Below, piece by piece: positions 1 to 64,000 of a DNA stretch of 64,000 nt (its first letter is position 1; every line of letters starts with the position of its first letter). Made by a program: the position numbers and the translations under genes. The DNA is taken from the NCBI RefSeq assembly GCF_019633745.1, contig NZ_CP037968.1, positions 2,548,789-2,612,788 of the forward strand. The letters are read 5' to 3'. This DNA comes from Methanofollis formosanus (GTDB taxonomy: Archaea > Halobacteriota > Methanomicrobia > Methanomicrobiales > Methanofollaceae). The notes below the pieces were generated by a model. That model worked only from the letters and a program-made list of their open reading frames with translations, was not told where the DNA came from and ran no database searches.

Positions 1-452
1 AGAGCGGTCTTCACCTCAGAGATCTGATAACTCGTTCCTGTATCGTCCTGAACTCTGACCGGCGCGATCACCAGATCGGCCGGCCCGTCCCTGATCCCCC
101 GAAGGGTGATCGTCCCGAGGGCGACACTCGTGCCGTTCCCCTCGGCCCGGTCGCCGAGGTCGACCGCCTCGATCCAGGTCGTTCCGGCCGGGACCGCCCC
201 TCCGCGATGGAGAGGGGCCCAGGCGGGGAACGAGACCGCCGAGACCTCGACGCAGGCGGGGTCGGAGAGCGTGACGGTGAGGTTGTACCCGGAGAGGCCG
301 GCCTCGGCCCCTTCCAGGGTGATGGGAATCTCAACACTCCCTCCCACCGGCACGCGCCCCGGATCCTCGACCCGGAGTTCGGGAGCGGCCTGACAGGCCG
401 CAACAAGGCCGACGAGCGCGATCAGCCAGATGACATATCCAAGACCCTTCAT
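1..452 (-). CDS. Secreted cohesin-domain protein, C-terminus beyond window
   Basis: This open frame starts with ATG at 452 and runs off the left edge, so only about 150 residues are visible. The start overlaps the stop of the upstream protease gene in an ATGA junction, so the two are translationally coupled. Residues 1-22 form a signal peptide with a Cys near the end of the hydrophobic stretch (LVAACQAA), possibly a lipobox-like site. The rest looks like a cohesin-type beta domain (VPVGGSVEIPITLEG, then YNLTVTLSDP, VSAVSFPAW and a later LGTITLRG strand). The same domain occurs near the C-terminus of the neighbouring protease, which also has a dockerin, so the pair may bind each other outside the cell. 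What lies beyond base 1 is unknown. Confidence 0.75.
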   Translation of the reverse strand, partial: MKGLGYVIWLIALVGLVAACQAAPELRVEDPGRVPVGGSVEIPITLEGAEAGLSGYNLTVTLSDPACVEVSAVSFPAWAPLHRGGAVPAGTTWIEAVDLGDRAEGNGTSVALGTITLRGIRDGPADLVIAPVRVQDDTGTSYQISEVKTA

Positions 453-2911
453 CGTTGCACCATACTGTAGAGCGTGTTCACGTCACTGAACCCGATCCTG
501 CCGTTTTTGTCGAAGTCAAAGGCTTCGAGCGGCTGCCGGTCCCTGATGAACCGCAGGTTTCCGGCGTAGAGCGTGACGTCCTCCATGGTGAGGACGCTGT
601 CGCCGTTGACGTCCTCGTAGAGGCCGTCGCCGTCCGGATCGGTGGGCAGAGGATAGGTGCCTCCGTCAGGCCGCGGGAAGGGCCTGATCGGAGCGGACAT
701 CACCGTGATACATCCTGGAGCGACCTCCAGCACGTACTCTCCTTCGCCCGGCCCGATCACCCGGGAATCAGGGTCGGCCGTAACGGCGGTCGTCCCGGCC
801 GCATCGCCCCGCACCGTCAGGGTGCAGAGGGCGACGCCGTCGGGCTGCGAGCGCGGCGGTTGGCCGGTCGCGTTGATCCTGACCGTGTCGTCCGGCAGGG
901 CCGTGTGTTCCTCGTGCTGTACCCATCCGGGGAACGAGACCCCGGTGATCTCCCCGACCGCCGGGTCGGAGAGATTCGCCGTGATGTGGTACTCCAGGAG
1001 CGCGGCGGGTGTGCGGTCGATCACCAGATCGACTTCCATCTCCTCTCCTGCCCGGACCTCCGCAGAGGTGGGGACAAAGGAGAGCGAGAGGTTGGCCGGC
1101 GGTGCCGCAAGGGCATCGAACATCGAGAGCGCATCAGCCCTCCCGTGCCCGTAGACCGGGTCCCATCCGGGCTCTCCCAGGTCGACGGCCGTCTCATAGA
1201 GAACCTTGCGCACCCCGGCCGGAGACGTGTCCCTGTTGATGCCCCATACCGTCGCGACGACGCCCGCGACCGCCGGGGCTGCCGCACTCGTACCAAAGAA
1301 CGTGTTCCCGAACTCGCCGACACCGCTGATACGTGTCCTGTCGACGCCGCAGATGTCGGGTTTCGGCCGCACCTCGAGTTCGGGTCGGGTGACCGTCGCC
1401 GGCCCTTCCGAGGAGAAGATCTCGATCTCGGTCGGGTCGTCGGCCCTGACCGCCCCCACCGCGACGACGCCGGGCACCGCGGGGTGCCCGAAGATGGCGC
1501 CTTCAGGTGTGGCGGCTTGATCATCGAAGAAACCGCCGGTCAGGATGAAAATCTCGAGCGTGCAGGGTTCACCGTCCTGGAGGGCGACCGACAGGTAGAC
1601 CACACCCGGCTCGTCGCCGAAATACTCGACTGCGATCTCCTCCATCGGGACATCGTCGCCGTCCTGGACTTGTGAACTGTTCGCAATCTCGACAAAACGG
1701 TTTCCTTCCCTGGTGACCAGGAAGAGGTCGTAGTCGCTCGATGCACTTCCCCAGGGCTCGTCCCACTGGAGGAAGATCTGCAGCGGCATGGTCTGCATCC
1801 CTTCGGCAGGCGGCTCGACCACGGCCCTGATGAGGTTGCTCCCTTCGCTGAAGAGATGATACCCCCGGCCGTCGTCCCTGAAGGGGCCCTCATAGTGCCC
1901 CAACGCATCGTTCCCTGCGGCAGAGATATAGACGAGATCCTCGTTCTCCACGACCTCGTGCACGTACGAGGCGACGTACCCGTCCTCGAAGTACGGTTCG
2001 TCGAACCACCCGATGTCGTCGCAGATGACGTCGCACCCGGCGCCGACCAGGGCAGAGATCGCCGTGACGAAGGTGAGTTTGTTGGTCCAGCCGCTGTGGA
2101 AAAAGAGGTCTGCGCCGGGCGCCGTGTCATGGACGACCTCGAGCATGGCGGTACCTTCGTCGATGCCGTCGATGTCGTACAGGATCTGGACCGTGGGCGG
2201 CAGGTCGCCCGAGGCAACCGCCTCCCGCCACTGGTCGGCGCTGTCGGAGACGATCCCGACCTTCATCCCTTCGCCGCCGTAACCGGTCTCCTTACGCACT
2301 GCTGCAGTTTTGAGGATCACATCGCTCTCGCTTGCGACCGAGCCCGCATAGACCGCCGGAGGAGTCACGCTCTCGATCCGCCTGACGTCTTCAAGGGACG
2401 CAAGGTCACCGAGCCGATCGGTCCTCACCCATGCCGCCGCGACATAGCGCTCCTCGTCCCGGTCGGTGACCTCGCCGTAGGGGTCGACGACATCGGTCGG
2501 TACCCCTTCGTTGAGCCAGACATAGACATAGACCTGGAACGTCCCGTCGTCGGTATGGGCGGTTGAGGTTCGCGGGAGTGCGGGGACGAACGCCGCCGCC
2601 GGCGGTGCGGCGCGCGTCGTCATGGCCGGTCCGTGCTCCTGACCGTCCCGCACAACTTGCACGAGTTCGGTCGGGAGTTTCTCCTCTGCCGGGGAGAGCC
2701 CGGACTTGAATGTCCTGCTCTCGTTTCTCATCGAGATCCAGAGATCCGATCCCTGGTCTCCGGCCTGAGCCAGCGAAGCTTCCCCTGCAGTTCCGTCCTG
2801 AAGACCCGCACCGTGGGCCAGAGCCGGGCAGCAGAGGATCACCATCGCTACGAATAAAAGCGCCGGCACTCGTACAAACCCAGCGGTCACAGGACCCCCC
2901 CTTTCCTTCAT
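449..2911 (-). CDS. Secreted subtilisin/sedolisin-like protease with cohesin and dockerin domains
   Basis: 820 residues. I chose the ATG at 2911 because it follows a clear GGAGAGGT site and opens a signal peptide (hydrophobic run LLFVAMVILCCPALAHGAG); an in-frame ATG at 2971 only adds residues ahead of it. A peptidase S8/S53-type domain covers about residues 210-620: Asp region KVGIVSDS (about 223), oxyanion Asn in AAGND (about 334) and the Ser motif GTSAAAP (about 542). The usual His motif HGTH is replaced by EGTAM, putting Glu252 at the His position as in sedolisins; this is the S53-like branch of the fold. A cohesin-like beta domain follows (about 630-740), then a type I dockerin with two calcium loops (DPDGDGLYEDVNGD and DFDKNGRIGFSDVN). 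Probably an extracellular peptidase attached through cohesin-dockerin contacts. Its gene is coupled to the cohesin gene downstream. Confidence 0.85.
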   Translation of the reverse strand: MKERGGPVTAGFVRVPALLFVAMVILCCPALAHGAGLQDGTAGEASLAQAGDQGSDLWISMRNESRTFKSGLSPAEEKLPTELVQVVRDGQEHGPAMTTRAAPPAAAFVPALPRTSTAHTDDGTFQVYVYVWLNEGVPTDVVDPYGEVTDRDEERYVAAAWVRTDRLGDLASLEDVRRIESVTPPAVYAGSVASESDVILKTAAVRKETGYGGEGMKVGIVSDSADQWREAVASGDLPPTVQILYDIDGIDEGTAMLEVVHDTAPGADLFFHSGWTNKLTFVTAISALVGAGCDVICDDIGWFDEPYFEDGYVASYVHEVVENEDLVYISAAGNDALGHYEGPFRDDGRGYHLFSEGSNLIRAVVEPPAEGMQTMPLQIFLQWDEPWGSASSDYDLFLVTREGNRFVEIANSSQVQDGDDVPMEEIAVEYFGDEPGVVYLSVALQDGEPCTLEIFILTGGFFDDQAATPEGAIFGHPAVPGVVAVGAVRADDPTEIEIFSSEGPATVTRPELEVRPKPDICGVDRTRISGVGEFGNTFFGTSAAAPAVAGVVATVWGINRDTSPAGVRKVLYETAVDLGEPGWDPVYGHGRADALSMFDALAAPPANLSLSFVPTSAEVRAGEEMEVDLVIDRTPAALLEYHITANLSDPAVGEITGVSFPGWVQHEEHTALPDDTVRINATGQPPRSQPDGVALCTLTVRGDAAGTTAVTADPDSRVIGPGEGEYVLEVAPGCITVMSAPIRPFPRPDGGTYPLPTDPDGDGLYEDVNGDSVLTMEDVTLYAGNLRFIRDRQPLEAFDFDKNGRIGFSDVNTLYSMVQR

Positions 2912-3070
2912 GACCTCTCCGTGGACTGGAAGGCAGCCTCTGGTCTCTCGGGTCTGCTGGCGGGTGATCACCTCGATACGGCCGTTGCGTGACCGCGTGA
3001 TTCCCGTGTCGGTTGAATAGGCGTTGTGCTCTGGCCTACCATCCAGTGTGGTGTATACCTGAGGAAATAC

Positions 3071-3080
3071 TATTTAAACT
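3071..3080 (-). promoter_or_regulatory. TATA-like box for protease/cohesin operon
   Basis: On the minus strand the sequence reads AGTTTAAATA inside an AT-rich island in GC-rich DNA. It would place transcription start near 3045 and leave a 5' leader of about 130 bases before the ATG at 2911. The box is nearly palindromic, so plus-strand use cannot be excluded. Confidence 0.4.
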
Positions 3081-3298
3081 TTATCTGTTCGCAGGGGGGG
3101 AGACGAACCGGTATTTCGCGGGAAATTTCAGGAGAGCAGGGGACAGGTGCCCCCTCCTCTCTTGATGTTCCTGTAAACTCAGGAATAAGCCCGGTTCACG
3201 CCGCAAACATACCAATGAAATGTTTTTTGTGGTAATCGGTCATGGAATGGATGTACGTCCCGGGCATGCCGGATGGGAATTTTTTATGACAGATCTCC

Positions 3299-3945
3299 GG
3301 GGACGGCACGGGCGCGTGATCCCCCTGATAATGGATCGGCTCTCTCCTGTTCAGGTTCTATCCTCGGGGTCATGAAAAAGGGACGGCGTGACGATCAGAA
3401 CGTGCCGTCCCCCTCATCTTCGGATCTGTTCTGCCATTTCGCGAAAAGATAGTGCGGGGGACGGCACGGGGCGCGTGATCCGCTGAGAATGGATCAGCAC
3501 TCTCCCGTCCCGGTTCTATCTTCGGGGTCATGCCGACAGGAAAGGTACGATGATCAGAACGTGCCGTCCTCCTCATCTTCGGATCTGTTCTGCCATTTCG
3601 CGAAAAGATAGGACGGGGGACGGCACGGCGCGTGATCCGCTGAGAATGGATCAGCACTCTCCCGTCCCGGTTCTATCTTCGGGGTCATGAAAACAGAACA
3701 ACGTGATGATCCACAAACGTGCCGTCCCTGATCATCGAATCTGTTCTGGTATTTCGCGAAAAGATAGGAGGTGGGACGGCACGGGACGCGTGATCCTGCT
3801 GAAACTGGATCGGCACTCTCCCGTCCCGGTTCTATCTTCAGGGTCATGAAAACAGAACGGCGTGATGATCCGAACGTGCCGTCCCCGCCTCTCTTCATGC
3901 GAGATTGTGATGAAGATTCTGCGGTGGGGAGCGGCACAGTCTGAT
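3299..3945 (+). repeat. Repeat array A: four units of about 158 bases
   Basis: Four tandem copies of a palindrome-rich unit. The shared word GGGTCATG places the units with CATG at 3371, 3529, 3686 and 3845, spacings of 158, 157 and 159 bases. Each unit has CCGTCC facing GGACGG around TCTATCTTCGGGGTCATG, then CGTGCCGTCC facing GGACGGCACG around a segment with TTTCGCGAAAAGATAG. The fourth unit decays after about 3920. Short open frames here are not conserved between units, so I read it as non-coding. The array fills most of the gap between the protease promoter and the 3' end of thrS; about 3100-3298 and 3946-4064 hold nothing else I recognise. Arrays B and C carry the same unit. Confidence 0.85.
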
Positions 3946-4064
3946 CATCACACCTCTCATACCAGTCGCGCCGGGGACGCGCTCCCGATGAGGGATGCGG
4001 GAAGGTGGAAAGACGACCCTGAAGGGGGGCGTTCAGTAAAAAGTATGGGGGAGGGAAACCGCTC

Positions 4065-5897
4065 TCAGATGAAGCGCGGTCTCTTGCTGAGGTTTTTCGG
4101 AGTGTAGATCGGCCTGACTGGTTTGCCGGCACACTCTTCCTGCACCGCGGCGACGAGTTCCTCCGCGGTCATCTCCTCTTTGTGCGGCTTCTTCGGCTCG
4201 GAGAGTTTCCTGACCGTGACAGTGAGTTTCCCCTCCTCCATCTCGCGGTCGCCGATGACGGCCACGTAGGGGACCCACTCGGTCCCGGCGCCCCTGACCT
4301 TCTTGTTCATCGACTCGTCGCGGTCGTCGACGTCGGCCCTGACGCCGGCGGCGGTGAGCTGCTTGCAGAGGTCCTCGGCATAGGCCACGTGCCGCTCGGC
4401 CACCGGCACGAACCGCACCTGGGTCGGGGAGAGCCAGGTCGGGAGGCGGGGCACATCCTGGTAGGCGGTGTTCTCGAGCATCGCGCAGATGACGCGCTCG
4501 ATCGAACCGGTCGGTGAGCAGTGGAGGATCGGCGGGTGGACGTCTTCGTTGTCGGCGCGGTACGAGATCTCGAAACGCTTCGCGCTCTCCACATCGATCT
4601 GCACGGTCGGGTTCTCGATCGGCCGGCCCTGCCCGTCGATCGCAGCGAGGTCGACCTTGGCGATCCAGTAGTGGACCCGGTCGGAGAGGATCTCGACGAG
4701 CAGCGGGACGCCCGACTCCTTCACGATCTTCCTGGCCCAGGCCTCGTGCTCGTCCCAGAAGTCCTGGGTGCAACGGAAGATCCCGACGAGCGGGGTTTCG
4801 AGGTCGCGGCCGGTCTGCCAGCCCATCTTGAGCTGCTCCTCAAAGCACGCGAGGGCGTTGTCCATGTCCAGACAGAGGGTGTGCATATCGGGCATCGTGA
4901 AGGCCCGCAGCCTCTTGAGCCCGATCACCTCGCCGCGCTGCTCGTGCCTGAACGAGTAGGTGGAGAGCTCGTACATCTTCATCGGGAGGGTGTTGGGGGA
5001 GATGTGCATGTCCCGCATGAAGGAGAACATCCCGAAGCAGGCGGCAAAGCGGAGCATCATGTTCCGGTTCCCGCTCTTGAAGCGGTACTGCCGCTCGCCG
5101 AACTTCGCGGCATGCTCGGAGATCGCCGGGTCGGCGAGGTCGTACATCACCGGGGTCTCGACCGGCATCCCGCCGTAGTCGAGGACCAGGCCCAGGACAT
5201 AGTCTCCCAGGAGGTCGCGGACAAGCCTGCCTTTCGGCATCCAGCGGAGGTGGCCGACGTCCGAGGCGGGCTCGTAGTCGACGAGTTCCTTGGAGCGCAT
5301 CAGGTCGACGTGCACCGGTTCGCCGCCGGCCGAGACGGGCTTGCCGAGTTCTTTCTTGACGAGCGCACCGAAGGGAGTCTCGTCGCAGCACGCCTCGGCG
5401 TCCAGGCGCTCGCCCTCGGGCGTGAGGACGAAGAACGTGTGGGTGACCTCCTTCTTGGCCGGCTTCGCTTCCTCGCTCCCGCCGGGCACGATGGTCCGGG
5501 AGAGCTCGGAGAGGGGGTGGCCCTTGCACGAGAGGGTGAAGGCCTTGTACCAGCCGAAAGGCGCCCGCTTCACGGTGAGGCCGATGGTCTTGAGTCCGGT
5601 CTCGATCTCCTGGAGCGCCTTCTTGGCGGTCTCGGGTTTCGAGAGGTCCGCGCTCAGATGGGCATACGGATAGACGAGCACCCGCTCGGTCTTGAGCTGC
5701 TCGGCGGTCTTTGTGATCTCCGCGACCGCCTGGCCGATGACGTCCTCGATGTCCTCTTCGTCGATTGATTCAACGGCACAGAAGGCGACGAGGGCCTCGT
5801 CGAAGGCGTCCTCAAGGACCGCGCCCTCTTCCGCGACCGGCGTCTTTTTCTGCGCCTGGTAGTCGATATGGTCAGAGTGTATTAAGAGAAGCCGCAT
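4065..5897 (-). CDS. thrS: Threonyl-tRNA synthetase, archaeal type
   Basis: 610 residues. It charges tRNA-Thr with threonine in the cytoplasm. The start [10 protein letters not shown] is the normal start of archaeal ThrRS and follows AAGGGGT; the frame stays open upstream but that part overlaps dcd and is not protein-like. Residues 1-140 are the archaea-specific editing domain (D-aminoacyl-tRNA deacylase fold). Class II catalytic core follows at about 190-500, including the [17 protein letters not shown] region and motif 3 near [12 protein letters not shown], then an anticodon-binding domain that ends in [13 protein letters not shown]. Last gene of the eight-gene minus-strand operon that begins with gatC, 50 bases after dcd. 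A T-run on the minus strand at about 4039-4043 may end transcription. Confidence 0.95.
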
Positions 5898-5947
5898 GGA
5901 ATACCCCTTTTCTCTGGATCTCCGTAGATATTTTTCATTCCCTCTAT

Positions 5948-6517
5948 TTATTCCTTCGAACCCTGGCTGCGCTCGTTCTCGTGATAGCGCGAGAGGGTCG
6001 CCTGCCGCTGGCCCATGTACTTGGCGCCCTTCTTGAGATTGTACGGCTGGTCGGCCCGTTCGGTGGTGTAGAAGACCAGTTGTCCGACCGGCATCCCGGC
6101 GTACATCCTGACCGGCCGCTGGTTGACATTGCACATCTCGAGGGTGATCGTCCCCTCGAACCCGGCGTCGATCCACCCGCCGGTCTGGTGGAGTTCGATC
6201 CCGAGGCGCGCAATGGAACTCTTGCCCTCGATGCTCGCGACCACATTGTCCGGGAGGGTGATCGCCTCGTAGGTCTCGGCAAGGATGAAGGCGCCGGGCT
6301 GCATGACGATCGAAGCCGCGTGTTTTTCCTGGACCCGTGCGGTGACGCTCTCCTTCTCGTAGGGATCGATGACGTCCTCTCCGGGTTCGTACCAGACAAA
6401 ATGGTCCCCGAGCCTGATGTCCAGGGAGTTGGGCTGGATGAGGGTCGGGTCATAGGGGTCGATCCCGATCTGCCCCCGTCTGATCCGGTCCTCGATCTGC
6501 CAGTCGACAAGAATCAT
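5948..6517 (-). CDS. dcd: dCTP deaminase (possibly bifunctional dCTP deaminase/dUTPase)
   Basis: 189 residues, normal length. It converts dCTP to dUTP, and bifunctional archaeal forms go on to dUMP, supplying thymidylate synthesis. The trimeric dUTPase-fold signature is clear: [10 protein letters not shown], then [19 protein letters not shown] with the catalytic Glu in the EGTITLEM part. The HQT-GWIDAGF form resembles the bifunctional Methanocaldococcus enzyme more than the single-function E. coli one, so bifunctionality is possible but inferred. It sits between trmJ (18 bases upstream) and thrS in one operon. Confidence 0.93.
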
Positions 6518-6535
6518 TGAGTAGAGGTTTCGCGC

Positions 6536-7258
6536 TCAGGGAGAATTAAGATGTCCCTCTGACCCGTCATGCTCGATGTGCCACTCGGCCCTGCGCAGGA
6601 TCCCGTGGAGGGTCGAGACCTCGCGCGTCGTCAGCGCCGTCCGTCCGAGGATGCGGCGGAGCATCAGCAGGGTGTTCTCGCGTTTGTGGTCCGGGTGGTC
6701 GATATGAGCCAGAAACATCCCGAAATGATCGATGAGCGCCTCGCGCTCGGTCTTGCCCGCGATCCGGTAGGTGCCGCGGGGGAGGTGGGCGAGTTCGTAG
6801 CAGACGATCCCCACCGCATGGGAGAGGTTCATGATCGGGTAGATCTCGGAGGTCGGGATGGTGCAGATGAGGTCGCAGCGCGAGACCTCCTCGTTGTTGA
6901 GGCCCCAGTTCTCCCGGCCGAAGAGGATGCTCACCCGGCCGTCGACCTTGCCGACGATCTCGCGCAGCTCGCCCGGCGTGTAGTAGGGCATCCGCATCGA
7001 GGTGCAGACCGACTTGGAGAGTTCGCCGGTCGTTGCCACGACCAGGTCGCTCTCCGCGAAGACTTCGTTCAGCGTTTTTCGTTCGGCGTTCTCCAGGACA
7101 TCGCGCGCGTGCGAGGAGCGGGCGAGGGCGTCGTCGCCGATCTCGCAGGGGTCGACGAGGACGAGGCGGGTGAACCCGAAGTTCTTCATCACCCGCGCCG
7201 CAAAACCGACGTTCCCTTCGTACAGGGGTTGGACCAGGACGATCTCGACCTCTGGCAT
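6536..7258 (-). CDS. trmJ: TrmJ-like tRNA 2'-O-methyltransferase (SPOUT)
   Basis: 240 residues. The SpoU/SPOUT fold is shown by VEIVLVQPLYEGNVGFAARV near the N-terminus, the ILFGRENWGLNNEEV knot motif at about 112-126, and IPTSEIYPIMNLSHAVGIV at about 135-155. These match TrmJ, which methylates the 2'-OH of nucleotide 32 in tRNA. The C-terminal helical segment (ENTLLMLRRILGR) also fits. The gene lies 10 bases after the GGGP synthase gene in the same operon as aminoacyl-tRNA genes. Closely related rRNA methyltransferases cannot be excluded by eye, but length and motifs favour TrmJ. Confidence 0.88.
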   Translation of the reverse strand: MPEVEIVLVQPLYEGNVGFAARVMKNFGFTRLVLVDPCEIGDDALARSSHARDVLENAERKTLNEVFAESDLVVATTGELSKSVCTSMRMPYYTPGELREIVGKVDGRVSILFGRENWGLNNEEVSRCDLICTIPTSEIYPIMNLSHAVGIVCYELAHLPRGTYRIAGKTEREALIDHFGMFLAHIDHPDHKRENTLLMLRRILGRTALTTREVSTLHGILRRAEWHIEHDGSEGHLNSP

Positions 7259-7268
7259 GGACGCACTC

Positions 7269-7967
7269 CTACTGGACGGCCTTCACCGTCGCCTTCAGGG
7301 TGCCGGCGCCCTTCTCGTAGACGGCGTTGCCGACGACGATGGTGTCGGCGTACTGCGCCATCTCAGCCGCCCGTTCGGCCGAGTTGATCCCGCCGCCATA
7401 GTAGAGGACGGCGTCCTCGACCATCTCGGAGGCCGCCTGCACGACCGCCGGGTCGCCGTAGGTGCCCGAGTACTCGATGTACACGATCGGGAAATGGAAG
7501 TAGCGCTCCGCGCACCCGGCATAGGCCGCCACTTCCCTGGGGGAGAGGTCGCAGACCGCCCTGGTCACCCGCCCGACGGCGGAGGCCGGGTTGAGGACGA
7601 TGTAGGCCTCGGGCACGACCCGCTCCCAGGGGATCGCGGGGTCGTTGAGGACCCACTGCTGGTGTTTGCCGACGACCCACCTGGCGTCCGGGGTGTTGAG
7701 GACGCTCGGGACAAAGAGCATATCGACGCCGTCGAAGACCGCGCCCGAGGGGTCGGCGGGTTCGACGACGAGGGGGACGCCGTAGCCCTGCACCTGCTCG
7801 CGGAGGTCGGCGAGGTTCTCGGGGGTGACGTTGAGGGTGCCGGAGAGGAGGATGGCGTCGGTCCCTGAGGTCGCCACCTCCTCGACGATCGCCTGGTCGA
7901 GGTGTTTGTCGGGGTCGAGTTTGGTTACGTGTCTCCAGTTTTTCCAGTCCGTATGCATGCCGTTCAC
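7269..7967 (-). CDS. Geranylgeranylglyceryl phosphate synthase
   Basis: 232 residues from a GTG at 7967, or 229 from the ATG at 7958. It makes the first ether bond of archaeal membrane lipids from glycerol-1-phosphate and geranylgeranyl diphosphate. The PcrB/GGGPS TIM barrel is seen in KLDPDKHLDQ near the start, LLSGTLNVT, VEPADPSGAVF, the phosphate-binding YIEYSGTYGDP loop, LYYGGGINSAERA and DTIVVGNAVYE. The gene starts 3 bases after the topA stop, so it is part of the operon. Strong marker that the DNA is archaeal. Confidence 0.93.
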   Translation of the reverse strand: MNGMHTDWKNWRHVTKLDPDKHLDQAIVEEVATSGTDAILLSGTLNVTPENLADLREQVQGYGVPLVVEPADPSGAVFDGVDMLFVPSVLNTPDARWVVGKHQQWVLNDPAIPWERVVPEAYIVLNPASAVGRVTRAVCDLSPREVAAYAGCAERYFHFPIVYIEYSGTYGDPAVVQAASEMVEDAVLYYGGGINSAERAAEMAQYADTIVVGNAVYEKGAGTLKATVKAVQ

Positions 7968-7970
7968 GTC

Positions 7971-10790
7971 TTACTTCTTTGTTTTGCGTTCTGTCGATAT
8001 AGATGCCACGTAGTCCCTGATCTTCTCGACGGCGATCCCTGATTTTTCGGCGGCTTCTTTTGGGTCGGCGACGGCGAGGGAGGCGGCGTCGGTGATCCCG
8101 GCGAGGTAGAGTTTCTCGATCGTCGCTTCGCCGATGCCGGGCACCTGGAGGAGTTCCTTCTTCCCGCTATCGAGTTTTTTCTGGGTGATCTTCTCGGGAG
8201 GTTCCCGGCCGAGCGCTTCGCAGGCGGTCTGGGCGTGTTTCCAGACCGTCTCCACCCGCACCCCGCTGACCGCGCTGATGTAGGCCGGGTGGAAGGCGGC
8301 GAAGTCTTCGGGCCCTGCGATCCCGGCGGCGACGTATTTCTTGACGCTGACCGCCGGCAGACCGGCCTCTTTCAGCCGCTGTTCGCTGCTGACGGCCCGT
8401 GCCCTGGCGAGGAGGTTTCCGGTCTCCTCGTCTGAGAGCCCGGCCTTTTTGAGGAGCGCGGGTTTAGCCCCGCCCAGGGCCTGGATGTCGTCGATGCCGG
8501 CTTCGATCAGCTGCTTTGCGATCTTCGCATGGCTCCGGCGGCGGCGCGGCGGGACCTCGGCGCGGATGAACTTTTTCATCTCGGACCGCCGGCGGAGGAG
8601 GTCGAGGACGTCGTTCGCCTCGGCGACCAGGGTCTCCGCCGTCTTCGCCCCGATCCCGAGCCGTCCGGCCAGGCCCTCAGGCGCCATCTTTGCGATGTCT
8701 GGCACCGTGTAGATGTGGCGGGCCTGGAGTTCGGCGAGGAGGCCGGCGGTCATCGAGGGCATCATGCGCAGGGTCTCGGCATTGGACTCGATGTGCGAGC
8801 AGAGAGGACAGCCGATGTCCCAGGGCCGGGCGCCTTTTCGGATCAGCCTGACATGGCTGAGACCGTGTTTTTCGCAGACCTTCTCGACGCGGATGGCCTT
8901 GCCCCACATGACGCCGGGGAGGCTGATGTTGAAGGTGCACTCAGGGTACCCCGAACACCCGATGAACTGCGATGACCCGTGGGCCTGGCGGAGCTGGAGG
9001 TTCTTGCCGCAGACCGGGCAGGGACCGATGGTCCGCTCTGCAACGGTGCGGTCGATGATCTCTTCACCGATCTGTTCTTCATTCGCTTCGAGGTCGTCGA
9101 AGACCGAGTGGAGCATCCCTCTGGACTCGTTGACGACATCTTCCCGGCTCTTTTTGCGCTCTTTGATCTGCTGCATATGGGTCTCGAGCGTCCGGGTCAT
9201 GTCGGGCCTGGTGATGGTGTCGGCATGGGCCTCCAGCGACTCGATCACCGCCCGCCCCACCAGGGTGGGGCGCAGGGGGCCGTCCTGCACGTACCGGCGG
9301 GAGATGAGTTTCTGGATCACCTCGTGGCGGGTACTCTTGGTGCCGAGGCCGAGTTCTTCCATCGTCTGGATGAGCCGGCTCTGGGTGTAGCGCGGCGAGG
9401 GCTGGGTCTCCTTCTCTTCGAGGTCGACCGAGAGGATGGGAAGACGTTCGCCGACCGTGCAGACCGGGATGATCCGTTCGGCCGCCTTGCTGTACGGGTA
9501 GACCCGCCGCCACCCGTCCTCTTTCAACCGGCCGCCGGTGGCGGTGTACGGTTCGCCGCCGGCGTCGAAGTTCACCTTCATGGTGGCCCACTCGGCGTCG
9601 GGGGAGAGGGTGGCAAGGAACCGTCTCACCACGAGTTCGTAGAGTTTCCACCGGTCTTCGCCGAGCTGTTCCCTCGTCGCCGCGCCGGTCGGGTGGATCG
9701 GCGGGTGGTCGGTGCTCGACTTCTTGCCCCGCGTCGGCGTCGGCCGCCGGTGCTTCTCGACCCACCGCGTCTCGGTGGCGAAGGGCGTCTTGACAAGCAT
9801 CCTGAGCACTTCGTCCAGGTCGAGGGTGGCCGGGTAGACGGTGTTGTCGGTCCTGGGGTACGAGATGAACCCGTTCATGTACAGGTCTTCGGCGATCCGC
9901 ATCGCGTTCGCCGCGGAGATCCCGAGTCTCCCGGCGGCGACGAGAAGAGCGGTCGTGTCGAAGGGCGTCGGGGCCCGGTCGTGTTTGACCCCCTCTTTCA
10001 CGTCGGTGACGGTGAGCGGATCTTTTGTCCGTTCTTTTGCGCCGAAGGCCTCGGCGCGGTCGGTGAACCGCCCCGCGGTGTGGCGGAGTTCGAGAGGGGT
10101 GTGGTCCTTCTCGGTCTGGAGGGTGAGCATCCAGTACGGCTCGGGGACGAACTTCTCGATCTCTCGCTCGCGGTCGACGATCATTGCGAGCGTCGGGCTC
10201 TGGACCCGTCCGACCGAGAGAATATTTGCCCCGCCGCGCCGTGCGGCGATGGAGATGAACCTGGTGAGGGAGGCGCCCCAGACCAGGTCGATGATCTGGC
10301 GCGACTCGCCGGCCGCGGCCAGGGCGAAGTCGAGTTCGGTCGGTTCGGCAAAGGCCCGCCTGATCTCCTGCGGGGTAATGGCCGAGAACCTGGCCCTCAG
10401 GATCGGCACCTTCGCGTTGACCGCCTGCACCAGTTCCAGGGCCTCCTTGCCGATCAGTTCTCCCTCGGTATCGAAATCGGTGGCGATGATGACCTGGTCG
10501 GCCTTCTTCGCGAGTTTCTGGAGGAGCGCGACGATCTTCTTCTCGGTCGGGCGTTTGAGGGTGCCGGCGTCGATGAGGCTCCGGGGAGGTCGTTCGGCAG
10601 AGCGCCAGTTGGCGTAACCTGGTTCGAAGTCGACCTCGACGACGTGCCCCTTCAGCCCGACGACGACGGTGTCGCCGAAGGAGTAGGTGTCGACCCCCCC
10701 CTCCTTCTTCGTGGCGACCTTCTTCTCTTCCGCCAGGATGGCGGCGACCCGCCGCGCCGAGATGTTCTTCTCTGCGACGATGAGGCGCAC
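7971..10790 (-). CDS. topA: DNA topoisomerase I (type IA)
   Basis: 939 residues from a GTG start 3 bases after gatB. It relaxes negative supercoils through a 5'-phosphotyrosine intermediate. The Toprim domain opens the protein (RLIVAEKN; ATDFDTEGELIG with the metal-binding acidic residues at about 104-112). The cleavage Tyr is Tyr311 in GFISYPRTDN. SVGRVQSPTL at about 192-200 is typical. At about 600-700 two Cys-rich zinc ribbons follow (CPVCGKN...CSGYPEC and CEKHG...CPLC). The last 200 residues hold helix-hairpin-helix repeats (LQVPGIGEATIEKLYLAGI and similar), which archaeal enzymes often add. Fourth gene of the gatC-thrS operon. Confidence 0.95.
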   Translation of the reverse strand: MRLIVAEKNISARRVAAILAEEKKVATKKEGGVDTYSFGDTVVVGLKGHVVEVDFEPGYANWRSAERPPRSLIDAGTLKRPTEKKIVALLQKLAKKADQVIIATDFDTEGELIGKEALELVQAVNAKVPILRARFSAITPQEIRRAFAEPTELDFALAAAGESRQIIDLVWGASLTRFISIAARRGGANILSVGRVQSPTLAMIVDREREIEKFVPEPYWMLTLQTEKDHTPLELRHTAGRFTDRAEAFGAKERTKDPLTVTDVKEGVKHDRAPTPFDTTALLVAAGRLGISAANAMRIAEDLYMNGFISYPRTDNTVYPATLDLDEVLRMLVKTPFATETRWVEKHRRPTPTRGKKSSTDHPPIHPTGAATREQLGEDRWKLYELVVRRFLATLSPDAEWATMKVNFDAGGEPYTATGGRLKEDGWRRVYPYSKAAERIIPVCTVGERLPILSVDLEEKETQPSPRYTQSRLIQTMEELGLGTKSTRHEVIQKLISRRYVQDGPLRPTLVGRAVIESLEAHADTITRPDMTRTLETHMQQIKERKKSREDVVNESRGMLHSVFDDLEANEEQIGEEIIDRTVAERTIGPCPVCGKNLQLRQAHGSSQFIGCSGYPECTFNISLPGVMWGKAIRVEKVCEKHGLSHVRLIRKGARPWDIGCPLCSHIESNAETLRMMPSMTAGLLAELQARHIYTVPDIAKMAPEGLAGRLGIGAKTAETLVAEANDVLDLLRRRSEMKKFIRAEVPPRRRRSHAKIAKQLIEAGIDDIQALGGAKPALLKKAGLSDEETGNLLARARAVSSEQRLKEAGLPAVSVKKYVAAGIAGPEDFAAFHPAYISAVSGVRVETVWKHAQTACEALGREPPEKITQKKLDSGKKELLQVPGIGEATIEKLYLAGITDAASLAVADPKEAAEKSGIAVEKIRDYVASISTERKTKK

Positions 10791-10793
10791 GGC

Positions 10794-12236
10794 CTATGAC
10801 CCCTCCTCAGAAGAGAGACGGGCCGCGATCATCGGTGTGATCTCTCTGGGGTCGGCCTTGCCCCTGGTCTTCTTCATCACCTGTCCGAGCAGGAAGTTGA
10901 GTGCGGAGGTCTTGCCGGCATGGTAGTCGGCGACCGCCTGTTCGTTCTCGGCGATCACCTCGTCGACGACTGCGGCGAAGGCCGAGGCGTCGCTTTTGCC
11001 CAGGTTCTGCTCTTTGACGTACGCGGAGGGCATCGCCGGGCTCCGGCCTTCGAGGACGGCGTCGAGGAGTTTTCTGAGCACCTCGACGGCGACGCGGTCG
11101 GTGACTTCGCCCGAACCGGCGAGGTTGACCAGGTCGGCGAAGTGGTCGAGGGGCACCGTCGCGACCGCCATGTCCCTATAGTTCAGTTCGCCCAGCAGGG
11201 TGTCCGCGGTCCAGGTGGCCGCGAGCGCCGGGTCGGCCTTTGCGGCCAGGGCCTCGTAGAACTCGGCGAGACGGAGGTCGCCGGTGAGCGTCCTCGCGTG
11301 GTTGAGGGAGAGGCCGTACTGCCGCATGAACCGGTCGCGCCGTGCGTCCGGGAGCTCGGGAAGGGCGATCCCCGCAACCCAGTCCCGCACCCGCAGCGGG
11401 CGGAGGTCGGGTTCGGGGAAGTAGCGGTAGTCGGTCTCGGTCTCCTTGGACCTGGCCGAGGTGGTGATCCCGCGTCCTTCCTGAAAGTGCCTGGTCTCGC
11501 GCTCGACGCGGGCGCCCCGGCGGATCTGGCTCTTCTGTCTGGTGATCTCGAAGGTGAGCGCCTTCTCCACGCCTTTGTACGAGGTGATGTTCTTCACTTC
11601 GACCCGCTCCGAACCCTTGATGGAGATGTTGGCGTCCACACGGAGCGCACCCTCGCGCTCGCCGTCGAAGATGCCGAGGTACTCCAGGGTGGCCCTGAGT
11701 TTGTTGAGGAACCGCCGCGCTTCCTTCGGTGACCTGAGGTCGGGCTCGGTGACGATCTCGATGAGCGGGATCCCGCTCCGGTTGTAGTCGACGAGAGTGT
11801 ACCTGGCCCTGCCGGCCCCACCCATGTGCACGAGTTTGCCGGGATCCTCTTCGAGGTGGATCCTGGTGATCCGCACTTTCTTCTCCTTGCCCTCGTCGTC
11901 CTCGATCTCAAGGATGCCCCGCTCGGCAAGCGGCCGGTCATACATCGTGATCTGGTAGCCCTTCGGGAGGTCGGGGTAGAAGTAGTTCTTCCTGGCAAAC
12001 TCCGACTCTTCCAGGACTTCGAGGTTGAGGGCCCTGGCGACCCTGAGGGCATACTCGATGGCCTTTTTGTTGACCATCGGCATCGAGCCCGGCAGGCCGA
12101 TGCAGACCGGGCAGACGTGGGTGTTCGGGCCGTCCTCTTTGTAGTCGGTCGAACAGCCGCAGAAGAGTTTGGTCTGCGTGTTCAACTGGCAGTGGATCTC
12201 GAGCCCGATGATGACGTCGGTGTGCTGTGCGCTCAT
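10794..12236 (-). CDS. gatB: Asp/Glu-tRNA amidotransferase subunit B
   Basis: 480 residues. GatB is the kinase and amidating subunit of GatCAB, which turns Asp-tRNA-Asn (and in some organisms Glu-tRNA-Gln) into the amide form; archaea usually use GatDE for Gln, so Asn-tRNA is the likely product here. The start [18 protein letters not shown] and the zinc site CGCSTDY...THVCPVC are diagnostic, followed by [16 protein letters not shown] and [14 protein letters not shown]-terminal YqeY-like tail domain (about 330-480) binds tRNA. The ATG overlaps the gatA stop in ATGA. The frame is open further upstream, but that part overlaps gatA and lacks homology. Confidence 0.96.
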
Positions 12237-13531
12237 GCCCGCACCTCCTCGAAGGCGGCGGCGGCATCGATGATCCGCTCCTCCCCGAAGTGTGGTCCGA
12301 TGAGTTGCAGCCCGACCGGAAGACCGTCGACGGTGCCGCAGGGCACCGAGATCGCCGGCACGCCGGCGAGGTTGGCCGGGACGGTGAGGATGTCGGCGAG
12401 GTACATCGAGAGCGGGTCGCTCTTCTCGCCGAGTTTGAAGGCGGTCGTCGGCATGGTGGGGCCGGCGACGACGTCGACGTCGGCGAAGAGGCGGGCAAAG
12501 TCCTCTCTCACGTTCTTCCTGGCCGCCTGGGCCTTGCCATAGTATTTGCCGTAGTACCCGGCGGAGAGGGCGAAGGTTCCGAGCATGATCCGCCGGCGGA
12601 CCTCGGCGCCGAAGCCTTCTTTGCGGTGGTCCTGGTAGGCGTCGTGCCAGGAGCGGATGGTGTCCGCGCCCGGGCCGTACCTGACGCCGTCGAAACGGGC
12701 CAGGTTCGAGGAGGCCTCGCAGGTGCAGGTGACGTAGTACGCGGCGAGTGCGTACTGCATGCTCGGCATCGTGCACTCGACGACCTCGGCGCCGAGTTCG
12801 GTGAACGTCTCGATGGCCGCCCGCACCTCTGCGGCGACGGCGGGGTCGACGCCCTTGCCGAAGAACTCGGCCGGGACACCGATCCGCAGGCCCTTCACCT
12901 CAGGGGCCGGGGTGTGGTCGTACGGGCGGTCGAGGGAAGTGGCGTCGCGGGGGTCGTGGCCGGCGATGGCCGAGAAGAGCCGCGAAACGTCCCCGACGGT
13001 CCGCCCCATCGGGCCGACGCCTTCGAGCGAGTTGGCGTAGGCGATGAGCCCGTACCGGGAGGTCCGGCCGTAGGTGGGTTTGAGCCCGACGATGCCGCAG
13101 AAGGCGGCCGGGCACCGGATCGAGCCGCCGGTGTCGGTGCCGAGGGCCATGTCGACGAGGCCGCCGGCGATGGCCGCGGCGCTCCCGCCTGAAGACCCGC
13201 CCGGCACTCTGCTCACGTCGACCGGGTTGGTGGTCGGGCCGTAGGCGCTCGACTCGGTGGTGGTCCCCATCCCGAACTCGTCCATGTTGGTCTTGCCGAC
13301 GATGGCGGCCCCGGCCTCCCTGAGGAGGGTGACGACGTGGGCGTCGTACGGCGGGACGTAGCCCTTGAGGATCGCCGAGCCGCAGGTGGTCTGAATCCCG
13401 GCGGTGGAGATGTTGTCTTTGACGGCGACCCTGACCCCGGCAAGGGGTCCGTCGTCCCGGTGCTCGGCCTTCCGGCAGAGGGTGACGAAGGCGTTCCAGC
13501 GGTCTTCGGCGTCGAAGGTGACGACTCCCAT
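12233..13531 (-). CDS. gatA: Asp/Glu-tRNA amidotransferase subunit A
   Basis: 432 residues, slightly shorter than most GatA proteins (about 480) because the N-terminus is brief. It releases ammonia from glutamine for GatB. The amidase Ser-cisSer-Lys triad is visible: Lys in VAVKDNI (about 39), cis-Ser in the [12 protein letters not shown] loop and nucleophile Ser in [12 protein letters not shown]. The [18 protein letters not shown] segment is typical. It starts right after gatC stops, and its own stop overlaps gatB. Together the three genes form the complete complex. Confidence 0.95.
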
Positions 13532-13804
13532 TTAGAGCACCACCCGCGGGGCCTTGATGTACCCGTCTTCCGACTCGGCGGCACCCTTCACGACGTCGTC
13601 GAGGGGGAGGGAGGCGACGATGTCGTCGTCTCTGAAGACATTGGTCGTCCCGGCCTCAGGTCTTTCACCGGCCTCCACCTGGTCGAGGAGGTCGAAATAT
13701 TCCAGGATTGCGTTGAACTGTCCGGTGAACTCGGCGAGTTCTTCGTTTGATATCCCGATATCTGCGAGTATTGCGATATGTGCTACCTCAGTTTCAGAAA
13801 CCAT
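13532..13804 (-). CDS. gatC: Asp/Glu-tRNA amidotransferase subunit C
   Basis: 90 residues. GatC is the small belt subunit that stabilises GatA-GatB. The start MVSETEVAHIAILADIGIS and the later FNAILEYFDLLDQV and TNVFRDD segments match the family. I chose the ATG at 13804 because a TATA box lies about 45 bases upstream; a TTG further upstream at 13906 would sit ahead of that promoter. First gene of the eight-gene operon running down to thrS. Confidence 0.93.
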   Translation of the reverse strand: MVSETEVAHIAILADIGISNEELAEFTGQFNAILEYFDLLDQVEAGERPEAGTTNVFRDDDIVASLPLDDVVKGAAESEDGYIKAPRVVL

Positions 13805-13845
13805 GCATGTCCCTACCCATGTCAGATAAGTACCCTTGTACCGAC

Positions 13846-13856
13846 TTTTTATAACC
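13846..13856 (-). promoter_or_regulatory. TATA box of the gatC-thrS operon
   Basis: The minus strand reads GGTTATAAAAAG, a near-perfect archaeal TATA box, here 42-52 bases ahead of the gatC ATG. Transcription would start near 13822, giving a leader of about 20 bases. It is the only strong promoter seen for the whole operon. Confidence 0.7.
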
Positions 13857-14385
13857 ATTATGATACGGCCAGCAGCTGAATTTTGTTTTCGTACAGGGAA
13901 AAACAAATACGTTCCAGCCGATATTTCTCTTTTCCTCTGAAGGGTGAATCTCGCATGGCAATAAAAGTGCCCGATATGCTAAGGGTCGGGGGGGCGCTGC
14001 ATGATCCGGAGATATGGATGGATTTGGTGAGTTTATGAGAACCGTCCGGACCGATCGCTCCACGGCGGGCGGACCGCCTTCAGGTCGCCCCCGCGCAAAA
14101 GAGGGGGTCTGAGATCGGCACCCGGCATAAGGGATCGAGCGATTGCGATCCCGGTTCAGTCGATTTGATCTTTCATGAGAGAAGAACGAGTGAAGTAGAT
14201 TCCGGGACTGGCGGTCTGGGACGCCTCGAGATGTCTCTTGCAGCAAACTCTTCTGTTTTACAGCCGTTTGCAGCAGTTTGCGGAAGGTGCCGCCACTCAA
14301 CGGACGGCTCGGTGGAGGTTGATCGGATTTTTCTCTGCCAGACGTCGAGATCACCGGATCTGTTACAACATTTCGGGTTTCGCAC

Positions 14386-14440
14386 ACACCCGCCCACCCG
14401 CAGACCCATGAGTACCCCGGCTACCGGGTGGGTGTGGGTT
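14386..14440. other. Strong GC-rich hairpin in gene-free stretch
   Basis: CACCCGCCCACCCG at the left pairs with CGGGTGGGTGTGGG at the right around a loop of roughly 20-25 bases. It lies in a gene-free stretch of about 800 bases (13857-14660) between the gatC promoter and repeat array B. No promoter or start is convincing nearby. It could be a structured RNA or a terminator-like element; the sequence alone does not decide. Confidence 0.5.
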
Positions 14441-14452
14441 TTGCTGGAATAT

Positions 14453-14494
14453 AGTACTAAGAGAGAGACGCGTCTCTCTATCTGTACTAGTACT
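14453..14494. other. Interrupted palindrome around AGAGAGACG/CGTCTCTCT
   Basis: An 18-base perfect palindrome (14462-14479, AGAGAGACG followed by CGTCTCTCT) is flanked by AGTACTA at 14453 and its inverted copy TAGTACT at 14488. Together they can fold into one long stem or act as a two-fold-symmetric protein site. It is 12 bases after the neighbouring GC-rich hairpin and is unlike the repeat units of array B. Confidence 0.6.
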
Positions 14495-14659
14495 GTAAGA
14501 TCGAACTCCTCTCCTCGCCGTTTGATCTTCGCGGCACCTGCTGAAATTCTGCTGAAAACCTGCTGCAATGGTGTAAGGGTCGTCGGCGATCCTGACTGCC
14601 GTCCCCATCGAGAGATCTGTCCTTGCCGTCCCTCGCTTTCTCTTCTCGCGAGACGGCAT

Positions 14660-15912
14660 GACTGATCCGGTGAAGGTGGGACGGCATGTTCGGATCATGA
14701 CACCGTCCCCGCTATCATGACCCCGAAGATTGGAGCGGGACAGGAGAGAGTGCACCAACTCGTGCCGTTCCCCATCCTATCTTCTCGCGAAGTACCAGAA
14801 AAGATCCAGTGATGAGGGAACGGTATGTCTGGATCATGACACCGTCCTGTATTCATGACCCCGAGGATAGAACCGGGACGGGAGAGAGTGCACCAACTCG
14901 TGCCGTTCCCCGTTCTATCTTCTCGCGAGACAGCAGAACAGATCCGATGAGGAGGAACGGCACATTCTGATCGTCACGCCGTCCTGCTATCATGACCCCG
15001 AAGATTGGAGCGGGACGGGAGCGAGTGCACCAACTCGTGCCGTTCCCTGTCCTATCTTCTCGTGAGATGGCAGAACAGATCCGATGAGGAGGAACGGAAG
15101 ATTCTGATCACCACGCTGTCCCGCTATCATGACCCCGAGGATAGAACCGGGACGGGAGAGAGTGCACCAACTCGTGCCGTTCCCCGTCCTATCTTCTCGC
15201 GAGACGGCAGAACAGATCCGATGAGGAGGAACGGCACATTCTGATCGTCACGCCGTCCTGCTTTCATGACCCCCAGGATAGGGGCGGGACGGGAGCGAGC
15301 CGATCATTATTCAGTAGGATCACGCACCCCATGCCGTCCCGACCTATCTTCTCGCGAGACGGCAGAACGATCCGGTGAAGGTGGGACGGCATGTCTGGAT
15401 CAGAACGCCATCTCATCTTCATGACCCCCAGGATAGGAGCGGGACGGGGGCGAGCCGATCATGATTCAGTGGGATCACGCGTCACGCCGTCCCCCGTCCT
15501 ATCTTCTCGCGAGACGGCGGAACGATCCGGTGAAGATGGGACGGCATGTCTGGATCAGAACGCCGTCTCGTCTTCATGACCCCGAAGATTGGACCAGGAC
15601 GGAAGAGTGACGATCATTCCTCAGCGGGATCACCTTGCTGTGTGTCGTCCCTCGCCTATCCTCTCGCGAAACGGGGGATGGTTCTCCGATGAGGGGACGG
15701 CACATTCTGATCGTCACGCCGTCCCGTTCTCATGACCCCGAAGATAGAACCAGGGCGAGGGAGGCCCGTCCTATCCTCACGCGAAATGGCAGGACAGATC
15801 ATGTGGGGAGGGACGGCACATTGATCGCCATACCCCCCCTCATCCCGGCCTCGATGATTGGACCAGGACGGAAGAGTGACGATCATTCCTCGGCGGGATC
15901 ACACCGCCCCCC
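14660..15912 (-). repeat. Repeat array B: about nine units, 137- and 155-base forms
   Basis: Same unit as arrays A and C but in reverse orientation. The marker word CATGACCCC occurs at 14716, 14854, 14991, 15128, 15265, 15420, 15575 and 15731, with a decayed ninth copy near 15850. Spacings are 138, 137, 137, 137, 155, 155 and 156. The short units carry GAGAGAGTGCACCAACTCGT in place of the longer GATCA...GGATCACGC segment of the long units. Every unit holds CTATCTTCTCGCGAGAC or a close variant. No consistent reading frame runs through the copies. Confidence 0.85.
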
Positions 15913-15913
15913 G

Positions 15914-15925
15914 ACAAAAAAAACC
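15914..15925 (-). terminator. T-run terminator after asparagine synthetase-like gene
   Basis: On the minus strand GGTTTTTTTTGTCGG, an eight-T run about 40 bases after the stop at 15964, just before array B. Poly-T is the usual archaeal termination signal. Confidence 0.55.
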
Positions 15926-15963
15926 ATCACGAAAATTTCTACAGAGCCGAAACTCCGTTCAAT

Positions 15964-16986
15964 TCAGCGTTCCTCTTCGCCCAGCATCTGCAGGTAGTCG
16001 GCGACACGGCGATAACCCTGGCGACGTGCGAGTTTCTGGACCGTCTTCCAGATCCCGCTGCCGTACTGCATCGCTTTCTTCTCTGCCGCGGCGAACTCGG
16101 GGGGAATGTGCCGTTCCGCGACTGTTCGCAGAGGCCGTTTGCGCACGCCTCCCTCGATGAGGGAGGGCGGGGGAAAGGCGCGGGCCGCCGCCACCACGCG
16201 CAGGTCGAGGTACGGGGGCGAGAATGCAGTACCATAAGAGGAGGCCACCGCCCGGTCCCTGGCCACCTGGCGGGGAAGGTCGAGACGGTCGCGTTCGAGT
16301 TCTGCGGCGAGGTCCGGGCTTTCCAGGTACCGTGCGTACCCGCCGAAGAGTTCGTCGGCGCCTTGGCCGGTGAGCACCCGGCGGTACCCGTGGTCCCGCG
16401 CCCACCTCGCGACGAAGACCTCGGTCGCGGCGATGGAGGCGTCGACGGGGTTGGGGGCGTCGAGGAGACCGACGCCCTCACGAAGTGCCTCTTCGACCTC
16501 GGGCACGGTGACGGTCACGGCCTCGCACTCGAGCCCGCAGGCCGCGGCGAGGTCGAGGGCCAGGCGGTGGTCGTGGGAGTCCTCGAACCCGACGACAACG
16601 GCCGGTCTCTCTGCGAGGGCGGCGACGAGCGCCGAGTCCACCCCGCCGGAGAGGGCTACGGCGGTGTCGTCGGTCGCCCTGAGTCCGACGGCGGTGACGA
16701 TTGCGGCCTCCAGGTCGCCGGCCTGGTGGTCCGGGCCGACGGTGCCGACGAACTCGCCGGCGCGGGTGAGCATGCCGGCCGGTGCGGGGCCGTCCCTGAT
16801 CCCGAAGCGGTCCCGCGCCGCCCACTCGCCGTACCTCAGGAAAAACTCCCCCCCGAAGCGGGCGGGGGCGAGGGGGTCGCCGCCGACGGCCGCCCGTACC
16901 TCCTCTTCAGAGAGGCGGCGGCCGTCAATCTCCACCCATCCGTCGAGATAAAAGTCGGCCTTGCCGTCCGCGCCTGTGCTGCTCAT
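15964..16986 (-). CDS. Asparagine synthetase-like protein without glutaminase domain
   Basis: 340 residues. The C-terminal part is an AsnB-type synthetase domain with the ATP-pyrophosphatase loop ALSGGVDSALVAAL at about 113-126, and VLTGQGADELFGGY at about 204-217. The N-terminal 95 residues are too short for the class II glutaminase domain (about 190 residues in AsnB), and there is no Cys after the initiator Met, which is the glutaminase nucleophile. It may use free ammonia or an outside amidotransferase, or adenylate another carboxylate. The start MSSTGADGK has no clear ribosome site. Single-gene unit. Related short proteins occur in other methanogens, but their substrate is not established. 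Confidence 0.75.
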   Translation of the reverse strand: MSSTGADGKADFYLDGWVEIDGRRLSEEEVRAAVGGDPLAPARFGGEFFLRYGEWAARDRFGIRDGPAPAGMLTRAGEFVGTVGPDHQAGDLEAAIVTAVGLRATDDTAVALSGGVDSALVAALAERPAVVVGFEDSHDHRLALDLAAACGLECEAVTVTVPEVEEALREGVGLLDAPNPVDASIAATEVFVARWARDHGYRRVLTGQGADELFGGYARYLESPDLAAELERDRLDLPRQVARDRAVASSYGTAFSPPYLDLRVVAAARAFPPPSLIEGGVRKRPLRTVAERHIPPEFAAAEKKAMQYGSGIWKTVQKLARRQGYRRVADYLQMLGEEER

Positions 16987-17215
16987 TGTGGGTAGGTTTG
17001 GTGCCGACCGATATGATACCCGCGGATGAGGAGAAGGCCGGTCTGTCTCTCCCCGAGTGGTACGTTATCTCTCCAATATCGAACCTGTAGAACTCCTTGA
17101 TCACGCTCTTCACGAGGGAACAGTGGGAGGAACTCCACTCAGTCGCCGCCCCGGCACCTCCGGATGGCGATAGGGCTGGGAAGGCAGAGGGAGCAGGAAA
17201 TACCGGGATGCCCTC

Positions 17216-17226
17216 CCCAAAAAAGA
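17216..17226 (-). terminator. T-run terminator after PAS sensor gene
   Basis: On the minus strand ATCTTTTTTGGGGAGGG, six Ts beginning a few bases beyond the stop of the gene at 17228. About 240 bases to the next gene hold no other recognisable feature apart from a fragment resembling the repeat families (GATGGCGATAGGG near 17164). Confidence 0.5.
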
Positions 17227-17227
17227 T

Positions 17228-19213
17228 TCACCCGGCCCGCTCTTCATCTCTTCCGCTCTGGAAGAGCCCGTAATGGCGGCGCAGAACCTTTCTGATCTTC
17301 TCGGACTGGAGCCATCCCTGGTCGAGACTGTTCACCAGGGCGTCGATCTTTCTGACCTCGCCGGCGATCCGCCCGCCGACCTCCTCGTCGTACAGGCATG
17401 CCAGGCCCAGGATCACCTGGAGCGGATTTCTGATATGGTCGTTGAGGATGGCGAACTGCTCCATGTTCTTTTCGATCTGCCCGAAGGCTTCGGCCTCCAT
17501 CTTCTGCCGTTCTTTCCGCTCCGTGATGTCTCTGGCCACGGCGAGGACCACCGGCTTTTCCGCCATCTCGAAGAGGTGACAGTTCACCTCCACCGGCATG
17601 GGCGACCCATCCTTTCGCAGGAACACCGACTCGAAGGTGGCACGGCCGTGGAGGATGAGGGCCTCCATGATCTCGACGTACCTGGGCCTCGCCTTCCAGT
17701 CCTCGATCCCGGCCGGCCCCATCATCAGAAGTTCCCGCCTGAAATACTCCAGGCGGTCGCACCCGACGGCGTTCACCTCGATGAACCTCCCCAGATGATA
17801 GTCCGGGGTCACCTCGATGAGAAAGATGGCATCGTTGACGTTGTTGAAGAACTCGCGGTACTTTGTCTCGCTCTCCCTGAGCGCGGCCTCGGCCTTTTTC
17901 TCCGCGGTCCGGTCGATGAAGGTGCCGACGACCGCCTGCCTCCCCTGATAGAGCGTCCTTGTCCCGACGTGCTCGAGACAGAGTTCCCGACCGTCCTTCC
18001 TGACGGCCCTGAGGTGGTCCCGCGCCGTGTCGATCTCGCCGGAGAGGAGGCCGTGGACGGTCTTCTCCAGACGGGGACGGTCCTCCGCGAGAATGACCCC
18101 GGTCTGGCGCATCCGGCCGACCGCCTCCTCCCGCGTATAGCCGAAGAGGGTGCTGAACCCGGGGTTGACGTCCCTGAAGGTGCCGTCCTGGGCGAGGTAG
18201 ATCCCTGACGAGGAGTACATGACCGGCAGACGGAAGAGGTCCTCGGTGCGTCGCCGCTGGACGGCGGCCCCGAGGATCCCTGCCGCGGTTCTGAGGGCGT
18301 CGACCTCAGCCCCGGACCACCCTCTCTCCTCGCGACAGTCGTCGAGGCCGAGGCATCCCCACCACTCGCCGTCGACGAGGACCGGGATCTCGACGAGGGA
18401 GAGGATCCCTTCTGCCGCGAGGTGCCGGCGCCCCTCTGCCGGGAACGCGGCGGCCGCGGCGGCGACCGGTCGGCCGGCGGCGAGGTCGGCATACCATTGC
18501 GGGGTTTCCTCCGCGGAGAAGATCCCGGTACGGTCGACGAACCGCTCCCCCAGCGGAGCGACGCCGGCCGCGGTCCATTCCCGGCACCCGGGGTGCGCCT
18601 CTTCTCCTGCCGTCCCGCCCCTTTCGAGGAGACGGACCCTGCTCGCCCCCGTCGCCTCCCCCAGACACCTGAGGATCGCGGGGACCTCCTCGTTCCACCG
18701 CCTCTTTTTCAGCAGTCTGTCCGCGGCAAACCCCACCGCCTCGAGGATTGCATCCCGCCTGAGCACCGCCTCCTCGGCACGCCTCTGTTCGGTTATGTCC
18801 TCGGCCGTGCAGACCGCGAAGACGACGGTGCCCACCTCGTCGAGGACCGGTTTTTTGGTGATGGCAAGCAACCGCTCTTCGCCGTGGGCGTTGAGGATCC
18901 ATTCTTCGGTACGGACCGCTCTTCTCTCCCTGAAGACCTCCTCGTTTCCCTGGATACAGATCGCCGCCTCTTCTTCAGGGAGGACGTCCCGGACCGGTCT
19001 TCGTTCCAGGTCATCTTTCTGGAGGCCGAGATATGCCGCCCTGGCCATATTGACCGCACCGTAGGTCTCCGGGTCAGGGAGCGTCCATGCCTGCACCGGC
19101 ATGGCATCAAGGAGCAGAAGATATTCGTTCTCTGGAAACTGTCCGGTGGTCCGGCCTTTCTCCCCGGACGTCTCCTCCCTTCCCGATACTATCTGGTTAT
19201 GCTGGTTCGTCAT
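17228..19213 (-). CDS. PAS-GAF-PAS-PAS sensor protein, histidine-kinase-like but no ATPase domain
   Basis: 661 residues, soluble (no membrane segments). A PAS domain covers about 30-145, ending with the PAC word AEDITEQRRAEEA. A GAF-like domain covers about 150-315, then PAS domains at about 325-445 (FRDVNPGFSTLFGYTREEAVG) and 450-570 (VARDITERKERQ). About 580-640 resembles a histidine-kinase dimerisation helix with a possible phospho-His in NDHIRNPLQVILGL. The protein ends soon after: no N, G1 or G2 box of the ATP-binding domain is present. It probably senses a small molecule or redox state and signals through a partner kinase or by dimerisation. Upstream GAGGAGA supports the ATG. Single gene, target unknown. 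Confidence 0.85.
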   Translation of the reverse strand: MTNQHNQIVSGREETSGEKGRTTGQFPENEYLLLLDAMPVQAWTLPDPETYGAVNMARAAYLGLQKDDLERRPVRDVLPEEEAAICIQGNEEVFRERRAVRTEEWILNAHGEERLLAITKKPVLDEVGTVVFAVCTAEDITEQRRAEEAVLRRDAILEAVGFAADRLLKKRRWNEEVPAILRCLGEATGASRVRLLERGGTAGEEAHPGCREWTAAGVAPLGERFVDRTGIFSAEETPQWYADLAAGRPVAAAAAAFPAEGRRHLAAEGILSLVEIPVLVDGEWWGCLGLDDCREERGWSGAEVDALRTAAGILGAAVQRRRTEDLFRLPVMYSSSGIYLAQDGTFRDVNPGFSTLFGYTREEAVGRMRQTGVILAEDRPRLEKTVHGLLSGEIDTARDHLRAVRKDGRELCLEHVGTRTLYQGRQAVVGTFIDRTAEKKAEAALRESETKYREFFNNVNDAIFLIEVTPDYHLGRFIEVNAVGCDRLEYFRRELLMMGPAGIEDWKARPRYVEIMEALILHGRATFESVFLRKDGSPMPVEVNCHLFEMAEKPVVLAVARDITERKERQKMEAEAFGQIEKNMEQFAILNDHIRNPLQVILGLACLYDEEVGGRIAGEVRKIDALVNSLDQGWLQSEKIRKVLRRHYGLFQSGRDEERAG

Positions 19214-19632
19214 GATGGGGTTCGCTCTCCTCTCGTCGCGACCTGAGATCTCTATGGTCCATTGTACGTGTCTGAAGTGCCGGGGCTATTAAGGGACAGG
19301 GAGGAGGACGCTCGCGAAAAAGGAGTGGCTGGAATTTTTAATGATCCTATTAAGTGGTTCCGGTTTTATCTGGTCGCGGTCTCCGATCTTTTCCTCTTAT
19401 ACGGGTGCCAGATCCCGCTTCTCCGGCCGTCTCCTGCGGTTTTTCCGTCCGGCTGGGAGCGCAGAGACGGGGGATGGCGGCCTGAGGGGGGTGCGCCCGG
19501 TATCGCCCCTCTCTCTGGAATGCACTTTTCGAGGATTATTATTTGCTATTTTTCATTTATGTGCATGAAATTCATCTTGATATCTAAAAAGCATGATATT
19601 GAGGCGGAAACTAATCGAAATTACCATATATG

Positions 19633-19641
19633 ATTTATAGA
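19633..19641 (+). promoter_or_regulatory. TATA-like box ahead of surface protein gene
   Basis: ATTTATAG in an AT-rich tract. It lies about 45 bases before the GGAGGG ribosome site at 19677-19682. Transcription would start near 19662. The gene-free stretch 19214-19632 holds only the promoter side of the PAS gene and AT-rich sequence; I see no other gene. Confidence 0.45.
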
Positions 19642-19689
19642 TTATAATTACTCAAAGGCCTATTCTACAGTTTTCAGGAGGGAACCACC

Positions 19690-22600
19690 ACGTACGACCA
19701 ACAATTCTTCAGACAACTCTCAGAGAGCATAAACCGTACTACACTCGTCCATTTCTTCGGCATACTCCTGCTTGCCCTCGCCCTCGCCCTCGCCTCGCCG
19801 CCGGTGGCTGCAGCCGAAGTGACGGTCAACCCCGGCGAGAGTATCCAGGCGGCGATCGACGCTGCCGCTGCCGGCGACGTCGTCCTCGTCGGCACCGGCA
19901 CCTATGACGGGGCCGTGACCGTGAACAAACGCCTCACTCTCACGAGCACCGAGGGTGCGATCGTGAACGGCAAAATTTCCCTCACCTCCACCGCCGACGG
20001 TGCGGTGCTCGAAGGTCTCGCCGTGAACGGCGTTGTGGTCGACCATGCCGACGACGCCGTCGTACGGGGGTGCACCGTAAGGGACAGCAGTGACGGGGTT
20101 CGCATCACATACTCGACGAACTGCACCGTGGAAGGATGCACGGTGGGGGGCACCATCCCTGGCGACGGCATCTACCTCTCCTGCGCTGGCCAGCCCAGGA
20201 TCCTGGACAACCAGGTGACCGGGTGTGGAGGTTTCGGGATCATGCTCATACAAGATTGCCCCGACGGTATCATCTCAGGAAACACTGTCCGGGACTGCAA
20301 CGAAAGAGGCATCCAACTCCAGTCCGGGTGCCAGGGTTCTGTGGTCGAATCCAACACCTGCTCAGGCAATGACGGTGGTTTCAGGGTCAGTGGATGCACC
20401 GGCACGACCACCGTCCTGAGGGACAACACCGTCATTGGAGACCGAAACATCGCGGTCAACCTGGAGGGTGTGAACTCTGTCATCATCGAGAATGTGACGG
20501 TGAAGGACGGGAAGTACGGCATTTTCCTCACCAATGTCGAGAATACCACACTCACCAACAGCACCTTCACCGGGCTCACCGGATATGGACTGTTTGTTTA
20601 CCACGGCTCTTACGCGACGAACTCCCTCATCGCCAACAACTTCTTCAACAACACCCAGAACCTCTGTATCCGGGATGGCTACGTTATGACCGGCACCCGC
20701 TGGAACATGACGAAGACCGCCGGTGAAAACATCCGCGGCGGTTCGTTCCTCGGCGGCAACCTCTGGCTGACGCCCACGGGCACGGGTTTCTCCCAGACCC
20801 GCGCCGACTTCGACCTCGACGGGATCTGCGACGAGGGCTACGATCTTGGGAACGGGTGCATCGATTCCCTTCCGCTCCAGAACGGCGGGCCGTCGGCGAA
20901 CTTCAGCGTGGCACCGTCGAGCGTGATGACCGGCGTGCCGGTCTTCTTCAACGACACCTCGGTGGGCGACCCCACCTCATGGTCATGGACATTCGGCGGG
21001 GAGACAGAGACCACCCGGAACGTCACCCGCACCTACGGGAACGCGGGCACCTACCAGGCGACGCTGACGGTGGAGAATGAGTTCGGGACGAACACCACGA
21101 CCCACACGTTCACTGTCGAACCCTACACCATCCAGGGCGCGGTGGACGCCGCCTCTGAGGGCGACGTCGTCCTCGTCCCCGCCGGCACCTATAACGAGGA
21201 CGTGACGGTGGACAAGAACATCACCCTCAGGGGGAACGAGGGCGCGACAGTGAACGGCGGCATCACGATCACCGCCGACGGTGCGAACGTCGAAAACCTC
21301 ACCGTCAATGGGGTTATCTCTGTCGACGGGGCCGATAACGCCGTGGTGCGGGGATGCATCGTGCGGGACGGAAGTGACGGGGTTCGCATCACATCCGCGG
21401 CGAACTGCACCGTGGAGGAGTGTACGCTGAGCAGTATGGGTGGCAACGGCATCAGCCTCTCCTCCGCAGGCCAGTGTCGGATCCTGGACAACCAGATGAC
21501 CGGATGTGGGGGTTTCGGGATTATTCTCTATTCCAATTGCCCTGGTTGTTTCATCTCAGGGAACACTGTCCAGGACTGCAAGGAAAGAGGCATTCAACTC
21601 CAGTCCGGATGCCAGGGCTCTGTGGTTATCTCAAACATCTTTTCAGGCAATAATGGCGGTTTGAAAGTCTATGGGTGCAAGGGGCAGACGACGATCCTGA
21701 GAGACAACACTCTCCTCGAGAATAACTACTATGGAGTCAGCCTGGAGAAGGCGGACTCCGTCATCGTCGAAAACGTCACGGTGAAGGGCGGGACGTCCGG
21801 TATTTCCCTCACCAATGTCGAGAATATCACGCTCACCAACAGCACCTTCACCGGGCTCACCAGTTGTGGACTGTCTGTTTACCCCCGTTATTCCGCGACG
21901 AACTCTCTCATCGCGAACAACCTCTTCAACAACACGTGGAATGTCTATATCCCGGATACCTCAGACCTGACCGGCACCCGCTGGAACACCACAAAGACCT
22001 TCGGGAAAAACATCCACGGCGGCCCCTTCCTCGGCGGCAACCTCTGGCTGACGCCTGAGGGAACCGGGTTCTCGGAGACCCATGAAGATCTCAATGGCGA
22101 CGGGATCTGTGACGAGGGCTACGACCTCGGCGAGGGATGCATCGATGCCCTCCCGCTCCACACCTGCATCCCGACCGCGAACTTCACCGCCGCCCCGACC
22201 GGCGGCAGCACCCCGCTTGAGGTGCAGTTCGCCGACGCCTCGTACGGTGTCCCCTTCCTCTCCCGTTCATGGGACTTCGGGGACAACAGTCCCGCGGTCG
22301 ACCATACCCGCCCCACCCATATCTTCTCGACCAACGGCACCCACCAGGTCACCCTGACGGTCACGAACGCCTTCGGGAGCAGCACGATGACAAAGACGGT
22401 CACCGCCCTCGACCCGCCGAAGGCAAACTTCACCGTCACGCCTGCGGGAGGGAACGCTCCCCTCACGGTTGCATTCACCGATGAATCGACGGGCTGTGTC
22501 TTCAGCCGTGTCTGGGACTTTGGAGACGGTTCGATCTCGACCGAAGAGCGCCCATCCCACACCTACGCATCAGCCGGCACCTACACGGTCTCTCTGAATG

Positions 22601-23289
22601 TCAGCAACCCGTACGCCTCGAACTCGACGATGCTGAAGAACTGCATCACGGTTGAGTCGCCGGGCGTGAGCGGCGGTGGTAGTGGTGGAGGCCGCTCGCC
22701 CGCATCGGCCGGTGCGGCAAGCAAGATCCCGGCCGGCGGGCACGCCTCCTTCGAGGTCCGTGACTCGGCGATCCACGAGGTGAAGGTGACCGCCGCTGAA
22801 GCGGTCTCGCATATCCTGGTCACCGTCGAACCGACCGCAAAGCCGCACAGTATCGAGGCCCCGGCCAATGCGGTCTATGAATACGACGAAGTGATGCTGT
22901 ACCACACCACCGACGAGGCCCTTGCCGGCGCCGACCTCGACTTCACGGTTCCAAAGACGTGGCTCGAAGAGCACGGCGCCGGTCCCGATGACGTGACACT
23001 GTACCGCTACCACGACGGCGCGTGGCACGCCCTCCCCACCCGCATCATCGCCGAGGACGAGCACCGGTACTCTTTCACCGCCACATCGCCCGGCTTCTCG
23101 CTCTTCGCGATCGGAGTCGATGCGTCCGGGCCTGCGCCGCCGGTGACACCCGCGGAGACCGCGACCCCCCTCCCGGTCACGACCCCGGTCACCACGGCGA
23201 CCACCGCCCCGCAGCAGAGTCCGCTCCCGTACGGGTTTGCGGCCCTTGCCGCCGGTGCCGCCCTCCTCCTCAGGGGAAGGCGGGAATAA
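19690..23289 (+). CDS. Surface beta-helix/PKD protein with PGF-type C-terminal anchor
   Basis: About 1199 residues. The reading frame from 19648 has no ATG, GTG or TTG until GTG 19804, yet a signal peptide (LVHFFGILLLALALALASPPVAA) is encoded before that GTG. A ribosome site GGAGGG at 19677 sits 7 bases ahead of an ACG codon at 19690, so start is set there with low certainty. Two parallel-beta-helix blocks (NosD/CASH type) each end with DLDGICDEGYDLGNGCIDSL-like loops. PKD domains follow each block and pair up later (FGDNSPAVDHTRPTHIF; VWDFGDGSISTEERPSHTYA). A PGF-pre-PGF domain (about 1010-1150, ending TSPGFSLFAIGVD), a Thr/Pro linker and a final hydrophobic segment with RGRRE complete it. 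Likely anchored to the S-layer or membrane. Confidence 0.85.
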   Translation, partial: TYDQQFFRQLSESINRTTLVHFFGILLLALALALASPPVAAAEVTVNPGESIQAAIDAAAAGDVVLVGTGTYDGAVTVNKRLTLTSTEGAIVNGKISLTSTADGAVLEGLAVNGVVVDHADDAVVRGCTVRDSSDGVRITYSTNCTVEGCTVGGTIPGDGIYLSCAGQPRILDNQVTGCGGFGIMLIQDCPDGIISGNTVRDCNERGIQLQSGCQGSVVESNTCSGNDGGFRVSGCTGTTTVLRDNTVIGDRNIAVNLEGVNSVIIENVTVKDGKYGIFLTNVENTTLTNSTFTGLTGYGLFVYHGSYATNSLIANNFFNNTQNLCIRDGYVMTGTRWNMTKTAGENIRGGSFLGGNLWLTPTGTGFSQTRADFDLDGICDEGYDLGNGCIDSLPLQNGGPSANFSVAPSSVMTGVPVFFNDTSVGDPTSWSWTFGGETETTRNVTRTYGNAGTYQATLTVENEFGTNTTTHTFTVEPYTIQGAVDAASEGDVVLVPAGTYNEDVTVDKNITLRGNEGATVNGGITITADGANVENLTVNGVISVDGADNAVVRGCIVRDGSDGVRITSAANCTVEECTLSSMGGNGISLSSAGQCRILDNQMTGCGGFGIILYSNCPGCFISGNTVQDCKERGIQLQSGCQGSVVISNIFSGNNGGLKVYGCKGQTTILRDNTLLENNYYGVSLEKADSVIVENVTVKGGTSGISLTNVENITLTNSTFTGLTSCGLSVYPRYSATNSLIANNLFNNTWNVYIPDTSDLTGTRWNTTKTFGKNIHGGPFLGGNLWLTPEGTGFSETHEDLNGDGICDEGYDLGEGCIDALPLHTCIPTANFTAAPTGGSTPLEVQFADASYGVPFLSRSWDFGDNSPAVDHTRPTHIFSTNGTHQVTLTVTNAFGSSTMTKTVTALDPPKANFTVTPAGGNAPLTVAFTDESTGCVFSRVWDFGDGSISTEERPSHTYASAGTYTVSLNVSNPYASNSTMLKNCITVESPGVSGGGSGGGRSPASAGAASKIPAGGHASFEVRDSAIHEVKVTAAEAVSHILVTVEPTAKPHSIEAPANAVYEYDEVMLYHTTDEALAGADLDFTVPKTWLEEHGAGPDDVTLYRYHDGAWHALPTRIIAEDEHRYSFTATSPGFSLFAIGVDASGPAPPVTPAETATPLPVTTPVTTATTAPQQSPLPYGFAALAAGAALLLRGRRE

Positions 23290-23851
23290 ACTCCTCTTTT
23301 TTCCAGCCCCAGCGGATCTTCCTCTCCCACTGCGCCCTGGTCAGGTCGTAGCGTACCCTGACGCCTCCCTCCTCCTCCCCCGCAGGGGTGAAGCCGAGCC
23401 GTCTGAGGAGACGGATCGATTGCGTCAGGTCGGCGTACGTCCTGGCAAAGACGCATGTCACCTCAGGATCGTCGAAGGCCCACCTGATGAGAGCGGCCGC
23501 CGCCTCGGACGCATATCCCCGGCCCCTGCACCCCGGCAGGAGCGAGTACCCGATCTCGACCCTCCCCTCGACGGAAGGGCGGCCGACAAACCCGCACCCC
23601 CCGACGAGCATCCGGCGGTCGCCCCCGGTGCAGACGAGGTACCAGAGGTTCCAGCCCTCGCTGAGCGGGTCGGCCCTGAGCATCGAGAGGAAGGGTGATC
23701 GCGCCTCCCTGATCATCTCGGGCGGCCAGTCGGCCGGGACATCTGCCTCCAGGAGTGCGGCGAGCGCCCCATGGTCGGTGAGGTCGAGGTCGAGGTGGCC
23801 GGGTGTGGCCGGGACCAGTTCGAGCCGTTCGGTCAGGAGGGAGGATGGCAT
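23270..23851 (-). CDS. GNAT acetyltransferase, RimJ/RimL type
   Basis: 193 residues. GNAT fold with the acetyl-CoA loop LLPGCRGRGYASEA at about 103-116, and the later ARTYADLTQSIRLLRRLGF helix of the RimJ/RimL branch, which acetylates N-termini or small amines. Substrate unknown. Its last 20 bases overlap the 3' end of the convergent beta-helix protein gene, so the two transcripts are complementary there. The start MPSSLLTERLELVPATPGH is the usual start of this branch. Confidence 0.85.
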   Translation of the reverse strand: MPSSLLTERLELVPATPGHLDLDLTDHGALAALLEADVPADWPPEMIREARSPFLSMLRADPLSEGWNLWYLVCTGGDRRMLVGGCGFVGRPSVEGRVEIGYSLLPGCRGRGYASEAAAALIRWAFDDPEVTCVFARTYADLTQSIRLLRRLGFTPAGEEEGGVRVRYDLTRAQWERKIRWGWKKEEFIPAFP

Positions 23852-24035
23852 GAAGTACGCCTCTTCCTGCTTGATGAAAAGGTTTTGGAAATGTGGTGGC
23901 CGGTGGTGTGAACCGGGGCGACTCTGATCGGTCCTCTCCCGGCAGCGAGTTTGAGCATGGCGTCGGGCTTTCGGAGATCCTCGGGCGAGAAGATGCGGGA
24001 GGGCGGTTGAACTGCGCTCACACCCGGAAATGGTG

Positions 24036-24245
24036 AGGGTTTACCATGAGTTATCCCAAAAACCTGAAGCTGTTTCTGAAGTCCGGTGTCGTTCAAGAGA
24101 TTGCTACCGCACCCCTCGACCATCTTCGTCGTGGGTGGTCCGCGGGCGGCACGATGCTCGATCTCTGTTCGTTCACCGGTCACGAGGAGGAGGATCACGG
24201 ATTGATCCTTTTGCGCCCTTCACAGGATCAGGAAAGGCTAACTCC
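24036..24245 (-). repeat. Degenerate solo fragment of the 760-780-base repeat element
   Basis: Read on the minus strand, this stretch carries GAGCATCGTGCCGCCC, ACGACGAAGATGGTCG and a GTAAACC end, in the order seen inside the two full elements at 26.35 and 51.94 kb. It is much more diverged and lacks both terminal repeats. It fills the gap between the GNAT gene and the SnoaL-like gene; the remaining part (23852-24035) shows nothing else. Confidence 0.45.
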
Positions 24246-24266
24246 TGGCTGTTCGATCCTGTACCG

Positions 24267-24671
24267 ATGTCTCTCAGTGCAAAGACGCGTGATGCGGTGA
24301 CGAAGACGATGTACGCCTACGCCTCCGCGTACGGCCGAAAGGACGTGGACGGCGTTGCGGTACTGCTGGCGCCCGAGGTGATCGGGATCGGTTCGGAGAA
24401 GGGAGAGTGGGTGGAAGGGCGCGACGAGTACGTCTCGGCCATCGTCCGTGAATGTGCAGCTTTCGACGACATCTCGCTCGAATACGGCGGCCTCAGGATC
24501 GCGGCGGACGGGATCATCGCCTGGGTGGCGACGCCCTTCGAGATGACGGTCACGGTCGGGGAGACGGTGCGGCACCTGAACGGTCGCCTGACCGCCGTCC
24601 TGATGAACACCTGGGACGGATGGCGCTTTGTCCAGACACATTTTTCCGTGCCCGAGGGCGGGGAGGAGTGA
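24267..24671 (+). CDS. SnoaL/NTF2-like small protein
   Basis: 134 residues. Cone-shaped NTF2-like fold suggested by KTMYAYASAYGRKDVDGVAVLL at the start (split helix), then VEGRDEYVSAIVRE and the closing strand WRFVQTHFSVP. Such proteins are isomerases, cyclases, or ligand-binding units, and this one has no recognised catalytic set. The ATG at 24267 is chosen because the upstream part lies in repeat-derived DNA. Single gene, function unknown. Confidence 0.7.
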   Translation: MSLSAKTRDAVTKTMYAYASAYGRKDVDGVAVLLAPEVIGIGSEKGEWVEGRDEYVSAIVRECAAFDDISLEYGGLRIAADGIIAWVATPFEMTVTVGETVRHLNGRLTAVLMNTWDGWRFVQTHFSVPEGGEE

Positions 24672-24799
24672 GGAGTGGTGGCCCTGTATTCCGGTGTCTT
24701 GTGCGGGGGTTTGCACTGCCCGACCCTCTCAGGATAGCCGGGGGTATGGCTGGAGGGGATGCGGATCCTTCTCTTATCCCCATCAAAACCGCATAATCT

Positions 24800-24810
24800 T
24801 GAAAAAAATA
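24800..24810 (-). terminator. T-run terminator after purB
   Basis: The minus strand reads CTATTTTTTTCAAG within 12 bases of the purB stop, a seven-T run typical of archaeal termination. Confidence 0.55.
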
Positions 24811-24813
24811 GGT

Positions 24814-26154
24814 TCAGGCCGCGAGGGGCCTGAGTTTCGCGACGACACGCTCGACCTGCTCGACCGCGGTGCCGATATAGTTGTCAGGGTTGAGGAGGGC
24901 GGCGATCTCCTCGGAGGAGAGGACGGCCGCGACCTTCGGGTTCTCTTCGAGGACGCCGGCGATGTTTCTCTTCTCTGCAAGGGCGGTCATGCTCGCCACG
25001 CGGACGGCCTCGTGGGCGTCCTGCCTGCCCAGACCGCGCTTGGTCAGTTCGATCATCACCGACTCGGCCAGGTTCACGCCGTGGAGGAGGTCGAGGTTCT
25101 TCCTGATGTTTTCCTCCCTGATATTGAGGCGGTCGAGGACGCCGGTCATCACGTTGAGGATGTGGTCGGCGAGGACCGAGGCCTCGGGGAAGACCACCCG
25201 CTCGCAGGAGGAGTTGGTGAGGTCGCGCTCGTCCCAGAGGGTGTTGTTCTGGAGGGACGGTTCGACCATTGCGCGGACGATCCTGGCCAGGCCGCAGACC
25301 TGCTCGCTCTTGATCGGGTTCCTCTTGTGCGGCATCGTCGATGACCCGACCTGCTTTTTGCCGAAGGCCTCCTCGACCTCGGCGAGTTCGGTCCGCTGTA
25401 AGGACCTGATCTCGACCCCGATCTTGTCCAGGGTCGTGGCCATGTTCGCGAGGAAGAGGACGTACTCGGCATAGCGGTCGCGGGAGATCACCTGGTTCGA
25501 GACGTCGACCGCGGTGAGGCCGAGATATTCCATCATCGCGGGCTGCACCTCAAGCCCCTTTGTCCCCAGGGCCGCCTGCGTCCCGACGGCGCCGGTGAGC
25601 TGCCCGACGGCGACCCGCGGCCGTATCTCGCGGAGACGCTCGATGTGCCTGCCGACCTCGCTTGCCCAGATCGCGAACCGCAGCCCGTACGTCGTCGGCA
25701 CGCCGTGCTGGCCGTGGGTGCGTGCGACGCAGACGAGGTTCTTCGTCTCCTCGCTCCTGCGGAGGAGGACGGCAAGGAGCCGCTGGAGTTTCTCCTCGAT
25801 CAGGTCTATCGCCGCCTTCATCTGGAGCCCGGTGGCGGTGTCCAGGATGTCGTTCGAGGTGGCGCCGAAGTGTATCCAGCGTCCGGCGTCGCCGCAGACC
25901 TCGGTGACCGCCTTGACGACGGCCATCATGTCGTGGTTGATCTCGGCCTCGATCTCGTTTGCCCGTGCGAGGGTGGCCTCGCCCGCGCACTGCTTGATCG
26001 TCGCCGCGGCGTCGGCCGGGATGACCCCGCACGTCGCCTCGGCCTGTGCAAGCGCGACCTCTGCCGCCACAATGCACCTGAACCGGTTCTCTTCGCCCCA
26101 GACGCTCTTCATCTCGGGCGTGCCGTACCGGTAGTCTATCGGGTGGATCGCCAT
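24814..26154 (-). CDS. purB: Adenylosuccinate lyase
   Basis: 446 residues, normal size. It removes fumarate from SAICAR and from adenylosuccinate in purine synthesis. The fumarase/aspartase superfamily signature is GSSTMPHKRNP at about 270-280, holding the catalytic Ser loop, with IHFGATSNDILDTAT at about 93-107 and ARTHGQHGVPTTYG at about 143-156 supplying the general acid/base His. The start MAIHPIDYRYGTPEM is the standard archaeal one. Single transcription unit; the stretch 26155-26349 upstream holds no clear gene. Confidence 0.96.
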   Translation of the reverse strand: MAIHPIDYRYGTPEMKSVWGEENRFRCIVAAEVALAQAEATCGVIPADAAATIKQCAGEATLARANEIEAEINHDMMAVVKAVTEVCGDAGRWIHFGATSNDILDTATGLQMKAAIDLIEEKLQRLLAVLLRRSEETKNLVCVARTHGQHGVPTTYGLRFAIWASEVGRHIERLREIRPRVAVGQLTGAVGTQAALGTKGLEVQPAMMEYLGLTAVDVSNQVISRDRYAEYVLFLANMATTLDKIGVEIRSLQRTELAEVEEAFGKKQVGSSTMPHKRNPIKSEQVCGLARIVRAMVEPSLQNNTLWDERDLTNSSCERVVFPEASVLADHILNVMTGVLDRLNIREENIRKNLDLLHGVNLAESVMIELTKRGLGRQDAHEAVRVASMTALAEKRNIAGVLEENPKVAAVLSSEEIAALLNPDNYIGTAVEQVERVVAKLRPLAA

Positions 26155-26349
26155 GGGGAATAGTGTGGACGCCTGGCGATAAAAGGGGTGTGCGTGGGGG
26201 AGGGAGCGGCCGGTCGTGGGGAAGACGATATGGTCTCAGAAGCGGGAGCGGCGAAACCCTATCAGGGGGGGGCATTGAATGGGAACACCACTCTATCGCC
26301 GCCCCTCCCCGATCTTCGCCTCCGGGAGGAGGGCCGAAGGGAGTCGAGA

Positions 26350-27125
26350 AAATCGGCTGTGTAGAATCAGGCATGAGGCGAGCGCCCCGCCTCAAGCATA
26401 CGCAATGAAAATATCAGATCAGATCTGGATCGGTTCTTGACCCTTATCCCTGCGTTCGAGGAGCGAATCGGAGTCAAGCATCGTGCCGCCCCCCGGCTAT
26501 CTTCGTCGTGGGGGGCCCGGGGGGTTTCCCCCCGGCGCGAGACAGCAGGGAAATCTCGACGATTGGGGGCGGCAGATCCATCAGAGGGATTTTCTATCCT
26601 CTGCGTATCGGCTTCAAATGGATATGACGAGTTCAAACGCTCATGCAAACCTGAAGAGAGGATCGTCAGGATCATTTTCATGGTAAACCCTCGCCAATTC
26701 TTGGTGCGAGTGCGATTCGTCGAAGAGAACCATCAAGATGATTTACCATGAAAATCATCCAGACGTTCAGTTCTGGAGGTATGGATGAGAATTTGAACAC
26801 ACAGAGATTCCTCATACCTGATATGCGGAGAACAAAACCGCCTTCAGAACGATCAATCCTCTGCCTTCCCGGCTCAATCTTCATCCCGGGGGTCCGGGCG
26901 GCAAGCGCCCCCGGCATGGTGTTGTGGGAAGGCGTGATGATCAGGCGTGCCGCCCTCATCGCACGATCTTTCCTGCCGTCTCGCGAGAAGATAGACGAGG
27001 GGCGGCGATGGAACACGATCCTCTCCGACTCTTCTCTCTTGAATAAAAGCGATCAAGCAACGGGAAATTTTCATCCCGTATGCTTGAGCCCGGGGCTCAT
27101 GCAAAATTCTACAAAGCCGATTTTC
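26350..27125. mobile_element. MITE-like element 1 with terminal inverted repeats
   Basis: About 776 bases bounded by inverted repeats of about 60 bases: the left end (26350-26414) has CGGCTGTGTAGAATC and CTCAAGCATACG, followed by ATGAAAAT; the right end (27064-27125) is its imperfect inverse (ATTTTCATCCCGTATGCTTG and ATTCTACAAAGCCG). No transposase-length reading frame lies inside. The interior holds a 209-base module at 26484-26692, whose inverse recurs at 52364-52570, and a second module with TCTCGCGAGAAGATAG at about 26870-27010. It occupies the gap between purB and the acetyl-CoA synthase operon. Confidence 0.7.
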
Positions 27126-27189
27126 GGCTCTGTAGACTCTCTCCTGAAGCGAGAGCACGCCCTTGCGATGGTGTGATCCCGGCAGGGAT

Positions 27190-27930
27190 TCATCCGCATC
27201 TCTCCATCACCCACCGGCCAAGCCCTTCCACCGCCGCCCTCGCCGGACTCTTCGGCGGGACCGAGATGACCGGGCGGCCCGCGACGTCGGCCTCCTCGAC
27301 CGCCGGGTCGTACGGGACGACGGCGGCGAGGGGGAGGGGGCCGGCCGCCACCGCCTCGCCCTTCGAGCGGTTGACGACCAGGAAGATCCTCTCCTCGTCG
27401 AGGCCCAGGGCGACAGCGAGGTCCCGGATCCGCAGGGCGGTCCGCAGGCCGCGGGCCGAGGGGTCGGAGACGATGAGGAGGAGGTCGGGCGCCCCGACGG
27501 TGCCGCGGGAGATATGCTCCATCCCTGCCTCGGCGTCGATGACGACGCACCGGTAGTCCTGCACCAGCGAGTCGACGCACTCGCGGAGGAGATCGTTGGC
27601 GAAACAATAGCACCCGGTCCCTTCAGGTCTGCCCATCGCCAGGAGGTCGAAGCCCCCGGCCTCGACGAGCACCCGCCTGAACCGGTAGCCGATGTAGGCC
27701 CGCCGGTCCATTCCCGGCGGGATGTTCCTGGTGAACGCCTCCTCCCGCATCGTGCCGAGGGTCTCCTCGACGGCGACCCCCATCGCCTCGTGGAGGTTGG
27801 CGTTCGGGTCGGCGTCCACCACGAGGACCGGGCGCACGCCGGCGACGACGAGGGCGTCGACCAGCAGGGCGGCGAGCGTCGTCTTCCCGGTCCCGCCTTT
27901 CCCGGCGATCGCGACGGTGCAGGGGTTCAT
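27190..27930 (-). CDS. acsF: Nickel-insertion ATPase, AcsF/CooC family
   Basis: 246 residues. MinD/NifH-type P-loop ATPase: AGKGGTGKTTLAALL at about 9-23, switch region VDADPNANLHEAMG, and the CXC metal-binding pair in GTGCYCFANDLL (Cys107, Cys109) that defines the CooC/AcsF maturation proteins. These load nickel into carbon monoxide dehydrogenase (CooC) or into the A-cluster of acetyl-CoA synthase (AcsF). As acsB is in the operon and no CO dehydrogenase gene is, AcsF is the better reading. The ATG follows GGGAGGGGGGAAG and overlaps the stop of the methionine synthase gene (ATGA). Last gene of the operon. Confidence 0.85.
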   Translation of the reverse strand: MNPCTVAIAGKGGTGKTTLAALLVDALVVAGVRPVLVVDADPNANLHEAMGVAVEETLGTMREEAFTRNIPPGMDRRAYIGYRFRRVLVEAGGFDLLAMGRPEGTGCYCFANDLLRECVDSLVQDYRCVVIDAEAGMEHISRGTVGAPDLLLIVSDPSARGLRTALRIRDLAVALGLDEERIFLVVNRSKGEAVAAGPLPLAAVVPYDPAVEEADVAGRPVISVPPKSPARAAVEGLGRWVMERCG

Positions 27931-28949
27931 CTTCCCCCCTCCCGCGCCCTGCGGGCGACCGCCGCGGCGGCCTCCATGATCGCCTCGGCCCCCGCGTCGT
28001 CCGTCGCCCTGATCCCGCAGGTCGGCGTGACCAGCGAACGGTCGACGAAGGTGTCGTCGCCGACCAGGTCCGCGACCGTCCGCCTGATCGCGGCGAAGCG
28101 CCCGTGGATGCGGTCGAGTTCCCCGGCGTCCGGCGCCGGGCGGTCGGCCGGGACCACTCCCCATGCGACGACCCCGCCCCCTTCGAGGTACGCCGCCAGG
28201 TCGTCGCCGTACAGGAGAAACTCGCGGGCATGGGCGTGGGCGTCGAAGGAGACGAGGGACGGAGAGAGGGAGAAGACGAAGCCCCAGTCGGTGTTCGCGC
28301 AGCAGTGGATACCGACGCCTCCTTCGAGGAGGGCGGCGACGTCGGCGAAGGAGGAGCGGACCGTCTCCTCGTCCAGGGGGACGACCGGCGAACCGAGGGC
28401 GGTGAGGTAGGGCTCGTTGAGCACCACGACCGTCGGCACCCCGTGCGCCTGCATCCTCTCCTCGAACCACCGCGTCCGCAGGGCGAGCGCCTTTCCCAGG
28501 ACGTCGGCGTACGCCCCGTCATAGTGGACAGGCCGGCGCTCTGCGTCCACCGCCTGCATCCCCATCGTCGCCGGGCCGGTGACCTGGCACTTCAGGAGAG
28601 CGGCGCCGGAGAGGTCGTACGCCATCAGGCGGTGGAAGCCCGAGGCCGTCGCCGCCGATGCGGCGTACCCGGCGTACCGCTCCTCCAGGTAGTCCATCAG
28701 CACCGCCTCCATCGCCTCGTCGGCGGCGGTGTCGACGGTCACTTTCCCGTCGCGGACCTCCGCACCGGGCAGGCACTCCGCCTCCGCCAGGACGATCGCC
28801 TCGAGGGGGTTTTTGTTCGGGAGGGTCGGGGCGTACGGCACCTCGGGGAAGGCGGCGAGGACCGCCCGGCAGGCGGCGTCGGGGTCGCGGTGCGGCAGGG
28901 CGCCGACCCCGGTCGCCCGCAGTCCGGCCGCGGGGATCACGCCTGCCAT
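27927..28949 (-). CDS. Core methionine synthase, MesB/MesC-like (MetE fold, no folate domain)
   Basis: 340 residues from the ATG at 28949, which follows GAGGTGG. This is a single MetE-type barrel of the UROD/MetE superfamily. The zinc site that binds homocysteine is visible: His215 and Cys217 in GIHCCANTDWG, and Cys311 in TPTCGIRA, matching HxC and the PxCG of MetE. The N-terminal folate-binding half of MetE is absent. Core methionine synthases of the MesB and MesC families are predicted to take methyl groups from the corrinoid iron-sulfur protein of the Wood-Ljungdahl pathway, and here the gene is coupled to those very genes (13-base overlap with acsV). MesB versus MesC cannot be told by eye. 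Other corrinoid:thiol methyltransferases (MtaA type) are the alternative. Confidence 0.75.
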   Translation of the reverse strand: MAGVIPAAGLRATGVGALPHRDPDAACRAVLAAFPEVPYAPTLPNKNPLEAIVLAEAECLPGAEVRDGKVTVDTAADEAMEAVLMDYLEERYAGYAASAATASGFHRLMAYDLSGAALLKCQVTGPATMGMQAVDAERRPVHYDGAYADVLGKALALRTRWFEERMQAHGVPTVVVLNEPYLTALGSPVVPLDEETVRSSFADVAALLEGGVGIHCCANTDWGFVFSLSPSLVSFDAHAHAREFLLYGDDLAAYLEGGGVVAWGVVPADRPAPDAGELDRIHGRFAAIRRTVADLVGDDTFVDRSLVTPTCGIRATDDAGAEAIMEAAAAVARRAREGGR

Positions 28950-30856
28950 TGCCCCCACCTCTTTCGCAGCCTGCACTCTTCGAGCATCCTCTGCACCGTC
29001 GGGAAGAGGGCGAGGTCGGTGTGCGGGAGGAAACAGCTCTGCGTGTACCGGTCCATGAACCCCGGGTCCGCGTTCAGTTCGATATAGGTGACCGTCCGTG
29101 CGATCCGGTCGAGGGCCTTCCTCCGCTCGCGGCTGACGAGGGCCTGGTTCGCCCCGGTGATCGCCCCGTTCCCGAGGTTTTTCACCCGCTCGAGGGGCAC
29201 CTCCGGGATGAGGCCGATGGTGACGGCGTTCTCCTTCTCGATGTAGTTGCCGAAGGCCCCTGAGAAGAAGACGTTGGCGAGGTCGTCGTGGCCGATCCCG
29301 GCCGCGTCCATCAGGGTGATGCAGGCCGCGAGCACCGCCGCCTTGCTCATGATCAGGTTCCTGATGTCGTGGCCGGTGATCACGATATCTTTCCCCGCCC
29401 CGCTCTCCTCCTCCCAGGCGACGACGTACTCCGGGAAGTGGCGCCCCATCCGTATCCGCGGGTGGTCGATGCCGGTGTCGATCTGGCCGGTCCGGTCGAT
29501 GACGCAGGCGCGGATCAGGCCGGCGAGGAGGTCGATCAGCCCTGAACCACAGATGCCGACCGGCGGGACGCGGTTGATCGTCTCGAAGGCGGGTTCGAGG
29601 GTGGCCTCGTCGATCCGCACCCGCTCGATCGCCCCCGGGTTCGCCCGCATCCCGAAGAGCACCTCCCCACCCTCCAGGGCCGGTCCGGCCGCCCCGGCGC
29701 AGGCGAGCATCCAGTCCCGCCCGCCGAGGACCGCCTCGAAGTTGGTGCCGATGTCGATGAGGAGCGAGACCTCGTCCTGGTCGGCCATCCCTGACGTGAG
29801 GATGTCGGCGACGATGTCGCCGCCGATGAAGTTCGAGACCGCGGGGAAGGTGAAGACCCCGGCGGTCGGGGCGACGGCGAGGCCGAGGCGCTGCGCTGTC
29901 GTGGTGAACGTCCGCCTCACCACCGGGACGTAGGGTTCGGCGATCATGTAGGCCGGGTCGATGCCGAGGAGGAGGTGGGTCATCACCGTGTTGCCGGCGA
30001 CCGTCACCTCGTAGATGTCCTCGAGATCGATCCCGGCGGCGTCGGCCGCGGCGGTGAGCGCGGTGTTGATGCTCACGGCCGCGAGTTCCTGGAGGTGGCC
30101 GGTGCCGTTCTTCTTCGCGTAGTTCACGCGGGAGAGGATGTCCTCGCCGCAGGAGATCTGCCGGTTATAGTTCGAGGCCGTCGAGAGGACGCGGCCGCCG
30201 GCGAGGTCCCAGAGGTAGGCGACGACCGTCGTCGTCCCGAGGTCCACCGCCGCCCCGTACAGCCGCGCCCGGGTCTCCCCTTCCTCGACGTTGATGAGGC
30301 GGTAGCCGCCGGGCACCAGGGCGACCGTCGCCGTGCACCGCCACCTGCCGTGGCGGAGGACGACCGGGATCTTCCTGAGCATCTCGAGAGGTGCGTAGAT
30401 CTTCGTCGCCGCCGGTCCGCCGCTGTGCTCCACCCCTTCGAGGAGCCGCGCCAGGTCTGCCGAGGGGTCGTCCAGGGTGGGCGGGGCGAGCGTGAGGGCG
30501 TACTTCCGCACCGACGGGCTGACCGGGACGTCGAGGGGTCGGGCGTCCACCAGGATCTTCTGTTCCTGCACCAGGGTCCGCGCCGGGACCTCGATGCGGG
30601 CGTCGCTGAAGACCCGGGTCTGGCAGGCGAGGCAGGCGCCGGCGTCGAGTTCAGCGGTCTCGAAGAGGACGCCGAACTTCTCCCGGTCAAAGATCGTCTC
30701 CCCGCTCTCGACGCGGACGATGCATTTGCCGCACTTCCCCTGCCCGCCGCAGACGACGTTCATCACGAGTCCGGCCTTCTGCGCCGCTTCCAGCACCGTG
30801 GCGCCCTGTGTGACCCGGGCCTTCCGGTAGCCAGGGAGGAAGGTGACGATCGGCAT
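28937..30856 (-). CDS. acsV: Reductive activator of corrinoid protein (RACo)
   Basis: 639 residues. It has a plant-type [2Fe-2S] ferredoxin domain at about 1-95 with Cys36, Cys42, Cys45 and the CLAC pair (75, 78), then a linker and a DUF4445 ASKHA domain (about 200-630) with ATP-binding AAVDLGTTTVVAYLWDL, LLIDIGTNFEAVLGG and GAFGNYIEKENAV. This is the architecture of RACo, which uses ATP binding to drive an electron uphill and reactivate oxidised Co(II) in the corrinoid iron-sulfur protein. The ATG follows GGAGGGAT and is immediately after the acsC stop. MtaA-system activators (RamA) differ in carrying 4Fe-4S domains at the C-terminus. Confidence 0.9.
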   Translation of the reverse strand: MPIVTFLPGYRKARVTQGATVLEAAQKAGLVMNVVCGGQGKCGKCIVRVESGETIFDREKFGVLFETAELDAGACLACQTRVFSDARIEVPARTLVQEQKILVDARPLDVPVSPSVRKYALTLAPPTLDDPSADLARLLEGVEHSGGPAATKIYAPLEMLRKIPVVLRHGRWRCTATVALVPGGYRLINVEEGETRARLYGAAVDLGTTTVVAYLWDLAGGRVLSTASNYNRQISCGEDILSRVNYAKKNGTGHLQELAAVSINTALTAAADAAGIDLEDIYEVTVAGNTVMTHLLLGIDPAYMIAEPYVPVVRRTFTTTAQRLGLAVAPTAGVFTFPAVSNFIGGDIVADILTSGMADQDEVSLLIDIGTNFEAVLGGRDWMLACAGAAGPALEGGEVLFGMRANPGAIERVRIDEATLEPAFETINRVPPVGICGSGLIDLLAGLIRACVIDRTGQIDTGIDHPRIRMGRHFPEYVVAWEEESGAGKDIVITGHDIRNLIMSKAAVLAACITLMDAAGIGHDDLANVFFSGAFGNYIEKENAVTIGLIPEVPLERVKNLGNGAITGANQALVSRERRKALDRIARTVTYIELNADPGFMDRYTQSCFLPHTDLALFPTVQRMLEECRLRKRWGQWQA

Positions 30857-32188
30857 CTATCCCTCCGTCTCCGTCTCCAGGAACTCCCCGATCTCCGCGG
30901 CGTCGCGCGGCCCGACCCGCACCGTCCATCCGGTCGCCTCCTCGATCCTCCCCGAGAGGGGCGCTGCGAAGCCCGGGATGACGATGGTGCGGTGGCCCAC
31001 GGTCCCGGCAAGGTCCGTGGCCTCGATCGCTTTTTTCACCACCTCTTCATCGAGTTTTCCGCCGGCGACCGCCGTCAGGACCGAGAGCCCCGCGGTGTCC
31101 ACGACGAAGAGGTAGCAGGGAACCTTCGCGGCCTCCAGGTAGCCAAGGAGGGTGAAGTAGGTGAGGGAGAAGTTCACCGAGAGGAGGACGGGTGCGTCCC
31201 TGCCGGGATTGTTCACCGGGTAGATGCCGGGCGCCACCTGGATGGGTTTCTGCGGGTCGGTGTAGATGTTCTGGCGGAGAGTGAGGGCGGCGAGGAGGGA
31301 AGGGTGCGGCAGGGGCGGGACGGCGATGACGCCGGCATACCTGAGGATCCCGGCGGCGAGGGCGGCGTCGGTGCCGAGGGGCACGGTGTCCAGGTAGAGG
31401 GGGTACCCGAGGTCTGGCGCCGCCCTCGTCACGGCGTGCTCCCGGAGGTGCGAGGCCCGCGCCACGAAGTCCCCCATCGTCCGCGGCGCCGGGTCCAGGA
31501 GGACGGCCGGGGCGCCGGCGGCGGTGCACTGAGCGGCGAGGTCGGCGAGTTTCACCTGGGTTTCTGCCCGCACGACGAGCGGGCACCCGTAGCGCTTTGC
31601 GAGGGCCGCCATCTCCGCGTGGTTCTCCGTCGTCGCCGCGTGGATGAGGGGGAGGAACTGGCCGCAGACCCGGAGGGCCGCCTCATGAGCGGCGGGGTCG
31701 GCGGCGATGAGGAGGCGGGGGAGGTCGCCGCACTCCCCGACGGCCATGGCGGCCGCGGCAAAGCGGTCGGGATCGCCGCTCTCGCACCTGAGCGCGATCC
31801 CGTCGAGGGTCAGGTCCTGCCCGACCCGGTGGACGACGAAGTCCCGCACCTCCTCCGCGGTCCTCCTGATCTCCGCCACCGGCGAGGTGTCGGCGGCGCA
31901 GACCATGATGCCCGGGCGGTGGTAGAAGGTCTTCTCGTGCCTGAACATCACGATCTCCTCTCCGACGGTGAAGGAGCGGGCGCCGACGCCGACCGTCACC
32001 GCCCGCACCGGCGGCCTGGTCGCCCCGCCGAGGAGGGCCTTCGTCTCCTCGTCCAGGTACGGACAGCGTTCGGGTTCGACGCCGCCGGCGGCGAGTTTCA
32101 TCGCGAAGGCGAGGCAGGTCGGGAACCCGCACTCCTTGCAGTTGGTCTTTGGCAGGAGTTTGTAGACTTCGAGCGCCTTCATGGCCAT
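30857..32188 (-). CDS. acsC: Corrinoid iron-sulfur protein large subunit
   Basis: 443 residues from the ATG at 32188 (GGGAGGGAG upstream); a second ATG two codons on overlaps the acsD stop. The N-terminal [4Fe-4S] domain is shown by Cys17, Cys20, Cys25 and Cys42 (TNCKECGFPTCLAF...RCPYL). A TIM barrel follows, then a C-terminal corrinoid-binding domain from about 320 (APVLLSVNFSLTYFTLLGYLE; VVDTAGLSVLTAVAGGKLDE). This protein carries the methyl group on cobalt between methyl donors, acetyl-CoA synthase and acceptors. In archaea the same protein is CdhE. Sits between acsD and acsV. Confidence 0.93.
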   Translation of the reverse strand: MAMKALEVYKLLPKTNCKECGFPTCLAFAMKLAAGGVEPERCPYLDEETKALLGGATRPPVRAVTVGVGARSFTVGEEIVMFRHEKTFYHRPGIMVCAADTSPVAEIRRTAEEVRDFVVHRVGQDLTLDGIALRCESGDPDRFAAAAMAVGECGDLPRLLIAADPAAHEAALRVCGQFLPLIHAATTENHAEMAALAKRYGCPLVVRAETQVKLADLAAQCTAAGAPAVLLDPAPRTMGDFVARASHLREHAVTRAAPDLGYPLYLDTVPLGTDAALAAGILRYAGVIAVPPLPHPSLLAALTLRQNIYTDPQKPIQVAPGIYPVNNPGRDAPVLLSVNFSLTYFTLLGYLEAAKVPCYLFVVDTAGLSVLTAVAGGKLDEEVVKKAIEATDLAGTVGHRTIVIPGFAAPLSGRIEEATGWTVRVGPRDAAEIGEFLETETEG

Positions 32189-33096
32189 CCCGCTCCCTCC
32201 CAGAGGTCGGCGACCGCTTCTTTGAGCACCCCGACGGTGCGGGGGTGGCGGACGCAGACGATCCCGGCGCCGGCCACCGCCGCGGCGAAGGCGGCATAGA
32301 ACTCCCACTCCACTGCCGTCCCGGCCCGCTCTTCGTCAGGGGCCTCGCGCACTTCCTTTACCGTGAGAGAGTCCTGGGCGGCGCTGATCATCGGCATCGC
32401 CAGGTCGGCGTCGCCCGCGAGGGCGGCGGTGCGGACCCGCTCCATCACCGAGTACGAGTATTCGAAGCCGTACCCGAGGGCGCCGGTATAGGGGTCGATG
32501 ACGATCCGGTCGTGCGACACGCCGGTCTCCCGGAGCAGGATGTTCAACTGTTTTGCCAGGTTGATGTCGATCGGGGTCTGGGCGACGACGGCGTGGCCGT
32601 AGGCAAGGGCGGCGGCCGCGACCGAGCGGTAGCGCTCGGCCTCGGCCGTGCCGAGGAGGAGACGCTCCCCCTCGCCGGCCTCCCCGCACCGCCTGAAGAC
32701 CTCGGTGTCCAGGGCCGGGTCGGCGCTCCCCTCGACGACGAGAGGGAGGCCGGTGGCGGCGAGCACCTCCTCGACCGCCCGCCCGGCCGCCGCAGGGTCG
32801 TCGAAACCCCGTCGCCGCGTGCTCGTCAGGACGAGGCGGACCAGGTCGGCGTTCCACCACTCTTCCGCCGCCCTCGCCCATCCGGCGAGGTCGCCGGCAA
32901 GGTCGCCGACCTCCTCCAGCACGACCGCCGGCCAGAGGGCCGGGTCGTCGCAGATCTCCAGGGCGACCAGCGGCCTGCTCCCCGCGTCGCCCATGCCCGG
33001 CAGGGCCGATGCCCCGCCGATGCGGTACGACCGCGTCCTCGTCCCTCCTTCCGTGCGGGTGGCGCCGACCGCCACCTCCGTGATCCGTTCTGTCAT
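32179..33096 (-). CDS. acsD: Corrinoid iron-sulfur protein small subunit
   Basis: 305 residues, start at 33096 after GGGGAGGGAG. TIM-barrel subunit that pairs with AcsC: YRIGGASALPGMG near the N-terminus, VALEICDDPALWP, AQTPIDINLAKQLNILL, VIDPYTGALGYGFEYSYSVMERVR and DLAMPMISAAQ are the family words (CdhD in archaea). The frame remains open upstream to 34929, but that stretch is the wrong frame of acsB. The length matches bacterial AcsD (about 310-320) rather than the longer archaeal CdhD (often over 400), in line with the other genes here. Confidence 0.92.
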   Translation of the reverse strand: MTERITEVAVGATRTEGGTRTRSYRIGGASALPGMGDAGSRPLVALEICDDPALWPAVVLEEVGDLAGDLAGWARAAEEWWNADLVRLVLTSTRRRGFDDPAAAGRAVEEVLAATGLPLVVEGSADPALDTEVFRRCGEAGEGERLLLGTAEAERYRSVAAAALAYGHAVVAQTPIDINLAKQLNILLRETGVSHDRIVIDPYTGALGYGFEYSYSVMERVRTAALAGDADLAMPMISAAQDSLTVKEVREAPDEERAGTAVEWEFYAAFAAAVAGAGIVCVRHPRTVGVLKEAVADLWEGAGWP

Positions 33097-33107
33097 GCTC
33101 CCTCCCC

Positions 33108-35129
33108 TCAGATGATCGGGTCCATCGCCAGCGCCGGGTGGCCGGCCTTCTCCAGGAAGGCGACGAGGTCCTCCAGGGTCGTCGCCGTCCGTTCGTCCGC
33201 GATCCGCTCGAAGAGGTCGGGCATGCCGCGCTCCCCGAGCACCTGCCGCAACCGCTCTCCCAGTTCCTCTTTGAGGTGGGCGGGCATCCAGACCACCCGT
33301 GCGATCCCCCCCTCGGCCCTGAGGAAACGGTTCGAAAGGATGTAGTTCCTGGAGATCCCGAGGAACCCCGGCGTCTGCGCCCCGCCCCCGATCGTCCCGG
33401 CCAGGGTGGAGAAGGTCATGCCAAGAGGCGTCTCGCCCCTGTACTCCCTGGTGACGATCACCACCCCATTCGTCTCGGGAAGCACCGCGGCCACCGCCTC
33501 GAAACACCCGCAGGCCGTCATCGGGTACTCCATCATCCCGTACAGGCAGACCCGGTCCACCGTCCCGTGGGAGGCCTGCTTCACGAACCGGTTCACCCCG
33601 GCGAACTCGCCCGTGAGGTCGTCGACGATCTCTCCCTTCTCCACGGGCTGGTTTGCACCCGCCGGGGCGATCTCGTGGGCGATCCGGGCGTCCAGCCAGG
33701 TGATCGCCCCGCAGAGGGCCGGACGCTCGGGCGTGATGATGCAGACATGGTTGGGGGCGAAGGTCTGGCAGAGGGTGCATGAGTAGAAGAGGCCGGCGTC
33801 TTCGTCCTTCATCCCGGCGATCCGCTCGTCTCTCTGCCAGTAGACCTCCTCGGCCTCCGGGCGGGCGGCGAGGACCGCGGCCTCGTCGGTGATCAGCGTC
33901 ACCGCCACGGCGTCGAGGAGGTCGGGGAAGTCGGCCCTGAACCGCCCGGCAAGGAGGGTGCCGAGGTGCCTGATCCGCACCCCCTTCGCCACCGCCTCCT
34001 TCGAGAGGCGGACCCAGATGAGGTCGCGCTGGGCGACGTGCCAGGAGCCCTCGCCGTAGTTGAGGAAGGTGTGGACCCGTCTCTCCAGCACGGGTTCGTA
34101 CTCCTTCTTCATCCGTTTCCCGGCGACGTCCACCATGACGGCCAGGGGCAGGGCCGCGCCCGCGGCCACCTCGTCGGCCTCGGGCCCGATCACCGTCACC
34201 TCCCCGTCCTCCACCTCGTCGGGAGGCCGCATCCGCAGGAGTTCGAAGGCCGGGGTCCGCCCGCCCCCGAACTCGAGGTGCATCTCCTCTTTGCGGATGC
34301 TCTTCCCCTCGAAGGCTGGGGAGCAGGCCATCGGGATCGGGATCGCCGTCACCTTCACCCTGATCTCCCGCAGGTCCCGGCCGCGGCCGGCGGCCTCGCC
34401 GGCCTCCACCGCCACCCACTCGCCGCCCTCGTAGCCGTCGACCGAGAGCACCGGGATGCCGAGGGGGCGGAGGGCGTCGAGGACCGCGACCTCCTCTTCG
34501 GAGAGGCCGGGGAAGGCGACGACAAAGGCTTTTGCCCGTTCCCGTGCATAGGCCAGCAGGCGCCCGGCGTCGCCGGCCTGCACCCCGCCGAACATCATCG
34601 CCACCCGTGCGAGGATGTCGGCGAAGTGGACGGCCGCCATCCCGCCGGGCCCCAGGGGGACGAGACGGTACCCCGGCCCGACCTTCACGCCCGCCGCCGT
34701 GAGCGCCCCGGTCACCCCGCCGGCAAGGAAGGTGAGCATGTACGTCTCCTGCAGTTCCCGGCAGACCGCCGCGGCGGCGTCGGCATGTTCGGGCGTGCCG
34801 ACCAGGAGGGCGAGGCCCAGGATGCTCCCGTCCACCAGGGAATACCCGAGCCGCCGCAGTTCGGTGTCGCCGAGGAACCCGGTGTACGGCGCCTCCTCCA
34901 CCCCACCCCCGGCAAACGCCCTGACACACTCCGCGGCCACCAGCGGATTTTTTCCGGAGGCCAGGTACGCCGCCCGCGCCTCGTCGGCCCCGGTCACCCG
35001 CATCCCGGTCAGGGCATAACTCACCGGCAGGGCATAGGCCGTCTCCGCATAGGCGGCCTCCCCTTCCAGTCCGGCAATCGCGCTCTCCAGCCGTTCATTC
35101 CCCTGAGGGACGGCCATCGCCAGGTCCAT
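33108..35129 (-). CDS. acsB: Acetyl-CoA synthase, full-length bacterial type
   Basis: 673 residues. It joins a methyl group, CO and CoA to acetyl-CoA, or splits it, at the nickel A-cluster. The cluster ligands are all present: Cys451, Cys454, Cys463 and Cys473 (YSCTLCQTFAPNHVCIITPE...LCG), and Cys540-Gly-Cys542 (TACGCFEA). The C-terminus KAGHPALAMDPII mirrors Moorella AcsB. Unlike archaeal CdhC (about 470 residues), it keeps the N-terminal helical domain (residues 1-285, with PYTGFLGDTELRRLGY and MMFGGV), which in bacteria contacts CO dehydrogenase. I chose ATG 35129, which has GGGGGAG upstream and a TATA box at the right distance; GTG 35204 lies ahead of that promoter. First gene of the operon. 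Confidence 0.93.
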   Translation of the reverse strand: MDLAMAVPQGNERLESAIAGLEGEAAYAETAYALPVSYALTGMRVTGADEARAAYLASGKNPLVAAECVRAFAGGGVEEAPYTGFLGDTELRRLGYSLVDGSILGLALLVGTPEHADAAAAVCRELQETYMLTFLAGGVTGALTAAGVKVGPGYRLVPLGPGGMAAVHFADILARVAMMFGGVQAGDAGRLLAYARERAKAFVVAFPGLSEEEVAVLDALRPLGIPVLSVDGYEGGEWVAVEAGEAAGRGRDLREIRVKVTAIPIPMACSPAFEGKSIRKEEMHLEFGGGRTPAFELLRMRPPDEVEDGEVTVIGPEADEVAAGAALPLAVMVDVAGKRMKKEYEPVLERRVHTFLNYGEGSWHVAQRDLIWVRLSKEAVAKGVRIRHLGTLLAGRFRADFPDLLDAVAVTLITDEAAVLAARPEAEEVYWQRDERIAGMKDEDAGLFYSCTLCQTFAPNHVCIITPERPALCGAITWLDARIAHEIAPAGANQPVEKGEIVDDLTGEFAGVNRFVKQASHGTVDRVCLYGMMEYPMTACGCFEAVAAVLPETNGVVIVTREYRGETPLGMTFSTLAGTIGGGAQTPGFLGISRNYILSNRFLRAEGGIARVVWMPAHLKEELGERLRQVLGERGMPDLFERIADERTATTLEDLVAFLEKAGHPALAMDPII

Positions 35130-35168
35130 CCTTTCGTCTCCCCCCGCCCTGCCGTCGGCATCCGGGTA

Positions 35169-35176
35169 GATATACC
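35169..35176 (-). promoter_or_regulatory. TATA box of the acetyl-CoA synthase operon
   Basis: The minus strand reads GGTATATC, 40-47 bases before the acsB ATG at 35129. Transcription would begin near 35146. This supports the ATG start over GTG 35204. The divergent helicase gene starts 113 bases away, so this short region drives both. Confidence 0.5.
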
Positions 35177-35242
35177 TGACGGCAAGGCCCCATCCCGGGC
35201 CCACCCAATACTACATCATGCCGGGCGACCAAGACGTAGTGA

Positions 35243-37261
35243 ATGGACCCGCTTGAAGACTGGTTCCCGTATCCGTCCTTCCGCCCGAACCAGAGGGAGA
35301 TGCTGGAGTTCGCCGCCGAGACCGCGCGCGACGGCGGGATCGCGATGATCGACGCCCCCACCGGCAGCGGGAAGTCGAGCGTCGTCTCCGCCCTCCTCGC
35401 CGCCCGCGGCAGAAAGAGGGTGGTCGTGGCGGTGCGGACCATCTCGCAACTCGCCACCTTTATCCGAGAACTCGAACTGGTCAGGAAGGTGAAGCCCACC
35501 CTCACCTTCGCGTACCTCGTCGGAAAAAGTTCGATGTGTCCGCTCGGCGGGGAAGGCGATCCCTACCGGCGGTGCGAGGCGGTCAAGGCCTTCTCCTCCT
35601 CGCTGATGCGCGAGCAGGCGCACAAGGGGTCCCTGGTCCCGACCGAGGATAAGGTGATCAAGGAGCAGATCAGGAAGATGGACCCAGAGCACCCGCTCAT
35701 CTGCCCGTACTTCATCAAGAGCCGGGTCTTTGTGAAGGACAGCGAGGAGGCCGGGCTGCGGATGGGGCCGTCCGGAGCGCTGCGCGACCGGGCCAACCGC
35801 GTCCGGCGGGAAGGGATCCCCCCCGAGAGCCTCAACGCCTTCTGCCGGGGACTCTGTCCGTACGAGACGATGATGCAGGCGGCCCGCGGCGCCGACGTCC
35901 TCATCTGCAACTTCCACCACCTCTTCAACGACGACGTGAGGGACCAGCTGTACGCCAACCTCGACATCGAGCCCGAAGACGTCCTCCTCCTCATCGACGA
36001 GGCCCACAACTGCGGGGACGTCGTCGAGGGGATCCAGAGCGTCGTCCTGGAAGCCAGGGTGCTGGAAGGGACGATGACCGAACTGGCCCACCTTTCGAAG
36101 AACATGAAGTCGGTGAACGCCGTCAGGCAGATCCTCCCCAATGTCTCGCGTTTCATGGAGGACCTCAAGCGTTCGCCCAAGGACGAGGACTGGTTCGACC
36201 CGGCGATCTTCCACCGGATGGCGATCAAGGGCTCGCTGTACAAGGGGCTTGAAGAGGTCGTCGAGGACCTCTCCAGGATCGCCGAACGGGTTTCCGAGAA
36301 GAACAAGAACGCCGGGATCTACAAGGAGAGCGCGGTCGAGCAGTTCTCTGAGTTCATGTACCGCGTCTACCGTGCCGGCGCCGACCCGACCTTCCTCACC
36401 CTGTACCGCTCCTCCGAGGGCGTGGTCGAACTCGAGGTGCGAAACATCGACCCGAGCGGGAAGATGCGAGAGATCTGCGAGGCCCATGCCGGCGCCGTCC
36501 TCATCTCAGGCACCCTCTCCCCCCTCGACGCCTACCGGAAATACTTCTTCGGCGACGTCGAGGTCCGCACGCAATCTCTCCCGAACAGTTTCCCGCGGGA
36601 GAACCGGCTGCTCGCCTGCGCCGACGACGTCACCACCGCCTACCGGATGCGCCGCGATCCCAAAAACACCGAGCGGATCGTCGGCTACATCCGGGCCTTC
36701 GCCCAGGCGCCTGGCAACCTGGCCGTCTACTTCCCCTCGTACCAGCTCCTCAACACCTATGCCGAGGCCTGCGGGAGCCGGGTCAACGGCAAGAAGGTCT
36801 ATGTCGAGCCCAGGGAAGCGGGCGAGGCGACGGCGGCGCTGAGGGAGTTCGTCGGTCTCCCCGAGCGCGGGAAGGCCGGGATCCTCTTTGCGGTCTGCGG
36901 CGGCAAGTGGAGCGAGGGCCTCGACTACCGCGGCGAGATGCTGCGCGGGGCGATGGTCGTCGGCCTCCCGCTGGCGCCGTACAACAATGTCCGCCGGATG
37001 GTCATCGACTACTACAAACACAAGTTCGGGCGGGAAGGCGAGTTCATCTCGTACACCCTCCCGGCGATCAATAGGGCCACCCAGGCGCTCGGCCGGGTGC
37101 TCCGGACGCCGGAGGACGTCGGGGTGCTCGTCCTCGCGGAGCAGCGGTTCCTGGAGCAGGGAGTGCGGGACGGGCTGCCGCCCTGGATGCAGCAGGAGAT
37201 GGAGCGGTGCGGGCTCGAGGGCTTCAGGCGCCTGGTGCTCCAGTGGAAAGGCCGGCGGTGA
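35243..37261 (+). CDS. XPD/DinG-like superfamily 2 DNA helicase with Fe-S cluster
   Basis: 672 residues. Walker A is DAPTGSGKSSVVSAL at about 37-51 and Walker B is LLIDEAHN at about 250-257 (DEAH). Between them are Cys residues in KSSMCPL, YRRCEAV, LICPYFIK and FCRGLCPYE that can hold the [4Fe-4S] cluster of the XPD family. Helicase domain 2 motifs (VLISGTLSPL; GKWSEGLDYRGE; QALGRVLRTPEDVG) follow. It unwinds DNA 5' to 3', probably in repair. The start MDPLEDWFPYPSFRPNQREM is the usual start of archaeal forms. ogt follows 6 bases later, a second repair gene. Confidence 0.92.
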   Translation: MDPLEDWFPYPSFRPNQREMLEFAAETARDGGIAMIDAPTGSGKSSVVSALLAARGRKRVVVAVRTISQLATFIRELELVRKVKPTLTFAYLVGKSSMCPLGGEGDPYRRCEAVKAFSSSLMREQAHKGSLVPTEDKVIKEQIRKMDPEHPLICPYFIKSRVFVKDSEEAGLRMGPSGALRDRANRVRREGIPPESLNAFCRGLCPYETMMQAARGADVLICNFHHLFNDDVRDQLYANLDIEPEDVLLLIDEAHNCGDVVEGIQSVVLEARVLEGTMTELAHLSKNMKSVNAVRQILPNVSRFMEDLKRSPKDEDWFDPAIFHRMAIKGSLYKGLEEVVEDLSRIAERVSEKNKNAGIYKESAVEQFSEFMYRVYRAGADPTFLTLYRSSEGVVELEVRNIDPSGKMREICEAHAGAVLISGTLSPLDAYRKYFFGDVEVRTQSLPNSFPRENRLLACADDVTTAYRMRRDPKNTERIVGYIRAFAQAPGNLAVYFPSYQLLNTYAEACGSRVNGKKVYVEPREAGEATAALREFVGLPERGKAGILFAVCGGKWSEGLDYRGEMLRGAMVVGLPLAPYNNVRRMVIDYYKHKFGREGEFISYTLPAINRATQALGRVLRTPEDVGVLVLAEQRFLEQGVRDGLPPWMQQEMERCGLEGFRRLVLQWKGRR

Positions 37262-37267
37262 ACGGGG

Positions 37268-37702
37268 TTGCGTGAGGGGAGCTGCCCCTTCGGGCTCTGG
37301 CACGTGCACGTCGCCTGGGAGGACGACCTCGTCTCCAGGGTGCGCTTCCTGCGGTACCCGGCGGCGGGCGGGGCGCCCGAGCAGTTCACCCGGTACCTTG
37401 CCGGCGACCCGAACGGGCTTGCGGGCCTCCGTTCGGTCGCCACCGAAGGCGAGAGCGTCTTTGCCCGGATCTACCGCGCGGTGCAGGCGGTGCCGTACGG
37501 CGAGACGACGACCTACGGCGAGGTCGCCGGCCGCGTCGGGACGGTGCCGCGGGTCGTCGGCACGGCGATGCGCCTCAACCCCACGCCGCTCCTCGTCCCC
37601 TGCCACCGTGTGGTGGCAAAAGACGGGCCCGGCGGTTTTTCCCCTGCTCTCGAATTGAAGCAGGCACTCCTCTCATTGGAGAGAGGAAAGCGGACATATT
37701 AA
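37268..37702 (+). CDS. ogt: Methylated-DNA-protein cysteine methyltransferase
   Basis: 144 residues from TTG 37268, 6 bases after the helicase stop. It removes methyl groups from O6-methylguanine by transferring them to its own Cys. The active site PCHRVV is at about residues 115-120 in LVPCHRVVAKDGPGGF, and the helix-turn-helix part is PYGETTTYGEVAGRVG. The N-terminal domain is reduced. The start is not certain because TTG is weak, but no better in-frame start is near. Co-transcription with the helicase suggests a DNA repair pair. Confidence 0.9.
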   Translation: MREGSCPFGLWHVHVAWEDDLVSRVRFLRYPAAGGAPEQFTRYLAGDPNGLAGLRSVATEGESVFARIYRAVQAVPYGETTTYGEVAGRVGTVPRVVGTAMRLNPTPLLVPCHRVVAKDGPGGFSPALELKQALLSLERGKRTY

Positions 37703-37737
37703 GAGCCGTGAGCGCCATAATTTGTAACGATTCTTCC

Positions 37738-38655
37738 ATGAAAGTGCTGATACTCGGAGCCGGTGCAGTCGGACTCTCCCTCGCCGCCCGGCTCTCCGAC
37801 CACTGCGATGTCCATGCCGTCTGCAGGCAGCGGCATGCCGATGCGATCGCCGAGCGCGGCCTGGTGCTGACCGGGCTCTGGGGCGAGGGTACGCACCGCT
37901 TCTCGGCCTCCGAGGAGGTGCCCGCCGGCGAGCGCTACGACTATATCTTCATCACTTCCAAGGCGCTTGCCACCCGCGCGATCTGCGAGCAGTTCGCCGA
38001 CGTGATCAAGGACACCGAGACGGTCAGCCTCCAGAACGGGATCGGGAACGAGGAGATCGTCGCGGAGTATACCGACCGGGTCATCGGCGGCACGATCATC
38101 ACCGGGTTCGAGTGGCGGGGCGACGCCCGCGTCCATGTTTCGGTGGTCGGTGGGCCGATGAAACTCGGGCGGTTCCCCGACGGTCCCGACCCGAAGGTGG
38201 ACGCCCTCGTCGCCCTCGTCGAGAAGGCCGGCGTGCCGGTCGAGGGGAGCAGCCATATCAAGGGCGATCTCTGGGCCAAGACCCTGTACAACTCCTCGCT
38301 CAATCCCCTGGGCGCCCTGATGAACGTGCCGTACGGCAAACTCCTCCACCCGATGCCCTGGGGGATCATCGAGCATGTGGTCAGAGAGGCCTACGCGGTG
38401 ATGGCCGAGGAGGGCGTCCGCGTCCCCTGGCCGACGGCCGACGACTACCTCGCCTATCTTCACGACGTCCAGGTGCCGAGCACCGCCGAGCACCACGCCT
38501 CCATGCTCCAGGACATCATGCACGGGCACCTGACCGAGATCGACTTCATGAACGGCGAGATCGCGGCCAGAGCACAGAAATACGGACTTGACGCCCCCTA
38601 CAACGACTGCATCACCAGGCTGATGCATTTCCGCGAGTCGCTCCTGGAGCAGTGA
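37738..38655 (+). CDS. panE: 2-dehydropantoate 2-reductase
   Basis: 305 residues from ATG 37738 (MKVLILGAGAVGLSLAARL). It reduces ketopantoate to pantoate with NADPH, on the way to coenzyme A. The Rossmann motif is GAGAVG at 7-12, followed by YIFITSKALAT and VSLQNGIGNEE. The catalytic Lys and Asn lie in DLWAKTLYNSSLNPLGALM at about 180-198. mobA follows 3 bases later. Related reductases exist, but length and these motifs fit PanE. Confidence 0.88.
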   Translation: MKVLILGAGAVGLSLAARLSDHCDVHAVCRQRHADAIAERGLVLTGLWGEGTHRFSASEEVPAGERYDYIFITSKALATRAICEQFADVIKDTETVSLQNGIGNEEIVAEYTDRVIGGTIITGFEWRGDARVHVSVVGGPMKLGRFPDGPDPKVDALVALVEKAGVPVEGSSHIKGDLWAKTLYNSSLNPLGALMNVPYGKLLHPMPWGIIEHVVREAYAVMAEEGVRVPWPTADDYLAYLHDVQVPSTAEHHASMLQDIMHGHLTEIDFMNGEIAARAQKYGLDAPYNDCITRLMHFRESLLEQ

Positions 38656-38658
38656 GGG

Positions 38659-39261
38659 ATGAGAACCGGGATCGTGCTGGTGGGCGGCGAGGCGCGTCGG
38701 GCCGGCGGGGTGGAGAAGTATTTCTTCGAGGTCTGCGGGCAGACGTTCATCGACCGCCTTCTCCAGACGCTCCGGGGCGTCGTCGACGAGATCGTCATCG
38801 TCGCCAGGAGCGAGGAGCAGTGCGCACGCTTTGCCGAATACCAGGACGTCCGGTGCATCGAGGATCTGCGAAAGGGCCTCGGCCCCATCGGCGGGGTCCA
38901 TGCCGGGGCCCTCGCCGCCCACGGCGACGAACTCTTCGTCGTCGCCTGCGATATGCCATGCATCAACGGGATGGTCATCGAGGCGCTCTTCGGGATGATG
39001 GCGGGCTACGACGCCGCGATCCCCTGCTGGAACCGGGAGATGCTCGAGCCGCTCCATGCGGTCTACCGCCGTACCCCGCTTCTCGAGTACCTCCGCGACC
39101 ACAAGAGCCGGTCCCTGCGGGCGATGGTCGAGGGCCTCCATCCCCGCTATGTCCCGGCCGAGTTGTTCAGGCCGATGGACCCCGACCTCCTCACCTTCAT
39201 CAATATCAACCATATCAGCGACCTCGAACGCTTCAAGGCCGAGATCGAGCACCGGTTGTGA
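38659..39261 (+). CDS. mobA: Molybdenum cofactor guanylyltransferase-like protein
   Basis: 200 residues. Nucleotidyltransferase of the MobA type, which adds GMP to molybdopterin; methanogens need the guanine dinucleotide cofactor for formylmethanofuran dehydrogenase and formate dehydrogenase. The N-terminal loop GIVLVGGEARRAGGVEKYFF is a variant of LxGGxSxRxGxxK. GLGPIGGVHAGALAA and VVACDMPCINGMVIEALF (metal-binding Asp) are typical. It starts 3 bases after panE behind GAGGG, so the two are co-transcribed. Other NTP-transferases, such as CofC-like enzymes, are less likely. Confidence 0.85.
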   Translation: MRTGIVLVGGEARRAGGVEKYFFEVCGQTFIDRLLQTLRGVVDEIVIVARSEEQCARFAEYQDVRCIEDLRKGLGPIGGVHAGALAAHGDELFVVACDMPCINGMVIEALFGMMAGYDAAIPCWNREMLEPLHAVYRRTPLLEYLRDHKSRSLRAMVEGLHPRYVPAELFRPMDPDLLTFININHISDLERFKAEIEHRL

Positions 39262-39308
39262 GAGAGGGAGCGATGAGGTGGATCGGGGGAGCATGATCCC
39301 CTGTCTTT

Positions 39309-39320
39309 GACTTTTTTCAG
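39309..39320 (+). terminator. T-run terminator after mobA
   Basis: CTTTGACTTTTTTCAG, about 50 bases after the mobA stop, with further Ts shortly after. Confidence 0.45.
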
Positions 39321-39335
39321 TTATTTTCCGGTAAA

Positions 39336-39496
39336 GGGGGTTCAGGTGGCTCTCGTCCCCTGAACCCCGCCCTGATGGCGATAGGTGGGGGACGGCAGAG
39401 TGGCGGATTGAGGGGAGTGTACTTTCGCCTCTTCAGCGGTGTGCCGTCCCCCTCCTATCCTCATGATACGAGGGTTCGGGTCTCCCGAACCCTCGC
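39336..39496. repeat. Solo copy related to the 156-base repeat, with hairpins
   Basis: GGGGGTTCAGG faces CCTGAACCCC at 39338-39368. Then GATAGGTGGGGGACGGCA faces TGCCGTCCCCCTCCTATC at 39379-39462, enclosing about 45 bases; the GGGGACGGCA/TGCCGTCCCC ends and the ATAG/CTAT words are those of arrays A-C. A perfect CGAGGGTTCGGG/CCCGAACCCTCG hairpin closes the stretch. It sits in the gap between the convergent mobA and pyrK genes. Confidence 0.55.
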
Positions 39497-39590
39497 CGCC
39501 GGCGAGAATTGGAGAACTCCCTCAACGAATACAACCGCTCCGCTCCCCTTCATCCCGCGCTCAAAAATGAAAAAGAAAGAAAGTGTTCGT

Positions 39591-40370
39591 TCACTCTTCC
39601 GCTTTCTTCGCCCACGGGAAGACGACCTTGCTGCCGGTGGCGTCCCGTGCATAGCGTCCGAACTCCGACTCCAGCAGGTCGGCGCCGGTGAAGACCGGAC
39701 CGTCCCGGCAGACCCGCAGGCCGTGGGGGTCGGTGGCGCACGAACCGCAGACCCCGATCCCGCACTTCATGTACCGGTGGAGCGAGAACTGGCCGCGGTC
39801 GGCGACGCCGGCGGCGTGGAGACGTTCGAGCACCTTGAGCATCATGATCTCCGGGCCGCAGACGCAGATGTGGTCGTACGCCTCCAGGTCGATCTCGTCC
39901 ATCAGGTCGGTGACCACCCCATGGTGGCCGGCCGTGCCGTCGTCGGTGGCGATCTTCAGGTTGGAAGAGGCGTTGATCACCGGGGCGAAGAGGAGTTCGT
40001 CGGCGGTCCGCGCCCCCAGCAGGAAGGTGCTCACCTTCCCCTCCACCGCGAGGTGGAGGAGCGGGGCGGCGCCGACCCCGCCGCCGATGGCCAGGGTCTT
40101 GCCGCTCACCGTGAAGCCGTTGCCCAGCGGCCCGCGGATCCCGAGGGCGTCGCCGGGCTTGAGGCAAAACATCGCCGTCGTGGCGTCGCCGACCTGCTGG
40201 ACCGTGATCGAGGTCGCCGAGGAGAGGGCCATCGGCACCTCGTCGACGCCCGGCACCCAGACCATCACGAACTGGCCGGGCGAGGAGGGGATGCCTGGCT
40301 CGAAGTAGAAGGTCCGCACCGACGGCGTCTCCTCGACGACCGCCTTGACCGTCACCCGCACCGGGAGCAT
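39591..40370 (-). CDS. pyrK: Dihydroorotate dehydrogenase electron transfer subunit
   Basis: 259 residues. It carries electrons from PyrD to NAD+ through FAD and a [2Fe-2S] cluster. FAD-binding FYFEPG...PGQFVMVWVPG, the NAD-binding LAIGGGVGAAPLLHLA, and the C-terminal cluster ligands CGIGVCGSC followed by CRDGP are all visible. I chose ATG 40370, 7 bases after the pyrD stop; GTG 40385, which overlaps pyrD, is the alternative. The T-rich minus-strand tract at about 39560-39582 probably ends the pyrD-pyrK transcript. Confidence 0.92.
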   Translation of the reverse strand: MLPVRVTVKAVVEETPSVRTFYFEPGIPSSPGQFVMVWVPGVDEVPMALSSATSITVQQVGDATTAMFCLKPGDALGIRGPLGNGFTVSGKTLAIGGGVGAAPLLHLAVEGKVSTFLLGARTADELLFAPVINASSNLKIATDDGTAGHHGVVTDLMDEIDLEAYDHICVCGPEIMMLKVLERLHAAGVADRGQFSLHRYMKCGIGVCGSCATDPHGLRVCRDGPVFTGADLLESEFGRYARDATGSKVVFPWAKKAEE

Positions 40371-40377
40371 CGGGAGG

Positions 40378-41274
40378 TCAGACACGGTGCGCCACCCCCA
40401 CGATCTCCTCGGCCGCCACCCCGTCGGCGGCGTACAGCCCGCGTGCGATCTGCTCGAAGACCCGCACCTCGTCGATGACCGCGCTCCCGACCTCGACGGC
40501 CTGCGCACCGGCCATCATCATCTCGACGACGTCGTCTGCCGTCGAGATCCCGCCGCACCCGACGATCGGGATCGAGCAGGCCTCGTACAGGTCCCAGACA
40601 CACTTCACCGCGATCGGAAAGATCGCCTTGCCCGAGAGCCCGCCGCTCCGGTACCCCAGGACCGGCCGGCGCATCTCGGTGGAGATCCGCATCCCGCGCA
40701 CCGTGTTCACCGCCACGATCGCGCTCGCCCCGCCCTTCTCGGCGGCCAGGCCGATGGTGGTGATGTCGGTGACATTGGGAGTGAGTTTCACCCAGACCGG
40801 CAGGCCGTGGGAGGCCACCGCCCGCGTGCACTCGAGCACCATCTCGGGGTCGGTCCCGATCGCCGCCCCGTAGCCGGCGGCGTGCGGGCAACTCACGTTC
40901 AGTTCAAAGCCGCGGGCCGTCCCCGTCCCGGCAAACCATCCGGCGACCTCCTTGAAGTCTTCCGGGTCCTTGCCGTAGACGCTCACGACCACGGGTTCGT
41001 CCTTGAGCGGTTCGATCTCACCGACAAACTCCTTCGAGGGGTTGGGCAGGCCCATCGCGTTGAGCAGCCCGCCCTCGGTCCTGACCAGGCAGGGACCGTG
41101 GTGGCCGGGGTTGGGCTCAGGCCCGATGGACTTGGTGACCACGCCGCCCGCCCCGAGCCTGAGCATCCGCCTGAGGGACGCACCGGTCGTCCCCAGCACC
41201 CCGGCCGCGAGGAGGAGATGGTTGTGAAGAGCGACCCCGCCGACCGTTATTTCGCCAGGTTGGAGGGAAATCAT
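40378..41274 (-). CDS. pyrD: Dihydroorotate dehydrogenase B, catalytic subunit
   Basis: 298 residues from ATG 41274, the normal length of class 1B enzymes. It oxidises dihydroorotate to orotate in pyrimidine synthesis, using FMN. Typical words are LLAAGVLGTTGASLRRM, GGLLNAMGLPNP, FELNVSCPH (substrate loop with catalytic Cys), WVKLTPNVTDI, VNTVRGM and the FMN-phosphate GCGGISTADDVVEMMMAGA. pyrK follows, giving the complete NAD-linked enzyme. Further in-frame ATGs upstream lie beyond the TATA box region. Confidence 0.93.
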   Translation of the reverse strand: MISLQPGEITVGGVALHNHLLLAAGVLGTTGASLRRMLRLGAGGVVTKSIGPEPNPGHHGPCLVRTEGGLLNAMGLPNPSKEFVGEIEPLKDEPVVVSVYGKDPEDFKEVAGWFAGTGTARGFELNVSCPHAAGYGAAIGTDPEMVLECTRAVASHGLPVWVKLTPNVTDITTIGLAAEKGGASAIVAVNTVRGMRISTEMRRPVLGYRSGGLSGKAIFPIAVKCVWDLYEACSIPIVGCGGISTADDVVEMMMAGAQAVEVGSAVIDEVRVFEQIARGLYAADGVAAEEIVGVAHRV

Positions 41275-41287
41275 CCAGAAGAGATTG

Positions 41288-41306
41288 TGGTTATTTATTA
41301 TTAGCA
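41288..41306. promoter_or_regulatory. Shared AT-rich core promoter between pyrD and mdh
   Basis: GGTTATTTATTATTAG on the plus strand and CTAATAATAAATAACC on the minus strand. The two genes start only 51 bases apart and diverge. A TATA element here would place both transcription starts within a few bases of the ATG codons, so both messages would be nearly leaderless. Confidence 0.5.
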
Positions 41307-41325
41307 TACCCATAGAAGAGATCAT

Positions 41326-42192
41326 ATGAGCAGCCTCGCAGTGATCGGAACCGGCCGGGTCGGGGGTGAAGTCGCATTTCTCGCCGCAGCATTGGGTCTT
41401 GCGGACGAACTCATACTCTGCGACGCCGTCAAGCCCCTCGAACGCGCGCAGGTCCTTGATATCAGTCATGCCGCCTATGACATCGTCATCGAGACCGATC
41501 CCGCCCTCCTGAGGGACGCAGACGTCTGCATCTTCACCGCGGGCCGGCCCCGCACCCCGGACGTGAAGACCAGGGCCGACCTCCTTACCGTCAACCTCCC
41601 GGTCATCGACGACTGCTGCCGGGCGTTGAAGGGGTTTGGCGGGGTGCTGATCACGGTCACCAACCCCATGGACGTGAACAACTACCTCTTCTCCCGCTGC
41701 CTCGACCTCGAACCCTCCCGGTGCGTCGGGTTCGGCGGCCAACTCGACAGCGCCAGGTTCGCCCTCAGGCTCGCGAAGGAGGGAATCGCGGACGGCCCGG
41801 CGTTTATCCTCGGCGAGCACGGGGAACACCAGGTCCCGGTCTTCTCCAGGCTCGGGACCGGGGTGCCGGTCGAGCGGCGCGAGGCGGTGCTCGCCTCCCT
41901 CCGCGGGGCGAGCATGGAAGTGATCAAGGGGAAGGGCGGCACGGCCTTCGGTCCTGCGGCCCATATCGCGCGGCTTGCCGGAGCGGTCCTCGACGACCGG
42001 CGGGACGAGGTCGTCCCGTGCTCGTGCATCGTCGACGGCGAATACGGGCTTTCCGGCCTTTCCATCGGTCTCCCCGCGAGGGTCGGGCGCGAAGGGATCG
42101 TGGAGATCGTCGAGTGGGACCTCGACGAGTGGGAGACGGCAAAACTGAACGAGGCTGCCGGCTTCATCAAGAAACTCTGCAGGGACGCGTAA
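41326..42192 (+). CDS. mdh: Malate dehydrogenase (L-lactate/malate dehydrogenase family)
   Basis: 288 residues. NAD(P) Rossmann motif AVIGTGRVGGEVAFLAAALG at 5-24, NAD-binding TVTNPMDVNNY, and the catalytic His in GEHGEHQVPVF. In methanogens this enzyme links oxaloacetate and malate in the reductive branch of the incomplete citric acid cycle. Shorter than bacterial enzymes (about 310) because the N-terminus is compact. Its stop overlaps the polB start (TAATG), so polB is translated from the same message. Lactate dehydrogenase activity cannot be ruled out. Confidence 0.88.
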   Translation: MSSLAVIGTGRVGGEVAFLAAALGLADELILCDAVKPLERAQVLDISHAAYDIVIETDPALLRDADVCIFTAGRPRTPDVKTRADLLTVNLPVIDDCCRALKGFGGVLITVTNPMDVNNYLFSRCLDLEPSRCVGFGGQLDSARFALRLAKEGIADGPAFILGEHGEHQVPVFSRLGTGVPVERREAVLASLRGASMEVIKGKGGTAFGPAAHIARLAGAVLDDRRDEVVPCSCIVDGEYGLSGLSIGLPARVGREGIVEIVEWDLDEWETAKLNEAAGFIKKLCRDA

Positions 42193-44645
42193 TGACCGAG
42201 AAACAGGCGACGCTCTTCGGCCCTGAGGCCGGTGGGGCGGGGGGGATGATCAGGTGTGCGATCAACCAGGTGGAGTACAATGTCTCGGGCGTCGGCCCGG
42301 TCATCCACGTCTTCGGGCGTGAACCGGACGGCCGGGCGGTCCATATCCAGGTGACCGGGTTTCGGCCGTACTTCTATGCGCCGGCCGAGGAGGTCGCCGA
42401 AAAGTCCCGTCTCCCCGAGGAGGTGACCGGGCAGGACGACGAGGCGTACCGCTCCATCAAGGGCGAGGCCCTGACCAGACTCTACACCAGCAAACCGACC
42501 GACGTCCGCAACCTCCGTGATCTCTTCACCCATCACTATGAGGCCGACATCCCGTTTGCGACGCGCTACCTCATCGACACCGGACTGACCGGCGGCCTGG
42601 AGGTCCCGGCCGAGGTCGTCGAGCATACCGAGGTGGCGCCGGCCGAGGTCGACGCCCCGGCCCGTCTCTGTTTCATCGATATCGAGTGCGAGGACGAACG
42701 CGGCTTCCCCGAGACCGACCGGGACGCGATCATCTGCATCACCTGCTGGGACTCCTTCGAACGCGACTACGTCACCTTCCTCTACCTCGCGGAAGGAACG
42801 CCCGCCGCCTTCTCAGAGGCCTGGGAGAAGACGAACGGGTGCTTCTGGAAAGGCGACGCCCGGCACACCCTCTGCCCCTACGAGACCGAAGAGGGGATGC
42901 TCCACGCTTTTGTCGCCTATATCAGGGACCGCGACCCCGACATCCTCTCGGGCTGGAACTTCACCGACTTCGACCTCCCCTACATCGTCCGCCGGATGAG
43001 CGCTCTGGGGCTCAGGCCCAACGACCTCTCCAGGCTCCCCGGTATGACCGAGCGGACGGCCGTGCGGGGCCGGGCGGTCTTCGACCTCCTCACCGCCTAC
43101 CGCAAACTCCAGCCCAGCCAGAAGGAGTCGTACCGCCTCGACGCCGTCGCCGCCGACGAAGTCGGGGAACGGAAGGTCCGCTACACCGGGACGATCAGCG
43201 ACCTCTGGCGGGACGACCCCGAGCGGCTCGTCGAGTACAACTGCACCGACGTCGAACTCTGCGTGAAGATCAACGAGAAGAACGATATCGTCGATTTCTA
43301 CCGGATGATCGCGAGGTACGTCGGCGTCCCCCTCGACCGGACCCTCAACTCCTCCAATGTCATCGACATCTACATCCTGCGCCGGGCCCACGGCCGCTTC
43401 GTCCTCCCGTCGAAGGGGCATGTGCTGGCCGACGAGTTCGAGGGCGCCACCGTCTTCGAACCGACGCTCGGCGTGAAGGAGAACGTGGTGGTCCTCGACC
43501 TCAAGTCCCTGTACCCGATGGCGATGATGACCATCAACGCCTCCCCCGAAACGAAGGATCCGGCCGGAGAACTGAAGGCCCCCAACGGCGTGCGGTTCAA
43601 GCGGAGCCCTGACGGGCTGACCAGGACGATCATCTCCGAACTGATGGCAGAGCGCGATTCGATCAAGGCGCGCCGCAACGAGCACCCGTACGGCTCGCCC
43701 GAGTACCGCCTCCTCGACCTCCAGCAGGGGGTCATCAAGGTGATCATGAACACCTACTACGGGGTCTCAGGCTACTCGCGCTTCAGGCTGTACGATCGAG
43801 AGATCGGGGCCGCCGTCACCTCGGTGGGCCGGGCGATCATCAAACACACGCGCGACGTCATCACCGGCATGGGTTACGAGGTGCTGTACGGCGACACCGA
43901 CTCGTGCATGGTCGAACTCCCGCCGGCCTCCCTGGAGGAGACGATCGCGCGGGCCCGCGCCATCGAGGAGCGCCTCAACGAGAGTTACGAGAGGTTCGCG
44001 AAAGAGACCCTCAACGCCGACCGGAACTACTTCTCCATCAAGTTCGAGAAGGTCTATGCCCGCTTCTTCCAGGCCGGCAAGAAGAAGCGGTACGCCGGCC
44101 ACCTGGTCTGGAAGGAAGGGGTCGAGGCCGACACCGTCGACATCGTCGGGTTCGAGATGCGGCGCAGCGACTCGCCGCAGATCACCCGCAAGGTCCAGGA
44201 GGATGTGATCGCCATGATCCTCAGGGGCGCCCCGCTCTCCGAGGTGAAGACCTATCTCGGCGAGGTGATCAGGACATACCGCCGGGGCGGGTACTCCCTG
44301 GACGAGGCGGGCATCCCCGGCGGGATCGGGAAGGCCCTCGAGGACTACGAGACGAAGGACGCCCATATCAGGGGTGCGATCTACTCGAACACCAATCTGG
44401 GCACCGACTTCAAGCGCGGGAGCAAACCCAAGCGGCTCTATATCAAGCGGGTGACCGGGAAGTACCCGCAGACCGACGTGGTCGCCTTCGAGTACGCCGA
44501 CCAGGTGCCGCCCGAGTTCGTCGTCGACTGGGAGACGATGCTCGAGAAGACGATCAAGCAACCGATCGCCAGGATCATCGAGCCCCTGGGGTGGACCTGG
44601 ACCGACGTCGACCCTTCGAGGACGACGCTCTTCGACTTCGGGTGA
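42192..44645 (+). CDS. polB: Family B DNA polymerase
   Basis: 817 residues from the ATG overlapping the mdh stop; the frame is open further upstream, but in mdh DNA. Replicative and proofreading polymerase. Exonuclease motifs: CFIDIECEDE (Exo I), SGWNFTDFDLPY (Exo II), YNCTDVELC (Exo III). Polymerase motifs: VVLDLKSLYPMAMM (A), KVIMNTYYGVSGY (B) and YGDTDSCMVE (C), all with their acidic residues. The N-terminal NTD has the uracil-sensing fold of archaeal enzymes by position only. The DUF1294 gene follows 10 bases later. Confidence 0.95.
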   Translation: MTEKQATLFGPEAGGAGGMIRCAINQVEYNVSGVGPVIHVFGREPDGRAVHIQVTGFRPYFYAPAEEVAEKSRLPEEVTGQDDEAYRSIKGEALTRLYTSKPTDVRNLRDLFTHHYEADIPFATRYLIDTGLTGGLEVPAEVVEHTEVAPAEVDAPARLCFIDIECEDERGFPETDRDAIICITCWDSFERDYVTFLYLAEGTPAAFSEAWEKTNGCFWKGDARHTLCPYETEEGMLHAFVAYIRDRDPDILSGWNFTDFDLPYIVRRMSALGLRPNDLSRLPGMTERTAVRGRAVFDLLTAYRKLQPSQKESYRLDAVAADEVGERKVRYTGTISDLWRDDPERLVEYNCTDVELCVKINEKNDIVDFYRMIARYVGVPLDRTLNSSNVIDIYILRRAHGRFVLPSKGHVLADEFEGATVFEPTLGVKENVVVLDLKSLYPMAMMTINASPETKDPAGELKAPNGVRFKRSPDGLTRTIISELMAERDSIKARRNEHPYGSPEYRLLDLQQGVIKVIMNTYYGVSGYSRFRLYDREIGAAVTSVGRAIIKHTRDVITGMGYEVLYGDTDSCMVELPPASLEETIARARAIEERLNESYERFAKETLNADRNYFSIKFEKVYARFFQAGKKKRYAGHLVWKEGVEADTVDIVGFEMRRSDSPQITRKVQEDVIAMILRGAPLSEVKTYLGEVIRTYRRGGYSLDEAGIPGGIGKALEDYETKDAHIRGAIYSNTNLGTDFKRGSKPKRLYIKRVTGKYPQTDVVAFEYADQVPPEFVVDWETMLEKTIKQPIARIIEPLGWTWTDVDPSRTTLFDFG

Positions 44646-44655
44646 GGGGGAGAGG

Positions 44656-44928
44656 ATGGAAGGTATCGTTCCGGTCCTCGGGCTCTACCTGCTCCTCAAC
44701 CTCGTCGCCGCGGCGGCCTTCTGGAACGACAAGAGAAAGGCGCGGGCCAACCGGTGGCGGACCTCCGAGAACCTGCTCCTCACCGTCGCCTTCCTGGGGC
44801 CGTTCGGGGCCTGGTGGGCGATGCAGCACTACCGGCACAAGACGCAGAAGCCGAAGTTCAGACTGGTGCCGGTCTTCGCGTTTGTTCATCTCGCGGCGCT
44901 CCTGTACCTGGTGCTGAGCGGGGCCTGA
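44656..44928 (+). CDS. DUF1294 membrane protein
   Basis: 90 residues with three predicted membrane segments (GLYLLLNLVAAAAFW; LLLTVAFLGPFGAWW; VFAFVHLAALLYLVLSG). The NDKRKARANRWRTSE and GPFGAWWAMQHYRHKTQKPKF words are the DUF1294 signature. Function unknown for the family. It follows polB by 10 bases behind GGGGGAGAGG, so it is co-transcribed. The 230 bases after it hold no gene. Confidence 0.85.
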   Translation: MEGIVPVLGLYLLLNLVAAAAFWNDKRKARANRWRTSENLLLTVAFLGPFGAWWAMQHYRHKTQKPKFRLVPVFAFVHLAALLYLVLSGA

Positions 44929-45160
44929 GCCTGCGGCATGCCGGGCCGGGCGGGCGGCGCCCGCACCCTGATCTGCCCGGAGGTGCGTCCGCCGGTGCGC
45001 GCCTGCCCTGTTTCCCGACTTTCTGCACACTCGCCGCCGGCGGGGTTATTCGGCGTCACTGCCTCTTTTCCGTGGTTCGAGTGATGAGATCTCTTTTTTG
45101 CTCCGATGTCTCCATCCGATATTCTCAAAAAACCTCGGGGAAAATAGTAGTGGTCGCCTG

Positions 45161-46786
45161 ATGAGCATAGAAGTCCTGATTATCCTGCTGTATCTCGCCC
45201 TGATGCTTGCGATCGGCTTTTGGGTCCAGCGTCGGGGTGCGGTCGAGACCTCGAAGGGGTACCTGGTTGCAAACCGGAATATCGGTCCTGTTCTGATTGG
45301 GGGAACACTCTTCGCCACCTTCTGGGGCGGGGGCACCCTTCTCGGCGGGGCCGGGGCGGCGTACGATGGCCATCTCCTCGCCACCATCGCCGATCCCTGG
45401 GCCTCGGGTATAACGCTTCTCCTGATGGCGGCGTTCTTCGTCACCATCCTGCGGAAGATGAAGATCGCCTCGCTGGGGGAGATGTACTATCTCAGGTACG
45501 GGACGAAGGGATCGCTGGTCGCCTCCGTCCTCTCCCTGCCCACGCTTATCTTCTGGACCTCGGTCCAGATCCTGGCCATCGGCAAGATCCTCAACGTCCT
45601 CATCGGCCTCCCGGCCGTGGAGAGCGCGGTCTTTGCCGGGCTGATCGTGATCATCTACACCTATCTGGGCGGGATGCTCGCGGTGATCATCACCGACAAC
45701 ATCCAGATGGTCCTGATCCTCCTGGGCCTCGCCGTCCTCATACCGACCGGCATCTCCTATGCCGGCGGCCTCGACGCCATCGCGGCCAACACCCCGCCGG
45801 ACTTCTGGTCGGTCCTCCCCGACGACGCCTCGCCGAGCGGGATCGGGTGGACCTTCACCGGGATCATGGCCTGGTTTGCGGCCTGGTGCGGGATGGGCCT
45901 GGGGAGCCTCGCCTCCCTGGACATCTCGCAGCGGGTCTTCTGCGCCCGCGACGATAAAGCGGCCAGGCAGGGCCTCCTCTTCGGCACCGGGCTGTACTGG
46001 GTTGCGGGCCTCGGCCCCATCGTCCTCGGCCTGGTCGGGATCGTGATGGTGAACACCGGGCTCATCGACGGGACGGTGCTGGCGCAGGACCCCGAACTGA
46101 TCGTCCCGTACCTCGCCAAGACCCTTCTGTCCCCGTGGATGATGGCCCTCTTCGTCGGGTCGCTGGTGGCGGCGATCATGTCCACCGCGAGTTCGGCGAT
46201 CTTCGCCGCCGCGGCGGTCATCTCGACCAACTTCATCCACGGCGCGGTCTCCGACCACGTGCACCACGAGAAGAAGGTGCTGCGGATCACGAGGGCCCTG
46301 GTCGTCGCCATCGGGCTGCTCTGCATCGGGATCAGCTTCACCGCCACGGGAGTCTACGACCTGATGATCTTCGGGTTCACCCTCCTCTTCGCCTGCCTCT
46401 TCTGGACGGTGGTCTGCGGGCTCTTCTGGAAGCGGGCGAACGCACCCGGGGCGATCGCCTCGATGCTCTCCGGGTTCTTCACCACCCTCGCCGGGATCGC
46501 CGTCCTCTCTCTCCAGGAGGGAGCGTTCACGCTCGTCCCGCCGGACAACGAGTGGACGGTCTTCTTCACCTTCGTCCCGACGGCGGTGGCCGGGGCGGCG
46601 ATGTTCGTCGTCTCGGTCCTGACCCAGACCTCCCACCCGCCGGTGCCGCTGAAGGATACCGACGGGCAGGTGCTGAAATGGCCCGAACTCGCCGAGCAGC
46701 CGGTGATCGTCAGACGGGAGCCCGACGGTTCGCCGGTGGTTTCGGTCCCGGTGGCGGCGGCGCAGCCGGCCCCTGAGGAGGAGTGA
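45161..46786 (+). CDS. Sodium/solute symporter (SSS family)
   Basis: 541 residues with about 13 membrane segments. The SSS fold is visible from MSIEVLIILLYLALMLAIGF, then NIGPVLIGGTLFATFWGGGT, TYLGGMLAVIITDNIQMVLI and the sodium-site region AAIMSTASSAIFAAAAVIS at about 340-358. A soluble, Pro- and Glu-rich tail of about 45 residues ends the protein. Substrate unknown; candidates include proline, pantothenate, acetate and other organic acids. The ATG at 45161 is chosen because it opens the first membrane helix. It ends at a T-run (46797-46803), convergent with the M28 gene. Confidence 0.88.
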   Translation: MSIEVLIILLYLALMLAIGFWVQRRGAVETSKGYLVANRNIGPVLIGGTLFATFWGGGTLLGGAGAAYDGHLLATIADPWASGITLLLMAAFFVTILRKMKIASLGEMYYLRYGTKGSLVASVLSLPTLIFWTSVQILAIGKILNVLIGLPAVESAVFAGLIVIIYTYLGGMLAVIITDNIQMVLILLGLAVLIPTGISYAGGLDAIAANTPPDFWSVLPDDASPSGIGWTFTGIMAWFAAWCGMGLGSLASLDISQRVFCARDDKAARQGLLFGTGLYWVAGLGPIVLGLVGIVMVNTGLIDGTVLAQDPELIVPYLAKTLLSPWMMALFVGSLVAAIMSTASSAIFAAAAVISTNFIHGAVSDHVHHEKKVLRITRALVVAIGLLCIGISFTATGVYDLMIFGFTLLFACLFWTVVCGLFWKRANAPGAIASMLSGFFTTLAGIAVLSLQEGAFTLVPPDNEWTVFFTFVPTAVAGAAMFVVSVLTQTSHPPVPLKDTDGQVLKWPELAEQPVIVRREPDGSPVVSVPVAAAQPAPEEE

Positions 46787-46794
46787 CCTCTCTC

Positions 46795-46805
46795 CCTTTT
46801 TTTAC
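46795..46805 (+). terminator. T-run terminator after symporter gene
   Basis: CTCTCCCTTTTTTTACCC begins 10 bases after the stop. The convergent peptidase gene ends at 46815. Confidence 0.55.
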
Positions 46806-46814
46806 CCGACCGCG

Positions 46815-48551
46815 TCAGCAGAGGATGAGGCTCCCGGTTCCAACGGCGTTTCCGTCGCCCTTGCTGCAGGAGATATTCCAGCGGAACGTGCCCGGCCCCT
46901 CAGGTTCCAGCCAGAACATGATCTCCCGTGTCTGCGAGTCATCGAGGACCGGTATGTCGTAGAAGCGATACCCCGTATCCCGGCCGTCGGGGCCGTCCAC
47001 CCGGAACGCTGCCTTCTGCAGGAGGGCATCCGTGGTATCCGTATACGTGCACCCCACCACGATGTGATAACGCTCGCCAGGATTGTAATTATAGGTGTAC
47101 GTGCGGGCCGACGCAGAACAGGCGACCCCTCCGGTCTCGTCGACCTGTAAGAGTCCTCCGTCGAGGTCCACCGAACTGAACCTCTCCAGGGTGAATGCGG
47201 TCTGATCGGTCCCGATGACCCCTTCGCCGGTTCGAGATGCCACAACCGTGAAGGTGTGCAACCCGGGGCCCGGAACCACCGCGTGGTCGTTGTCGAGGTT
47301 CCGGATCAGAACCCCGTCGAGGTAGCCGTCGACCCGAGCACCCTCTTCGGGTCGTTCGAGGTGGTAGGAGAGCGGGATGGCGGGGAAGGTGAAGCGGACG
47401 ATGTCTCTCGGACCGTCCACCCATGGGATGGCGATGGCGGTGCCCGGCATGGCCGGCGGCTCGGTCCCCACCCCCTCTCCCGTAGCCGTCGCAACGGCCC
47501 TGGTCCCCCCTGGTCCATAGGTGATCGCCTGCACCGTGTGAGGAGGGCCTTCCGGGAGGGTGACCGAGCCCGAGGGGAGCAACCCGAGGCTGGTGCCGTC
47601 CACGATCACCTCGACCGGCGCATCGCCCGGTCCGGTGAAGACGATCGTTCCGTCCTCGATCCTGAGATCGATCTCGGGTGCCGGATCGCCGGCGGCCGCG
47701 TCGGTCCCCGCCACCGACCCGGCCACGATGCGCGCACACTCCGCGGCAAGGGTGTAGTTGAGGCGTTCGGGCCGGTCGTCCGGAGTGTGCATGATCTGGC
47801 GACTGTCCTCCTCATAGATCTGGACTACCGGTATCATGGCGGCACGGAAGGTATGGTCGTCCCCGCGTGCGAGGTTCAGGGGGGGCATCGTCGTCTCCTC
47901 CAGGCACGCCGACGGCGGGAACGTCCCGAGGATCCACCGGTGCTGAGGGAGCGCCGTGACCTGCAGCCGGTCCCCGGAGGCCACGCAATCGAGGTTTATC
48001 GCGAGGACGATCCGATCGTGGAGGTCAGGGTTGTCGGCCAGCCACCGCCTGCTCCCGTCAAGCCCGGTCTCCTCCCCGCCGAAGGCGATGAAGTAGACGG
48101 ACCGGTTCAGGGGGAGGTCTTCGAGGATTCTGGCGACCTCGAGCATCGTGGCCACGCCCGCGGCGTTGTCGTCGGCGCCGGGCATCTCCGGGCTGGTGGT
48201 GTCGTAGTGGGCGCATATGACGACGATCTCGTCGGTCGCCCCCTCTCTAACGCCGATGATGCTCGATGAGAGGCTGAGTTGGGGATCAAAATAACAACTG
48301 GCATACGCAAACCTCCCGGTGCCGACCGATAACCCGCGCTCCTCCATCGCCATGGCGATGTAGGTCGCCGCCGCGACCCGCTCTTCAGATCCGAAAGCCC
48401 GCTCGAAGGTGCAGAGGTCGTAGGTCATCTGCTCGATCATGGCCGGATCCGACGCCGGTGCATCGAGGGCAGCCACCGGGCATGTCAGTACAAATCCGGC
48501 GAGCATGATCAAAATGACGGTACCGCCCCCCTGTATTGATTGGTGTTGCAT
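46815..48551 (-). CDS. Secreted M28-family zinc aminopeptidase
   Basis: 578 residues. Signal peptide at 1-28 (VILIMLAGFVLTCPVAALDA). The M28 domain spans about 30-270 and has all metal ligands: His in VICAHYDTTS, Asp in PGADDNAAG, Glu pair in GGEETGLDG, Asp in INLDCVAS and a final His in QIMHTPDD. The C-terminal 300 residues are beta-rich, with no recognised enzyme domain, perhaps for surface attachment; they hold Cys residues near the end. It would trim peptides outside the cell. Alone in its transcription unit. Confidence 0.88.
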   Translation of the reverse strand: MQHQSIQGGGTVILIMLAGFVLTCPVAALDAPASDPAMIEQMTYDLCTFERAFGSEERVAAATYIAMAMEERGLSVGTGRFAYASCYFDPQLSLSSSIIGVREGATDEIVVICAHYDTTSPEMPGADDNAAGVATMLEVARILEDLPLNRSVYFIAFGGEETGLDGSRRWLADNPDLHDRIVLAINLDCVASGDRLQVTALPQHRWILGTFPPSACLEETTMPPLNLARGDDHTFRAAMIPVVQIYEEDSRQIMHTPDDRPERLNYTLAAECARIVAGSVAGTDAAAGDPAPEIDLRIEDGTIVFTGPGDAPVEVIVDGTSLGLLPSGSVTLPEGPPHTVQAITYGPGGTRAVATATGEGVGTEPPAMPGTAIAIPWVDGPRDIVRFTFPAIPLSYHLERPEEGARVDGYLDGVLIRNLDNDHAVVPGPGLHTFTVVASRTGEGVIGTDQTAFTLERFSSVDLDGGLLQVDETGGVACSASARTYTYNYNPGERYHIVVGCTYTDTTDALLQKAAFRVDGPDGRDTGYRFYDIPVLDDSQTREIMFWLEPEGPGTFRWNISCSKGDGNAVGTGSLILC

Positions 48552-48723
48552 TGGCTCATCTCCCCGTCTTCGGCCACTATTGGCGTAGCCGTTGCCCTGA
48601 CAAGGAGTCCGTCTCAGTGGTATATGTGATCTCTGGACATGGAGACTGCATGTCGGTTAGAAGAGTGTGTGCACGCCGTCGCTCCGGGAAGTTCAAATTT
48701 TTGCGGTGGAACCCCCTCTGATC

Positions 48724-48900
48724 GGGGTGCCTTCTCGAACCTTCGCATCGCGGGGCGCTGCCCACCTGACCCCCTCTCGGGGTGAAGATGGGGCCGGGAA
48801 GGCAGAAAGATTGCCATGAAGATGGGGTTGCAGTCCTCTGCCTATCTTCGTGCGGAAGGATCGGGAGGAATGCCTCCCAGCAGAATCATCGGTCCGGAGC
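48724..48900. repeat. Degenerate repeat-like tract
   Basis: Contains GGTGAAGATGGGGCCGGGAAGGCAG and CTCTGCCTATCTTCGTGCGG, resembling modules of the 760-base elements (AAGATNGGGNCGGGAAGGCA, CTATCTTCGTCG). No terminal repeat is visible. It fills the stretch between the peptidase and beta-propeller genes, which otherwise holds no gene (48552-48908). Confidence 0.35.
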
Positions 48901-48908
48901 CGTTTTTT

Positions 48909-49859
48909 TCAGGTACTCCTCTTCTCCGAGAGGTCGTAGAGGTAGATATCCCGGTTCCCGTTCCGCTCGTCGGTCCAGACGATCCGGTCGCCGTCGATCG
49001 CCGGTTCGTACTGCTCGGCCCGGTCGGTGGTGAGCCGCGTCTCGTTCCCGGTTCCGAGGTCATGGAGATAGATGTCCTTGTTCCCGTTCCTCGTGTCGGT
49101 CCAGACGATGCGGTCGCCGCTGATCGCTGGTTCATACTGGTCGGCCGGGTCGGTGGTGACCTGCACCTCCTCACCGCTTCCGAGGTCGTAGAGATAGATG
49201 TCCTTGTTCCCGTTCCTCGTGTCGGTCCAGACGACCCGGTCGCCGTCGAAGGCCGCCTCGTACTGATCCCCTTCGTTGGTGGTGAGCCGCCGCTCCTCGC
49301 CGCTCGTGAGGTTGCCCAGATAGATGTCGGCGTTCCAGTACCTCGTGTCGGTCCAGACAACGCGGTTCTCCGAGATGGCGGGATAGCCCTGGAAGGGAAT
49401 GCTCTCGGTGACCGCCGACTCGTTGCCCGCCGCGAGGTCGAAGAGACGGACATTGACGTTGAGGGTCCGCAGGTCGGCCCAGACGATGCGGTCGCCGTCG
49501 ATCGCGGGGTCGCCCTGGACGCCCGGGTCGTCGGTGATCCGCGTCTCGTTCCCGGTTCCGAGGTCGTAAAGATAGATGTCCTCGTTCCCGTTGCGGGTGT
49601 CGGCCCAGACAATGCGGGTCCCGTCGATCGCGGGCCGGTACTGCTTGCCGGGGTCGTCGGTGATCCGCGTCTCGTTCCCGCTCCTGAGGTTGTAGCAGTA
49701 GATCTCCTCGTCACCGTTGCGCATATCGGTCCAGACGATGCACTTCCCGTCGATCGCCGGCATATACTGGTCGGCCGGGTCGTCGGTGACCTGCCGGTCC
49801 GCCGCCCCGAGGCCAGCCGCCTGCATGGCGAGCGCCGCCGCCGGGAGCAGCACGAGCAC
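48909..49859 (-). CDS. Secreted TolB-like beta-propeller protein
   Basis: 316 residues from GTG 49859. Seven repeats of about 43 residues share the words YxPAIDGDRIVWTDTRNGNxDIYLYDLGTG and ITDDP, the blade of a TolB/WD40-like propeller. A hydrophobic signal (VLLPAAALAMQAAG) opens the protein, but the basic residues expected before it (LRRRNEIVAV) are encoded upstream of the GTG with no ATG, GTG or TTG in frame, so the real start may be further upstream and non-standard. The conserved D-TRNGN turns could bind calcium. Probably a surface-layer or binding protein. Function unknown. Confidence 0.8.
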   Translation of the reverse strand: MLVLLPAAALAMQAAGLGAADRQVTDDPADQYMPAIDGKCIVWTDMRNGDEEIYCYNLRSGNETRITDDPGKQYRPAIDGTRIVWADTRNGNEDIYLYDLGTGNETRITDDPGVQGDPAIDGDRIVWADLRTLNVNVRLFDLAAGNESAVTESIPFQGYPAISENRVVWTDTRYWNADIYLGNLTSGEERRLTTNEGDQYEAAFDGDRVVWTDTRNGNKDIYLYDLGSGEEVQVTTDPADQYEPAISGDRIVWTDTRNGNKDIYLHDLGTGNETRLTTDRAEQYEPAIDGDRIVWTDERNGNRDIYLYDLSEKRST

Positions 49860-49995
49860 CGCGACAATTTCGTTTCGTCTCCTCAGTCTCGTCCCCCCCT
49901 TCGATGAAAAGATGCTGCGGCCCCGCGTCCAGGGCCGGCCTCTCTCTCGATCCGCCCTGGGCGATGCCGCACAATAAAGGTTGTGTCCGCCCGGC

Positions 49996-50514
49996 CTACT
50001 CCTCAGGCTCGAGGGTGAAGAGGACCGACGGCAGGGCCCGGGCCCAGTTCCTCACCGCCGTCCAGTCCCTCGCGTCTCCGGGGGCCGCCCCGGCCATCTT
50101 CATGATCTGCAGGTCGCTCGTGCTCATGCCGTCGGGATCGAACTTCCCGGCAAAGAACCCCTCCACCTGGGCATGGACGTACATCCGCAGTTCGTTCATC
50201 GAGGCGCGGGCCGATTTTCTGATCAGGTCGTCCTCCTCTTTCATCGAGTACCCGACCGCAAAGACGGCGAGCGGCCGTTCGTTCAGTGCGATCCTGAACT
50301 GCTTGGCCAGGTCGACCGCCTCGGGGAGCCATTTGCCCATGTAGATCGGGCTGCCGGCGACGACGGCGGCGTAGGGCCTGACGTCCTCGACCTCCATCAC
50401 GTTCATGCAGTCGACCTCGTAGCCCAGCGCCCTGATCTCGTCGGCGATCACCCGGGCGATCTCCTCTGTCGAGCCGTACCTGCTCGCGTATGCCACCAGT
50501 ATCCTCTCAGTCAT
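49996..50514 (-). CDS. Flavodoxin-domain protein
   Basis: 172 residues. The FMN phosphate loop is YASRYGSTEEIARVI at about 9-23, followed by AAVVAGSPIYMGKW at about 49-62 (flavodoxin second loop) and FAVGYSMKEEDD. It resembles the HemG/menaquinone-dependent group by sequence, which oxidises protoporphyrinogen in bacteria, but in methanogens a general electron carrier or oxidoreductase is more likely. ATG 50514 follows GGAGTGGAG; ATG 50526 is possible. It starts 22 bases after the DUF2156 gene, so they are co-transcribed. Confidence 0.85.
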   Translation of the reverse strand: MTERILVAYASRYGSTEEIARVIADEIRALGYEVDCMNVMEVEDVRPYAAVVAGSPIYMGKWLPEAVDLAKQFRIALNERPLAVFAVGYSMKEEDDLIRKSARASMNELRMYVHAQVEGFFAGKFDPDGMSTSDLQIMKMAGAAPGDARDWTAVRNWARALPSVLFTLEPEE

Positions 50515-50536
50515 GCTCCACTCCATATCGACGCAT

Positions 50537-51448
50537 TCACAGATGTCTTTTTTCCAGGTCAACCCGCCGGGCGGTGTGGACCTCGGCGAGGTGGTGCGGG
50601 TGGTAGCGGAGTTTTGCCTCCCGCAGGCCGGGGAGGCCGAGGTCGGACTCGCGGTTGAGGAAGGGGTAGCGCCCCTTGAGGCGGTCGGCCGTCTCCTGGT
50701 TGACGGCCTTGTAGACCCCGTCGCAGTCGGGGAGGCCTTTCTCGAAGTGGACCACCGCGGTCTCGTCGTTGAGGCGGTCGTACAGGGCGCACCCGGCGAT
50801 CGCTCCCTCGACCCGCACCGCCACCCCCTCCAGCCCGAGGTCGGTGAAGTGGGCGATCGCGTACTGCAGCGCCGTCTTCTCCTCGGCAAGCACCGGGGAG
50901 TCGTCGCAGTGGCGCCACTCGCACCACCGCTCCAGGAACCCGACCACCTCGCCGAGGAGCGCCGGGGTGACCGCCTCGACCGTCGGTTCGCACTCCCGCC
51001 TGAAGCGGTTGAGATGTTTTCTGATGGTGAGGTAGTCTCTGCCCGGCAGGTCGGCGAGGTCTTCGGTGAGGTACACGTAGTCGGCGAAGTCGCGGTCGGG
51101 CCTGAGGGGGAGGGCGGGATAGCGGGCGCTGACCAGGTCGAGCGTGGCGTCGTCGAAGATGTAGTACGCCACCTCCCCGCCCTCCCGCACGGCGAGGTCG
51201 AGAACCGCCTCGAGGGCTTCGGCGTCGGGGGGGCCGACGGGGCCGCGGAAGGAGCGTTCGCCCTGGATGGTGCTCATGATCACGACGCCCTCGCCGACGC
51301 GGGCGTACTCGTAGTGAGCGTAGTGGTTCCAGCAGAGCATGGTGGTGAGGCTCATGTCGGAGTGCACCGGCGGGTGGCGGCGGTACAGGTCGGCGAAGAA
51401 CGCCCGGTCCTCCGGGGTCACCGGTTTGAAATCGTCAAGAGAGATCAT
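50537..51448 (-). CDS. DUF2156 (LPG-synthase-like GNAT) protein
   Basis: 303 residues. Two GNAT-like halves, as in phosphatidylglycerol lysyltransferase C-terminal domains: LDDFKPVTPEDRAFFADLYRRHPP at the start is the family opening, YVYLTEDLADLPGRDYLTIRKHLNRF at about 122-147, and AVVHFEKGLPDCDGVYKAVNQ near the end. It may transfer an aminoacyl or acyl group to a small molecule. Such genes are common in methanogens and still lack a known substrate. It overlaps the GNAT gene upstream by 14 bases, so the two form an operon with the flavodoxin. Confidence 0.82.
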   Translation of the reverse strand: MISLDDFKPVTPEDRAFFADLYRRHPPVHSDMSLTTMLCWNHYAHYEYARVGEGVVIMSTIQGERSFRGPVGPPDAEALEAVLDLAVREGGEVAYYIFDDATLDLVSARYPALPLRPDRDFADYVYLTEDLADLPGRDYLTIRKHLNRFRRECEPTVEAVTPALLGEVVGFLERWCEWRHCDDSPVLAEEKTALQYAIAHFTDLGLEGVAVRVEGAIAGCALYDRLNDETAVVHFEKGLPDCDGVYKAVNQETADRLKGRYPFLNRESDLGLPGLREAKLRYHPHHLAEVHTARRVDLEKRHL

Positions 51449-51860
51449 TCTCCTCCTTCAGGAGCATCGGCACATGCCCGGTCATCCTGGCAAAACCGTG
51501 CCGTCGGTAAAATGCAACGGTGCCGGGCTGGGCGATGAGTCCGATCCAGGCGAGGTCACGGGCGGTGCAGAACTCGACGAGCGCCTCCACGATGGCGTCG
51601 CCGATCCCGTGCCCCCGGTACTCGGGGAGGACGATGATGTCCTGGAGGTAGGCGTCCGAACACCCGTCCGAGATCGCCCGCCCCATCCCGACGGCCCGCG
51701 TATCGTCGACGGCGACGACGAAACAGAAACTTCCCTCGATGAGGGCCGGGATCCCGTCGGCCGTCCACTCCTCCTTCCACCACTCGCCGGCGCGGTAGAG
51801 TCCGACGATCTCCTCGGCGTCCCAGGCTCCGACGGTCCTGACCGTGATCCCGGAGAGCAT
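51435..51860 (-). CDS. GNAT acetyltransferase
   Basis: 141 residues. Acetyl-CoA loop LPEYRGHGIGDAIVEAL at about 78-94 (R/Q-x-x-G-x-G/A) and QPGTVAFYRRHGFARM at about 112-127 are diagnostic. FCFVVAVDDTRAVGMGRAISDG fits the preceding strands. Substrate unknown. First gene of a three-gene operon with the DUF2156 and flavodoxin genes. Confidence 0.85.
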   Translation of the reverse strand: MLSGITVRTVGAWDAEEIVGLYRAGEWWKEEWTADGIPALIEGSFCFVVAVDDTRAVGMGRAISDGCSDAYLQDIIVLPEYRGHGIGDAIVEALVEFCTARDLAWIGLIAQPGTVAFYRRHGFARMTGHVPMLLKEENDLS

Positions 51861-51942
51861 GCACCTCCCTCACTTCCATCCTATATAGAGGCAGCGGAAG
51901 AAGGGGAATTGTCCGGTGTGCGAGGGGGTTTGCCGTTCGCCT

Positions 51943-52699
51943 GGCCATGTAGAATCGAGCATGAGCCTGAGGCTCAAGCATACCTGATGAAAATTTCATA
52001 TCAAGAGTTGGATCGATTCTTGACCTTCCTCCTTTGTGATCGAGGAGCGAATCGAAGTCGAGCATCATGCCGCCCCTCGGCTATCCTCGTCGTGGGGAAC
52101 GAGCGACAGCGAGTTCGAGAAAATCTTTGATTTTCGAATCTCCCCCCGGCGCGAGATTCGAGGAAAGGTTCTGCGATGAGGGCGGCCGATCAGATCGACG
52201 TGCCTTCCCACACCACCATGCCGGGGGCTCTGCCCCCAGACCCCCGGGACCAGGATAGGGGCGGGAAGGCACCATCAATGACCATGGGGAGGGTATTGCC
52301 GTCCGCCGCCCATCTTCTCGCGCGGGGATCGGGGGGGCCAGCCCCCGCAGAGACAGTCATCAAGAGGGTTTACCATGAAAATGATCCTGACGATCCTCTC
52401 TTCAGGTTTGCATGAGCGTTTGAACTTGCCATATCCCGTTGAAGCCGATACGCAGAGGATAGAAAATCCCTCTGATGGATCGGCCGCCCCGAATCGTCAA
52501 ATCTTTCCCGCAATCTCGCGCCGGGGGCTCTGCCCCCGGACCCCCACGACGAGGATAGCCGGAGGCGGCGATGAAACCAGATCTTCCAAAGATCCTGTCG
52601 CGAGGATTGGGATCCCGCCCACACGCCGTAGCGCAGCTCAGAAAATTTTCATCCCGTATGCTTGAACCCCCCGTTCATGCCTGATTCTACACAGCCGGA
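51943..52699. mobile_element. MITE-like element 2 with terminal inverted repeats
   Basis: About 757 bases. The left end (51943-51998, GCCATGTAGAATCGAGCATGA, CTCAAGCATACC, ATGAAAATTTC) mirrors the right end (52641-52699, GAAAATTTTCATCCCGTATG, ATTCTACACAGCCGG). The first 150 bases match element 1 in direct orientation, but its interior modules (52364-52570 and about 52150-52260) match those of element 1 inverted. No gene lies inside. Palindromes GGGGGCTCTGCCCCC occur twice. It separates the GNAT operon from the small membrane protein gene. Confidence 0.7.
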
Positions 52700-52820
52700 A
52701 TATAGGTATCCTGAGAGGGCGAGTTCTCTCTAATCTTCATCATGCAAAGAGAGAAAAAAGTGTGAAGGGCTCATCTCCCGGCGTTCTTCCCCGGGAAAAT
52801 TCTGCCCGGCCGGTTTTCAG

Positions 52821-53282
52821 TCAGTCATCCTTCTTCCAGGAGAACATCGGGAACATCGGTTTGAGGGGGTCGTTCTCATCGAGGGACGAGAGCCGCCAGG
52901 TGTGTTTGTACGTCTGGCCGCTGCTGTTCGCGTACGTGGCGGCCACCTTCAGTTCGGTGGCCATGGAGGCGAGGGGGTGGGCGTACTCCTCGTCGGCGCC
53001 GAGTTCGGGGATGTCGAACTCGATGTCCATCGGGACCAGGGCGACGTGGATATCCTTTGCCGGGGCGTTCCCGCCGTTCGCGACGATCACCGCCTTCGCG
53101 TCGTCGGAGAGACGGCACGATACTTCGGGGAGGTCTCTGGTCTCGCCCATGATCTGGAGGCACATCGCCACCGTCAGCAGGATGATGAAGATCGAGATCC
53201 CCATGAAGACGTTCTGGGTGACGGCGAAGAAGACGCCGAGAACCACGCCTGCACCGAGTATGACTGCAGGGACACGTTCCAT
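52821..53282 (-). CDS. Small membrane protein, unknown function
   Basis: 153 residues. Two adjacent membrane helices at 1-42 (VPAVILGAGVVLGVFFAV and MGISIFIILLTVAMCLQIM), then a soluble domain of about 110 residues with predicted beta strands (SCRLSDDAKAVIVANGG; KDIHVALVPMDIEFDIPEL; ELKVAATYANSSGQTYKHTW), which may be an immunoglobulin-like fold. I do not recognise the family. No linked partner; the next gene upstream is the PIN gene on the same strand 55 bases away. Confidence 0.7.
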   Translation of the reverse strand: MERVPAVILGAGVVLGVFFAVTQNVFMGISIFIILLTVAMCLQIMGETRDLPEVSCRLSDDAKAVIVANGGNAPAKDIHVALVPMDIEFDIPELGADEEYAHPLASMATELKVAATYANSSGQTYKHTWRLSSLDENDPLKPMFPMFSWKKDD

Positions 53283-53336
53283 ATCATGGAATTGGTCTGA
53301 GGAGATATAATAGGATAGGAGTTGAGCCTCAGGAAA

Positions 53337-54008
53337 CTATGTTCTATTGCGCAGGATCTGGAGTCCTTCTGTCGGATTGACCAACGCCAGACTGTAGTGG
53401 CTGTGGATACTCTTCTTTGCTGATCGGATCAGGGGGGTGTCGAGGGTAACAAAATAATGCGCACGATTTAAGATCGCAGTCGTAAGGAGCGTTGCGTCCT
53501 GGGTCTTTGTCTCCTTGATCAGGAAGAGGATCGATGAAAGGATGGACCAGTAGTTGGGGTCATCCCATGGCGGGAATTCAGGGATGATAACAATACCATG
53601 GTTTTCGAAGAGCGAATCAAAGGACTGGAGTGTCATCTCATAGATCTTCTCATAACACCCCGCCGAGATATCGGGATTATTCCTCGCATCCCGCCACCGG
53701 GATATCGGCACACCGTTTTTGAAAAATAAGATACTCCGGACTTCGTCTCTTATTGCTGCAAATAACTCGTTTGTGGCAAGGGATGAGACATAAAATTCAT
53801 CGGATAGACCTTCCTGTCGTTTTTCGAAGATTTTTTCGATGAATGTAATAGAATTGTGATATCTTTTCTGATAGATCTGGAAAAACTCGTCATGCAGGTC
53901 GAGGTCGTCGCAGAGATATCTCAGAACCTTGCCCTCTCCAAGCACCCAATGAGCGAAGACATTGGTATCAAGGAACCAGACCTTCTCGCGGGCTGTAACG
54001 GGGGTCAT
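53337..54008 (-). CDS. PIN-domain protein (VapC-like nuclease)
   Basis: 223 residues, longer than most VapC toxins (about 130-150). PIN acidic residues are placed in VWFLDTNVFAHW (Asp14), LATNELFAAI (Glu), and KTQDATLLTTAIL with a closing YFVTLDTPLI. Such domains cleave RNA as toxins, or process rRNA. Base composition is richer in A and T than its neighbours, a sign of transfer. The ATG directly follows the stop of a 48-residue gene (TAAATG), so the two are co-translated, as in toxin-antitoxin pairs. Whether it is a toxin is not shown. Confidence 0.8.
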   Translation of the reverse strand: MTPVTAREKVWFLDTNVFAHWVLGEGKVLRYLCDDLDLHDEFFQIYQKRYHNSITFIEKIFEKRQEGLSDEFYVSSLATNELFAAIRDEVRSILFFKNGVPISRWRDARNNPDISAGCYEKIYEMTLQSFDSLFENHGIVIIPEFPPWDDPNYWSILSSILFLIKETKTQDATLLTTAILNRAHYFVTLDTPLIRSAKKSIHSHYSLALVNPTEGLQILRNRT

Positions 54009-54155
54009 TTATTTTACGTTTTTTCTCTTCTTTGAGCTCCAGAGCCCCTTTATCTGGCCCGCCTCGCCGTATCTGCTCGAGCGTTCCCGGATCGCATAAT
54101 ATTTCCCGGTGACCGGGTTGTAGATCCGCTTCTTCTGCGTTGAGGACGTACGCAT
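54009..54155 (-). CDS. 48-residue basic protein coupled to PIN gene
   Basis: 48 residues from ATG 54155, which follows GAGGAGGAG. The protein is basic and contains KKRIYNPVTGKYYAIRERSS and GQIKGLWSSKKRKN. I recognise no family; the YNPVTGKYYAIR and GQIKGLW words look conserved rather than random. Its stop TAA touches the ATG of the PIN gene. A role as antitoxin, or as an RNA-binding partner of the PIN protein, is an inference from position only. Confidence 0.7.
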   Translation of the reverse strand: MRTSSTQKKRIYNPVTGKYYAIRERSSRYGEAGQIKGLWSSKKRKNVK

Positions 54156-54193
54156 CTCCCGACTCCTCCTCTCAACGGAGACTGAGACCGAGA

Positions 54194-54205
54194 CGTTATA
54201 ATGGT
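54194..54205 (-). promoter_or_regulatory. TATA-like box for the PIN gene pair
   Basis: Minus strand CCATTATAACGTC, about 40-50 bases before ATG 54155 and ahead of GAGGAGGAG. Supports the 48-residue start over the longer upstream start at 54260. Confidence 0.5.
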
Positions 54206-54298
54206 TCCTATTTTGTCCGGGGCAGTTCCCTCCTGCCATCCCCCGCCGGGCAACCCTCAAGACCTATCGCATCCAAATAGATCAGGACAGGAACCAAT

Positions 54299-54308
54299 CT
54301 ATTTATGA
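54299..54308 (+). promoter_or_regulatory. TATA-like box for serS
   Basis: CTATTTATGAA lies 31-40 bases ahead of the serS ATG; GGGAGAGAGAAG follows as ribosome site. Transcription would start near 54327. Confidence 0.5.
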
Positions 54309-54338
54309 ATTCACCGCACCAGAGGGAGAGAGAAGACA

Positions 54339-55616
54339 ATGCTTGAGTTGAAGTTCATCAGAGACCACCCCGAGGTCGTGAGGGCCGACCTGACGAAGAG
54401 GGGAGACGAGGAGAAACTGGCGTGGCTCGACGACCTGCTGGAGAAGGACCGGCGGAGCCGGGAGATCCAGACGCAGGTCAACCAGATGCGGAGCCGGCGC
54501 AACAAGATCGGTCGCGAGATCAACGCCGCCAGGAAGGCAGGGGAGGATACCGCGCCCCTCCTCGAAGAGGCGGCGTCCCTCCCGAAGGTGATCAAGGAGG
54601 CCGAGACCGAACTCGACGCGATCGACGAGCGGATCCACTACTACCTGATGCGGATCCCCAATATCCTCCACGAGAGCGTCCCGGTCGGCAAGGACGATAC
54701 CGAGAATGTCGAGGTGAAGCGGTGGGGCGAACCGAAGGTTCCGGCGTTCGAGCTGCAGAACCACGGCGCCCTCGCCGTCGAGCACGACTGGGCCGACTTC
54801 GAGCGGGCGGCCAAGATCTCGGGGGCTGGTTTCTACTTCCTCAAGGGCAACCTCGTCCTCCTGGACCTCGCGCTGCAGCGCTACGCCCTCGACCTGCTGA
54901 TGGAGCGCGGCTACACCCCGGTCTCGCCCCCGTACATGATGAACCGGGCGGCGTACGAGGGGGTCACCGACCTCGCCGATTTCGAGAACGTGATGTACAA
55001 GATCGACGGCGAGGACGAGTTCATGATCGCCACGAGCGAGCACCCGATGGCGGCGATGTACAAGGACGAGATCTTTGAGGAGAAAGATATCCCCCTGAAG
55101 TACGCCGGGATCAGCCCGTGTTTCAGGCGGGAGATCGGCGCCCACGGACTCGACACCAAGGGGCTCTTCCGCGTCCACCAGTTCACGAAGGTGGAGCAGT
55201 TCGTCTTCTGCAAGCCCGAAGACTCGTGGAAATATCACGAGGAACTCCTGGACAATGCTGAGGCATACTTCCAGGGCCTCGGCCTCCCGTACCATGTGGT
55301 CAACATCTGCACCGGCGACATCGGGACGGTCGCGGCGAAGAAGTACGACATCGAGGTCTGGATGCCCCGCGAGGAGCAGTACCGCGAGGTGGTCTCGTGC
55401 TCGAACTGCACCGCGTACCAGGCGGTCGGACTGAACATCAGGGTGCGCGACGCCTCCGACTTCACCTCCAAGCAGCCGGTCCACACCCTCAACAGCACGG
55501 CGGTGGCGACTTCCCGGACGATCCGGGCGATCCTCGAGAACTACCAGCGCGAGGACGGCTCGGTCGAGGTGCCCGAGGTGCTCAGGAAGTACATGGGCGG
55601 CATCGAGACGCTGTGA
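54339..55616 (+). CDS. serS: Seryl-tRNA synthetase, canonical type
   Basis: 425 residues. It charges tRNA-Ser, and also tRNA-Sec where present. The N-terminal coiled-coil arm (about 30-105, REIQTQVNQMRSRRNKIGREI) and class II core motifs are clear: motif 2 CFRREIGAHGLDTKGLFRVHQF at about 258-279 and motif 3 near LNSTAVATSRTIRAILENYQ at about 385-404. This is the common bacterial-like form, not the rare methanogen-specific form with the different N-terminus. It ends at a T-run (55634-55640) just before repeat array C. Confidence 0.96.
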   Translation: MLELKFIRDHPEVVRADLTKRGDEEKLAWLDDLLEKDRRSREIQTQVNQMRSRRNKIGREINAARKAGEDTAPLLEEAASLPKVIKEAETELDAIDERIHYYLMRIPNILHESVPVGKDDTENVEVKRWGEPKVPAFELQNHGALAVEHDWADFERAAKISGAGFYFLKGNLVLLDLALQRYALDLLMERGYTPVSPPYMMNRAAYEGVTDLADFENVMYKIDGEDEFMIATSEHPMAAMYKDEIFEEKDIPLKYAGISPCFRREIGAHGLDTKGLFRVHQFTKVEQFVFCKPEDSWKYHEELLDNAEAYFQGLGLPYHVVNICTGDIGTVAAKKYDIEVWMPREEQYREVVSCSNCTAYQAVGLNIRVRDASDFTSKQPVHTLNSTAVATSRTIRAILENYQREDGSVEVPEVLRKYMGGIETL

Positions 55617-55629
55617 GACTGAGTATTCT

Positions 55630-55641
55630 TCTCTTTTTTTG
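55630..55641 (+). terminator. T-run terminator after serS
   Basis: CTTCTCTTTTTTTGGCTCC about 15 bases after the serS stop, a seven-T run. Confidence 0.55.
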
Positions 55642-55689
55642 GCTCCTGGGAAATCCTCTGGATCTGTATGGTTTGCCGGTAGGCGGCAG

Positions 55690-57055
55690 CACGCGCGATC
55701 TTTCAGAAAATAGATCCACGATCTCCCGTCCTGATTCTATCTTCGGGGTCATGAAGACAGGAAAGCGTCGTGATCAAAATGTGCCGTCCCCTCATCTTCG
55801 GATCTGTTCCGCTATTTCGCGAAAAGATAGTGCGGGGGACGGCACGGAGCGTCTGATCCCGTTGAAAATTGATCGACCTGTTCCCGTCCGGTTCTATCTT
55901 CGGGGTCATGCCGACAGGAAAGGTACGATGATCAGAATGTGCCATCCCCCATAACGGAATTTTGTCTGGTATTTCGCGAGAAGATTGGGTGGAGGACGGC
56001 ATCACGCGTGATCCCGCCGAAGAGTGATCGCCCCTTTCCCGTCCTGCTCCAATCTTGGGGGTCATGAAAAGAGGACGGCGTGATGATCACCCATGCCGTC
56101 CCACCATCACCGAATCTTTTCTAGTACTTCGCGAGAAGATAGTGCGGGGGACGGCACGAACGCGTGATCCCGCCGAAGAGTGATCGCCCCTTTCCCGTCC
56201 TGCTCCAATCTTGGGGGTCATGAAAAGAGGACGGCGTGATGATCACCCATGCCGTCCCACCATCACCGAATCTTTTCTGGTATTTCGCGAGAAGATAGTG
56301 CGGGGGACGGCACGAACGCGTGATCCCGCTGAGTGATGATCGCCACTCCTCCGTCCTGCTCCAATCTTCGGGGTCATGACAAGAGGACGGTGTCATGATC
56401 AAACCATGCCGTCCCACCATCACCGAATCCGTTCTGCCATTTCGCGAGAGGATAGAACGGGGACGGCACGAATGCGTGATCCCGCCGAAGAGTGATCAAC
56501 CCTTTCCCGTCCGGTTCTATCTTCGGGGTCATGCTGACAGGAAAAGTACGATGATCAGAACGTGCCGTCCCCCTCATCTTCGGATCTGTTCTGCCATTTC
56601 GCGAGAAGATAGTGCGGGGGACGGCACGAATGCGTGATCCTGTTGAGTGATGATCGCCACTCCTCCGTCCTGCTCCAATCTTCGGGGTCATGACAAGAGG
56701 ACGGCGTCATGATCAAACCATGCCGTCCCACCATCACCGAATCCGTTCTGCCATTTCGCGAGAGGATAGAACGGGGACGGCACGGATGCGTGATCCCGCC
56801 GAAGAGTGATCGAACTGTTCCCGTCCTGCTCCAATCTTGGGGGTCATGAAAACAGGACGGCGTGATGATCAGAATGTGCCGTCCTCCTGATCACTGAATC
56901 TTCTCTGCCATTTCGCGAGAGGATAGAACGGGGACGGCACCACGCGTTATCTCTCAGAAAAGGGATCTCCGCTCTTCCGTTCCGCTCCAATCTTCAGGGT
57001 CATGAAAAGAGGACGGCGTGATGATCTGAATTGCCGTCCCACCCCCTGCCGACCC
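55690..57055 (+). repeat. Repeat array C: nine units of about 156 bases
   Basis: Same orientation as array A. The marker word GGGGTCATG or GGGGGTCATG gives CATG at 55750, 55907, 56063, 56219, 56375, 56530, 56689, 56845 and 57001: spacings of 157, 156, 156, 156, 155, 159, 156 and 156. Each unit contains CCCGTCC facing GGACGGCG, GTGCCGTCCC facing GGGACGGCAC, and TTTCGCGAGAAGATAG. Neighbouring units differ at many bases, so the period is preserved better than the sequence. No gene or promoter is seen within. It fills the whole gap between serS and the TMEM175 gene. Confidence 0.88.
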
Positions 57056-57102
57056 AAAAGATTTTCACCCGTCTTCCCCATCATCCCGCCGGTGGGGGGT
57101 GA

Positions 57103-57774
57103 ATGGCGGGCCGCCGCGACGAGGAAGAGAAGAGACCGGGCCGGAGTATCCTGACCGACGTGCTCCCCGCCGACCGGTTGAACGCCTTTGCCGACGGCGT
57201 CTTTGCGATCGTCATCACGCTCCTCGTCCTCGAACTCCCGGTGCCGGAGGGCGGCGAAGCCCTGGTCCCGGCGCTCCTGGAGGCATGGCCCGACTTCCTC
57301 GCCTATATCATCAGTTTCGTATTCATCGGCGGGTTCTGGATGACGCATGCGTCCATCACCCGCCTGACCGCCGAGGAAGACGAGGTCACGTTCCGCCTCA
57401 CCCTGATGACGCTCTTCTTCGTCTCCTTCCTGCCGTTCACCACGAGGTTGATGGCCGGCCACCTCGTCGGGGCGGGTTCGCACCTCTCGGTCCTCGTCTA
57501 CGGCCTGGACCTCCTCGTCGCCTCGGTCATGCTGAGTGCGATCATGCGCTACCTCGCGTGGCGCCCCGAACTGCTCGTCGACGGGCTTGCCGAGGATGAT
57601 TTCCGCCTCATGGAGAGACGGCGGCGGTCGGGCATCGTCTTCAACGGGATCGGGGTGCTGCTCGCCCTCTTCCTGCCGCCGGCGGCGATCGTGGTGTACA
57701 TCGCGGTGGCGTTCTTCTTCTTTGTCCAGCCGTTTTTCTATAAACGGATCCTCAGGCGGTCTCGGGAGAGGTGA
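57103..57774 (+). CDS. TMEM175-family potassium channel-like protein
   Basis: 223 residues, six membrane segments. The family signature is RLNAFADGVFAIVITLLVLELPVP at about 25-48, whose conserved Arg, Phe and Asp line the start of the first helix; this DUF1211/TMEM175 family forms potassium-selective tetramers in bacteria and archaea. A second, weaker copy of the three-helix unit follows from about 125. The start at 57103 (GTG-like context GGTGAATGGCG) gives a short basic N-terminus before the first helix. Ion selectivity is inferred from the family. Confidence 0.85.
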   Translation: MAGRRDEEEKRPGRSILTDVLPADRLNAFADGVFAIVITLLVLELPVPEGGEALVPALLEAWPDFLAYIISFVFIGGFWMTHASITRLTAEEDEVTFRLTLMTLFFVSFLPFTTRLMAGHLVGAGSHLSVLVYGLDLLVASVMLSAIMRYLAWRPELLVDGLAEDDFRLMERRRRSGIVFNGIGVLLALFLPPAAIVVYIAVAFFFFVQPFFYKRILRRSRER

Positions 57775-57883
57775 ACGAGAGATCCTCTTCCGTCACTTTC
57801 GCCGGACCTCCCCTTGCATCAGGTCTCAGTCGTCAGGGGCTGTGGATTCCAATTTTTCTGTCGGACTCACGCACGACAGGGAT

Positions 57884-57893
57884 ATTTATATGA
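57884..57893 (+). promoter_or_regulatory. TATA box for CLC gene
   Basis: GATATTTATATGATG. Transcription would start near 57915, about 45 bases before ATG 57960, which follows GGAGAGGAG. Confidence 0.55.
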
Positions 57894-57959
57894 TGCCGGA
57901 ATGATCCGGGTCCGTCAAAAGTCATCGGGCAGGTTGCTCAAAGAAGGAGAGGAGCCGAT

Positions 57960-59213
57960 ATGCTTCCACTTGAAAAACCGTGGTACCAAAAACTTCTCGC
58001 CCTTGCGCTGGTACTCGGGGTGGCCGGCGGGCTGTGGGCGCTTCTCTTCATGGGGATCGTCAATACGGGGACCGGCTTTTTCTTCGGCGGTTCGGGCACC
58101 GACTGGTGGACCGGCGCCTGGTGGTGGATACTGCTCACGGCCCTCGGGGGGCTTGCGGTTGCCGTGCTCCGCACCGCCTGGAAGGTTCCCTCCGAGGTGC
58201 CGGGGGCCATCGCACTCGCTCAACAGGCCTGGATCGATCCGAGAACCGCCCCGTACTGGGTGGCGATATCGGTGGTCTCTCTCATTACCGGCGCGAGTCT
58301 GGGGCCGTCATTTGCACTCGTCGTGATGGGGGGCGCATTTGGCTCGTGGCTCGTGACCCGCCTGGGCATAGCGGACGAAGAAGCGAGACAGGAGTACACG
58401 CTCACGGGTATGGCGAGCGGCCTCGGAGGCGCCTTTTCCGCTCCGATTTTTGCGACCATTCTCGCCTCCGAACTCTCGCCGACGTCGAAGAAGAACTACC
58501 TGGCCGCGTTCATCCCCGAACTTTTCGGGGCAACCGTCGGCGCGCTCATTTTCTATGGCGTGACCGGAAGCGCCATTCTGGGTTCCTATCCCCTTCCGGC
58601 GTTTGAGTTCCAGTACGTTCATCTGCTGATCGGAGCGTTGCTCGGGATTCTGGCCGCAGTCGTGCTGATCGTGTTTGCCCTCGTCAGCAAGGCAGTTACG
58701 ATCGTGTTCGAGCGGGCCTCCAGTCCTCTTCTGTGCGGCACGGTCGGCGGCGCACTCGTCGGCCTGATCGCATGGGCCCTGCCCCTGACCGCAACCGGCG
58801 GCAGCAGTCAACTTGCCGCGGAACTTCAGGTCTCTGCCGCACTCGGGTCAGGGTTTCTTGCCGCCGTCCTGATCGCCAAAATGGTCGCCATTGCACTGAG
58901 TCAGTCCAGCGGCTTTCTGGGGGGTCTGGTCTTCCCGATGATCTTTGTCGGCGGGACCGCCGGGCTCCTCGTGCACAGCCTCTTCCCCGAGATCCCGATC
59001 GCCCTCTGTGTCGGGGCGATGCTGGCGGCGGTGCCGGGCGCCTTCCTGACCGCACCGGTCGCCCTCGTCCTGATCGCGTTCGGTACGGTCGGCATCGCCC
59101 CGGGCGCAATGGCCCCGATCGGCCTTGCCGTCGTGACCGCACATATCACGGTCTCGCTCTTTCGGGCCGCGGTGGTCAGGAAGCAGAACCTTGAACTGGA
59201 GGGGGTGAGGTGA
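57960..59213 (+). CDS. CLC-type chloride channel/transporter, gating Glu absent
   Basis: 417 residues with about 10-12 membrane segments. CLC-fold words are TGASLGPSFALVVMGGAFGSW at about 110-130, GMASGLGGAFSAPIFATILASEL at about 140-162 and SSGFLGGLVFPMIFVGGTAG at about 315-334. The selectivity motif GREGP of ordinary CLC proteins is GASLGPS here, closer to the YfeO branch, where GP is followed by Glu; here that position is Ser, and the external gating Glu position is Leu. Without that Glu, proton coupling would be lost, so a passive anion channel is possible. Transported ion is inferred. Confidence 0.85.
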   Translation: MLPLEKPWYQKLLALALVLGVAGGLWALLFMGIVNTGTGFFFGGSGTDWWTGAWWWILLTALGGLAVAVLRTAWKVPSEVPGAIALAQQAWIDPRTAPYWVAISVVSLITGASLGPSFALVVMGGAFGSWLVTRLGIADEEARQEYTLTGMASGLGGAFSAPIFATILASELSPTSKKNYLAAFIPELFGATVGALIFYGVTGSAILGSYPLPAFEFQYVHLLIGALLGILAAVVLIVFALVSKAVTIVFERASSPLLCGTVGGALVGLIAWALPLTATGGSSQLAAELQVSAALGSGFLAAVLIAKMVAIALSQSSGFLGGLVFPMIFVGGTAGLLVHSLFPEIPIALCVGAMLAAVPGAFLTAPVALVLIAFGTVGIAPGAMAPIGLAVVTAHITVSLFRAAVVRKQNLELEGVR

Positions 59214-59233
59214 TCCGGGCACCTGCACCTGCC

Positions 59234-59587
59234 TCACTTTGTTAGCGACCCCCCGATAAGCCCGCCCACATAGCCGAAGAGGCCGAAGAGCGGGAAGAGG
59301 GCGACGACGATGAAGAGCGTCGAGCCGAGGAACCCGAGGTAACTGATGTCGGGTGGGGCGGTCTCGATGCCGTACACGAAGATGGCGGCCGCCAGCACCA
59401 CGGCGTTCAGGAGGCCGAGATAGACGCCTGCTTTCCCCCCGTTCTTTGCGCCGCCCCGCACGATCACGCCGGTCACGATGCCGCCGATGAAGGCGCCGCC
59501 GATGGTGATGAGGTAGTTGACGATGAGCGCCACCACCAGTCCCGCGATCACGCCGGTCCAGAACTGCCGTGAATTTGATCCGTTCAT
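59234..59587 (-). CDS. DUF5518-like membrane protein
   Basis: 117 residues from ATG 59587, behind AAGGAGGACG. Four membrane segments (FWTGVIAGLVVALIVNYLI; GGAFIGGIVTGVIV; YLGLLNAVVLAAAIFVYGI; LFIVVALFPLFGLFGYVGG) and Gly-rich ends matching archaeal DUF5518 proteins, of unknown function. It is convergent with the CLC gene 20 bases away. A TATA box (minus strand CTTTATATAGGCC, 59680-59692) sits about 95 bases upstream. Confidence 0.72.
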   Translation of the reverse strand: MNGSNSRQFWTGVIAGLVVALIVNYLITIGGAFIGGIVTGVIVRGGAKNGGKAGVYLGLLNAVVLAAAIFVYGIETAPPDISYLGFLGSTLFIVVALFPLFGLFGYVGGLIGGSLTK

Positions 59588-59679
59588 GGAATTCGTCCTC
59601 CTTGCCATGGGCGTCCGGGAGGGTCCGGCAGGCCGACCGCGTTCCCGGATGCGTGGCGGGATGGAGATATCCCTGGGCC

Positions 59680-59692
59680 TATATAAAGTGGG
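59680..59692 (-). promoter_or_regulatory. TATA box for DUF5518-like gene
   Basis: Minus strand CTTTATATAGGCC, a strong archaeal TATA box in an otherwise GC-rich region. It predicts a start near 59660 and a leader of about 70 bases before ATG 59587. Confidence 0.6.
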
Positions 59693-59803
59693 CGGGGGCC
59701 ACCGGAGTGGAGGCGGGGCGTGGTTTCCGGGAAAATCTATAATACTGATCTCGGGTACTGCCCGCGGGTCGCGGGCCGGTGAGGGTCCGGGGGAGTCAGG
59801 AGT

Positions 59804-60334
59804 ATGTTGCGACGAAGGGGAGGCGCCGCCCTGCGGCGCAGAGAGGAAGGGGCACACCGGTACAGGATGAGAGAGAAGATCATCGCTTTCGGGGACGACT
59901 ACTGGATCGAGGACGAGGCCGGAGAGAAGGCCTTCAAGGTGGACGGGAAGATGCTCCGCGTCCGCAACACGCTGGTCATCCAGGACAGGGGGGGGCAGGA
60001 CCTCTACAAAATCCAGGAGCGGATGCTCCGTATCAAGGACACGATGGAGATCGAGCGGGCCGAGGGGGGGACGGCGGCGACGATCAAGAAGGCGCTGATC
60101 GCCCCGCTCAGGGACCGGTGGACGGTGAAGATCCCCGAGGGGGAGGACTGGAGTGTGCAGGGGAACATCCTGGACCACGAGTACCGGATCGATGCCGGGC
60201 GGGAGCGGGTCGCGGAGGTCTCGAAGAAGTGGTTCAGGATCCGGGACACCTACGGCGTGGAGATCGCACCCGGCCATGACGCTGCGCTCGTCCTGGCGAT
60301 AACGGCGGCGATCGACCAGATGGCGCACGATTGA
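59804..60334 (+). CDS. LURP-one-related (Tubby-like fold) protein
   Basis: 176 residues from ATG 59804 after GGGGGAG; a second ATG is at 59867. Family words: RYRMREKIIAFGDDYWIEDE, AFKVDGKMLRVRNTLVIQD, ERMLRIKDTMEIERA and DHEYRIDAGRERVAEVSKKWFRIRDTYGVEI, the repeated strand pattern of the Tubby C2/LOR fold. Because RYRM precedes the second ATG and belongs to the family pattern, the first start is preferred. These proteins may bind phosphoinositide-like lipids or act as scaffolds; in archaea their role is unknown. Confidence 0.8.
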   Translation: MLRRRGGAALRRREEGAHRYRMREKIIAFGDDYWIEDEAGEKAFKVDGKMLRVRNTLVIQDRGGQDLYKIQERMLRIKDTMEIERAEGGTAATIKKALIAPLRDRWTVKIPEGEDWSVQGNILDHEYRIDAGRERVAEVSKKWFRIRDTYGVEIAPGHDAALVLAITAAIDQMAHD

Positions 60335-60357
60335 CCTGGCGGAGACGTCCCTGCTTG

Positions 60358-60504
60358 TTACCAGTCTTTCCAGAGAGCGATGAGGGCGAGAACGAAGGCG
60401 ATGGTGAGGAAAAATGCGGCAAGTATCCACTGTCCGGTGAGGATGCAGTAGATGGCGATGAGCGTGGCGAGGGCGGTGGCGGGGATGAGGAATTTTGTCA
60501 GCAT
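60358..60504 (-). CDS. 48-residue two-helix membrane protein
   Basis: 48 residues. It has two membrane helices (FLIPATALATLIAIYCILTG and WILAAFFLTIAFVLALIALW) and a Trp-rich tail (WKDW). It is a paralogue of the 47-residue protein encoded 27 bases upstream: both begin MLT and share P-x-x-x-x-AT, ITGQW/LTGQWI and a terminal W-W pattern. Function unknown. The sequence is too short for confident family assignment, but two adjacent related copies argue that both are real genes. Confidence 0.7.
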   Translation of the reverse strand: MLTKFLIPATALATLIAIYCILTGQWILAAFFLTIAFVLALIALWKDW

Positions 60505-60530
60505 GGGTTCAGTGCTTCCGGCGCCGCCGC

Positions 60531-60674
60531 TCACTGCCAGCATCGCCAGATGGTAAGGAGAACGAGGGCGAGGCCGACGATGAGGGCGGCCTGGATCCAC
60601 TGTCCGGTGATCACGCTGTACAGGATGACGGGCGTGGCGAAGATGGTGAGGGGGATGTGGGGTCTGGTCAGCAT
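60531..60674 (-). CDS. 47-residue two-helix membrane protein, paralogue of next
   Basis: 47 residues with helices HIPLTIFATPVILYSVITGQW and IQAALIVGLALVLLTIWRCW. Start ATG 60674 follows GGAG at a distance. It is the first of two tandem related genes, suggesting a duplication; the upstream TATA-like AATATATTAACTC (60768-60780, minus) may drive both. No known domain. Confidence 0.7.
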   Translation of the reverse strand: MLTRPHIPLTIFATPVILYSVITGQWIQAALIVGLALVLLTIWRCWQ

Positions 60675-61034
60675 GGTTCCGACGCTCCGTTGGTTCGAAG
60701 GGGTACATCCAGGAACAGGGGGTCGGGGGGGTATCATTTGCTCAGGGAGAGGATGTGATACATGAGTTAATATATTCTTCCGATCATGGGCCTGGACACC
60801 GATCGAAGAGGTTTTGCCGGGTCACTTTTTCCGAAAATTCTGGGGTATTCCCCCCATTTCCCGAAATTCTTTTGGAGACTCTTGATTATCGCCGAACTGT
60901 AGATTTTGTACGCAGTATGTCCCCGCACAGAGAGGTGCACCGCGTGTGCCGCCAGGCGGGGGCAGGGACGGTCTTTCCCTGGCGTTCGTACTGCGGTGGA
61001 GAGAGGCCGTACCATTGATGCGGGTTGATACGCG

Positions 61035-61823
61035 ATGAAGAAAAGATTGTTTGTTCTGTTTGCCGCGCTGGTGCTCTGCCAGTGCGTCTCTGCTCATATG
61101 CCCGGCGCCTCCCCGGCGCCCGAGGTGGACCTCGGGCCGATCGTCGTCTCAGAGAACGGGGAACCGGTCGAGATCACGCTCGACGATGTCGGTGCCTACC
61201 ACGGCGCGCTTGAAGGCAAAAATCCCGATGTCTGTATCTGCTGCGGGTGTACCTACCGGGCGCTTCTCAGCGGGATCCAGGAGATCTGGGGCGACGAGAT
61301 CCCGGAACGTTCCGACATCGGTCTGAAGTGCTGGCTTATCTCGAACGGATCGGTCCATGCGGCGTGGTACGTCACCGGCACCGGTCCGGGCATGGACCCG
61401 GCGTACCGGGGAGAGGTGGAGTTCATCGGCGTCGACGGCGTCCCGATCGCCAGCCTGACACAGTCCGCGATCAAGAAGAACTCGAAGGCACGGACGCTTG
61501 AGAGTTTCAGGTTCGAGATCACCCAACGCTCCTCCGGCACGTCGGTCGAACGTACGGTTTCAGGAGAGATCTTCCCGGAGGGCTTTGCCGAGATGAGAAA
61601 GAAGGTGAAGTTCGAGAAGACCGCGACGCCGGACGAGATCAAACAGTTTGTGTCGGATTACTCCGCCACCAGGGACGCGGTATTGCAGATGCCTGACTAT
61701 GAACTCTTCAACGAGGTCGAAGAGCCGGAAGAGGAGGCACCGGATGTGATGGGCGGCGGGATCTTTCTCGCACTGCTCGGCGTTCTCTGCGTCGGCCTGA
61801 TTGTGATGCATAGGAGGCAGTGA
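61035..61823 (+). CDS. Secreted membrane-anchored protein, possibly FmdE-like
   Basis: 262 residues. Signal peptide at 1-20 (KKRLFVLFAALVLCQCVSA), a C-terminal membrane anchor (GGGIFLALLGVLCVGLIVM, then HRRQ), and an outside domain between. That domain starts with DVGAYHGALEGKNPD and a Cys cluster CICCGCTYRALLSGIQEIWG, which resembles the HG...C...YRA pattern of FmdE-like metal-binding proteins. The resemblance is weak and only a suggestion. The two genes that follow (small cytochrome-like membrane protein and Cys-rich lipoprotein) point to a redox role at the cell surface. Neither GGTTGAT nor other sites give a strong ribosome site. Confidence 0.6.
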   Translation: MKKRLFVLFAALVLCQCVSAHMPGASPAPEVDLGPIVVSENGEPVEITLDDVGAYHGALEGKNPDVCICCGCTYRALLSGIQEIWGDEIPERSDIGLKCWLISNGSVHAAWYVTGTGPGMDPAYRGEVEFIGVDGVPIASLTQSAIKKNSKARTLESFRFEITQRSSGTSVERTVSGEIFPEGFAEMRKKVKFEKTATPDEIKQFVSDYSATRDAVLQMPDYELFNEVEEPEEEAPDVMGGGIFLALLGVLCVGLIVMHRRQ

Positions 61824-61876
61824 CAGGGTCTTTGAAGGGTGGTTCGGGGGCCGACCCTTCACTTTTTCAAACCAGG

Positions 61877-62134
61877 ATGAAGATGGAACGACGAGATAGT
61901 CTCTATTGTATCGATATGGGGATGGTGATCGCCTTTCTCCTCTGCGGCGTCACCGGCATTCTCAAATGGCCCGGGCTTGTGGGTGTGCCGGGGTGGGGGT
62001 GTCATGGTTTCGGCACCATGACGCTGATCCATGACTGGTCCGGTCTGGCGCTCTGTGTGCTCGCTCTGGTGCATGTGGCGATGCACTGGCGGTGGCTCGC
62101 GGCAATGACACGGAAAAAACTGCATATGAGGTGA
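61877..62134 (+). CDS. Small DUF4405/cytochrome b-like membrane protein
   Basis: 85 residues. Two membrane segments (MVIAFLLCGVTGILKWPG and SGLALCVLALVHVAMHWRWL) with His residues in GCHGFG, LIHDWSG and LVHVAMHWRW, spaced as in DUF4405 proteins, whose His pairs can bind b-type haem across the membrane. The start at 61877 is set by the family-like MKMERRDSLYCID. Its stop overlaps the ATG of the next gene (TGATG), so the lipoprotein-like gene is co-translated. Haem binding is inferred. Confidence 0.72.
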   Translation: MKMERRDSLYCIDMGMVIAFLLCGVTGILKWPGLVGVPGWGCHGFGTMTLIHDWSGLALCVLALVHVAMHWRWLAAMTRKKLHMR

Positions 62135-62454
62135 TGGGACTGCAGGGAAGAGATTTTTTTTATGGTGTGCAGATGATCGTGCTCCTCGGCATGGCCATGA
62201 GCTGTGCGGGGTGTATGGGCGAGGGCGCTCCGGCGGGCGTCGGGGACGACCTGACGGTGGCAACGCAGGAGGAGGAGGCATGCGGCGACGCCGACACGCT
62301 GGCGACCGGGGAGTCGGGTGATGCGGAGGAGAATTCCTCTTCCCTTGCCGGCACCTGCCCGTTCGGGAACCACTGCTGCGGGTCGCCGGGGTGCTCGTTG
62401 TGGACTGATTTGAATGAGGACGGGCGGTGCGACCTGGGGGTGACGGCTGAATGA
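62134..62454 (+). CDS. Cys-rich lipoprotein-like protein, possible Fe-S
   Basis: 106 residues. N-terminal signal with a lipobox-like SCAGC at about 23-27, an acidic Ala/Glu-rich linker, and a C-terminal Cys cluster CPFGNHCCGSPGCSLWTDLN, then GRCDLG. The spacing C-P-x-G...C...C-x-L...D-x-N-x-x-G-x-C-D is seen in small membrane-bound Fe-S proteins that accompany DUF4405-like cytochromes. Likely an electron carrier outside the membrane, paired with the gene before it. Terminates at a T-run at 62458-62463. Confidence 0.65.
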   Translation: MGLQGRDFFYGVQMIVLLGMAMSCAGCMGEGAPAGVGDDLTVATQEEEACGDADTLATGESGDAEENSSSLAGTCPFGNHCCGSPGCSLWTDLNEDGRCDLGVTAE

Positions 62455-62829
62455 ACCTTTTTTCGGGATAAGATTCTTCGAAATCGGGGCGATATCCTCG
62501 CGTCTCTTCCGCCCCTTCCGTGGCCGTGCTGGGTGGCCCTGGCGTTTGGTATTACTTGCAATCATATGGGCCATCAGCGGGCCTGGTGAGGGGTGGTTTC
62601 CTCTTGGCGTTGGATGAATAAAGGGCGTTATGGGGGGATCGGAAACGAAGGCCGATACGGACCCGGATCAGGGGTGTGGTTCGTGAAATGGGGGGTGATA
62701 TGGGGGTATTTGGGGGTGGGTCTCAGTCATGTTCCCGGGGTTTTCTGCATTATCGATGGTGCGGACTATCGGCATGATGGGGGAGATATTGGACGTTGAA
62801 TCTGGAAATGATCTGAAAAAACGAGTCGA
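62455..62829. other. Gene-free stretch
   Basis: After the T-run at 62458-62463 there is a G-rich tract (GGGGGTGATATGGGGGTATTTGGGGG) at about 62690-62720 and no convincing gene. A 68-codon open frame at 62593-62799 lacks domain-like features and codon bias. Confidence 0.5.
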
Positions 62830-62994
62830 TTAATGTTTTGCCATCATTTCGAGAGTTTCCCGGTTCTCTGCGATGGAGTCGGCAAGTGCTTTCCGCTCGG
62901 ATTCTGTGAGGCCGGGGCCCATGAACGCATGCCTTCGCCGCGGTGCTGGCGGGAGGTCAGAGTGGGTTTTGTCGATCTCCGTCTCCGGGCTCAT
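62830..62994 (-). CDS. 54-residue protein, unknown
   Basis: 54 residues from ATG 62994, after AGGGTGAAGACA. It is Pro-rich (LPPAPRRRHAF) then helical (LTESERKALADSIAENRETLEMMAKH). TATA-like AATATATATTATTG on the minus strand at about 63053-63066 fits the start. No known family. Divergent from the coiled-coil gene on the other side. Confidence 0.5.
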   Translation of the reverse strand: MSPETEIDKTHSDLPPAPRRRHAFMGPGLTESERKALADSIAENRETLEMMAKH

Positions 62995-63171
62995 TGTCTT
63001 CACCCTGTTTAGACTTTGGAATCGTGTTCTGATCAGGATGCGTCTCTGGAGCAATAATATATATTATTCCTCTAACTCGGATGACAGATACGGGCTCCGG
63101 GAACACTGCCTCAAATCATGCCATAAGATAATTTGGATACCCATAAATCCTCATGGACTGATTCCCCTCCC

Positions 63172-63588
63172 ATGCAAATTCCAGATGAGTGGGTGGGGGC
63201 GTTGGTGGTCGGACTCATCTTGCTCGTGTTGGGGCAGGTGGTGCTGTCATGGCGGGCATATTATCAGTACAAAGATGAGGTCCGGGATCAGGTCGATGGA
63301 AAAATCGGGAGCCTCACCTCGTCTCTAGAGAACCTGAACGCTAAAACTGAGAACTGCACCATCCGGATCGAGAACATATACGCACGCTTGGAGTCCTTTG
63401 AAAGCAAATACGACCAGGCCGACAGAGAACTCTGGAATAGAACGGATCAGATCGAGCGAAGACTCCAGGATAAGAACTCCCAACTGAAGGAAGAATTATT
63501 AGCGTTGCAGACCACTTCTGACCTGTTGATGAAGGCCGGTCTCCTGGGTTCGGAGGAGATATACAAGAAACGAAGAGGGGATGACTGA
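63172..63588 (+). CDS. Membrane-anchored coiled-coil protein, unknown
   Basis: 138 residues from ATG 63172. One membrane helix (VGALVVGLILLVLGQVVLSW) near the N-terminus, then about 95 residues of predicted coiled coil (DQVDGKIGSLTSSLENLNAKTE; DRELWNRTDQIERRLQDKNSQLKEELLAL). No ribosome site, and a TATA-like tract near 63124, suggest a leaderless message. Its stop overlaps the start of the next gene (TGATG). Lower GC than the rest. Function unknown; a structural role at the membrane is plausible. Confidence 0.65.
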   Translation: MQIPDEWVGALVVGLILLVLGQVVLSWRAYYQYKDEVRDQVDGKIGSLTSSLENLNAKTENCTIRIENIYARLESFESKYDQADRELWNRTDQIERRLQDKNSQLKEELLALQTTSDLLMKAGLLGSEEIYKKRRGDD

Positions 63589-63803
63589 TGCCGTTGACGC
63601 CTGCACAATTTGAAAGGATGGAGTACCTCTTAGGCAAGGCTCAACACACGTCGCTGACCCCGAATGAACAAGATGAATTACGGCGATATGTTGTCGTTGA
63701 GCAGCCGGGAGCAGAGGACGTTACGTTTGAAACCGTCGTGACGCTGGGACTGATCATCGTCGGTGCGTATCTGCTGTACAAATATCTTGAGTCCGCGGCC
63801 TGA
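63588..63803 (+). CDS. 71-residue tail-anchored protein, unknown
   Basis: 71 residues. Helical N-terminal part (PLTPAQFERMEYLLGKAQHTSLTPNEQDELRRYV), then a C-terminal membrane helix (FETVVTLGLIIVGAYLLYKYL). Small proteins with the opening M-L-T-x-x-Q-x-x-R-x-E-Y-L-L-G-K-A pattern occur in other methanogens, but no function is known. Translation is coupled to the coiled-coil gene upstream, so the two proteins may act together. Confidence 0.68.
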   Translation: MPLTPAQFERMEYLLGKAQHTSLTPNEQDELRRYVVVEQPGAEDVTFETVVTLGLIIVGAYLLYKYLESAA

Positions 63804-64000
63804 AAATGTCGCGCTGATTCACAGAACTTTTTTCATGCGGCATGACCAGGACGTGCTTCTGGTCCGGTGCCACTTCCCATTTTTCACACGCCTCTGCACG
63901 GCCATAACGATTGCCCGGAAGCGATCATGAAGAGGGTGGTGCCGACCCATCCCTATCTTTGTCGGGGGCATGGTTTCATCCAGATGAATGGGGCACCCCG
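63804..64000. other. Window end, degenerate repeat-like tract
   Basis: CATCCCTATCTTTGTCGGGGGCATGG near 63946 resembles the CTATCTTCGTCG core of the repeat families. No gene is seen. Nothing else is recognised up to the edge. Confidence 0.35.

Follow-up and report, generated by a model that had tools for sequence, protein, structure and literature searches.

Acetyl-CoA synthase (ACS) is usually regarded as one half of the CO dehydrogenase/acetyl-CoA synthase complex (CODH/ACS). The window analyzed here, a stretch of 64,000 nucleotides from the genome of Methanofollis formosanus, carries an ACS gene in a compact six-gene cassette with no CODH gene beside it, which raises the question of what such an enzyme does in a methanogen.

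Gene content of the cassette

Open reading frames and family profile matches, and for mesB a structural model, confirmed the six genes of the earlier note in the same order and at the same positions. All are located on the reverse strand. The gene acsB (33108..35129) encodes a bacterial-type acetyl-CoA synthase of 673 aa with matches to NF040764 (864 bits against a cut-off of 800, aligned positions 7-673), PF19436, PF03598 and ACS structures in the PDB. It is followed by acsD (32179..33096, 305 aa; NF003376 331 bits, PF03599) and acsC (30857..32188, 443 aa; NF003195 507 bits, PF03599, PF04060), encoding the small and large subunits of the corrinoid iron-sulfur protein (CFeSP), and by acsV (28937..30856, 639 aa) for its ATP-dependent reductive activator (RACo). 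The last two genes are mesB (27927..28949, 340 aa), encoding a core zinc methyltransferase, and a cooC/acsF-like P-loop ATPase gene (27190..27930, 246 aa; PF01656 and MinD/ParA family matches). From acsB to the cooC-like gene the intergenic distances are +11, -10, 0, -13 and -4, in agreement with the tight packing (-13 to +11) claimed before.

A terminator-like hairpin of 13 pairs with a T-rich tail is situated 3' of the cooC-like gene (27108..27136, reverse strand); it is a consensus match only, and the total of the hairpin scan was not clearly above that of shuffled sequences. The cassette is bordered by purB (adenylosuccinate lyase, 24814..26154, reverse strand; TIGR00928) and a rad3-family helicase gene (35243..37261, forward strand; TIGR00604 216 bits, below cut-off), both outside the cassette and marking the borders of a conserved site. 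As also claimed, no genes for CODH, CdhB, AcsE or Mtr were found in these flanks.

AcsB possesses the N-terminal domain and the complete A-cluster ligands (CxxCxxxxxxxxC...C and CGC), which it shares with the bifunctional bacterial CODH/ACS of M. thermoacetica and C. hydrogenoformans, whereas the cassette of M. formosanus has no CODH partner. The A-cluster ligands are complete in all full-length cassette AcsB proteins. The N-terminal ~78 residues aligned poorly with 8cmw. A short N-terminus as a mark of a lost CODH interface was considered and dropped after comparison with the ACS of C. autoethanogenum (6ytt), since the alignment begins close to the N-terminus of 6ytt and the two proteins differ little in length. 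Both CFeSP subunits are present, with the 4Fe-4S motif in AcsC, and AcsV carries the RACo ASKHA domain; its NF040756 match (553 bits) is below the cut-off, and the Pfam RACo domains are present (PF14574, PF17651, PF17650, PF00111). The ATPase is presumed to be the nickel insertase for ACS, and its gene is retained in the cassettes of CODH-less genomes.

CO dehydrogenase status of the genome

The M. formosanus genome (G000), a single contig of 2.97 Mb, was searched for CODH genes elsewhere, since a CODH partner outside the locus would bear directly on the claim that the operon works without one. No archaeal CODH/ACS or CdhA was found genome-wide. A single CooS homologue was identified, unlinked to the cassette, in which Cys295 is replaced by Glu (IETGQE in place of CCTGNE) and the other cluster C ligands are retained, so that the six ligands of a canonical Ni,Fe-CODH, Cys295 included, are not complete. 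Its best match was 7b7q (676 bits; the second-best scored 383), which, from the shared motif, we take to be CooS-V of Carboxydothermus hydrogenoformans; the Cys295Glu replacement is common to both proteins. The CooS-V type does not interconvert CO and CO2 (PMC9311411). The replacement led us to reject the homologue as the CODH partner of the cassette AcsB, and the genome encodes no canonical Ni,Fe-CODH with which a CODH/ACS complex could be formed. The claimed absence of CODH is therefore literal beside the cassette and functional genome-wide, the latter only because the one deviant homologue is of the Cys295Glu type. Judged by these residues, an ACS without a working CODH appears to hold for the whole M. 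formosanus genome.

MesB and its substrate pocket

The mesB product gave no match in Pfam, NCBIfam or PDB sequence searches. Its predicted structure (pLDDT 94.7) showed the MetE C-terminal fold without the folate-binding domain, with MetE and MesD as best PDB matches (Z about 25) and a Z of 20 for the methyltransferase 4ay7. Based on this model, the structural matches and the conserved zinc motif, the predicted identity of MesB is considered established. The zinc ligands H215, C217, D236 and C311 are all present and are invariant in 98 of 98 members from the order Methanomicrobiales.

The substrate pocket is different. Ser433 and Asp599 equivalents, which bind homocysteine, are mostly conserved in the MesB family according to PMC7857596, while the M. 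formosanus protein has A17 and N178 at these positions. The Asp for the homocysteine amino group is replaced by Asn, Ser or Gly in 86/98 order members; it is kept in the other 12 and in aligned MesB sequences from outside the order. Ser is replaced by Ala or Gly in 78/98, and W40, Q42, G121 and Q162, invariant outside the order, are changed within it. The genome search for mesA located one MesA outside the cassette, with Ser and Asp intact, and MesA was found in 132 of 135 high-quality genomes. M. formosanus also has two mtrA copies. Together with the Ala and Asn of MesB, these genes weaken the earlier claim that the operon holds the whole route to methionine.

Distribution, selection and origin

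The CODH census covered 49 genomes with the cassette whose completeness was 95% or more. No canonical CODH of any kind was found in 13 of them, M. formosanus included; archaeal CdhA was present in 24 and canonical CooS in 12. In three genomes (G156, G211, G219) the canonical CooS lies with its own cooC ~2 kb downstream of the cassette. That the 24 CdhA genomes also retain the cassette speaks against carbon fixation as its role. The CODH-less genomes are spread over several genera, and on the AcsB tree this state changed at least five times. Between CODH-less Methanoculleus genomes the dN/dS of acsB was 0.12-0.14, and across CODH-less pairs values ranged from 0.12 to 0.26. Methanomassiliicoccales were rejected as a wholly CODH-free group: canonical CooS was found in 3 of 9 Methanomassiliicoccus-like genomes checked, the rest being drafts of uncertain completeness.

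The six-gene order is kept across Methanomicrobiales and also in loci of Heimdallarchaeota and Deltaproteobacteria. Across Methanomicrobiales the cassette occupies a common site between purB and the helicase gene in two families, and this synteny is shared by Methanofollis and Methanoculleus. The cassette is carried by 4 of 12 genus members; sister species have a clean empty site at the same place, and losses concern the whole block, not single genes. The divergence of the cassette resembles that of adjoining purB, and its genes have a raised GC content (0.69-0.73) with GC3 like that of the neighbours. Common synteny and same-place empty sites rule out recent horizontal transfer as the main account, and the description of the operon as a transferable cassette could not be upheld. 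Recombination of the cassette within the genus may have occurred.

Function of the cassette

In Dehalococcoides mccartyi, labelling showed that the acetate methyl group reaches the methyl group of methionine by AcsB, AcsCD and core-MetE without CODH (PMC7005905), and the organism accumulates CO (PMC6113397). The M. formosanus genome contains the corresponding set (AcsB, AcsC, AcsD, and MesB by fold and zinc site, with no functional CODH); the Dehalococcoides route uses the same enzymes, likewise without CODH and AcsE (PMC7005905, PMC7857596, PMC6113397). Unlike in Dehalococcoides, all genes form one operon together with RACo and the presumed nickel ATPase, the MesB substrate pocket differs, and the host is a hydrogenotrophic methanogen with MesA and methyl-H4MPT. 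The mesB-acsC-acsD operons of methanogens and the MesB family were published by Price et al. 2021 (PMC7857596), whose searched text mentions neither CO dehydrogenase or a CODH-less state nor the replacement, in this order, of the Asp for the homocysteine amino group. Nagoya et al. 2021 (PMC8621161) recorded partial Codh/Acs sets in complete Methanoculleus genomes and took them as deletion in progress; in the same taxa, we see a conserved six-gene unit under selection. Beyond these papers no report of a CODH-less ACS cassette in Methanomicrobiales was found in a search that mostly did not extend to subscription journals. The Dehalococcoides route and the methanogen operons were thus already known, and it is the function and direction of the cassette that we infer here.

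Acetyl-CoA cleavage as in Dehalococcoides appears to be the most economical reading, favoured because a conserved unit of ACS, CFeSP, reactivator and MetE-fold protein persists without canonical CODH. Acetate would be activated by acetyl-CoA synthetase, for which two AMP-forming enzymes above the cut-off were found in the genome by profile search. Cleavage of acetyl-CoA by AcsB would release CoA and CO, and the methyl group would go to the cobalt of AcsCD. AcsV would reset oxidized cobalt to Co(I), MesB would pass the methyl group to a zinc-bound thiol, and the ATPase would load ACS with nickel. CO would leave the cell, or be oxidized in relatives with canonical CODH. Homocysteine is the likeliest acceptor, and methionine would then be formed in parallel with MesA; another thiol is a serious alternative. 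We hold at about even confidence that the cassette is such a CODH-independent module, transferring methyl groups from acetyl-CoA to a thiol. Of the earlier acetyl-CoA-to-methionine interpretation, the persisting unit stands, transferability does not, and the methionine step is weakened.

Some observations speak against cleavage. Methanogenesis already supplies methyl-H4MPT, from which the methionine methyl group of methanogens derives (PMC7005905), in a genome with two mtrA copies and MesA; MesB lacks the usual homocysteine-binding residues; and ACS could also run toward acetyl-CoA with CO from outside.

In this forward direction, AcsCD would be methylated by methyl-H4MPT, ACS would join the methyl group with CO from outside or from the CODH of relatives, and MesB would do no more than tap the methyl-CFeSP pool. 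Archaeal CdhDE takes the methyl group directly from methyl-H4MPT, the metabolism of which is indicated in M. formosanus by mtrA, and the 12 genomes with canonical CooS, including the three with CooS and cooC close by, would fit. Yet no CO-forming enzyme was found in 13 near-complete genomes where acsB is under strong purifying selection, and 24 others already have archaeal CODH/ACS, so that we regard the forward direction as unlikely. The patchy presence and the clean empty sites would also agree with decay, the cassette being what is left of an ancestral CODH/ACS of bacterial type after its CODH was lost. This is largely refuted and now seems very improbable: six genes are intact with complete A-cluster and zinc ligands, selection acts in CODH-less pairs, the CODH-less state extends over several genera, and loss is en bloc.

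Alternatively, homocysteine may not be the thiol that MesB methylates in Methanomicrobiales; coenzyme M would be the obvious candidate, and the module would then yield another methyl-thiol instead of methionine. The replaced Ser and Asp beside 98 of 98 intact zinc sites, the four further changed positions and the near-universal MesA, intact in M. formosanus, point this way. Against it, an amino group can still form a hydrogen bond with Asn, Asp is retained by 12 members of the order, and MetE is a nearer fold than 4ay7; we consider it rather improbable. Its order-wide form, a CODH-free ACS-CFeSP module feeding a non-homocysteine thiol (e.g. to methyl-coenzyme M) through a MesB subfamily with replaced amino-acid-binding residues and a kept zinc site, is a tentative and doubtful proposal.

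Significance

ACS is intact and under selection in lineages without a working CODH and with no obvious need for an extra methyl source, and the cassette offers a direct test of ACS alone as methyl donor in archaea. If MesB serves another thiol, an unrecognized link between acetyl-CoA and methyl-thiols would exist in hydrogenotrophic methanogens. If acetyl-CoA is split, this would explain in part why Methanoculleus-like methanogens require acetate, genomes with partial Codh/Acs would carry a functional module and not a decaying one, and methanogens with the cassette would be producers of CO.

Cassette genes and identification of MesB

The cassette of Methanofollis formosanus consists of acsB (35129-33108), acsD (33096-32179), acsC (32188-30857), acsV for a RACo-type activator (30856-28937), mesB (28949-27927) and a cooC-like gene for a MinD/CooC-type ATPase (27930-27190). 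An earlier note had described six genes at spacings of -13 to +11. This was borne out by re-derivation from the sequence: all lie on the minus strand, with +11, -10, 0, -13 and -4 bases between them from acsB to cooC. A hairpin of terminator-like form lies 3' of the cooC-like gene, the last in the cassette, and purB and a rad3-family helicase gene flank the cassette. Positions 19804-23289 (plus strand) encode a big surface protein with parallel beta-helix repeats, a NosD-like region and a PGF-pre-PGF domain; NosD-like pieces were seen near purB in sister species too.

Five genes were assigned by NCBIfam and Pfam models. For mesB, no model match was found in either and a PDB sequence search gave no match; its identification is based on an AlphaFold2 model (46 aligned sequences; pLDDT 94.7), structure matches and zinc ligands. 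The top structure matches were the MesD structure 3rpd (Z 25.7) and MetE (Z about 25), the next families reaching Z 20. The zinc ligands H215, C217, D236 and C311 were invariant in the alignment and agree in position with those of Price et al. (PMC7857596), which fits the assignment as MesB.

CO dehydrogenase

The genome (single contig of 2,965,921 bases, 99% complete, nearest genus Methanofollis) contains one CdhC/ACS domain and two Prismane-family genes; no CdhA was found over the cut-off. One Prismane gene encodes a hydroxylamine reductase (HCP). The other, G000:C1:304739-306427 (L003:1438-3342), matches the CODH model TIGR01702, so that an annotation pipeline would name it a CODH. In the PDB its best match was 7b7q (676 bits; next 383), which we take to be CooS-V of Carboxydothermus hydrogenoformans. 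It carries Glu at the cluster C Cys295 position (IETGQE versus CCTGNE), assigning it by sequence to the CooS-V type, and is probably inactive as a CODH. CooS-V itself does not catalyse the interconversion of CO and CO2 (PMC9311411). The lack of a canonical CODH, at first reported for the cassette and its neighbours, thus holds genome-wide. CooS homologues 92-94% identical occur in G085, G090 and G091; most Methanofollis have a gene of this type, as do many other Methanomicrobiales.

Distribution and descent

MesB of the cassette type was found in 112 of 232 genomes of the order, with the gene order acsB-acsD-acsC-acsV-mesB-cooC wherever the neighbourhood was read. CODH status was determined by CdhA and CooS searches with residue checks on fetched CooS genes, and tallied by hand from tables over the 49 genomes that carry the cassette and are at least 95% complete. 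Archaeal CdhA was present in 24 and canonical CooS only in 12, while 13 had neither (G000, G046, G048, G056, G063, G072, G075, G076, G082, G097, G133, G188, G221), a state requiring at least five changes on the AcsB tree. Operons joining mesB to acsC and acsD have been published for methanogens (PMC7857596), and partial Codh/Acs sets were already recorded in Methanoculleus (PMC8621161). In incomplete, text-only literature coverage, no earlier statement was found of the six-gene unit kept without CODH across the order, of Cys295Glu-type CooS as the one left in such genomes, or of the loss of the homocysteine-binding Asp in the order's MesB.

The same gene order, with no CODH alongside, was seen in Deltaproteobacteria (L045, L046, L050, L061) and Candidatus Heimdallarchaeota, an Asgard archaeon (L031, 3834-11749). 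A CooS-V-like gene was the only Prismane-family gene found in the latter genome, and no such gene (CODH or HCP) was found on the complete, cassette-bearing Deltaproteobacteria bin162 chromosome (CP070783, L061). In Methanomassiliicoccales the cassette genes are split into two convergent blocks. Three genomes (G156, G211, G219) encode, some 2 kb downstream from the cassette, a canonical CooS together with a second cooC belonging to it (L173, L183, L184), possibly an ancestral or re-formed CODH/ACS neighbourhood. Many f6-family genomes (G158, G192, G194, G195 and others) have two ACS types, an archaeal CdhC of about 470 aa beside CdhA and a bacterial-type AcsB of about 680 aa in the cassette.

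The proposal of a transferable cassette was not supported. The cassette sits directly between purB and the helicase gene in Methanofollis (G000, G086, G089) and Methanoculleus (G056, G072), and the three are close together in G082; purB adjoins the helicase in five cassette-free Methanofollis (G085, G088, G090, G092, G095), and cassette divergence between Methanofollis species resembles that of purB. Long residence with repeated loss as a block fits best; recombination within the genus is possible.

Function

The A-cluster cysteines are present in every cassette AcsB long enough to reach the motif. Between Methanoculleus genomes without canonical CODH, the dN/dS of acsB was 0.12-0.14, among the lowest of the cassette genes and close to that of purB (0.10-0.17). 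Both results argue against decay of the cassette. Its presence beside the archaeal system in 24 genomes speaks against a purpose in carbon fixation. Retention of the ATPase where no CODH exists supports a role as nickel insertase for ACS, which we infer for it.

In a rival reading, the acceptor of MesB would be a thiol other than homocysteine. The homocysteine-binding Ser and Asp are mostly retained in MesB according to Price et al. (PMC7857596). In M. formosanus they are Ala17 and Asn178, with the zinc site intact; 86 of the 98 aligned members of the order have Asn, Ser or Gly at the Asp position, whereas the aligned sequences from outside it keep Asp. W40, Q42, G121 and Q162 are likewise invariant outside the order and changed within it, where the zinc site is unbroken. 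These changes suggest that the order's MesB either binds homocysteine in another way or has changed its acceptor. The methionine route first proposed is weakened by the replaced residues and by a co-encoded MesA; the MetE fold and zinc site speak for it. Within the order, 132 of the 135 high-quality genomes encode MesA. MtrA is its proposed methyl donor (PMC7857596); two tandem mtrA copies lie at G000:C1:1409335-1410792, and PMC4632066 reports two for Methanomicrobiales.

As a rival for the direction of ACS, the enzyme could make acetyl-CoA from outside CO. The best-supported reading is the published Dehalococcoides route (PMC7005905; PMC7857596), in which organism CO accumulates (PMC6113397). 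Two acetyl-CoA synthetases over the cut-off in M. formosanus put acetate activation at hand. By analogy, ACS would cleave acetyl-CoA and pass the methyl group to CFeSP, from which MesB would transfer it to a thiol, and CO would be released.
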